A stretch of 28,826 nucleotides of DNA from a virus. Positions 1 through 28,826 of the stretch are shown piece by piece. Location of the stretch: the IMG/VR virus record IMGVR_UViG_3300034374_004725, positions 1 to 28,826 of that record, one strand, 5' to 3'. The position numbers were made by a program, and so were the translations under genes. The notes beneath the pieces are model-generated. The model was not told where the DNA came from, made no database searches, and was given only the letters and a program-made list of their open reading frames with translations. Within the stretch, counting starts at the first letter, position 1. Every line of letters starts with the position of its first letter.

Positions 1-177
1 TTAGCTGATATACGTGGTGCTAAAGCACAAGCTAGAATGGAACAAAAATTAGGAGTTTCTGTTACAAAACCTAAAGATAGACCTGTATCTTTTTATAGTA
101 GAAAACAAGATGTTCCAGCAGTTACTAGACGAGAAAATGAATTTATAAAAAAATTAAAACGTGATATGGGTTATTAA
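1..177 (+). CDS. C-terminal end of a truncated late gene
   Basis: The first 58 codons of the window are open in frame 1 and end in TAA, whose last A is the first base of the next ATG. The piece is basic (ends FIKKLKRDMGY) and predicted soluble, with no motif I recognise. Its position just before a large internal virion protein and its one-base coupling to it suggest another virion or ejection protein of the late operon. The start lies outside the window, so size and domain content are unknown. Confidence 0.75.
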   Translation, partial: LADIRGAKAQARMEQKLGVSVTKPKDRPVSFYSRKQDVPAVTRRENEFIKKLKRDMGY

Positions 178-3100
178 TGTCCAATGAGTTATATCTTAAT
201 GATACACAACTTAATGATCCAATAAACGACCTTCAAGACGGGATCCAAGATCCTACACAATCTCAAGAACAATCACCTCCTGGTTTCTTTTCATCATTGC
301 GTAACCCTGTAGAGTTAATGCTTGAAGACTCTTTACCTGCTTCTTTATATCAATGGATGACAGGCAATACTAAAAAAGTACAAGCTGAAAAAGCTTTAAA
401 GTTTTTACAACAATATCCTCAATTAGAAGGTTCTGGTCAATACAATGAAGCTTTACGTATTTATAAAAAATTTGGATATCTATTAGAAAATGACGAAGAA
501 CATTCTTTTGATGCAAAAGAAATATTAAATATGGCTAAAAAGTATCCTGGTGTAATGGGAGCAGAATTAGTCAATATGTTAATTGCAGATCCTTATTTAT
601 TACTTCTTCCATCTACCATGTTTTCTAAATTAGGTAGAGGTATGGTAAATGCTGGTAAATTAAAATACTCTAATAAGTTTAAATCATTACCTACTAAAGC
701 TAAAGATATAATTTCATTACAAGCTAAACGAGATATTAAACATGGTGCTATGGCATCTGTATTATTACCATTTGCATTTAGTACTGGTTTACAATTAGGA
801 GAAAAAGGTGAGATATCTGCAAGTCGTACTACAGCAGAAACTACTTTTGGAGCAACTGCTGGATTACTTATGTCATTAACATTTGGTGGTATATCAGCAT
901 TAGCTAGTAGAGATATAGGAATTGATCCTGCTAAATTTAATGAATCATTTATTAAACGTGTTAACAGTTATAAAAATCCTTTAGATGCTTTAGAATTTAA
1001 TGAAAATGGAGTTATTAAATCACTAGATGATACATTAAAAGATCTTAGAGCTACAATTAAAGATTTAGATCCAGTAACTAAATATGAAATTATTATTGGT
1101 GGTAAACCTTTTAAGTTTACTAAAGCCGAAGCTGAAGCAGCTTCTATTACTTCTAATGTAAGAACAGTTAGAGAATCAGCTTATGATGCTATTAAAAGTT
1201 CTGCTATTAAAGCAAGTAGTCTTGGAACAATAGGTGCAGTAGCACAATTCTTAACTGAAGAAGACGAAAAATTAAAAGAATCTTTAATTGGTTTTGGTGC
1301 TGGAGTAAGTGTATATGCTGCATATAAAGGATTGGCTAAAGCATTTGGTTGGGCAAAAAAAGTTCCTCAAGCTACAGTTGATTTTGAAATAATGGAACAA
1401 GCCACTAATATTTTAAACGCTAAAGTAAATAGCGAAGTTGGCAATATTATTGCTATGTTTAAAAATGTTGTTCCTGAACCTACTAGCCGTAGAAAAATAT
1501 TTCATTACATACAAGGTACTACAGTTAATGATAAATTAAACTATTCTTCTACAGGAAGAGTGTTGACCAAAAAAGATTTAACTACATTAGAATTAGAAGG
1601 TGCAGAAATGATACGTAAAACATTAGATACTATTTATGATACATTACAAAAAGAGTTTACAGATATTCCTTTTACATTTAACTATAGAAGCAATTACCTT
1701 CCTTTAATATTTGAAGACTTTAGTGGTGCAAATAAATTTAATTACACAGATGAAACAATACGTAGTTTTGGTAATGCCTCTACTTCAAGTAGATTTTTTT
1801 ATAAACGTACTTTTGATTCTATTAACGAAGCTCTAAAAGTTGGTAAAAAAATTAAACCTGGCATGGATGATCCTGCTGAATTATTAAGAGTATATACATT
1901 TGCTTTATCTAAAGCATTAACTAATAAAAACTTAATACATTATTTAAAAAATAAAAATATTATTATTGGCAAAACTGTTAATAATAACCCAATAAGTCTT
2001 CGTTTATTTTACACTAAACAAAATAGACAATTTATACCCAAAAATTACCAAGAACAGTTTAAGCCATATAAGCATCGTATTTTGGGAGATCAAGAAGTTT
2101 ATGTACACCAAGATATAATAAAATCTTTAGAAATGATATTTGATGCAAGTGATGAACCAAAACTAATAGGAGGATTGTTTACTATTAATTTAATGATGAA
2201 ACGATTAGCAGTAGCAGCATCTTTTTTTCATGCTGGTGCTTTAGTTGAAAGTATGATTTTTGCTGGAAATTCATTTAAAACAATAGGTAAATTTTTAAAT
2301 CCAAGAAGCAAACAAGAAATTCTTCAGATGATAGAAAATCCACTTCTACAACAAAATAATTTTAAAAATATATTAAATATAAAAGAAGAAAATATGAATA
2401 ATCTTTTAACAGCAGCTAATAAATTTGGGTTTAAAAATTTAATTGATTTTGCTAAAGCATCTAATTTAAAAATATCTACCCCAGAAGATGTTGGTTTTGA
2501 TAGATTTTATGCAACTATAAGACAAATAGAACAACTTATTAATCATCAATTTGGTTTTAAAGCAACTGGAAAAGTAGAAAAAGTTTTTAAATGGTTTGAT
2601 AAAATTACTTGGGATCGTTTATTTTCACAAGCTAAAATTTATACATTTTTAAGACAACTAGATAAATTAGTAAAACCAGGAGATACTAAATCTGTTGTTT
2701 ATAATAAAGCTAAAATAGCAGCACAATTTACTAATGATGCATTTGGTGGTCAAGACTGGGTAGCAATTACACAAAAAATAACAAATCCAATATTTAAAAA
2801 ATTAGCACAAACTTTATTTGCTCCTGGCTCTAGAGGATATATGCAATTGTTACTGTTTGCTCCAGACTGGACTATATCTAATATTAGAATTATAGCTAAA
2901 TCATTACCTGCATTTGAATCTGATCCTATAACTAGAAGTATGTATCAAGCATACTTTGCAAAAGCTGCATTAATGTACGGAACTATTGGTACAGCACTCA
3001 ATTATATATTTAGTGGACATTCTCAATTAGAAAATAAAGATCCTACAAGAATAGATTTAGGTGATGGTCAAGTTCTTACATTTAGTAAACAATTAATGGA

Positions 3101-3488
3101 ACCGTTTCATTGGATTACTGATCCACAAAATACTGCTCTTAAAAAAATAGGTTCTGTACCTAGAGCAATTATTGAAATATTAACTAATAAAGAATATTTA
3201 ACTACCAAATGGAGTCCTAATTTAACTACTAAAGATGATACAGCTATTGAAAAAGCTATAAAAATAGGTGGCAAAGCAGGTGAAAAATTCTTACCTATTT
3301 GGTTACTTAGCTCAGTACGCACAATATCTGATAGATATGAACAAGAAGGTATTAGTCCAGACTTGGCTTCTGATGTTGCTTTAAATTTTGTATTAGGACA
3401 ATTAGGTCATCCAAGATATAAAGGGCCTAGAACCAGTCAATATAAACTTGCAGGTCTAACTAGATCTCCATATGAAACATTATTTTAA
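177..3488 (+). CDS. Large internal virion / DNA-ejection protein (1103 aa)
   Basis: This is the largest gene in the window. The N-terminal 55 residues are Asp/Gln-rich. Hydrophobic or Gly/Ala-rich stretches follow near residues 130-150, 190-245, 350-390 and 690-725, alternating with long charged helical regions. The C-terminal third has a FAPDWT motif, which I associate with large internal virion proteins of podoviruses. Such proteins sit in the capsid and are ejected with the genome, forming a conduit across the envelope. Length and multiple membrane-seeking segments fit this role, as does the position among virion and lysis genes. No lytic transglycosylase or protease motif is evident. The start is the ATG of a TAATG overlap with the upstream gene. 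The specific role is inference. Confidence 0.72.
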   Translation: MSNELYLNDTQLNDPINDLQDGIQDPTQSQEQSPPGFFSSLRNPVELMLEDSLPASLYQWMTGNTKKVQAEKALKFLQQYPQLEGSGQYNEALRIYKKFGYLLENDEEHSFDAKEILNMAKKYPGVMGAELVNMLIADPYLLLLPSTMFSKLGRGMVNAGKLKYSNKFKSLPTKAKDIISLQAKRDIKHGAMASVLLPFAFSTGLQLGEKGEISASRTTAETTFGATAGLLMSLTFGGISALASRDIGIDPAKFNESFIKRVNSYKNPLDALEFNENGVIKSLDDTLKDLRATIKDLDPVTKYEIIIGGKPFKFTKAEAEAASITSNVRTVRESAYDAIKSSAIKASSLGTIGAVAQFLTEEDEKLKESLIGFGAGVSVYAAYKGLAKAFGWAKKVPQATVDFEIMEQATNILNAKVNSEVGNIIAMFKNVVPEPTSRRKIFHYIQGTTVNDKLNYSSTGRVLTKKDLTTLELEGAEMIRKTLDTIYDTLQKEFTDIPFTFNYRSNYLPLIFEDFSGANKFNYTDETIRSFGNASTSSRFFYKRTFDSINEALKVGKKIKPGMDDPAELLRVYTFALSKALTNKNLIHYLKNKNIIIGKTVNNNPISLRLFYTKQNRQFIPKNYQEQFKPYKHRILGDQEVYVHQDIIKSLEMIFDASDEPKLIGGLFTINLMMKRLAVAASFFHAGALVESMIFAGNSFKTIGKFLNPRSKQEILQMIENPLLQQNNFKNILNIKEENMNNLLTAANKFGFKNLIDFAKASNLKISTPEDVGFDRFYATIRQIEQLINHQFGFKATGKVEKVFKWFDKITWDRLFSQAKIYTFLRQLDKLVKPGDTKSVVYNKAKIAAQFTNDAFGGQDWVAITQKITNPIFKKLAQTLFAPGSRGYMQLLLFAPDWTISNIRIIAKSLPAFESDPITRSMYQAYFAKAALMYGTIGTALNYIFSGHSQLENKDPTRIDLGDGQVLTFSKQLMEPFHWITDPQNTALKKIGSVPRAIIEILTNKEYLTTKWSPNLTTKDDTAIEKAIKIGGKAGEKFLPIWLLSSVRTISDRYEQEGISPDLASDVALNFVLGQLGHPRYKGPRTSQYKLAGLTRSPYETLF

Positions 3489-3709
3489 TGAAAGTATTTG
3501 TCTTATTTTTACAAATTTGTTCTAATGTAGCAGGTATTTGTTCTGATTATTATACAGATCATAAAGAGTTAAAATCATATAAAGATTGCGTATTATATGG
3601 TCTTAATAGATCTAATTTTGTAGTTAAAGAATTAGACAGCAAAACTATGGATAATGAACGTACTATTATCAAATTCCATTGTTTAGAACAAGAATCTAAA
3701 AAAGTATAG
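3488..3709 (+). CDS. Small cysteine-containing, possibly exported protein (73 aa)
   Basis: It starts at the ATG overlapping the stop of the internal virion gene (TAATG), so it is probably translated by coupling. The first 10 residues (MKVFVLFLQI) are hydrophobic after a single Lys, like a short signal or anchor. Four Cys (residues 11, 18, 34, 65) could form disulphides outside the cytoplasm. The rest is hydrophilic. The family function is not known to me. A periplasmic or spanin-like lysis accessory is possible because lysis genes follow, but no lipobox is seen. Confidence 0.6.
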   Translation: MKVFVLFLQICSNVAGICSDYYTDHKELKSYKDCVLYGLNRSNFVVKELDSKTMDNERTIIKFHCLEQESKKV

Positions 3710-3742
3710 CTTTTTGAAAAGAATACTAGTATAAATTGTATC

Positions 3743-4444
3743 ATGAACAAATCAGTATTAATTATATCTGACACTCATATACCTTATCATCATAAAGATT
3801 TAATACCTTTTTTAAAAGATTTAAAACAAATTATTAAACCTGATAGAGTTATCCATATTGGAGATGAGTTAGATAAACATGCTATGTCATTTCATGATAG
3901 TGATCCAGATTTACCTAGTGCTGGAGATGAATTAAAAATTTCTTTACCTATTATAAAAGAATTAGAAACTATATTTCCTGTTGTTGACTTATTAGATTCT
4001 AATCATGGTAGTTTAGTTTATCGAAGATCTTTAAAATATGGTATACCTAAAGCTTATCTTAAACACTACAATGATTTTTTAAATGTAGGTAAAGGTTGGC
4101 AATGGCATGATGATTTAACTATTAAAACTCCTACTGGCCCAGTTTACTTTTGCCATGGTAAAGTTGCAGATGTTCTTAAATTAGCCCAATCTATGGGAAT
4201 GTCTTGCGTTCAAGGACATTATCACAGTTCATTTAATCTTAAATATTATGGCAATAGTTTAGGTCTATACTTTGGTTTACAAGTTGGCTGCTTAATTGAC
4301 AAAGACTCACTTGCTTTTAGATATAACAAAACTCAACGTGCTAGACCTTTAATAGGATGTGGTGTTATAATTGATGGATTGCCTAAACTTATACCAATGG
4401 TGCTAGATAAACATGGAAGATGGTGCGGAAAAATTTATTCCTAG
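3743..4444 (+). CDS. Calcineurin-like metallophosphoesterase (233 aa)
   Basis: The protein carries the metallophosphoesterase motif series in order: SDTH (D10, H12), GDELD (residues 40-44), SNHGS (N87-H88), CHGK (H138) and GHYHS (158-162). These residues bind the two metal ions in this superfamily, so a phosphodiesterase or phosphatase activity is expected. The substrate cannot be read from sequence. Length is normal for a single-domain member. It has a 33-base gap upstream without a clear ribosome site, and its 3' end overlaps the next gene by 32 bases. Location in a virion/lysis cassette, not with the replication genes, is noteworthy. Confidence 0.88.
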   Translation: MNKSVLIISDTHIPYHHKDLIPFLKDLKQIIKPDRVIHIGDELDKHAMSFHDSDPDLPSAGDELKISLPIIKELETIFPVVDLLDSNHGSLVYRRSLKYGIPKAYLKHYNDFLNVGKGWQWHDDLTIKTPTGPVYFCHGKVADVLKLAQSMGMSCVQGHYHSSFNLKYYGNSLGLYFGLQVGCLIDKDSLAFRYNKTQRARPLIGCGVIIDGLPKLIPMVLDKHGRWCGKIYS

Positions 4445-4844
4445 AGGTATTAGAAATAATAATCCTGGAAATATAAAAAAAAACGATGTTGAGTGGAATG
4501 GTCTTGTTTCTAAAGAAGAACAAAACGACAACACTTTTTTTATATTTAAATCTCCAGAATATGGAATAAGAGCATTAACAAAAATATTAATTACTTATCG
4601 TAGAACTTATGATTTGTATAACATATGGGGTATTATTAATCGATATGCTCCACCATCTGAAAACAATACTGAAGCTTATAAAGAATTTTTAGTTGATGAA
4701 ACTAATTATGCTATGCTTCAAACAATTCCATTTACCATAGAAGGATATTTGCCAATTGTTAAAGCAATTATTAAAATGGAAAATGGTGAACAACCTTATA
4801 ATGATGACACTATTTTAAAAGGTATGTCATTAGCATGGAATTAA
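4413..4844 (+). CDS. Lysozyme-like peptidoglycan hydrolase, RGIRNNNPGNI family (143 aa)
   Basis: Residues 11-21 read RGIRNNNPGNI, a signature I associate with phage virion or lysis proteins with a lysozyme/transglycosylase-like fold. Downstream are aromatic-rich segments (FIFKSPEYGIRAL, then IINRYAPPSENNTEAY) also typical of that family, where the RYAPPSENNT loop is well conserved. No signal peptide is seen, so export would need the holin-like protein encoded three genes on, or the protein is virion-bound. It starts inside the phosphoesterase gene (32-base overlap). It is the best endolysin candidate in the window. The catalytic residue is not assigned. Confidence 0.75.
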   Translation: MEDGAEKFIPRGIRNNNPGNIKKNDVEWNGLVSKEEQNDNTFFIFKSPEYGIRALTKILITYRRTYDLYNIWGIINRYAPPSENNTEAYKEFLVDETNYAMLQTIPFTIEGYLPIVKAIIKMENGEQPYNDDTILKGMSLAWN

Positions 4845-4846
4845 TT

Positions 4847-4981
4847 ATGAAAAAAAAAGGATTATACGCAAATATAAATGCTCGTAAGAAAAAAAGCATT
4901 TCAAGACCTAAATCTAAATCAACTATATCAGCTAAAGCATATAGAAATATGAAAGCTGGTTTTCCTAAACGAGGTAAATAA
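4847..4981 (+). CDS. Tiny basic protein, KKKGLYANI family (44 aa)
   Basis: This ORF begins two bases after the lysozyme-like gene stop (ATG at 4847) and ends in TAA sharing its last A with the next ATG. It is strongly basic. The opening MKKKGLYANINARKKK and the C-terminal AYRNMKAGFPKRGK match a pattern I have seen in small phage proteins located next to the AWQRKEGK family, as here. Function is unknown. The charge suggests nucleic-acid binding or packaging within the virion, which is inference. Confidence 0.7.
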   Translation: MKKKGLYANINARKKKSISRPKSKSTISAKAYRNMKAGFPKRGK

Positions 4982-5262
4982 TGGCTAAGACAGCAGCATG
5001 GCAACGTAAAGAAGGTAAGGATCCTAAAGGTGGATTAAATCGTAAAGGTATTGCATCTTATAGAAGACAAAACCCTGGCTCTAAATTAAGCATGGCAGTT
5101 ACTACCAAACCATCTAAACTTAAAGCTGGATCTAAAGCAGCTAAACGCAGAAAATCTTTTTGTGCTAGAATGTCAGGTATGAAAAAAAGATTAACTTCTG
5201 CTAAAACAGCTAGAGATCCTAATAGCAGAATTAATAAAGCTTTAAGAAAATGGAATTGTTAA
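4981..5262 (+). CDS. Small basic protein, AWQRKEGK family (DUF6321-like, 93 aa)
   Basis: It is highly basic and contains AWQRKEGKDPKGGLNRKG near the N terminus and KRRKSFCARMSGMKKRL in the middle, ending LRKWNC. This conserved family is common in marine and other phages, and I believe it matches DUF6321, though I cannot verify that. Two Cys (C56 region and the C-terminal residue) are present without a metal-binding spacing. It is coupled by TAATG to the preceding tiny basic gene, and the two likely act together. Function is unknown. A nucleic-acid-binding virion protein is plausible. Confidence 0.75.
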   Translation: MAKTAAWQRKEGKDPKGGLNRKGIASYRRQNPGSKLSMAVTTKPSKLKAGSKAAKRRKSFCARMSGMKKRLTSAKTARDPNSRINKALRKWNC

Positions 5263-5640
5263 ATGTGGTTATCTGCTATAAAATTAGCTTTTGATGCTGC
5301 TGGTCATATTTATAAAAATAGACAGCAAACTAAAATGCTTATGTCTGATGCACAAATGCGTCATGCAGAAGCTATGGCAAAAGGTGAAAAAGAATATCAA
5401 GGTCAATTGCTTGAAGCAAGACAATCTGACTGGAAAGATGAGTTTATTTTAATTTTGCTAAGTTTGCCAATAGGATTATTAGCTTGGGCAGTATTTAGTG
5501 ATGATCCTGCTATTATGGATAAAATGAAATTATTTTTTCAATATTTTAGTGATCTTCCATTTTGGTATCAAACCATATTTGTAGGAGTAATTGCTAGCGT
5601 ATATGGTTTAAAAGCAACTGATTTAATTAAAAGAAAATGA
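5263..5640 (+). CDS. Holin-like membrane protein (125 aa)
   Basis: The N-terminal half (residues 1-55) is an amphipathic, charged helix rich in Gln, Ala and Met. Two hydrophobic segments follow, about residues 61-79 (ILILLSLPIGLLAWAVF) and 99-118 (FWYQTIFVGVIASVYGL), and the protein ends in the basic tail LIKRK. Two C-terminal membrane spans after a cytoplasmic helix resemble the three-helix holins of phages and gene transfer agents. Adjacent lysozyme-like and small late genes support a lysis role. ATG directly abuts the previous TAA, and the stop overlaps the next gene by four bases. Confidence 0.7.
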   Translation: MWLSAIKLAFDAAGHIYKNRQQTKMLMSDAQMRHAEAMAKGEKEYQGQLLEARQSDWKDEFILILLSLPIGLLAWAVFSDDPAIMDKMKLFFQYFSDLPFWYQTIFVGVIASVYGLKATDLIKRK

Positions 5641-5831
5641 AACAAAGACACGATGATATATTACTCAAACACTCTCAAGAAGTATCTCAAGAGAAAAAAA
5701 ACAAAACTATATTTAAAAATTTTGGCGTTGTGGATGCTTATAATCATGGCACTACAGGGTATAAAATAAAACAAGGTAGTAACAAAGATAAAGTTGTTGC
5801 ACACATTACTGTTAAAAGCAAAGATATATGA
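5637..5831 (+). CDS. Hypothetical protein in lysis cassette (64 aa)
   Basis: It is joined to the holin-like gene by an ATGA overlap, so co-translation is likely. It is hydrophilic: a charged helical N-terminal third (HSQEVSQEKKNK) followed by a Gly/Tyr/Val-rich part that could be beta structure and ends SKDI. There is no membrane segment or known motif. Its position suggests a lysis or late accessory role, but I cannot assign one. Confidence 0.55.
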   Translation: MKQRHDDILLKHSQEVSQEKKNKTIFKNFGVVDAYNHGTTGYKIKQGSNKDKVVAHITVKSKDI

Positions 5832-5920
5832 AATGTATCTATAAATTATATATGGGTTTTTGTTGTTTATTAAAAGATTGTAAATGCAAACTAAAACAAA
5901 CAGTCAAAAACTATTATTAG
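5828..5920 (+). CDS. Possible cysteine-rich micropeptide (30 aa)
   Basis: An ATG overlapping the previous stop (ATGA) opens a 30-codon frame encoding MKCIYKLYMGFCCLLKDCKC plus a basic tail. Five Cys in 30 residues (3, 12, 13, 18, 20) and the tight overlap favour a real gene. Against this, it is short and shares 37 bases with the next zinc-ribbon frame. The two frames may be alternatives, or the first may deliver ribosomes to the second. Confidence 0.3.
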   Translation: MKCIYKLYMGFCCLLKDCKCKLKQTVKNYY

Positions 5921-6060
5921 TTGGACATTGCAATATATGCAATGATAAAATATTTACCAATAGTTCTTTTGTAGTATTAGCTAATAAAAAAAGATATTGT
6001 TTTGATTGTTATGAAGAACTTAATAATCCCGTTCTAAAATCATCTCCAAATAGTGTATAG
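5884..6060 (+). CDS. Small zinc-ribbon protein (58 aa)
   Basis: The ORF runs from ATG 5884 to TAG 6060 and has two CxxC pairs: CNIC at residues 16-19 and CFDC at 39-42, spaced as in zinc ribbons. The knuckle contexts (GHCNICNDKIF and RYCFDCYEEL) are typical. Such proteins usually bind nucleic acid or protein partners, but the target here is unknown. Its last 41 bases overlap, tail to tail, the last codons of the leftward DUF3310 gene, so it is the last gene of the rightward late transcript. Confidence 0.62.
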   Translation: MQTKTNSQKLLLVGHCNICNDKIFTNSSFVVLANKKRYCFDCYEELNNPVLKSSPNSV

Positions 6061-6244
6061 CTTTTAATATATCCTCTTTACCATTTTTATTTTTGTGTCT
6101 ACAGATATATTTAATTGCATTGCCTTCAGCAAATAACAATTTGTTTTTATTTATAAATGTAGCAGGTTGTATAGCCATGTCTTTATAGTGTGTTCCACCA
6201 ACTTGTTTTTTTAATATGTTCATAAAAAATATAGGGTTTGTCAT
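6020..6244 (-). CDS. DUF3310 family protein (74 aa)
   Basis: The sequence KQVGGTHYKDMAIQPATFI, followed by GNAIKYICRHKNKNGKEDILKAIHYLEMIL, is the hallmark of DUF3310. This family includes the protein region found in T7 gp1.7-like nucleotide kinases and is very common in phages. QVGGTHY and the KYICRH helix are the conserved blocks. A role in nucleotide metabolism is suggested by the T7 relative, not proven for the short forms. It starts by ATGA overlap with the gene upstream on its strand and is the last gene of the leftward operon. Its 3' end overlaps the zinc-ribbon gene. Confidence 0.88.
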   Translation of the reverse strand: MTNPIFFMNILKKQVGGTHYKDMAIQPATFINKNKLLFAEGNAIKYICRHKNKNGKEDILKAIHYLEMILERDY

Positions 6245-6576
6245 TTAAGTTTTATAATAATTCTTTTATTATTACTTGTGTAATACAATATATCATACTG
6301 TTCTTGTGTAAATTGATAATAACCAATTAACATTAAATTTTTAATTTTATCAGTTACATATTGAGGATCATAACCAGCAAGTGATACTATATAACAAAAG
6401 TCTTCTGACATTGTGGTAAGCCACTCAATTGCTTCTTGTTTGTGCTTTAAATATTTTTTATCTAAACCTTTATAAGAAGCATCTTCTATTGCTTGAATTA
6501 TAATAGAACAAAATAATCTTTTTTCTTTATCAATTTTATTCGATAAGTTTTGTAGCGTCTTTACAAATGACTTCAT
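6241..6576 (-). CDS. Conserved phage protein, EDFxxIxxLAGxDP motif (111 aa)
   Basis: The middle of the protein reads EAIEWLTTMSEDFCYIVSLAG followed by YDPQYV. I recognise this pattern from many phage hypothetical proteins in which a Trp-containing helix precedes a conserved LAGxDP turn. Function is unknown. The N-terminal part is helical. I chose ATG 6576. A GTG at 6597 in the same frame would add seven residues, and neither start has a strong ribosome site. It overlaps the upstream gene by 41 bases and the DUF3310 gene by four. Confidence 0.72.
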   Translation of the reverse strand: MKSFVKTLQNLSNKIDKEKRLFCSIIIQAIEDASYKGLDKKYLKHKQEAIEWLTTMSEDFCYIVSLAGYDPQYVTDKIKNLMLIGYYQFTQEQYDILYYTSNNKRIIIKLK

Positions 6577-6727
6577 AAGTTGTTCTGTATTTACCACTTG
6601 GATCAGTTCGCCACTTTAAATCTGATGTTTTTAATGTTTTAAATATTCTTTGTGCCTCATGTTCATCCTTTGCTTCAATTTCTACAGTTCCCATCATAGT
6701 TGTATAATGCCTAAAAATATATATCAT
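6536..6727 (-). CDS. Hypothetical protein (63 aa)
   Basis: It is a small soluble protein predicted as mixed alpha/beta: an N-terminal strand (MIYIFRHYTT), an acidic helix with EAKDEHEAQRIF, and a C-terminal strand region. This arrangement is seen in many small phage proteins with a beta-alpha-beta start, but I cannot name the family. It is coupled to the preceding gene by ATGA and overlaps the following gene. It belongs to the recombination/replication stretch of the leftward operon. Confidence 0.6.
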   Translation of the reverse strand: MIYIFRHYTTMMGTVEIEAKDEHEAQRIFKTLKTSDLKWRTDPSGKYRTTYEVICKDATKLIE

Positions 6728-7050
6728 ATTTTGTTATTTCTACGACTAGCTTCTAATGTTCTCCATACATCTATAATTAATTGTTCTTTAGCACGTTTGT
6801 TTTCCATGGTTCCAACCTTTTCTGCTAAAGCAGCCTTTTCTTCTATATGTTGTTTATATACATCAGAAGCATAAAATCTGTGTTCTTTTAAAGATATAGA
6901 ATTATCTGTATTGTTATTAATAATATCTAAAGCTTTATCTCTCTTAGATTTGTCTTTTAAATACTCTAATCCTGAAGATAACTTAGCATGTTCTTCATCA
7001 GTTTCTGATATAAACTTTAAAGCTTCTTCAAGTCTTTTTTCTGTTATCAT
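6724..7050 (-). CDS. Conserved helical phage protein (108 aa)
   Basis: It is almost entirely alpha-helical with coiled-coil character. The N-terminal LEEALKFISETDEEHAKL and the C-terminal IIDVWRTLEASRRN match a pattern I recognise from hypothetical proteins located near recombination genes in many phages. Function is unproven. The ATG follows GAAAGGACAGCA, a good ribosome site, and the gene overlaps its upstream neighbour by 23 bases. Neighbouring SSB-like and exonuclease genes suggest a role in DNA replication or recombination, which is inference only. Confidence 0.72.
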   Translation of the reverse strand: MITEKRLEEALKFISETDEEHAKLSSGLEYLKDKSKRDKALDIINNNTDNSISLKEHRFYASDVYKQHIEEKAALAEKVGTMENKRAKEQLIIDVWRTLEASRRNNKI

Positions 7051-7195
7051 TGCTGTCCTTTCTGTAATTTAATTCTAATTTAGTAACATTCCAAAATTTA
7101 AGCTTAATACAGTTATATACTTCTTTCTTCATTGCTTCAATTTCTTCTTTGTTACAATGTGTATTCCAAGTTAATATACAATTATAATTATTCAC
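7028..7195 (-). CDS. Hypothetical protein with GTG start (55 aa)
   Basis: No ATG exists in the useful part of this frame. I chose GTG at 7195 because AGAGGAAAATTTTG precedes it and it overlaps the upstream gene's stop region by eight bases. A TTG at 7219 would add eight residues. The product starts with strand-like NNYNCILTW followed by a charged helix and has a basic tail. It has three Cys without metal-site spacing. No family recognised. Confidence 0.5.
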   Translation of the reverse strand: MNNYNCILTWNTHCNKEEIEAMKKEVYNCIKLKFWNVTKLELNYRKDSNDNRKKT

Positions 7196-7433
7196 CAAAA
7201 TTTTCCTCTCTTGGTACAAATGGTAAATCTACTAATTTATATGGTTTTCCAAACTTAGAAGGAAATTCTTTATTGCCAGGTTTATATTTAGATAATTCTT
7301 CTGCTGTCATTGTCATAATGTCATCATTATGTCTTAACTCAATACCACCTTCTTTAATTGCTGCTCTATGTTCGTAATCTCTAATAGATGCATATTTTCC
7401 TTGCCATAACTTTTTAACTACTTTTACTAACAT
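7188..7433 (-). CDS. Hypothetical protein (81 aa)
   Basis: The ATG is preceded by ATAGGAGAAAGT, a strong ribosome site, and by a compact hairpin at 7452-7482. The N-terminal 30 residues (MLVKVVKKLWQGKYASIRDY) look like a DNA- or RNA-contacting basic segment. The middle, GIELRHNDDIMTMTAEEL, resembles the linker of small phage replication accessory proteins. It ends in an acidic tail. Function is unknown. It is the first gene of the last cluster of the leftward operon. Confidence 0.65.
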   Translation of the reverse strand: MLVKVVKKLWQGKYASIRDYEHRAAIKEGGIELRHNDDIMTMTAEELSKYKPGNKEFPSKFGKPYKLVDLPFVPREENFGE

Positions 7434-7451
7434 ACTTTCTCCTATTGTTGC

Positions 7452-7482
7452 GTGCCTCTTAGAGGGGGAATCTAAAAGGCAC
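7452..7482 (-). promoter_or_regulatory. Leader hairpin before the 7433 gene
   Basis: On the leftward RNA, GTGCCT pairs with AGGCAC. Inside that, after one mismatch, TTAGA pairs with TCTAA, leaving a C-rich seven-base loop. No U-run follows. A ribosome site and ATG come about 20 bases later, so it looks like a 5' leader or processing hairpin and not an intrinsic terminator. Confidence 0.65.
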
Positions 7483-7506
7483 TATATTAACTAACAAAAA
7501 ATATAC

Positions 7507-7992
7507 TTAAAAAGGTATATCTTCAGAAACAAACTCAGCAGATAAAATCTTTTTAGCAAGTTTATCTACTTCAGTAAATACAGTATCGTATTCACTAACT
7601 TCTTTATGTGGCAATACAGAAGATAGCAAATTTGACATTGTTAATCTGTATTTTTCTTTCCATTGGTCTGCACTACTTTGACCATTAGAAACTGGTTTAG
7701 ATTTAACCATGGGTGCTGGTGCAGGACTACCTTCAGTAGCATCCTTCCAATCCATTGGTTCTATTTTGATACAAGATTGATTGTTAGATCCTGGTTTTTT
7801 TATTTTATAACCAGTAACCTTAACTCTATCTCCCTTGTTCATTTGTCTACAATTCTGAGGTACAAATAATTTTCTATCAGTCTGATCATCTAACTTTACA
7901 GATAACCAGTATTTAACAGGATTATCTTGATCATGAATGTCTTTTAACCCCTGTATTGTAGCTTCATACGACTCTACTGCATTTTCACTCAT
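7507..7992 (-). CDS. Single-stranded DNA-binding-like protein (161 aa)
   Basis: The C terminus is SEDIPF, the acidic-then-IPF tip that bacterial SSBs use to recruit replication and repair partners. The N-terminal 85 residues are beta-rich (YWLSVKLDDQTDRKLFV, then GDRVKVTGYKIKK), compatible with an OB fold. A Pro/Ser/Lys linker precedes a helical C-terminal segment. I chose ATG 7992 because AAAAGGAAAAAT precedes it. An upstream in-frame start at 8052 would overlap the exonuclease gene. It follows the exonuclease, as in phage recombination modules. The OB fold is inferred from pattern, and the tail motif is seen directly. Confidence 0.72.
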   Translation of the reverse strand: MSENAVESYEATIQGLKDIHDQDNPVKYWLSVKLDDQTDRKLFVPQNCRQMNKGDRVKVTGYKIKKPGSNNQSCIKIEPMDWKDATEGSPAPAPMVKSKPVSNGQSSADQWKEKYRLTMSNLLSSVLPHKEVSEYDTVFTEVDKLAKKILSAEFVSEDIPF

Positions 7993-8027
7993 ATTTTTCC
8001 TTTTGTTTATTTTGTTTATTATGGTTT

Positions 8028-8816
8028 TTAAATTTTCCATATTGTATTCCAAATATCAGTAGCAAACTTTTTAGCTTCTGTCATTCCTTTTCCCCAACGG
8101 AAATTATCCATTGTTAATGGAAACATTTTGACTACATCGTCTTTAGATTTAGCTACTGTACAAATATGTTCGATTGTTCGAAATACTTGTATTAAGTCTA
8201 TATCTGGAATTCTGTCTATCATATCTACTGCTTCTTGATCTTTTGCAGACGCATACAATAACATAGTAGGTTTATTGTAAATGCGTTTGTATAAGTATTG
8301 TTGTCTTACATCTGATGCTTTTGGGTACCAATTAGCATCTAATTTACCAGACTTTAATCTTTTAAGATAAGCGGTAGCTTTAGTATCTATAATTACATCT
8401 TCAAACTCAAAGTCAGTAATACATTTAATTGGCTTAATTAAACCTTCTTGATTTATAATTTTTTCATTTTGATAACTAATTACTTTACCAAATTCTTTTA
8501 ATGAATTAGTAAACTTTACAGCTATTTCTTGACACCAATAAAGTTCATCACATTCAATTTCTTCAGCATTTGTTTTAGTGTCATTAGCTTCTGCATACAA
8601 TCTTCTAAATGCTGATTCTGCACCAGATTTAATAAGATCTTCTGTTTCTCCTTTTAGTCCTTCTTGTGCTGCTTCTTCAGCAGCTAATCCCATTAACATT
8701 CTTGCATTAGCTGGTTCTTTGTAGTCAAATAATTCTGTAATAATCCAGTATGCTGGACTATCTACAAAAGAATTACCTCTACTGGCACTATGTCTATAGT
8801 CTTCTCTTAGTATCAT
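8028..8816 (-). CDS. PD-(D/E)XK family exonuclease (262 aa)
   Basis: Nuclease motifs appear in order: GLAAEEAAQEG near residues 43-53 (the conserved Glu helix), D140 and then IIDTKAT at 142-148 giving the D-x-K core (D144, K146), and RQQYLYKRIYN at 171-181 with the Q-x-x-x-Y motif of RecB/Cas4/lambda-exonuclease-like enzymes. Length fits a single-domain phage exonuclease. It probably degrades one strand of duplex DNA to start recombination, feeding the SSB-like protein encoded next. The ATG follows AAAAAAGGAGAAAAA. It lies opposite the HNH gene across a 90-base divergent spacer with a large inverted repeat. Confidence 0.85.
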   Translation of the reverse strand: MILREDYRHSASRGNSFVDSPAYWIITELFDYKEPANARMLMGLAAEEAAQEGLKGETEDLIKSGAESAFRRLYAEANDTKTNAEEIECDELYWCQEIAVKFTNSLKEFGKVISYQNEKIINQEGLIKPIKCITDFEFEDVIIDTKATAYLKRLKSGKLDANWYPKASDVRQQYLYKRIYNKPTMLLYASAKDQEAVDMIDRIPDIDLIQVFRTIEHICTVAKSKDDVVKMFPLTMDNFRWGKGMTEAKKFATDIWNTIWKI

Positions 8817-8840
8817 TTTTTCTCCTTTTTTGTTTAAAAC

Positions 8841-8878
8841 AAATCAATTATTTACACACTAGTGAAATAATTTGATTT
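8841..8878. promoter_or_regulatory. Large inverted repeat between divergent genes
   Basis: The arms AAATCAATTATTT (8841-8853) and AAATAATTTGATTT (8865-8878) are inverted copies except for one inserted base. The centre holds the palindrome CACTAGTG. The dyad spans about 38 bases in a 90-base spacer between the exonuclease (leftward) and HNH (rightward) starts. It could be an operator for both genes or a hairpin-forming site. No convincing -35/-10 pair was found beside it. Confidence 0.65.
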
Positions 8879-8906
8879 GGCAATCATTTTATTGTAGTGT
8901 TTTTAC

Positions 8907-9278
8907 ATGCAAAAAACTAAAAAATTTCGTAGTAAAAAATACTTGATGTGGGTAGCAAATAAACCATGTTTACTTTGTATGACAGAACCTTGCCAAGCAC
9001 ATCATATTACAATTGCTGAGCATAGAGGTTTTGGTCAAAAAGTTTCAGATAATTACACTATACCTTTATGTTATCCACATCATCATTTATTACATATGAC
9101 AGGTGAACGTAAGTTTTGGCAAAAATTAGGTATTAATCCTAAATTCTATTCTGAATTGCTATATGTTACATATAATCAAAATAAATTAGAATATGATCAG
9201 TATTTATGGGAAAACATGTATAAAAAGGTTACACCTTTAATTAAAGCTAATATTGATTTCCTAACGTCAGTCAAATAG
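8907..9278 (+). CDS. HNH endonuclease, Ref/DUF968-like (123 aa)
   Basis: The protein shows a zinc-binding C21-x2-C24, AHH at 31-33, D48 and then PLC (53-55) followed by HHHLLH (58-63), and GERKFW. This is the layout of the HNH nuclease in the Ref/DUF968-type group of phage recombination nucleases. It likely nicks or cuts DNA during phage recombination. Homing is also possible but less typical for this subtype. It lies on the opposite strand to the surrounding operon and lacks a Shine-Dalgarno sequence. The first half is basic. It opens a three-gene rightward island. Confidence 0.83.
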   Translation: MQKTKKFRSKKYLMWVANKPCLLCMTEPCQAHHITIAEHRGFGQKVSDNYTIPLCYPHHHLLHMTGERKFWQKLGINPKFYSELLYVTYNQNKLEYDQYLWENMYKKVTPLIKANIDFLTSVK

Positions 9279-9299
9279 AATGGTTTAATTCTTTTAATT

Positions 9300-9557
9300 A
9301 TGGCTAAAATCTACAAGTTTACAAATAAAAATAAATCAGAGAATTTTATTGATAAAGTAAATCCTCAATCTATTTCTGAGTATCTTGCTGAGCAGCACCC
9401 AGATCTTCCCAAAAGAATAATTAGCGCTATGTCTTTAGCAATGATTTATTCAACATATCTTTCCATGGTTTGTGAAGAAGAAAACTATTCTTGTCAAAGT
9501 TTATTTGAAGAACCTATAGATTTTCTAACTTCTTATGGTAAAGAAACGCTCCACTAA
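9300..9557 (+). CDS. Hypothetical protein in HNH island (85 aa)
   Basis: This soluble protein has a basic N-terminal 16 residues followed by helices (SISEYLAEQHPDLPKRI and AMSLAMIYSTYLSMV) and an acidic end with two Cys. There is no known motif. The ATG follows an AT-rich stretch without a ribosome site, like the HNH gene before it. The next gene overlaps its end by 23 bases. Its fate is tied to the island and not to the surrounding leftward operon. Confidence 0.6.
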   Translation: MAKIYKFTNKNKSENFIDKVNPQSISEYLAEQHPDLPKRIISAMSLAMIYSTYLSMVCEEENYSCQSLFEEPIDFLTSYGKETLH

Positions 9558-9810
9558 AAAAATAAAATCTAAAATAGATTTTCCTTATAAAAAGATATCT
9601 ATATCTTGGTTTGATGCTAATTCTGATTCTGGTTGGTTAACATTAGAAGAAATGCAAAAACATGAACCAGCATTATGTCATACTAATGCTTGGGTATTTG
9701 AAGAAAATAACAAATTTATTAAATTGTTTGGTACTTACTCTATTGATAAAGAAACACAATCTATAGAATTTGGTGAAATCATATGCATTCCAAAAATTTG
9801 GATTGTTTAA
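9535..9810 (+). CDS. Conserved small beta-rich protein (91 aa)
   Basis: After a basic start (KKRSTKKIKSK) the sequence contains ISWFDANSDSGWL and a C-terminal ICIPKIWIV, with strands between. I recognise the pattern (W-D...SGW near the N terminus, IP near the C terminus) from hypothetical proteins of marine phages, function unknown. It overlaps the preceding gene by 23 bases. Its TAA ends at 9810 and the opposing gene's stop begins at 9811, so the two convergent genes abut without a spacer. Confidence 0.65.
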   Translation: MVKKRSTKKIKSKIDFPYKKISISWFDANSDSGWLTLEEMQKHEPALCHTNAWVFEENNKFIKLFGTYSIDKETQSIEFGEIICIPKIWIV

Positions 9811-10095
9811 TTACACTCTATAATTATCTATTATTTCTTTCCAGTCTTTTGTTTTCTCTTGTTTCAATGGATCTGTAGGCTGTTCATCTGTTGGTTCAAA
9901 GCCTTCAATAGAAGCTATTTCTTTTTTAGTTTCAGTTATTTCAGCTTTAACTAAATCTTTAGCTTCTTCTAAACGTGCAGTAAGATTAGGAAAGTTTCCT
10001 GGATAAATACCATAAATGTATAAATCATTTATTGCTGCAGCTACTCTAGATAATCCTTGATATCTATGTTTCAGTCTTGCTAGTTTGCTGTCCAT
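9811..10095 (-). CDS. Hypothetical protein (94 aa)
   Basis: A basic N terminus (SKLARLKHRYQGL) is followed by an Asn/Tyr-rich turn and a long acidic coiled-coil-like helix (LEEAKDLVKAEITETKKEI). The C-terminal 30 residues are Pro/Thr/Lys-rich. No family recognised. It overlaps the upstream coiled-coil gene by 32 bases and ends flush against the convergent rightward gene. Confidence 0.6.
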   Translation of the reverse strand: MDSKLARLKHRYQGLSRVAAAINDLYIYGIYPGNFPNLTARLEEAKDLVKAEITETKKEIASIEGFEPTDEQPTDPLKQEKTKDWKEIIDNYRV

Positions 10096-10258
10096 CTTTT
10101 GTATCTTTCTTTTTAACTTTGTTTATTTTTTGTTCTAATATTAGATTATGATTTTTTAATTCTTCAATCTGACGATTTAAGTTATCTATATTTTTTCTAT
10201 ACTCATGTTTTTCAGATAAAAGTTTATTAATATTAGCTTGTAATAGTTTTTCTTTCAT
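10064..10258 (-). CDS. Short coiled-coil protein (64 aa)
   Basis: Residues 4-50 form a continuous heptad pattern (ANINKLLSEKHEYRKN, then LNRQIEELKNHNLILEQKI), followed by a basic, Ser/Thr-rich tail. Start is an ATGA overlap with the upstream gene, implying coupled translation. It probably dimerises with itself or with the adjacent coiled-coil protein. No function assigned. Confidence 0.6.
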   Translation of the reverse strand: MKEKLLQANINKLLSEKHEYRKNIDNLNRQIEELKNHNLILEQKINKVKKKDTKDGQQTSKTET

Positions 10259-10458
10259 ATTGCATTTACCTTTTCTTGTATATCTTCTAATCTTTGTTTT
10301 AGCGTATTTATTATTTTATGTAAAGCTATTTGATCTCCAATGTCCATATGCCTATCTAAAGAACTGCTATAATCGCACATATCCCAAGCATTTATTAACA
10401 TAGTTAACTCATTTAACTCTTTTTGCGTCTTATGAATTGACGCTTCTAATTTAGTCAT
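10255..10458 (-). CDS. Short helical protein (67 aa)
   Basis: It has two predicted helices: an N-terminal one (SIHKTQKELNELTMLINAW) and a C-terminal one ending in RLEDIQEKV, separated by an Asp-rich turn with His and Met. A strong ribosome site (AAGGAGGGAAA) precedes ATG. It is coupled to the following coiled-coil gene. The pair probably forms one complex. No known family. Confidence 0.6.
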   Translation of the reverse strand: MTKLEASIHKTQKELNELTMLINAWDMCDYSSSLDRHMDIGDQIALHKIINTLKQRLEDIQEKVNAI

Positions 10459-10467
10459 TTTCCCTCC

Positions 10468-10992
10468 TTATGCTATTTGTTTGTTTTGTGTTAATTGATG
10501 ACTTACTATCTCATACACTTTCCAACATGTTTTACCTGCTGGATTATCTTTCCAACAATAATCTTTATTATCTTTGGATTTAAGATGATGTAGTACAGTT
10601 GTATGATCTCTATTAATTGCAGTAGCTATTTGTGGCGTACTTAATTTAGATACATGTCTTAATACATTAATAATAACTGATCTAGGTCTTACATATTTTT
10701 TAAGTCTGTTAGAACTTAATAAATTGTTTTTATCTACAGCAAATTGTAAACAAACTGAAGTGATTACAAAATTAGTCAATCTATTTATTTCTGCTGTATT
10801 GTAATTACTTTTAGTATATTCAGCTTTTATTTTTGTTTTTACTGTTTCTTTATTGTTGTTAAGTTGTTGCAAAGCTAATCTATATCCAGCTTTAACACCC
10901 ATTTTGTACATAAAACTATCTTCTTTAGATATGTTTTGAAATTGAACAGGTTTTAGTCTTTGTCTTAATTCTTGTTTGTGTATTAATTTCAT
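10468..10992 (-). CDS. DnaA domain IV-like DNA-binding protein (174 aa)
   Basis: Residues 70-140 match the DnaA C-terminal helix-turn-helix. RPRSVIINVLRHVSKLSTPQ is followed by IATAINRDHTTVLHHLKSK (residues 122-140), where DHTTVLHH is the signature that contacts DnaA boxes. The N-terminal half lacks an AAA+ ATPase: no Walker motifs are seen, and the whole protein is about a third of normal DnaA length. It could bind the phage origin, recruit host replication proteins, or compete with host DnaA. ATG follows TTAAGGGACAT. It sits mid-operon among small helical genes. Confidence 0.85.
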   Translation of the reverse strand: MKLIHKQELRQRLKPVQFQNISKEDSFMYKMGVKAGYRLALQQLNNNKETVKTKIKAEYTKSNYNTAEINRLTNFVITSVCLQFAVDKNNLLSSNRLKKYVRPRSVIINVLRHVSKLSTPQIATAINRDHTTVLHHLKSKDNKDYCWKDNPAGKTCWKVYEIVSHQLTQNKQIA

Positions 10993-10999
10993 ATGTCCC

Positions 11000-11161
11000 T
11001 TAATTCATATATTTTAATAATTTTTTTTTCATTAGTTCAATCCAATAAAGAAAGTCTTTTATTGCACTAAATTTTTGTGATTTTAAATTCATTTCTGCAA
11101 TTGCTTCTTCACTCACTCTATGTATTATTTCTATTTCTCTAAGTTCATTGTTTAACTTCAC
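11000..11161 (-). CDS. Hypothetical helical protein with GTG start (53 aa)
   Basis: GTG at 11161 overlaps the upstream stop as GTGA and is preceded by AAAGGAGGTAGC, one of the strongest ribosome sites in the window, which decides the start. The product is nearly all helix: an acidic first half (ELREIEIIHRVSEEAIAEM) and a Trp-containing basic second half (FLYWIELMKKKLLKYM). It may be amphipathic or membrane-associated. No family recognised. It precedes the DnaA-like gene. Confidence 0.6.
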   Translation of the reverse strand: MKLNNELREIEIIHRVSEEAIAEMNLKSQKFSAIKDFLYWIELMKKKLLKYMN

Positions 11162-11502
11162 GCTACCTCCTTTGATAATTTTTTGGCTTGGTACATAAAC
11201 GTCTGTGGCGTTATGTGCCTAAGCCAATCTGATAATGATGGTACGTATCCACAATCTTCAATAACATGTTGTTCTGCTATTAATTTTGTGGGTATTTTTT
11301 TACCATCAGAATTTATAATGTAATCTCCAAATTTTTCAATACATTCTTTAATTCCATGAGAATGATGTCGCAATGCTCTGTGTCTAAAATCTGGGTAATA
11401 AGCTTTAGTATCGTCAAACCAATTATGTATTGGTAAATAATCTTCTAACTTACCATTCCAGTTATTTACACTAGACATTGCATGATGTACTGGTGTTGCC
11501 AT
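11158..11502 (-). CDS. DUF6915-like protein (114 aa)
   Basis: The first 50 residues carry PVHHAMSSVNNWNGK, DYLPIHNWFDDTKAYY and FRHRALRHHSHGI. This His-rich series is conserved in a widespread bacterial and phage family that I recall as DUF6915. Later blocks IAEQHVIEDCGYVPSLSDWL also fit. The many His and Asp suggest a metal-binding enzyme, but no activity is known to me. ATG follows AAGGAGATAGCATA. The gene ends four bases into the next GTG-start gene. Confidence 0.78.
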   Translation of the reverse strand: MATPVHHAMSSVNNWNGKLEDYLPIHNWFDDTKAYYPDFRHRALRHHSHGIKECIEKFGDYIINSDGKKIPTKLIAEQHVIEDCGYVPSLSDWLRHITPQTFMYQAKKLSKEVA

Positions 11503-11514
11503 TATGCTATCTCC

Positions 11515-11709
11515 TTATTTATCTTTTCTATTTATATATTTTTCTAAATGCTCTCTAATTAAAGCATTGATTACTCCAGTATGAGTAACATTATATTTAA
11601 TACACCAATCTTTAAAGTCCTGGCATATATCTTCGTTAAGATATACGCATACTAGATTAGGTCTATTACCTTTTTTTCTTTTTTTAGGTAGTTTATTTAT
11701 ATCAATCAT
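11515..11709 (-). CDS. Ribbon-helix-helix-like regulator (64 aa)
   Basis: After a basic N-terminal arm (KLPKKRKKGNRP) comes a strand (NLVCVYL) and two helices (ICQDFKDWCIKYN and THTGVINALIREHLEKYI), the order of a ribbon-helix-helix DNA-binding domain. It may regulate the early operon or control plasmid-like functions. I chose ATG 11709, preceded by AAAAGAAAGGATAT. The in-frame ATG at 11760 lies inside a hairpin and lacks a ribosome site. The gene is separated from DUF932 by a 148-base leader. Confidence 0.65.
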   Translation of the reverse strand: MIDINKLPKKRKKGNRPNLVCVYLNEDICQDFKDWCIKYNVTHTGVINALIREHLEKYINRKDK

Positions 11710-11729
11710 ATATCCTTTCTTTTGTTTGT

Positions 11730-11764
11730 GGGTATAGTTTGGGAAACTCCCCTTGGTCATACCC
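11730..11764 (-). promoter_or_regulatory. Leader hairpin before the ribbon-helix-helix gene
   Basis: GGGTAT (11730-11735) pairs with ATACCC (11759-11764). Nested inside, AGTTT (11736-11740) pairs with AAACT (11744-11748) across GGG. It precedes AAAAGAAAGGATAT and ATG on the leftward RNA. The remaining 93 bases up to the DUF932 stop hold no gene or motif I can support. There is no U-run, so a leader, stability or processing role is more likely than termination. Confidence 0.62.
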
Positions 11765-11857
11765 TAACCGATTTTTGGCTGTACAAGCGTTTGCATACAA
11801 TCGTTGTCATTTAACTTTACTAAACTAGTATTACGCACTAAGCACCAAGATTTTTTA

Positions 11858-12757
11858 TTAAGCTGCCATTGCTAACCAGTAATTACTGTTTAACATGTCA
11901 ATTACTTGTTGTTCTCTTTTACGTTTTACAAGTTCTCTAGAACCTCTCGTAATCGGGTGAGAAGACCATTCAGTAGCCGTTTGATATACTGCAAACAGGT
12001 TTCTACCATAGCTATTACGATATTTATTCCATAAATCACCCAAAACAACAATTGTACGATCACTGACATTATCGGTATCAAATACATTGCTAATTTTGGC
12101 CAATGTTTTTCTAAATAAATACTCAACTTCAACATCTGTTACCTTTCTTTGTAGTTGTTTAAATAGTTCTTTTCCCAAATCATTTTGGGCTTCAAGACCA
12201 TCTTTAAACATCTGCACTGTATAATCTATTGTTTTATTAGTATTGTGTCTATTATAAACATTGAATGACCATGTATTTCTTACCATGCCATTCATACACA
12301 ATACATAAACAGAACCAAATATAATTTGTTCTGCCCAAGTAGAATCATAACTAGCGTAGATCCTTAAATGTGGTATTGTTTTTTCTTTGTAGTTGTCTTT
12401 GACTGGAATACCCTTGTCCCAAAAATAAACATCACGTTTAAATTTAGATCCACTAGGATTAATCCAGTCATTAAATGTAACATTTTCACTTATGTTACCA
12501 TTGTTTGCTTCTAATATAGCTTGGTTAACTTTATTAACTAAATCGCTATATTGTCTTACGTTGTATTTGGGAGATACAACACTCAAACACTGTTCGTTAT
12601 CAGTACGAATTAAAGCATACCTATTAGGTATTTCTTCAATTTCTTCTTGATCTGTTTTATTACTTTTAAAGTATGCAGGTCTTTTTTCTACATTGAAATT
12701 TGCATTAGCACTCAATGTAAGCATTTTTTCTGCAGTTACGTTTTGACTTAAGTTCAT
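11858..12757 (-). CDS. DUF932 family protein (299 aa)
   Basis: The central block, RIYASYDSTWAEQIIFGSVY followed by VLCMNGMV, and the C-terminal block NLFAVYQTATEWSSHP match the conserved features of DUF932 (phage/plasmid-like protein family). Length is typical. The biochemical role is not established. In phages and plasmids it lies near replication or early genes, as here. ATG follows CTTCTCATC-complementary AAGGAGAAGTAGC and overlaps the upstream gene end by four bases. It is the largest gene of the leftward operon. Confidence 0.86.
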   Translation of the reverse strand: MNLSQNVTAEKMLTLSANANFNVEKRPAYFKSNKTDQEEIEEIPNRYALIRTDNEQCLSVVSPKYNVRQYSDLVNKVNQAILEANNGNISENVTFNDWINPSGSKFKRDVYFWDKGIPVKDNYKEKTIPHLRIYASYDSTWAEQIIFGSVYVLCMNGMVRNTWSFNVYNRHNTNKTIDYTVQMFKDGLEAQNDLGKELFKQLQRKVTDVEVEYLFRKTLAKISNVFDTDNVSDRTIVVLGDLWNKYRNSYGRNLFAVYQTATEWSSHPITRGSRELVKRKREQQVIDMLNSNYWLAMAA

Positions 12758-13299
12758 GCTACTTCTCCTTCCTCATCAAATGATTCAAATGTTTCGAATG
12801 TTTCTTCTCCACTCATAGTCCATTTGCCATTAATTACATCTAAATTTACTGTACCATTGCAACGTCCTTCAAAAGCGAAGCTTCCAAATCGATCTAAACA
12901 TCCAGTTTTAAACAACAATGAATCTAATTCATTTATATCATTTAGATCTATCGATTTATGTTCACACATTTTGTAAAATATTACATCATGTTTATTTCTA
13001 ACATAAAACAATTTGTTCATAGTTATCCAACTATTATTAAATTTATATACTATTGATTCTCCTTCTGGTTTATTGCTGAAATATATTTTGTCAAAACCTC
13101 CTTCGTCATGACCTCCAGCAAATTCACCTACTATATATTTAATATTATTCTTTTCAAATTGCTCTCTATAATTTTCTAATATATTTTTAAGATTAATATG
13201 GTTATATATTTTTTCTATTCTTTGTCTTTCTTCAAACCAATCATATTCATTTTTTTTATCAATATGATATTCTTTAATTAACTCTAATTCGTTCATCAT
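12754..13299 (-). CDS. Hypothetical protein, GGHDEGGF motif (181 aa)
   Basis: The N-terminal third is charged and helical. Residues about 58-75 read VGEFAGGHDEGGFDKIYF, a turn repeated in a family of uncharacterised proteins with calcium-binding-like Asp/Glu turns. The C-terminal third, GRCNGTVNLDVINGKWTM, is followed by an acidic tail. The pattern resembles DUF6878-type proteins, but I am unsure. ATG at 13299 is the first of two and overlaps the preceding stop. GGAG lies seven bases upstream. It is coupled to DUF932. Confidence 0.68.
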   Translation of the reverse strand: MMNELELIKEYHIDKKNEYDWFEERQRIEKIYNHINLKNILENYREQFEKNNIKYIVGEFAGGHDEGGFDKIYFSNKPEGESIVYKFNNSWITMNKLFYVRNKHDVIFYKMCEHKSIDLNDINELDSLLFKTGCLDRFGSFAFEGRCNGTVNLDVINGKWTMSGEETFETFESFDEEGEVA

Positions 13300-13463
13300 T
13301 TGTTCTCCAATCTTTGATATGTTTCTTTTAAATATAATTCACTCTTAAGTTTATTTAGCTTATGTATTTCTTTGTTTTGGAAATACGTTTGTATTAATAA
13401 TAATAAAACTATAGTTGCAAATAATACTGCAAATACACTAGCTATAATTGTTAATATTGTCAT
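13296..13463 (-). CDS. Single-span membrane protein with helical tail (55 aa)
   Basis: Residues 2-25 (ILTIIASVFAVLFATIVLLL) form one membrane helix, followed by a basic, coiled-coil-like cytoplasmic tail with NKEIHKLNKLKSELYL. ATG follows AATAAGAAAGGATAT and a GGGTGATG/CATCACCC hairpin. It ends by ATGA overlap with the next gene. It could anchor an early complex to the membrane. No family recognised. Confidence 0.65.
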   Translation of the reverse strand: MTILTIIASVFAVLFATIVLLLLIQTYFQNKEIHKLNKLKSELYLKETYQRLENK

Positions 13464-13479
13464 ATATCCTTTCTTATTA

Positions 13480-13514
13480 GGGTGATGGCTACCTGTGTGG
13501 ACAGCACATCACCC
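13480..13514 (-). promoter_or_regulatory. Leader hairpin before membrane-protein gene
   Basis: GGGTGATG (13480-13487) pairs with CATCACCC (13507-13514), extended by GCT/AGC with one bulged base. It is the strongest stem of the leftward operon in an AT-rich background. It is followed on the leftward RNA by AATAAGAAAGGATAT and ATG, with no U-run. It lies just after the stop of the 96-residue gene. Confidence 0.68.
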
Positions 13515-13524
13515 AATTGTTTAT

Positions 13525-13815
13525 TTACGCTTGAGTTACTTTATCAATACTTTCAGCATATTTAGCTGATATATCCATAAGTTTTTCAGGCGTAAAAGAT
13601 TTAGATTTGTCAGACTCATCCATTCTATTGCACACTCTAATAAATAGTGTGGTAGCTGAAGTCTTTTGTCCCATGGGATCTAATTTGCTTAAGTATTCAT
13701 TTCTACTTACAGCAAAATGACATCTAGCTAATACGTTAGCATAGTAGTCAATCATATTCCCATATTTTTCATCTACTCTTTCTTTTTGGCTTTTCTTAAC
13801 TATTGGTTGTTCCAT
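13525..13815 (-). CDS. Hypothetical helical protein (96 aa)
   Basis: It is soluble and mostly helical, with a basic N terminus (VKKSQKERVDEKYGN) and conserved-looking YYANVLARCHFAVSRNEYL. Two Cys are 26 residues apart. ATG follows AAAGGAGAACGAAA, a strong ribosome site. Its start overlaps a broken upstream frame. No family recognised. It ends before a leader hairpin, so it may close one expression unit of the leftward operon. Confidence 0.65.
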   Translation of the reverse strand: MEQPIVKKSQKERVDEKYGNMIDYYANVLARCHFAVSRNEYLSKLDPMGQKTSATTLFIRVCNRMDESDKSKSFTPEKLMDISAKYAESIDKVTQA

Positions 13816-13964
13816 TTTCGTTCTCCTTTCTTTTTACCTCAAATGGTATAGTTAGTTTTTCAGGCATATTTTTATCAATTGCATTGATAATTCCTATACC
13901 TATTCTGATAGGCAATGTAATTATTTTAATTGCGGTATCAGTTATTTTGTTTATACGCATCATA
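13796..13964 (-). pseudogene. Possible frameshifted small gene
   Basis: AAGGAGGAAGT precedes ATGATG at 13964, an excellent start, yet the frame stops after 29 codons (13875). If one base is removed near 13917-13921, reading continues to 13796 and gives a coherent 55-residue product: MRINKITDTAIKII joined to LPIRIGIGIINAID and a Lys/Glu tail. The good start and two matching halves suggest a frameshift, by mutation, sequencing error or programmed slippage. The alternative is a short 29-residue peptide. Confidence 0.35.
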
Positions 13965-14126
13965 CTTCCTCCTTAATCGTTGATACTTTGCATAAGTTTT
14001 TTTATATTCTTGTGCAAATTCTTTTGTTCCAGGTTGAGGATCTACATCTTGAGTTAACCAGTTATAACCTGCTCTTAATGCATAGCCACCTACTGTATAT
14101 CCAATAAATCTAACTACGTTCCACAT
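13938..14126 (-). CDS. Hypothetical basic protein (62 aa)
   Basis: A mildly hydrophobic N terminus (MWNVVRFIGYTVGGYALRAG) could associate with membrane. The C-terminal half is a basic helix (YKKTYAKYQRLRRKYDAY). ATG follows GAGAGGATA. It overlaps the Xre gene by 17 bases, and its last codons contain the ribosome site of the next ORF. No family recognised. Confidence 0.6.
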   Translation of the reverse strand: MWNVVRFIGYTVGGYALRAGYNWLTQDVDPQPGTKEFAQEYKKTYAKYQRLRRKYDAYKQNN

Positions 14127-14424
14127 TATCCTCTCTTTCTTTTATTACATCGTTAATTGCCTCTTTAATTTGTTGTGTGGTCAGCTCACTTGGGAGCTGA
14201 ACATCAACAAATAAATTATCCAACTCAGCAAACTTAATATTAAGAACTTTAAATAAATAGATTAGCTTAGGAAATGGCAATCTATTCTTTCCTTTCTCAT
14301 ATTTTTGTATTTGCTGAAATGAAATATTTAATTTCTTGCCAACTTCTGATTGGCTATATCCTAAATGTTTTCTTTTGTTCCTTAACATCCACCCAATTTT
14401 GTTTGAGCAATCTCTTTCTTTCAT
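14110..14424 (-). CDS. Xre/Cro-type helix-turn-helix regulator (104 aa)
   Basis: Residues about 10-65 form a classic HTH_3 domain: IGWMLRNKRKHLGYSQSEVG, then KLNISFQQIQKYEKGKNRL, where SQSEVGKKLNIS is the helix-turn and QQIQKYEKG the recognition helix. The C-terminal tail (LTTQQIKEAINDVIKERE) probably dimerises. It likely binds operators in the early/late control region. I chose ATG 14424 with AGAGGAAG nine bases upstream. An ATG 21 bases earlier lacks a ribosome site. It overlaps the upstream gene by 71 bases, an unusually long overlap. Presence of a repressor-like protein without an integrase is notable. Confidence 0.83.
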   Translation of the reverse strand: MKERDCSNKIGWMLRNKRKHLGYSQSEVGKKLNISFQQIQKYEKGKNRLPFPKLIYLFKVLNIKFAELDNLFVDVQLPSELTTQQIKEAINDVIKEREDNVERS

Positions 14425-14671
14425 ATATTTCTTCCTCTTTTCCATATAATTTATTTAACACAAGCAACTCACGCTTGTCTGAGTTTGCTTGTTGTCTTGT
14501 CAGCACTCTAATTGTATTAGGATGTTTATGAGTATCATTTAATCTGACTAATGACAAATAACCTTTTTGAGGCCACTCTATTTCAACATAGGTGGTGTAC
14601 TCTATATAGTTTCGCCACCACCACATCCTCTCTATTTGCACAAACCCTGTAAACTCAAGGTTGTATATCAT
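14354..14671 (-). CDS. Hypothetical aromatic-rich protein (105 aa)
   Basis: The N-terminal half is beta-rich and aromatic (FTGFVQIERMWWWRNYIEYT), the C-terminal half a basic helix with NKLYGKEEEIYERKRLLKQ. ATG 14671 follows CGAGGTTTAGAA. An in-frame start at 14737 would overlap the previous gene. It overlaps the Xre gene by 71 bases. No family recognised. Confidence 0.6.
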   Translation of the reverse strand: MIYNLEFTGFVQIERMWWWRNYIEYTTYVEIEWPQKGYLSLVRLNDTHKHPNTIRVLTRQQANSDKRELLVLNKLYGKEEEIYERKRLLKQNWVDVKEQKKTFRI

Positions 14672-14684
14672 TTCTAAACCTCGT

Positions 14685-14852
14685 TTAATCCCTATTTTCT
14701 TTTTCGAAAATTTGTCTTTGAATATTAGCAATCGCATTTTCTTCTACCCATTCTTTCATTTTTACGTATATTTTTAATCTGATGATTGGATCATTTATTT
14801 TTTCTACCATATCTAGTAGACTTGTCAGTTTATCTATGCTACATTTAGTCAT
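14685..14852 (-). CDS. Hypothetical helical protein (55 aa)
   Basis: ATG 14852 follows AAAGAAAGGATGTAGA and a stable hairpin. The product is helical with heptads (CSIDKLTSLLDMVEKIND, then KMKEWVEENAIANIQRQIF). Its stop lies 13 bases before the next start. No family recognised. It fits the pattern of many short, helical early proteins in this operon. Confidence 0.6.
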   Translation of the reverse strand: MTKCSIDKLTSLLDMVEKINDPIIRLKIYVKMKEWVEENAIANIQRQIFEKENRD

Positions 14853-14870
14853 TCTACATCCTTTCTTTTA

Positions 14871-14906
14871 GTTACTCACCCTGCTCAATCGAAGCAGGGG
14901 GGTAAC
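14871..14906 (-). promoter_or_regulatory. Leader hairpin before the 14852 gene
   Basis: CCCTGCT (14879-14885) pairs with AGCAGGG (14893-14899) across a seven-base loop. Outside it GTTAC (14871-14875) pairs with GTAAC (14902-14906) around a small internal loop. It lies between the previous stop and AAAGAAAGGATG. No U-run follows, so it looks like a leader or processing element. Confidence 0.68.
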
Positions 14907-14909
14907 TGT

Positions 14910-15146
14910 TTATTTATTTTTTTGAATGTCTTCATCTATATATAACAATATATCATCTAATATTGTTTCATAATTTACATCTTTAACTACTTCTTTTTTG
15001 CACATATACACCCAAAGATTGAATGTATTTTTTGCTTCTTGTATAGAAGATATATCTTTTTGATAATATTTTTTTAGGACACTATTAGCAAAACCTAATA
15101 AAGTATCTCTATATTGTGATAATTCATAATTATTTTTATTAAACAT
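14910..15146 (-). CDS. Hypothetical helical protein (78 aa)
   Basis: It is soluble and helical, ending acidic (DDILLYIDEDIQKNK), with one Cys. The middle contains LLGFANSVLKKYYQKDISSI. ATG follows TGAAAGGATAAAT and a C-run hairpin. No family recognised. It occupies its own hairpin-bounded unit between 14906 and 15167. Confidence 0.6.
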   Translation of the reverse strand: MFNKNNYELSQYRDTLLGFANSVLKKYYQKDISSIQEAKNTFNLWVYMCKKEVVKDVNYETILDDILLYIDEDIQKNK

Positions 15147-15166
15147 ATTTATCCTTTCAATGCCTA

Positions 15167-15184
15167 TCCCCCATTTCTGGGGGA
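15167..15184 (-). promoter_or_regulatory. Leader hairpin before the 15146 gene
   Basis: TCCCCC (15167-15172) pairs with GGGGGA (15179-15184) across a six-base loop. Such a run of C and G is striking in this AT-rich DNA. The ribosome site GAAAGGATAAAT and ATG follow about 20 bases later on the leftward RNA. Confidence 0.6.
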
Positions 15185-15199
15185 ATTAGCAATCTATTG

Positions 15200-15376
15200 T
15201 TATTTACTTAATGAATTAACTATCTTAGATAGAACTTCTTCTATTGTAGTTAACTTCTGCTCAACTCTTTGATTAACTAAATACTGAGCATATGGTACAT
15301 GTTTCGTTGCATCATAGTTTTGTTTTAACCATATTGCTTTATCACTCAACTTTACCACTTGTTTGTTTTCTGACAT
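15200..15376 (-). CDS. Hypothetical helical protein (58 aa)
   Basis: ATG follows ACAAAAGGAGGAAAGC, a strong ribosome site. The N-terminal part (MSENKQVVKLSDKAIWLKQN) is basic, then a helical C-terminal half (NQRVEQKLTTIEEVLSKIV) with heptads. It is likely an oligomerising early protein. No family recognised. Confidence 0.6.
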   Translation of the reverse strand: MSENKQVVKLSDKAIWLKQNYDATKHVPYAQYLVNQRVEQKLTTIEEVLSKIVNSLSK

Positions 15377-15412
15377 GCTTTCCTCCTTTTGTTAGTTTAA
15401 TTAGCAATCAGC

Positions 15413-15580
15413 TTACTTGTCAGCTTGATTGCGTAATTCTTTTATGATAATATATCCAGCAATTATTCCAGTACTAGCTGCTAGAATACCTATCTGAGTA
15501 TTGCCAAAAATTGCTACGACAATACCCAGAATAGTAATTAACAATGAAATTACTAATTGTATAACATCAAGTTCTGTCAT
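15413..15580 (-). CDS. Two-span membrane microprotein (55 aa)
   Basis: Two hydrophobic segments, about residues 7-25 (IQLVISLLITILGIVVAIF) and 30-47 (IGILAASTGIIAGYIII), are joined by a short GNTQ turn and end in a charged tail with KELRNQADK. This resembles a small holin-like or early membrane protein. It overlaps the previous microprotein by 14 bases. Lysis timing is unlikely because it lies in the early operon. Altered envelope function or exclusion of other phages is a possibility. Confidence 0.62.
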   Translation of the reverse strand: MTELDVIQLVISLLITILGIVVAIFGNTQIGILAASTGIIAGYIIIKELRNQADK

Positions 15581-15698
15581 TGTTCTTATCAGTCTTTAAT
15601 TGTTTAGCTACTAAATAACCAAATACCAAGGTAAATACGAAGCTACCTATCTGGATAGTTAAATAAATCGCCATTAACCACATTAAAATTGTCATCAT
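15567..15698 (-). CDS. Single-span membrane microprotein (43 aa)
   Basis: ATGATG at 15698 follows AAAGGAGGTCTGCA, the strongest ribosome site near the early promoter. Residues 3-30 are a long hydrophobic segment (ILMWLMAIYLTIQIGSFVF and beyond), then a basic tail KQLKTDKNNDRT. It is translated with the following two-span protein through a 14-base overlap. No family recognised. Confidence 0.6.
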   Translation of the reverse strand: MMTILMWLMAIYLTIQIGSFVFTLVFGYLVAKQLKTDKNNDRT

Positions 15699-15710
15699 TG
15701 CAGACCTCCT

Positions 15711-15770
15711 TTATATTATATTCATTACACTTATTAACAGTACTAACTCTATTATTAATACATAAGCCAT
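15711..15770 (-). CDS. Possible 19-residue hydrophobic peptide
   Basis: The frame encodes MAYVLIIELVLLISVMNII, almost wholly hydrophobic. AAAGG lies about 11 bases upstream of ATG. Its size is at the limit of gene calling, but it lies between two genes in a tight operon and beside two other membrane microproteins. It could be an accidental ORF. Confidence 0.3.
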   Translation of the reverse strand: MAYVLIIELVLLISVMNII

Positions 15771-15774
15771 AAGA

Positions 15775-15942
15775 CTATTTACCTTTCTTACAGTTAGTTA
15801 AATAGTTATTAATAATGTTCCTCTTTAGTTCTTTTCTTATATCATGAGGATGTTTCTTTTTAGTTGGTACTGGTTGTATAGGCATATCACTTAAGTCAAA
15901 TAGTGAGTATTGTGCCTCATTTATGTGTACTACTTTATACAT
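15775..15942 (-). CDS. First gene of leftward operon, hypothetical (55 aa)
   Basis: ATG 15942 follows AATAAGAAAGGATAAATCT. An in-frame start at 15996 would lie within the promoter and lacks a ribosome site. The N-terminal half (MYKVVHINEAQYSLFD) is followed by Pro-rich and basic segments (PVPTKKKHPHDIRKELKRN), consistent with nucleic-acid or protein binding. It is the promoter-proximal early gene. No family recognised. Confidence 0.6.
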   Translation of the reverse strand: MYKVVHINEAQYSLFDLSDMPIQPVPTKKKHPHDIRKELKRNIINNYLTNCKKGK

Positions 15943-15963
15943 AGATTTATCCTTTCTTATTAT

Positions 15964-15977
15964 GTTATGGGGATAAC
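15964..15977 (-). promoter_or_regulatory. Small leader hairpin at the leftward promoter
   Basis: GTTAT (15964-15968) pairs with ATAAC (15973-15977) across GGGG, read as CCCC in the leftward RNA. It lies between the predicted start of transcription and AAGAAAGGATAAATCT-ATG. TGGGGATAA (15968-15976) is also one base from a DnaA box on the other strand. Confidence 0.5.
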
Positions 15978-15994
15978 AATCATATGTGGATATC

Positions 15995-16010
15995 ATTATA
16001 TCAATATAAT
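15995..16010. promoter_or_regulatory. Palindromic bidirectional -10 element
   Basis: TATAAT occurs on the minus strand at 16000-15995 and on the plus strand at 16005-16010, the two forming the near-perfect dyad ATTATATCAATATAAT. Leftward start is expected near 15988, just before the first early gene. Rightward start is expected near 16017, at the edge of the GC-rich block. No good -35 hexamer is seen for either, so an activator or extended interaction may be needed. Transcription is inferred, not shown. Confidence 0.55.
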
Positions 16011-16020
16011 TAATAACACA

Positions 16021-16166
16021 TTGACCGCGTCCTTACCAGTAAGGATCGCGGGCAAGGTGAAACCTTATGAATGTTAAAGCAACGAGCAACAGCGAGTTAC
16101 AACGATAACAACAATATGACATTTGCAACAGCAAATGACGGGTTTGTAAGTTACCCCAAGCGATAA
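16021..16166 (+). other. GC-rich hairpin-forming block (ncRNA, origin or 31-codon ORF)
   Basis: The first 50 bases are 52 percent GC by count, far above the surrounding DNA. Stems seen: CGCG plus CCTTA pairing with TAAGG plus CGCG (16026-16050); AAGGT/ACCTT near 16053-16065; AAC..GC/GC..GTT around AACA (about 16081-16098), with tandem G-A pairs; and a perfect CATTTGC/GCAAATG stem around AACA (about 16119-16136). GGGT/ACCC closes near 16140-16157. No tRNA T-loop or terminator U-run is present. An ORF from ATG 16071 to TAA 16166 could encode 31 residues but uses C-ending codons unlike the rest. The block may be a small RNA, an origin or operator DNA. Confidence 0.45.
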
Positions 16167-16274
16167 TAGATACAAGGTATAAATTATATATAGGGGAGGT
16201 ATCTACATCTCATAAATAAATAGGGGGGTTTGTTTATAAATAGTAGAATTATAATAACGGGTTTGTTATAATAA
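16138..16274. promoter_or_regulatory. Repeat cluster upstream of rightward operon
   Basis: GGGTTTGT occurs three times (16140-16147, 16226-16233, 16259-16266), twice within ACGGGTTTGT. TTATAATAA occurs twice, at 16249-16257 and 16266-16274, each holding a -10-like TATAAT. The second would start RNA near 16279, before CTGGAG and ATG 16300. TATAAATTATATATAGGGG lies at 16179-16195. The rest of 16167-16299 is AT-rich with no gene. Repeated sites suggest binding by the Xre, ribbon-helix-helix or DnaA-like protein. Confidence 0.5.
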
Positions 16275-16299
16275 TCTCATAAAACTGGAGAATAAAATT

Positions 16300-16608
16300 A
16301 TGTATACAGCATTAGCAAGATTTGGTTATGGTATTGTAAAAGCATTACGACCAAGCAAAGTTAAAAAGCTATTAACACCTGCACTTGAGAAGGCTACTAA
16401 ACCTGCGTTTAAAGGCACCAAATATGCATCAGGAGAAGCAAAACTGATTAAAGGTATAGAAGGTGCTGCTCAGAAGGGTTATAAGGGCTATAAAAAGCTT
16501 TATGGAGCAACACTAGAAACTTCAGCAGGAAGAAAAGCTACCGCATCAGGATTAGGCGGTCTTGCTTTAGGATCCTTTCTTGCAGGGGATGATGAAGACG
16601 AGTATTAA
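16300..16608 (+). CDS. Basic protein with Gly-rich hydrophobic tail (102 aa)
   Basis: The first gene of the late rightward operon. A basic region (LRPSKVKKLLTPALEKATK and KGYKGYKKLYG) is followed by a Gly/Ala-rich hydrophobic segment with SGLGGLALGSFLAG and an acidic end DDEDEY. Three later genes repeat this architecture. ATG follows CTGGAGAATAAAATT. It may be a virion-associated, membrane-active or DNA-contacting protein. No known domain. Confidence 0.68.
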   Translation: MYTALARFGYGIVKALRPSKVKKLLTPALEKATKPAFKGTKYASGEAKLIKGIEGAAQKGYKGYKKLYGATLETSAGRKATASGLGGLALGSFLAGDDEDEY

Positions 16609-16727
16609 TGGCTAAGAAAGCCAAGGGGTTTGGCGTAAATAATTATATAAAAAATAAAAGACGCAAACGCCCAGGCAGACATAGCAAAAAAGATAAGAAC
16701 ACTTATAGAGGACAAGGAAAACCATGA
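16608..16727 (+). CDS. Tiny basic protein, KRPGRHSKK family (39 aa)
   Basis: It starts by TAATG with the previous gene and ends by ATGA with the next. The sequence KAKGFGVNNYIKNKRRKR is followed by PGRHSKK and TYRGQGKP, a pattern I recognise from small basic proteins of marine phages located before terminase. Function is unknown. The charge favours nucleic-acid binding. Confidence 0.7.
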   Translation: MAKKAKGFGVNNYIKNKRRKRPGRHSKKDKNTYRGQGKP

Positions 16728-17077
16728 TAGGAAAAGCAGCAATTTTTTTAAAACATAAAGCCAAAGAATTTGGAAAATGGGCTATTACAAAACCAACTAA
16801 AAAAAAAATTAGAACTGGTGATCCTATGATTAAAACCGATGCTTATGATTTTAATAAAATTATAAAAGATCCTTCTAAGCAATTTAAAAATAAATTTAAA
16901 TATGCAAAAAGACGAGAGATTTTAAAGAAAAAAAATAACCTTGGTGTACAAATGGCAAGAGGATGGAATAAGGCTTCACCGCTTGGAAAAGCTGGATATG
17001 CTGCAAGTTTTGTAGCACCAAAAGCTGTCCTTTTAGGAGCTGGTTATTTTTTAGGTGGAGAAGATGAGAATGATTAA
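16724..17077 (+). CDS. Basic protein with hydrophobic C-terminal segment (117 aa)
   Basis: It has a long basic N-terminal region (KHKAKEFGKWAITKPTKKK and KFKYAKRREILKKK) and a C-terminal Gly/Ala hydrophobic hairpin (GYAASFVAPKAVLLGAGYFL) ending GGEDEND. This matches the design of the first gene: basic body, hydrophobic segment, acidic tip. ATG has AAGGAAAACC upstream and an ATGA overlap. Probably a paralogous or functionally equivalent minor virion protein. Confidence 0.65.
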   Translation: MIGKAAIFLKHKAKEFGKWAITKPTKKKIRTGDPMIKTDAYDFNKIIKDPSKQFKNKFKYAKRREILKKKNNLGVQMARGWNKASPLGKAGYAASFVAPKAVLLGAGYFLGGEDEND

Positions 17078-17402
17078 AAATATATCTAAATACATCAATG
17101 TATTTAAAAGACCAAAATCTTTAAAGATGAAAGCTAAAGATGCTTATGGATCTTTTAAAAGAAAAACTATTGATACATCAGAAAAAGTAAAAAAGAAATA
17201 CGATTCTTTGCATCCTTATAAAAAAGCTGCCATTGAAGGATTTGGTAAAGGACTTAAATATGGAACATTAGCTATTGGTTCTATTGAAGTTGGTAAAGGT
17301 GCTTATAATTTAGCAACTGGAAATAATAAAAATAAAAAAAAATATAAAACTACCGATCTTGATTTAGGTAAATACAGTTATAAGATAACTTCATATAAAT
17401 AA
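17070..17402 (+). CDS. Basic protein with Gly-rich segment (110 aa)
   Basis: I chose ATG 17070, with GGAG ten bases upstream. GTG 17055 and ATG 17064 are alternatives, but their spacing to GGAG is poor. The product is very basic (KRPKSLKMKAKDAYGSFKRK), then has GFGKGLKYGTLAIGSIEVGK as the hydrophobic stretch and a Lys/Asn-rich tail. It overlaps the preceding gene by eight bases. It is the third member of the architecture seen here. No known domain. Confidence 0.65.
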   Translation: MIKNISKYINVFKRPKSLKMKAKDAYGSFKRKTIDTSEKVKKKYDSLHPYKKAAIEGFGKGLKYGTLAIGSIEVGKGAYNLATGNNKNKKKYKTTDLDLGKYSYKITSYK

Positions 17403-17404
17403 TA

Positions 17405-17638
17405 ATGGCAAAAGATAAAATAGAACAACTAGCAGATCAACTTATTAACTTATCTCCACAGGAATCAGAACAATTAGCTATAGTCATAAAAGCTAAAATG
17501 ATGCCTGAAGTAGAAAGGCAAAAAGCTTTATTAGAAGAACAAGCTAATTCCCAAACATCTCAAATGGCTCAAAGACAACCAATGCCAATGCAACCACCTA
17601 CAGCTAGAGATGTGGCTATGAGAGGTTTATTGCGTTAA
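17405..17638 (+). CDS. Gln/Pro-rich helical protein (77 aa)
   Basis: It is an acidic-to-neutral helical N-terminal part (IEQLADQLINLSPQESEQLA) followed by a Gln/Met/Pro-rich region (QMAQRQPMPMQPPTARDVA). It contrasts with its basic neighbours and might act as their partner or a chaperone. It ends by TAATG coupling. No family recognised. Confidence 0.62.
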   Translation: MAKDKIEQLADQLINLSPQESEQLAIVIKAKMMPEVERQKALLEEQANSQTSQMAQRQPMPMQPPTARDVAMRGLLR

Positions 17639-17778
17639 TGAAGAAAAAAACACTTGGTCATTTGTTAGATGAGTTAAAAGAGTTGCATGATGAAACAGCT
17701 CACGTTATATCAGAAATAGAAGATTTACTAGATGATGATGATGATTTATACTTTGATGAAAACGAGGAGGAAATATAA
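17638..17778 (+). CDS. Small acidic helical protein (46 aa)
   Basis: It starts with a basic tip (MKKKTLGHLLDELKELHDE), then is strongly acidic with a run of five Asp and ends ENEEEI. TAATG joins it to both neighbours, so it is real despite its size. An acidic partner for surrounding basic proteins is plausible. It is the only strongly acidic member of the array. Confidence 0.62.
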   Translation: MKKKTLGHLLDELKELHDETAHVISEIEDLLDDDDDLYFDENEEEI

Positions 17779-17882
17779 TGCCACAAGTAGGAAGTAAAAA
17801 ATTTGCGTATACCAAAAAAGGAAAAGCTGCCGCGAAGAAATATGCAAAGAAAAAAAACATGAAAGTTAAAAGTAAATACTAA
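17778..17882 (+). CDS. Tiny Lys/Ala-rich protein, KKFAYTKKG family (34 aa)
   Basis: MPQVGSKKFAYTKKGKAAAK, followed by more Lys and Ala, matches a widespread tiny phage protein pattern (GxKKFxYTKKG). It starts and ends with TAATG couplings and has GAGGAGGAAATATA upstream. Function is unknown. The extreme basicity suggests DNA condensation or capsid-interior binding, as inference. Confidence 0.68.
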   Translation: MPQVGSKKFAYTKKGKAAAKKYAKKKNMKVKSKY

Positions 17883-18046
17883 TGAAAAAAGCTAAATTAG
17901 GAACAGGTACTAGATTCAAACAACTAGCTAGTAAATTAAAAAAACAAGGTGTTAGAGATCCTAAAGCATTAGCAGCAGCCATTGGTAGAAAAAAATATGG
18001 TAAAAAAAAATTTCAACAATTAGCCGCTAAAGGGAGAAAAAAATAA
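17882..18046 (+). CDS. Small basic protein, GTRFKQLASKL family (54 aa)
   Basis: The sequence LGTGTRFKQLASKLKKQGVR, then DPKALAAAIGRKKYGKKKF, recalls a conserved small phage family often adjacent to the KKFAYTKKG protein, as here. It is helical and strongly basic. TAATG at both ends. No proven function. I infer a nucleic-acid-binding minor virion role. Confidence 0.7.
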   Translation: MKKAKLGTGTRFKQLASKLKKQGVRDPKALAAAIGRKKYGKKKFQQLAAKGRKK

Positions 18047-18348
18047 TGCCTAAATTTTATGCACCAGTACCAGTAACAACATTACCTGCCAAAAGAACTA
18101 AAATGGCAGATCCATCTTTCTTTGAAAGAACTAGAAGAACCATGAAAGGAATTGGAAAAAAAATTGTAAAAGGAACTGGAACTGTTGTCAAAAAAGGAAT
18201 TAAGTTTGGAACCTACGGAGCATTAGCTGCTGGTGGATTATATCTAGCAGGTGGTTCATCCAGAAGATACGAAAAAGCTCCTAAGGTAGGAGAAGATAGA
18301 GATCTAAGAGATACAATTGTATCTATGGGTTACAAAGATTATTACTAA
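18046..18348 (+). CDS. Basic protein with Gly/Ala hydrophobic segment (100 aa)
   Basis: A Pro-rich start (MPKFYAPVPVTTLPAKRTK) is followed by a basic amphipathic part (GIGKKIVKGTGTVVKKGIKF), a hydrophobic Gly/Ala stretch (GTYGALAAGGLYLAGG) and a mixed charged tail. It is the fourth gene of this architecture in the array, immediately before the terminase small subunit. TAATG couplings occur at both ends. Confidence 0.65.
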   Translation: MPKFYAPVPVTTLPAKRTKMADPSFFERTRRTMKGIGKKIVKGTGTVVKKGIKFGTYGALAAGGLYLAGGSSRRYEKAPKVGEDRDLRDTIVSMGYKDYY

Positions 18349-18632
18349 TGTCAGAAGAAAAAATAGTTAAACGTGGTGGTAAACGAGAAGGTGCAGGTAG
18401 ACCTAAAGGATCTTCTTTTCGTAAAAAATGGAAAGACATGCAAGAACTTGCAGTTAAATATCAAACATCCCCTTTAGATTATTTGCTTTCTGTGTTAAAC
18501 CATCCTTTAAGTTCACCTGAACGAAAACTTTACGCAGCCGAAAAAGCTGCACCTTATGTACATGGAAAAGCTCCAACAACCAATAGAATCGAAACTTCCC
18601 CAATTAGAGTCGACCTTAAGTGGGAAGATTAA
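18348..18632 (+). CDS. Terminase small subunit-like protein (94 aa)
   Basis: The N-terminal GGKREGAGRPKGSS motif is a hallmark of many phage small terminases and related DNA-binding proteins. A helical middle (WKDMQELAVKYQTSPLDYLL and ERKLYAAEKAAPYVHGK) is also typical. It should recognise phage DNA and recruit the large subunit. It is shorter than most small terminases. Its position right before the large subunit, with a 77-base overlap, supports the call. Started by TAATG coupling. Confidence 0.8.
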   Translation: MSEEKIVKRGGKREGAGRPKGSSFRKKWKDMQELAVKYQTSPLDYLLSVLNHPLSSPERKLYAAEKAAPYVHGKAPTTNRIETSPIRVDLKWED

Positions 18633-19896
18633 AGAAGTAAAAATTCAAGTTCCCTATAAGCCAAGACCACTTCAAAAAGAAGTTCATAAATCATTAAAGC
18701 GTTTTAATGTATTAGTTTGTCATAGACGATTTGGAAAATCTGTATTAGCTATTAACGAATTAATTTTAGCTGCAACTAAAGAACCTAGACAAAAACTTGC
18801 ATACATTGCACCTACCTATCGTCAAGGTAAATCTATCGTTTGGGATTATTTAAAATATTATACAAAACCTTTAATGGATTTAGGTGGAAGCAGAAACGAA
18901 TCTGAATTACGTGTAGATTTTTGGAATGAATCTAGGATCCAAATATTTGGAGCAGATAACGCAGACTCACTTCGAGGCATGGGGTTTCATGGTGTTGTAA
19001 TGGATGAGTATGCCATTATGGCTCCAAGAACTTGGACTGAGATTATTCGACCAGCTATTGCAGACACAAAAGGATTTGTAATTTTTATTGGAACTCCCAT
19101 GGGACATAATCAGTTTTGGGAAGTATATGATTACGCTTTACGTGGACATCAAGATTGGTTTGGAGCTTTATATAGAGCTAGTGAAACAGGAGTAGTAGAC
19201 AAAGAAGAATTAGAAATGGCTAAGTCTATTATGACTGAAGAACAATACAATCAAGAATTTGAATGTTCTTTCACAGCAGCAGTATCTGGATCTTATTTTG
19301 GAAAACTTATGACTACTGCAGATAACGAAGGAAGAATTGGATCTGTACCTTGTGATGAACATGTAGGAGTAGAAACATGGTGGGATTTAGGTATAGGAGA
19401 TTCAACAGCTATATGGTTTGTACAAAGAGTAGGAGAAGAAATACACATTATTGACTACTATGAAAATAGTGGAGAAAGCCTAATGCATTACGCAGATGTG
19501 TTGGAAAATAAAGATTATTTATATTCTAGGCATATTGCACCACATGATATTCAAGCTAGAGAACTTGGAACAGGAAAGTCAAGACTAGAAGTTTCTAGAG
19601 ATTTAGGTATTGACTTTGAGATTGCACCTAAATTAGAAGTAGATCATGGTATCGAATCAGTAAGAAATGTGTTACCATATTGCTGGTTTGATAGGGAAAA
19701 ATGCAAACTTGGTATTGATGCATTGCGACAGTATAGGAAACAATGGGATGAAAAAAATCAGGTTTTTAAAAATAAACCCTTACACGATTGGTGTTCACAT
19801 GCCGCAGATGCATTTAGATATGGCTGTGTTCATGATCCTATTTTAACAACTGATTGGGATAAACCAATAAGAGTCGATACAAAATATATAGTATGA
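18556..19896 (+). CDS. terL: Terminase large subunit (446 aa)
   Basis: The motor that pumps DNA into the prohead and cuts it. ATPase motifs: HRRFGKS at 56-62 (Walker A), VVMDEY at 147-152 (Walker B with catalytic Glu 151) and GTP at 179-181 (coupling motif). Nuclease residues: WWDLG at 275-279 (Asp 277), and HDWCSHAADAFRYG at 410-423 (Asp 418), which complete the RNase H-like metal site. No better start exists nearer the small-subunit stop, so M1 or M3 (18562) is used and the gene overlaps the small subunit by up to 77 bases. ATGA overlap links it to the portal gene. Confidence 0.93.
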   Translation: MYMEKLQQPIESKLPQLESTLSGKIKEVKIQVPYKPRPLQKEVHKSLKRFNVLVCHRRFGKSVLAINELILAATKEPRQKLAYIAPTYRQGKSIVWDYLKYYTKPLMDLGGSRNESELRVDFWNESRIQIFGADNADSLRGMGFHGVVMDEYAIMAPRTWTEIIRPAIADTKGFVIFIGTPMGHNQFWEVYDYALRGHQDWFGALYRASETGVVDKEELEMAKSIMTEEQYNQEFECSFTAAVSGSYFGKLMTTADNEGRIGSVPCDEHVGVETWWDLGIGDSTAIWFVQRVGEEIHIIDYYENSGESLMHYADVLENKDYLYSRHIAPHDIQARELGTGKSRLEVSRDLGIDFEIAPKLEVDHGIESVRNVLPYCWFDREKCKLGIDALRQYRKQWDEKNQVFKNKPLHDWCSHAADAFRYGCVHDPILTTDWDKPIRVDTKYIV

Positions 19897-22019
19897 TTAA
19901 AAAAGAAAAAACAGAACAAGAAATTTTATCCATTATTAATAGAGAAATTAGAGCATCATCAGGCTACATTGGTGGTGAGATTGTAAGTCGTAGAAAACGA
20001 TCTTTAGAATATTATTTAGGAAAACCTTTTGGTAATGAACAAGAAGGTAGATCACAAGTTATTTCAACAGACGTATCTGATACTGTAGAAGCTTTAATGC
20101 CTTCACTTATGAGAATCTTTACTGCAAGTGATAATGTATTTACTTGCGAACCTGTTGGGCCAGAAGATGAAGAAATGGCAAAACAAGCTTCTGATTATTT
20201 AAATTATGTTTTTTATAAAGAAAACGATGGATTCACTGCTTTGTATACAGCTTTTAAAGATGCCTTAATTCAAAAAAATGGTATCTTAAAAGTATTTTGG
20301 GATGATTCAGAAAAAACAACTAGAGAAGAATATAAAAAATTAACAGACGATGAGTTTAATCAATTAGTAATTGATGATGAGGTTTCTGTATCTGAGCATA
20401 CTGAATACGAAGAAGAATTAAAAGATGATAATGGTGAAGTAATTGATACAATTAAATTTCATGATTGCGTTATTCATAAAACACAAAAGTTTGGTAAAGT
20501 AAAAATTGAACCAGTACCACCTGAAGAATTTTTAATTGAACGTAGAGCCAAGTCTATTGATACTGCAAACTTTATTGCACATAGAACTAATATGACTAAA
20601 ACTCAATTAATTGAAATGGGTTATGATCCTGAAGTTGTTATGAACTTACCTATTGGAGATACCAATTATTATTCTGAAGATAGACATATTAGATTTTCTG
20701 ATACTGACTATTCTGCTCCACAAGATAGAGGAGATGAATCAACAGATGAAGTTTTAATTCATGAATGTTATGCAAGAATAGATATCAATGGAGATGGTAA
20801 AGCTGAATTAGTAAAAGCATGTATTGCTGGAGATGCAGCATACAAATTACTTGGCATTGAAGAAATTGATTCTATGCCATTTATTTCTATTACCCCTATA
20901 TTGATGCCTCATAGATTTTATGGCAGATCTATTTCTGAATTAGTAGAAGACATACAATTAATTAAATCTACTATTATGCGTCAAATGTTAGACAACATGT
21001 ATTTAACAAATAACAATCGTGTTGCTATTCAAGATGGTCAAGTTGCAATGGATGATCTATTAACTAATAGACCAGGCGGTATTGTTAGAACAAAACAACC
21101 ACCACAAAATGTTATCATGCCATTACAAGCACAACCTATTACTGAACAAGCGTCTGTTATGTTAAATTATTTAGATGCTGTTAAAGAAGCAAGAACTGGT
21201 CAAACAAGACAATCACAAGGTTTAATGCCTGACACATTAAATACTAAAACTGCAACAGGTATTAACCAAATATTAACTCAATCTCAAATGAGAATGGAAT
21301 TAATAGCTAGAGTATTTGCAGAAACAGGTGTGAAAGATTTAGCTAAAAAAATATTTGAGTATGTTTGCAAGTATCAACAAAAAGAAAAAATTGTACGTAT
21401 AAGAGGTAAATTTGTTCCTATGCGACCTTATGAGTGGAGAGATAGAATGAACATTACTGTTGCTGTTGGACTTGGTACTGGATCTAAAGAACAACAATTA
21501 ATATTATTAAATGCTATTTTAGAAAGACAATTACAAGCTGTTAACTTACAACAGAACGTATTTGGCCCAGTTGTTAATGTTAAAAATATTTATCATACAT
21601 TACGTAAATTAGTAGAAAATGCTGGTCTAGGAAATGTTGAACCATACTTTATGGATCCAGATGTTGGTCAGGCACAAATGCCACAACTGCCTCCTAAACC
21701 TCCTACTGAATTTGAAAAAGTTACATTGGCTCAAGTACAAGGTGAAAACGAAAGAGCTATACTTAATTCTCAAATTGAGATTAAAAAACTTGAAAGTAAA
21801 ATGAGAGAAAAACTATTAGAGTTTGAACTTCAAGTTAAAGAAATGGAATTAAAATATGGAACTAAGATTGATGAGATTGCATTAAAGAATCGTTCTATGA
21901 TAGAACAACAGCAAGTAAGACAATCAGGTGATATATTTAAAAAAATAATGGATGAACAAAAAAAGTTTTTTGAAAATGGACAAGAACAAACTACACCAAC
22001 AAATATCCAAGGGGACTAA
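19893..22019 (+). CDS. Portal protein, P22-size (708 aa)
   Basis: Forms the twelve-subunit ring through which DNA enters and leaves the head. Length and content fit P22-like portals. Residues 60-130 carry TDVSDTVEALMPSLMRIFTA. The central domain has SMPFISITPILMPHRFYGRS. A TKTATGINQILTQSQMRMEL segment (about 440-470) is typical of this family. The C-terminal 100 residues are a long coiled coil (LAQVQGENERAILNSQIEIK and onward), probably a barrel. The gene overlaps the terminase stop by four bases. Confidence 0.9.
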   Translation: MIKKEKTEQEILSIINREIRASSGYIGGEIVSRRKRSLEYYLGKPFGNEQEGRSQVISTDVSDTVEALMPSLMRIFTASDNVFTCEPVGPEDEEMAKQASDYLNYVFYKENDGFTALYTAFKDALIQKNGILKVFWDDSEKTTREEYKKLTDDEFNQLVIDDEVSVSEHTEYEEELKDDNGEVIDTIKFHDCVIHKTQKFGKVKIEPVPPEEFLIERRAKSIDTANFIAHRTNMTKTQLIEMGYDPEVVMNLPIGDTNYYSEDRHIRFSDTDYSAPQDRGDESTDEVLIHECYARIDINGDGKAELVKACIAGDAAYKLLGIEEIDSMPFISITPILMPHRFYGRSISELVEDIQLIKSTIMRQMLDNMYLTNNNRVAIQDGQVAMDDLLTNRPGGIVRTKQPPQNVIMPLQAQPITEQASVMLNYLDAVKEARTGQTRQSQGLMPDTLNTKTATGINQILTQSQMRMELIARVFAETGVKDLAKKIFEYVCKYQQKEKIVRIRGKFVPMRPYEWRDRMNITVAVGLGTGSKEQQLILLNAILERQLQAVNLQQNVFGPVVNVKNIYHTLRKLVENAGLGNVEPYFMDPDVGQAQMPQLPPKPPTEFEKVTLAQVQGENERAILNSQIEIKKLESKMREKLLEFELQVKEMELKYGTKIDEIALKNRSMIEQQQVRQSGDIFKKIMDEQKKFFENGQEQTTPTNIQGD

Positions 22020-22260
22020 AGCTAAGTTAATCTTAGAAGACCCTATTGTAAAAGAGGCTTTTGATTATCTGTTTGAACAATATCGAACAGAAATATTCAA
22101 TACGAATTACAAAGACCATGAACAAAGACAAGTACTATGGATGGCATTTAATATGCTTGACAAAATAAAAGGTCATCTTGTTACTGTGATGGAAACTGGT
22201 AAACTAGCTTCCTCGGAGCTAGAAACACTAATACGCCAATCCGATAACGGAAGCGTTTAA
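21952..22260 (+). CDS. Conserved small protein between portal and scaffold (102 aa)
   Basis: It overlaps the portal C-terminal codons by 68 bases in another frame. In-frame starts at 21952 or 21976 have no good ribosome site. After a basic N terminus come helices PIVKEAFDYLFEQYRTEIF and DHEQRQVLWMAFNMLDKI, then an acidic-Ser tail. I recognise similar proteins in uncultured marine podovirus genomes at this position. Function is unknown. A head-assembly accessory is likely from context. Confidence 0.65.
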   Translation: MNKKSFLKMDKNKLHQQISKGTKAKLILEDPIVKEAFDYLFEQYRTEIFNTNYKDHEQRQVLWMAFNMLDKIKGHLVTVMETGKLASSELETLIRQSDNGSV

Positions 22261-22275
22261 CAAAGGAGCATAATA

Positions 22276-23286
22276 ATGCAAACAACTGATAAATCAGTAA
22301 AGAGTGCTGCTGATAAAATTTTAGGACTACTGAATCCACAACCTGAAGCTCCTAAAGAGCCAAAACAGGAAACTGGACAATCAGAAACTAATGTTACAGC
22401 AGAACCATCTGTAGAACCTGTAGAGGAACAGGGTACATCTCAAGAGAGCCAATCTGCATCTGAAGAAGCTCAAGTAGATGTCGATGCTACAGAAAACATG
22501 GAAGTTAAAGAAGAAACTGCGTCTGAAGTTGAAGTCGAGAAACCAAATCTCCACCGCGTCAAAGTACAAGGTCAAGAGCTAGAGGTTACCCTTGATGAAC
22601 TTAAGGCAGGTTATTCTAGAGATTCCGACTATCGACAAAAAACACATTCTTTATCTTTAGAGAGAAAACAAATCGAAGAAGAAAAAAATGTTTTGCGTCA
22701 ACAATACGATATGAGAATTAGAGATTTAAGTACAGCGATAGCTACTGCTGAGTCTATGATGGGACAACAGATGAGTCCTCAGCAATTACAACGTCTTTAT
22801 GATGAAGATCCTACTACTGCGTCAAAAGTGGATTTCCAAATGCGACAGCAGAAAGATAGAATTAGATTCTTAAAGAGTAAATTAGCTGAAGAAGAAAGTA
22901 ACAAAAAAAATAGTTACTTAGCTGAACAAATTAGACTTGCACAAGAACGCATACCTGAATTTTCTGATCCTAATAAAATCGATTCTTTTAAATCTGGAAT
23001 GAAATCCTTATTAAAAGGATATGGTTATAACGATCAAGAAATATCAGAAGTATCAGATCATAGATTGTTACTGATACTTAAAGATGCTATGGCTTATAAT
23101 AACTTTAAACAAAGCAAACCTATTATCCAAAAGAAAATAGAAAAGGCTCCTAAAGTTGTTAAACCTGGCGTTGCTGTTTCTGAAAATTCTCAAAGATCTA
23201 TCGTAAGGAATAAAATATCTAAGTTGAAGAAATCTGGGCGTATTGAAGATGCTCAATCTGCAATTTTAGGTATGTTAACTAAATAA
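22276..23286 (+). CDS. Scaffold protein (336 aa)
   Basis: The N-terminal 85 residues are disordered, rich in Glu, Pro, Gln and Val. The segment HRVKVQGQELEVTLDELKAG is followed by a long coiled-coil region (SLERKQIEEEKNVLRQQYD) and a basic C terminus (RNKISKLKKSGRIED), as in podovirus scaffolds that bind the capsid shell. Position between portal and capsid supports this. ATG follows CAAAGGAGCATAATA. Confidence 0.8.
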   Translation: MQTTDKSVKSAADKILGLLNPQPEAPKEPKQETGQSETNVTAEPSVEPVEEQGTSQESQSASEEAQVDVDATENMEVKEETASEVEVEKPNLHRVKVQGQELEVTLDELKAGYSRDSDYRQKTHSLSLERKQIEEEKNVLRQQYDMRIRDLSTAIATAESMMGQQMSPQQLQRLYDEDPTTASKVDFQMRQQKDRIRFLKSKLAEEESNKKNSYLAEQIRLAQERIPEFSDPNKIDSFKSGMKSLLKGYGYNDQEISEVSDHRLLLILKDAMAYNNFKQSKPIIQKKIEKAPKVVKPGVAVSENSQRSIVRNKISKLKKSGRIEDAQSAILGMLTK

Positions 23287-23304
23287 CCTAACGGAGAAAA
23301 TAAC

Positions 23305-24246
23305 ATGGCACAACCAACAAACACATTCGACACTTACGATGCTGTTGGTATAAGAGAAGACTTGCAAGATGTGATTTACTCAATCTCTCCTACTGATACT
23401 CCTTTCATGAGTTCAGCAGCTAGAGAAGCAGTAAGAAACACTTTGCATGAGTGGCAAACTGATAGTTTAGCCGCAGCTTCTACTTCTAACGCAGTAGTTG
23501 AAGGTGACGATGCAAGTTTAGATGCTGTAACTGCAACATCTAGATTGTCAAACACAACACAGATCATGGACAAAACTGTCGTGATCACTGGTACTCAAGA
23601 ATCAGTTGATAAAGCTGGTAGAGCATCAGAATTAGCGTACCAAATCGCTAAAAAATCTAAAGAGTTAAAAAGAGATATGGAAGCTACATTGTTAGCTAAC
23701 CAAGCTGAAGTTTCTGGCGATAGTTCAACAGCTAGAAAATTTGGATCTATCAACTCTTGGATTGCATCAAATGACGTATTTGCGTCTGATGGTGCTTCAG
23801 GCGGTGTGGGTAATACAGCTAGAACTGATGGTACTGCAAGAGCTTTAACAGAAGCTGACTTGAAAACAGTTATCAAAAACGTATGGAACGCTGGTGGAAA
23901 TCCTTCCATCATCATGGTGGGCCCATTCAATAAACAGAAAATTTCTGGTTTTACTGGTGGATCAACTAGGTTCGATGCATCTGAAGATAAAACTTTATAT
24001 ACTTCTATCGATGTATATTCTTCAGACTTTGGTGACTTAGAAGTTGTACCAAACAGATTCTCAAGAGATAGAGATGCTCATGTCCTAGACATGGACTATT
24101 GGTCTATCGGATTCTTGAGAGATTTCACTATGCATGAATTAGCTAAGACTGGTGACAGTGAGAAAAGACAAATGCTTGTCGAGTTCACATTGATCTCTAG
24201 AAACGAAGCTGCTTCAGGTGGAGTTTACGACCTTACTACTTCGTAG
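23305..24246 (+). CDS. Major capsid protein, HK97-fold (313 aa)
   Basis: The start, NTFDTYDAVGIREDLQDVIY followed by SISPTDTPFMSS, and the C-terminal DLEVVPNRFSRDRDAHVLDM match capsid proteins of the SU10-like (DUF5309) type with an HK97 fold. Codon use shifts toward C-ending codons and GC, as in highly expressed genes. The ribosome site is ACGGAGAAAATAAC. It is followed by a GGGGGAG hairpin, consistent with strong, stable expression. Confidence 0.88.
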   Translation: MAQPTNTFDTYDAVGIREDLQDVIYSISPTDTPFMSSAAREAVRNTLHEWQTDSLAAASTSNAVVEGDDASLDAVTATSRLSNTTQIMDKTVVITGTQESVDKAGRASELAYQIAKKSKELKRDMEATLLANQAEVSGDSSTARKFGSINSWIASNDVFASDGASGGVGNTARTDGTARALTEADLKTVIKNVWNAGGNPSIIMVGPFNKQKISGFTGGSTRFDASEDKTLYTSIDVYSSDFGDLEVVPNRFSRDRDAHVLDMDYWSIGFLRDFTMHELAKTGDSEKRQMLVEFTLISRNEAASGGVYDLTTS

Positions 24247-24260
24247 TAATATAATAATAG

Positions 24261-24289
24261 TGGGGGAGTTCTCCCTTTGTTCTCCCCCA
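24261..24289 (+). terminator. Hairpin after the capsid gene
   Basis: TGGGGGAG (24261-24268) pairs with CTCCCCCA (24282-24289) around a 13-base loop. No U-run follows, so full termination is doubtful. Attenuation or protection of the capsid mRNA 3' end is equally possible. It lies 15 bases after the capsid stop. Confidence 0.6.
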
Positions 24290-24341
24290 TTACAAACTAT
24301 GAAGTCTTATGGAGATATAGACGGAACATAGGAGAAACAAA

Positions 24342-24689
24342 ATGAGAACATTAAACGACTACTTTTTAACAACTAAAGTAACTGACATTAGTACAGCAGG
24401 AAGCACATTCGTTGCAGTACCTGATGGAGGTAGAATTGTTAAAATTTATACTTCAATCAAAAATGCTATTTCTACAGCAGATGCTGCATTATCATTTGAG
24501 ATTGGTGGAACAGCAGTAACTAATGGTGGTATCACCGTTGCTTATGATGGTTCTGCTGCTGGAGATGTTGATTCTTCAACACCTTCTGCAAACAATAGAG
24601 TAGAAGAAGGACAAGCTATCGAAATCATTACTGATGGCGGATCTTCAACTGCTTGTGAATGTGTGATAACATTCGTAATTAGAAGATAA
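24342..24689 (+). CDS. Possible head decoration protein (115 aa)
   Basis: It is a beta-rich, Ser/Thr/Gly-rich protein (STAGSTFVAVPDGGRIVKIY and LSFEIGGTAVTNGGITVAYD) ending CECVITFVIRR. It has no known catalytic motif. Its place directly after capsid, ribosome site TAGGAGAAACAAA and codon use like capsid suggest an abundant virion surface protein. A head fibre or cement protein is the best guess. Confidence 0.6.
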   Translation: MRTLNDYFLTTKVTDISTAGSTFVAVPDGGRIVKIYTSIKNAISTADAALSFEIGGTAVTNGGITVAYDGSAAGDVDSSTPSANNRVEEGQAIEIITDGGSSTACECVITFVIRR

Positions 24690-24696
24690 TCTTTTA

Positions 24697-24714
24697 GGGG
24701 GTGGAAACACCCCC
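24697..24714 (+). terminator. Perfect GAAA-loop hairpin after decoration gene
   Basis: GGGGGTG (24697-24703) pairs perfectly with CACCCCC (24708-24714) across a GAAA tetraloop, a very stable GNRA hairpin in RNA. No U-run follows, so it may be a stability or attenuation element, not a full terminator. The next ribosome site lies about 10 bases downstream. Confidence 0.65.
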
Positions 24715-24735
24715 GTTAACTATTAGGAGAAAAAT

Positions 24736-25002
24736 ATGCATAAAGGTATGCGACCAGTAACTACACAAAAAATAAATTCAGCAGGTACATCTGCACAATC
24801 TGCTGCATTTGGAGCAAACATTGAATATGTTAGAGTAATTCCAGATGCTGATTGTCATATAGAATTTGGTGTTAATCCTACAGCAACTACTTCTAAAATA
24901 TTTATGGAAGCTAAAACTTCCGAATTTTTTAAAGTTTCTCAAGGAGAAAAAGTAGCTGTAATTGGAACTGTAAATTTATACGTAACTGAACTAAGTGAGT
25001 AA
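24736..25002 (+). CDS. Small beta-rich virion protein (88 aa)
   Basis: ATG follows ATTAGGAGAAAAAT. Strands alternate with Gly/Ser/Thr (KINSAGTSAQSAAFGANIEY, then IEFGVNPTATTSK), ending VTELSE. It resembles the preceding protein in composition and may also decorate the head. Stop and next start overlap as TAATG. No family recognised. Confidence 0.6.
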   Translation: MHKGMRPVTTQKINSAGTSAQSAAFGANIEYVRVIPDADCHIEFGVNPTATTSKIFMEAKTSEFFKVSQGEKVAVIGTVNLYVTELSE

Positions 25003-25331
25003 TGAGTATTTTAAGATCTGTAGATTCTGATGGTACAAAGTACTATTTTGAAGAAGATGGCAAACTTACTGTTAAACAATCTCAAAATACAGACTCAATC
25101 TTAAAAAAAAATAAAACTTTATATAACCAAGGTGATTCAGGTTACAATGTAGGCAAAGACATGAAACGTGTAGCTAGTATTCCTACACTTGTTTTAACTT
25201 TGTGGACTAAAGAATATAATGGTACTAATAATTGGTTTGGATTACCACACGAAACTAGAAAAAAAATTTTAAAACAAAAACTTAATAGTAGCGACTATAA
25301 GTATTTTAGAACTGCATCAGGGAGATTTTAA
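25002..25331 (+). CDS. Conserved head-tail module protein (109 aa)
   Basis: The C-terminal half, DMKRVASIPTLVLTLW and then LNSSDYKYFRTASGRF, matches a conserved phage family pattern (RVASIP...W near the middle, YRYLRT-like end) usually found between capsid and adaptor genes. Function is unknown. A structural or assembly role is inferred from position. It is coupled by TAATG on both sides. Confidence 0.68.
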   Translation: MSILRSVDSDGTKYYFEEDGKLTVKQSQNTDSILKKNKTLYNQGDSGYNVGKDMKRVASIPTLVLTLWTKEYNGTNNWFGLPHETRKKILKQKLNSSDYKYFRTASGRF

Positions 25332-25648
25332 TGGCTAAAAATAAAATTGAATTAATGGGAGATGGTAGATATTCTTATTCATTTGGAAATAATACTACTG
25401 TTTTCCTTTCAAAAAAACCTTCTAAAAAATTACAATCAGAAATTCAATCTGCATTTACAGGATATTCACCTTCAAAAAGTAAAAAAAATTTATCATCTAC
25501 TTTTGCTAAATTTAATACATTAGAACATGTAATCCAAAATGATAAAAATGCTCCAAAAAAATATATGGCATTTAGATCACGACAAGTAAATAAAAAAACT
25601 GGACAAAAAAGACAAGTAATAGTTACAACAAAAGGAATGTTTGAATAA
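25331..25648 (+). CDS. Hypothetical basic virion-module protein (105 aa)
   Basis: An N-terminal beta-rich part (MAKNKIELMGDGRYSYSFG, then TTVFLSKKPSKKLQ) is followed by a Lys/Ser-rich basic middle and a conserved-looking end (RSRQVNKKTGQKRQVIVTTK). No family recognised. Genes around it are head-completion proteins, with TAATG couplings at both ends. Confidence 0.6.
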   Translation: MAKNKIELMGDGRYSYSFGNNTTVFLSKKPSKKLQSEIQSAFTGYSPSKSKKNLSSTFAKFNTLEHVIQNDKNAPKKYMAFRSRQVNKKTGQKRQVIVTTKGMFE

Positions 25649-26322
25649 TGGCTTTAACAACTTATACAGAATTAAAAGCATCTATAGCTAATTGGCTTAA
25701 TAGATCTGATTTAACTTCTGAAATAGCTGATGACTTTATTAAACTTTGCGAAGCTGATTTTAATGCTAAACTTAGAATCAGACAAATGGAACAAATTGAT
25801 TCTATTACTATTAATGCAGAAACAGTAACAGTACCAACTGGTTTTATTGCAGCTAGATCTTTATACATATTATCTGGAGGAACCAAATATCATTTAGAAT
25901 ATATTAGTCCTGCAAATTTGTATAAAACCAAAGGATCAAGTACTTCTGGATTACCTAGAGTTTATAGTATAGAATCAGATAATGGTACAGAAAGTTTTAG
26001 ATTTGCTCCATCCCCTGATACGTCTTATACAGGTTACTTACAATACTATAAATCATTCTCTAGTCTTTCTTCTGGAACTGCTACTAACTATATCCTTGCC
26101 TATCATCCTGGTATTTATTTGTATGGTAGCTTGTATCATGCATCTAATTTCTTGGGTGGTATCGAGCCTAACCAACAACAACAATGGTTAGGAATGTATC
26201 AAGCATCTTTAGAACGATGCGAGAACAATGATAGAACAGATTCGTATGGTGCTGCACCTGTTGTACAACGTACAGATGTAAGTACTGATTTATCTTTCTA
26301 TCGTAGAAAAGCATCTAGCTAG
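25648..26322 (+). CDS. Head-tail adaptor / tail tubular A-like protein (224 aa)
   Basis: The N-terminal helices (TYTELKASIANWLNRSDLTS and DDFIKLCEADFNAKLRIRQM) are typical of podovirus adaptor proteins that bind below the portal, such as P22 gp4-like and T7 gp11-like proteins. A beta-rich middle (VTVPTGFIAARSLYILSGG) and a helical C terminus follow. Position before the tail nozzle gene agrees. Length is normal for the family. Confidence 0.82.
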   Translation: MALTTYTELKASIANWLNRSDLTSEIADDFIKLCEADFNAKLRIRQMEQIDSITINAETVTVPTGFIAARSLYILSGGTKYHLEYISPANLYKTKGSSTSGLPRVYSIESDNGTESFRFAPSPDTSYTGYLQYYKSFSSLSSGTATNYILAYHPGIYLYGSLYHASNFLGGIEPNQQQQWLGMYQASLERCENNDRTDSYGAAPVVQRTDVSTDLSFYRRKASS

Positions 26323-26330
26323 GAGTAAAT

Positions 26331-27797
26331 ATGCAAGTTTCTTTTGGAGAATGGCTACCTGATCAACCAAGCCATAATAATCCTGGATCCAATGTAGCAA
26401 CTAATGTATATTATGCATTAAATTCATATAAACGATTTCCATCATTAGTTAGTTATTCTTCTAATAACATTGGTGCAGATTGTAGAGGAGGAGGTTCTTT
26501 TAGAGATGGTGCCAATAATGTTTATAATTTTGTTGCTAATAATACTGATATCTATCAATTAGATGGTGGAACTTTTACTTCAAGAAAAGGATCGTTAACT
26601 GGTGGTAATACAGACTTTTGGACATTTACTCAGTTTGGTAATTATGTCATAGCAAGTAATGGTGTAGATGCACCTCAATATTATTTAATGGGAACATCTA
26701 CTAACTTTGCCAATCTTTCTGCTATAGCAACAGATGGAACACCTCCAGTATTTAGAACAAGTGGTGTCATAAGAGATTTTTTAGTTACAGGTAATCAAGC
26801 TAGTAATACCAATAGAGTTCAATGGTCTGGTATTAATGATATTGGTACATGGACATCAGGAAATAAACAAGCAGACTATCAAGATCTTCCAGGTTCTGGT
26901 GGAGAGATTGTTGCCATATCTTCTGGAGAAGTTGGATATATCTTTAGACAAAACCAAATAGTTCGTATGGATTATGTTGGTGGTGCAACAATATTTAGAT
27001 TTTCTGTTATCTCTCCTAATAGAGGAGCTGTTTATGGACAAACAGTCTGTCAAGATAATAGACAAGTATTCTTTTATGCAGACGATGGATTTTATCAAAT
27101 TAATGGTGATAGCGTTATTCCTATTGGTGCAGAAAAAGTAAATAGATTTTTTGATCTCGATTTGAACAAAGCATTTACAGATAGAATTGTAGCAGCAACG
27201 GATCCTTTTAATCAGTTAGCTTTATGGTTATATCCATCTGCACAAAATACTAATAACACAACAGGTATTTGTGATAGAATTTTAATTTATAATTATGCTA
27301 CTCAAAAATGGTCATTATCAGAAGCTAGTTCATCTTTTATTTTTTCACAATTTGTGGGAGCTTATACTGTAGAATTAATGGATATTATTTCTCAAAACTT
27401 AGAAAATATTAATATTGCATTAGATACAGATTTTTGGTCTGGTGGACAAAGATACTTAGGTGCTATTGATGAAAATTACAAAGCTGCTATTTTTTCAGGA
27501 ACGTCTAATATTTCTGAAATTGAAACTAGCGAATTTGAAGTATTTCCTGGTTTAAGAGCAAGTATTCAAGGAATTAGACCAATTATTGATGCAGAAGCTA
27601 CTGTTACTATTAAAACTAGAGATAGATTAGCTGATGCAGAATCAACGTCTTCTACCTCAGTTATGAACAGTACTGGCATGAATCCAGTACGACAATCTGG
27701 TAGATATTTTAAAGCTAATATTAAAGTACCTTCTGGCACTTTGTTTACTCATGCACAAGGTATTGATATAATAGCTAGTAAAGCAGGTTTAAGATAA
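26331..27797 (+). CDS. Tail nozzle / DNA stabilisation protein (488 aa)
   Basis: It is beta-rich with repeated blade-like segments (GSFRDGANNVYNFVANNTDI, VQWSGINDIGTWTSG, EVGYIFRQNQIVRM and FFYADDGFYQINGDSVIPIG), typical of P22 gp10-like and T7 gp12-like nozzle proteins. These plug the portal after packaging and carry the fibres. The C-terminal domain (EIETSEFEVFPGLRASIQGI) is an additional beta domain. The ribosome site is AGGAGTAAAT. Stop overlaps the next ATG by one base. Confidence 0.82.
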   Translation: MQVSFGEWLPDQPSHNNPGSNVATNVYYALNSYKRFPSLVSYSSNNIGADCRGGGSFRDGANNVYNFVANNTDIYQLDGGTFTSRKGSLTGGNTDFWTFTQFGNYVIASNGVDAPQYYLMGTSTNFANLSAIATDGTPPVFRTSGVIRDFLVTGNQASNTNRVQWSGINDIGTWTSGNKQADYQDLPGSGGEIVAISSGEVGYIFRQNQIVRMDYVGGATIFRFSVISPNRGAVYGQTVCQDNRQVFFYADDGFYQINGDSVIPIGAEKVNRFFDLDLNKAFTDRIVAATDPFNQLALWLYPSAQNTNNTTGICDRILIYNYATQKWSLSEASSSFIFSQFVGAYTVELMDIISQNLENINIALDTDFWSGGQRYLGAIDENYKAAIFSGTSNISEIETSEFEVFPGLRASIQGIRPIIDAEATVTIKTRDRLADAESTSSTSVMNSTGMNPVRQSGRYFKANIKVPSGTLFTHAQGIDIIASKAGLR

Positions 27798-27949
27798 TGG
27801 CTGATGTTATTGAAAGAGATATAGATAATGTTAGATACAGTTTTGAAACTCAAGAGTTTTTTCAACGACAATTGGAAGAATCTGTTAATAGTTTAATTAA
27901 TAAAAATAATGTAGAAACTGACAAAGTTTTTGCATGGTTTATGGGATAA
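27797..27949 (+). CDS. Small protein between nozzle and fibre (50 aa)
   Basis: It is coupled to the nozzle gene by TAATG. It is acidic and helical (MADVIERDIDNVRYSFETQE then FFQRQLEESVNSLI), ending FAWFMG. It may be a fibre chaperone or tail accessory, judged only by position. No family recognised. Confidence 0.6.
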   Translation: MADVIERDIDNVRYSFETQEFFQRQLEESVNSLINKNNVETDKVFAWFMG

Positions 27950-27952
27950 TAC

Positions 27953-28826
27953 ATGACAGGAATTAAAGATTACTCAAGCACAGCAGCAAATAACACATCA
28001 GTAGGAGGAGTTAGTATTGCAGAAGGTATGTTACCTTCTAATATTAATAATGCAATAAGAGCTATTCTTGCAGACACTAGAGAATGGTATAACGATAGCC
28101 AATGGATTATTTATGGAGATGGAGATGCATCATTTACATTTGCTTATGCTAGTGCAACTTCATTTACAGTAGCAGGAGTTGACGTAACATCTTTCTATCA
28201 TGCTAATCGTAGAGTAAGAGCTGTAGGTTCATCTACAGGAACTATTTACGGAACCATTAGCTCATCTTCATTTTCTACAAACACAACTGTAAATGTTACT
28301 TGGGATTCTGGATCATTACAAAATGAATCAATAACTATTTATGTAGCAGCTTTATCTGGAACCAATACTTCTATTCCAACAAATTCAGTCACTACTTCTA
28401 TATTGGTAGATGGTTCTGTTACTACTGCAAAAATAGCAGCAGATGCAGTTACTAATGCAAAAATTGCTGATGACAGTATTGACTCAGAACATTATGTAGA
28501 TGGTTCTATTGATACTCAACATATTGCTGATGCTCAAATTACAACTGCTAAAATTAATGATAGTGCTGTAACAAGTGCTAAGATTGCAGATGGAACAATT
28601 ATTAATGCTGACATTAATGCTAGTGCTGCAATTGACGCAACTAAAATCCATGATGGTACAATTTCAAATACAGAATTTGGTTACTTAAATAATGTAACAT
28701 CTAATATCCAAACTCAATTAGATGCTAAACTTGTTAAAGCAAATAACTTATCTGATTTAACAAATGCTGCTACAGCAAGAACAAACTTAGGTGTAGCAAT
28801 TGGAACTAACGTACAAGCATATGATG
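27953..28826 (+). CDS. Tail fibre protein, N-terminal part
   Basis: The gene starts at ATG 27953 and is open to the window end (291 codons). The N terminus (DYSSTAANNTSVGGVSIAEG and LPSNINNAIRAILADTREWY) is a conserved virion-attachment domain of marine podovirus fibres. A beta domain (SFTFAYASATSFTVAGVDV) follows, then a nine-copy ten-residue repeat at 28409-28681 and a transition (YLNNVTSNIQTQLDAK) typical of trimeric fibre shafts. The receptor-binding end lies outside the window. Confidence 0.85.
   Translation, partial: MTGIKDYSSTAANNTSVGGVSIAEGMLPSNINNAIRAILADTREWYNDSQWIIYGDGDASFTFAYASATSFTVAGVDVTSFYHANRRVRAVGSSTGTIYGTISSSSFSTNTTVNVTWDSGSLQNESITIYVAALSGTNTSIPTNSVTTSILVDGSVTTAKIAADAVTNAKIADDSIDSEHYVDGSIDTQHIADAQITTAKINDSAVTSAKIADGTIINADINASAAIDATKIHDGTISNTEFGYLNNVTSNIQTQLDAKLVKANNLSDLTNAATARTNLGVAIGTNVQAYD
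28409..28681 (+). repeat. Nine decapeptide repeats in tail fibre
   Basis: The coding sequence repeats every 30 bases, with consensus D-x-x-[IV]-x-x-x-x-I-x: for example DGSVTTAKIA, ADAVTNAKIA, DGSIDTQHIA, DAQITTAKIN, DSAVTSAKIA and DGTIINADIN. One copy is eleven residues long. These beta-helical or triple-stranded shaft repeats set fibre length. The copies are diverged at the DNA level. Confidence 0.8.

Follow-up and report, generated by a model that had tools for sequence, protein, structure and literature searches.

What does a virus keep in the short gap from which its early and late genes depart in opposite directions? The window, by which we mean the whole 28,826-nucleotide (28.8 kb) stretch of DNA analysed, is a piece of an unclassified podovirus-like genome, and an earlier note on its sequence had pointed to a GC-rich hairpin block between divergent operons as a candidate small RNA or origin. 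Our best reading is that the region is where the divergent early and late genes of a large uncultivated podovirus-like phage group are controlled. It consists of covarying, strand-specific hairpins and then a rigid bipartite element, always just before the late operon; the whole is called the cassette below. This anatomy is solid; the mechanism we infer, at somewhat less than an even chance. The control region seems undescribed so far, a conserved, covarying and unannotated control element in 40 clusters of uncultivated viruses.

Two operons with a common starting region

The leftward (early) operon extends from about 15.9 kb to 6 kb, interrupted by a small + strand island at 8.9-9.8 kb, and the rightward (late) operon, from 16.3 kb on, carries TerS, TerL, portal, scaffold and capsid genes. 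In near-complete relatives the late operon is ~26 kb long and then meets the early operon. Early and late blocks both start at the control region, and its earlier placement between divergent operons is borne out. The TerL of the window shares 52% identity with the TerL of Pelagibacter phage HTVC106P. For the first early gene, a start at 15996 was dropped, as relatives share the ATG at 15942, which is preceded by a purine-rich ribosome-binding site.

Several other genes were noted along the window. An Xre/Cro-type HTH protein, a candidate regulator, is encoded at 14110-14445 (- strand); many relatives conserve its gene close to the control region, at a distance of 1.3-2.5 kb on the left side. 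The gene at 10468-10992 (- strand) encodes a DnaA domain IV protein (Bac_DnaA_C, E = 6e-15) without the remainder of DnaA, and is present also in relative G001 and absent from nine other relatives searched. At 7507-8052 (- strand) there is a conserved early protein whose C-terminal DIPF resembles the tail of a single-strand-binding protein and which had no match in PHROG or NCBIfam. The island inside the leftward early block (8907-9810, + strand) holds three genes, the first an HNH endonuclease, and is kept in relatives. A conserved late protein of 1103 aa (177-3488, + strand) had no PHROG match.

Using TerL, ORF1 and the first early gene as queries, we obtained about 30 contigs that share this intergenic region, and an alignment of ORF1 added more; the ORF1-gathered set has 23 representatives of <85% identity. 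A scan of viral contigs with the pattern GGGTTT-N10-CC-N32/33-TAGGGGGGT returned 106 stretches. The cassette set comprises 182 sequences (some being one contig fetched repeatedly) in 40 sequence clusters of viral contigs, in which the region precedes the late (TerS/TerL) operon. TerL is encoded downstream in 79 of the 93 motif-picked loci, including all those with 4.5 kb of downstream room, and the motif is therefore highly specific, a precise marker for this uncultivated and mostly marine virus group. BLASTN against 50,697 phage records gave only short chance matches for the region of the window and none for those of three relatives, a stricter motif pattern had 0 matches in 257 Gb of cellular genomes, and scans of viral contigs with the 14-16-mers CGAGCAACAGCGAG and ATGAGCAACAGCGAAT returned mostly chance matches. 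HTVC106P, HTVC010P, Venkman and ctXG6705 lack the cassette, and no isolate carrying it was found in our searches.

Hairpins that covary and keep their orientation

The block had been described as about half G+C within AT-rich DNA, and by our count 26 of the 50 bases in 16021-16070 are G or C, against about 25-33% in the surroundings. The + strand from 16010 to 16200 folds at -47.9 kcal/mol, compared with -32.9 +/- 3.6 for shuffled sequences (n = 200; z = -4.17), none of which was as good; the - strand of the block has a similar z. All of the at least four stems reported earlier can be seen, namely H1, the two small hairpins and the dyad that follows them (Table 1), and the GC-AACA-GC loop context is indeed common to two of them. 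The limits proposed earlier, 16021-16166, enclose a real block and clip the structure, which begins with H1 at 16017 and reaches the end of the bipartite element at about 16207. The frame at 16071-16166 is no gene, because its 31 codons are open in only 4 of 40 clusters, with an early ATG in one. Rfam 15 gave nothing useful for the window at gathering or relaxed thresholds, and no match at or above the gathering threshold in 15 relatives, in keeping with the view that this is no known RNA. The hairpin block is non-random and non-coding.

Table 1. Coordinates of the control region and of the genes on its two sides.
Feature	Position	Strand	Remarks
First leftward (early) gene	15775..15942	-	start ATG 15942, AGAAAGGA upstream; from sequence and relatives
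Hairpin B remnant, degenerate at most	15975..16014	-	model R1, 5.9 bits, E 0.58
Candidate leftward promoter, putative -10 TATAAT	15995..16000	-	sequence only
Candidate rightward promoter, putative -10 TATAAT	16005..16010	+	6 nt before H1; p 0.03 in window
Hairpin H1, long stem with unpaired 3'-side bulge	16017..16059 (core 16025-16051)	+	bulged T16046
Small hairpin AAC-GA-GC-AACA-GC-GA-GTT, tandem G.A	16081..16098	+	
Small hairpin CATTTGC-AACA-GCAAATG, T-A pairs in place of tandem G.A	16120..16137	+	
GGGT-n10-ACCC dyad, in left half of bipartite element	16140..16157	+	
Bipartite element, left half GGGTTT-N7-ACCCC	16140..16157	+	
Fixed-length spacer	16158..16189	+	many relatives have a variable dyad (F) of ~30 bp; in window weak or absent
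Bipartite element, right half ATAGGGGAGGTATCTACA (consensus ATAGGGGGGTTTNNTACA)	16190..16207	+	its G-run is 53 nt from the first; single occurrence in each of seven genomes
Third G-run, then T-run	16223..16229	+	in part of relatives
Extended -10 type promoter candidate, putative TGTTATAAT	16264..16272	+	directly before ORF1; kept in the subgroup of the window
ORF1, first late gene, small protein of LARFGYG family	16300..16608	+	

Across relatives the order is H1, then one to several small hairpins, then the bipartite DNA element, with hairpin number and spacing differing from one relative to another. The 220 nt upstream of GGGTTT contain 1.98 hairpins of >=6 Watson-Crick pairs (40 clusters); shuffled sequences have 0.33, and windows drawn at random from the same genomes 0.57. 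For the 150 nt upstream of the motif in the 23 representatives, the mean fold z is -3.6 on the + strand and -2.6 on the - strand. The core of H1 reads CCGCG-TCCTTAC-CA-GTAAGGA-(T)-CGCGG in the window. When a bulge was searched for on either side, over half of the groups turned out to have one of 1 nt on the 3' side, and other groups have the larger 3' bulges AGC, AAU and UUCAAU; subgroup A3 was left out, as its MAFFT alignment was misplaced.

In the small hairpins the + strand loops and flanks are constant while the stems drift. To see the stems apart from the selection, hairpins were picked by their flanks and loop only (AGAC-N6-[AG]A[CT]A-N6-GAC). All nine unique hairpins obtained lie on the + strand; of the 54 positions in their arms 53 are paired, and the other is a G-T. 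Six of the seven pairs in their alignment are changed on both sides, which no shuffle equals; bases outside AGAC...GAC were partly consensus-filled in that alignment and were left out of use. Picks of GA-N2-AACA-N2-GA have the outer stems AAC/GTT, AGC/GCT and CAT/ATG and the inner stems GC/GC, AC/GT and GT/AC, together with two or three chance matches. The covariance check on homologous intergenic regions that the earlier note had suggested thus finds compensating paired changes in the stems. The GA/GA steps of the hairpin at 16081-16098 would be tandem sheared G.A pairs, and that at 16120-16137 (model R2, 20.0 bits, E 0.12) has TT/AA where relative L088 keeps GA/GA. Loops and flanks are specific to the + strand, and tandem G.A is sensible only there.

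Wobbles in H1 and the small hairpins are rare compared with hairpin B, the pattern expected under selection on DNA, and the wobble test showed no strand bias (6 G-T and 8 A-C among inner pairs). With wobble states both unbiased and rare, single-stranded DNA fits these hairpins as well as RNA does, and here a leader-RNA reading is at its weakest.

Hairpin B (44-47 nt) stands left of H1, on the - strand, in L342, L175, L267 and about 20 other loci. In a set of 19 members that were chosen from - strand folds, a choice favouring this strand, 95.9% of cells pair on the - strand, with 11 pairs changed on both sides and frequent G-U, against 78.8% and 0 wobble substitutes on the + strand. An unbiased stem census of the far region gave 105 A-C and 45 G-T on the + strand, compared with 63 and 55 in shuffles, and the model of B matched three held-out contigs at E about 1e-6. 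Because of the - strand pairing with its G-U excess, the unbiased census and the held-out matches, B in relatives is most simply explained as RNA, belonging to the early transcript that runs leftward. At most a trace of it survives in the window.

A bipartite element with fixed spacing

The bipartite element starts inside the reported block and spans GGGTTT-N7-ACCCC to ATAGGGGGG. In the 23 ORF1-gathered representatives a distance of 52-53 nt, nearly five helical turns, separates GGGTTT, the first G-run, from the second, which reads GGGGGG or GGGAGG, and the sequence between them differs. The spacing claim rests on this ORF1-picked set, while pattern columns and the spacing of pattern-picked stretches, being fixed by the search, were discounted. 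Outside the search pattern, the conserved columns are A13, C14 and C15 of ACCCC, an A at position -3, and the TACA that follows the second G-run. Each of the seven genomes or contigs checked for it (29-39 kb) holds a single copy of the motif. Its ends are conserved and its interior is variable, the sequence of dyad F differing between phages, and in about half of the groups the interior shows no excess RNA fold. We read the element as a putative DNA site for a protein or polymerase.

Pairing of the G-runs with CCCC as an RNA attenuator or terminator was rejected: both sides are near-invariant, the ACACC and ACCTT variants are uncompensated, and about half of the groups show no excess fold in the 60-nt spacer. 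Activator-dependent phage late promoters of the P2 Ogr type also have a dyad at a fixed distance upstream of the late operon. The present motif differs from theirs in sequence and occurs once per genome, and no such activator was identified.

Possible roles of the control region

As a whole, the region is tentatively best explained, with a confidence that stays below even, by leader-RNA hairpins acting in cis and late control at the bipartite element. A rightward promoter would lie just left of H1 (TATAAT at 16005-16010 in the window), so that the hairpins would form the structured 5' leader of the rightward RNA. They may then influence RNA polymerase or the stability of the transcript in cis, for instance by anti-pausing or antitermination across the ~26 kb operon, while the bipartite element would bind a regulator or polymerase controlling late transcription. 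Dyad F could be an operator for the phage's own conserved Xre-type HTH protein, which we infer as its candidate ligand. No protein partner or terminator was identified for the leader reading. If the hairpins are a leader RNA acting on polymerase, they would provide a minimal route to expression of a ~26 kb operon by host RNA polymerase.

Hairpins or a short leader stand before long operons in lambda nut/boxB and in the lambda PR' late leader (6S RNA), with late control at one region. The cassette, in contrast, has no identified boxA/boxB or Q-type gene, and arrays different stems with constant loops. The put RNA of HK022, too, is a hairpin leader with which a long phage operon begins, and like put the cassette would act in cis on RNA polymerase (PMC9378689). 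Put is a nascent-leader RNA that contacts the beta' zinc-binding domain, and the architecture of the cassette is loosely similar: put has ~70 nt and two specific stem-loops, whereas the cassette has H1 and one to several modular hairpins with no sequence match; any shared function would be a predicted one. As to a promoter just upstream, from which put is transcribed, a candidate TATAAT stands 6 nt before H1 in the window (p 0.03 for the window alone), but over the clusters this placement lacks significance, with 7 of 38 reaching p <= 0.1. It is possible, if somewhat unlikely, that the hairpin arrays (flanks AGAC...GACA, loops AACA/GACA/GATA, drifting Watson-Crick stems) and the bipartite element of about five turns represent a new modular single-strand class, for the early-to-late switch or for replication start, with a mechanism not yet described.

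A serious rival to the leader reading, although we consider it unlikely, is that the + strand hairpins act as single-stranded DNA, either as a priming or strand-initiation site or as a hairpin-dependent origin for the host replisome. Stems that are almost purely Watson-Crick, strand-specific loops and flanks, and the many loops of 2-3 nt (TT, AA, GAA), a size that suits DNA hairpins, agree with such a role, as do the DnaA-domain-IV protein encoded in the window and TGTGGATAT at 15985-15993, DnaA-box-like by eye. An origin, however, sits poorly with the GC skew, which remains positive along the full ~26 kb of the late operon, with no replichore flip inside, and changes sign only with gene strand, and no replication initiator was recognised among the early genes of one relative. 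The DnaA-domain-IV gene does not travel with the site, occurring in 1 of 10 cassette-bearing contigs, and a DnaA-dependent origin was rejected on this count and for want of a skew switch independent of gene strand; the origin proposed earlier has no positive support. Strand-specific hairpins with small loops are typical of ssDNA replicons, in their single-strand origins and hairpin priming sites, whereas the cassette viruses are tailed, have dsDNA and encode terminase, portal and capsid, and neither the skew nor the search for an initiator pointed to such a site. If single-stranded DNA is what matters, the hairpins would mark replication start in phages without recognisable initiators.

The dyads might instead be duplex DNA operators for phage repressors or activators, without any single-strand folding, which we hold to be improbable. 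Dyad F varies from phage to phage as an immunity-type operator would, the gene of a conserved Xre-type regulator lies nearby and wobbles are rare; yet a dimer operator has no need of loops and flanks that hold one orientation, of recurring tandem GA pairs, or of an off-centre bulge that in most groups H1 keeps to a single side. That the block yields a discrete trans-acting small RNA is more doubtful still, and we regard it as quite improbable. The fold is strong, conserved and about 100-150 nt long, but the window scan gave no clear + strand terminator, relatives vary in hairpin number and spacing, and the position of the block is bound to where the late operon begins. What stands of the earlier small RNA proposal is a structured single-strand element, because the stems covary, Rfam has no match and 16071-16166 is no gene; a discrete RNA gains no such support, and the hairpins run on into a conserved DNA element before the late operon. 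A packaging site (cos/pac or terminal repeat) recognised by terminase, to which the constant position 1.5-3 kb upstream of TerL and the rigid bipartite motif with its central dyad would be suited, is very improbable, as about a hundred contigs run through the region, large contigs are cut at differing places relative to it, and contig ends are scattered with no pile-up at one base (for metagenome contigs an indirect test).

A T7-like promoter was also rejected, a single-subunit RNA polymerase (PF00940) being found in 1 of 9 contigs searched, some of them incomplete. In G009 (the contig of L254), a T7-type single-subunit RNA polymerase gene lies at the contig end (bases 5-511, - strand), and the same cassette is present.
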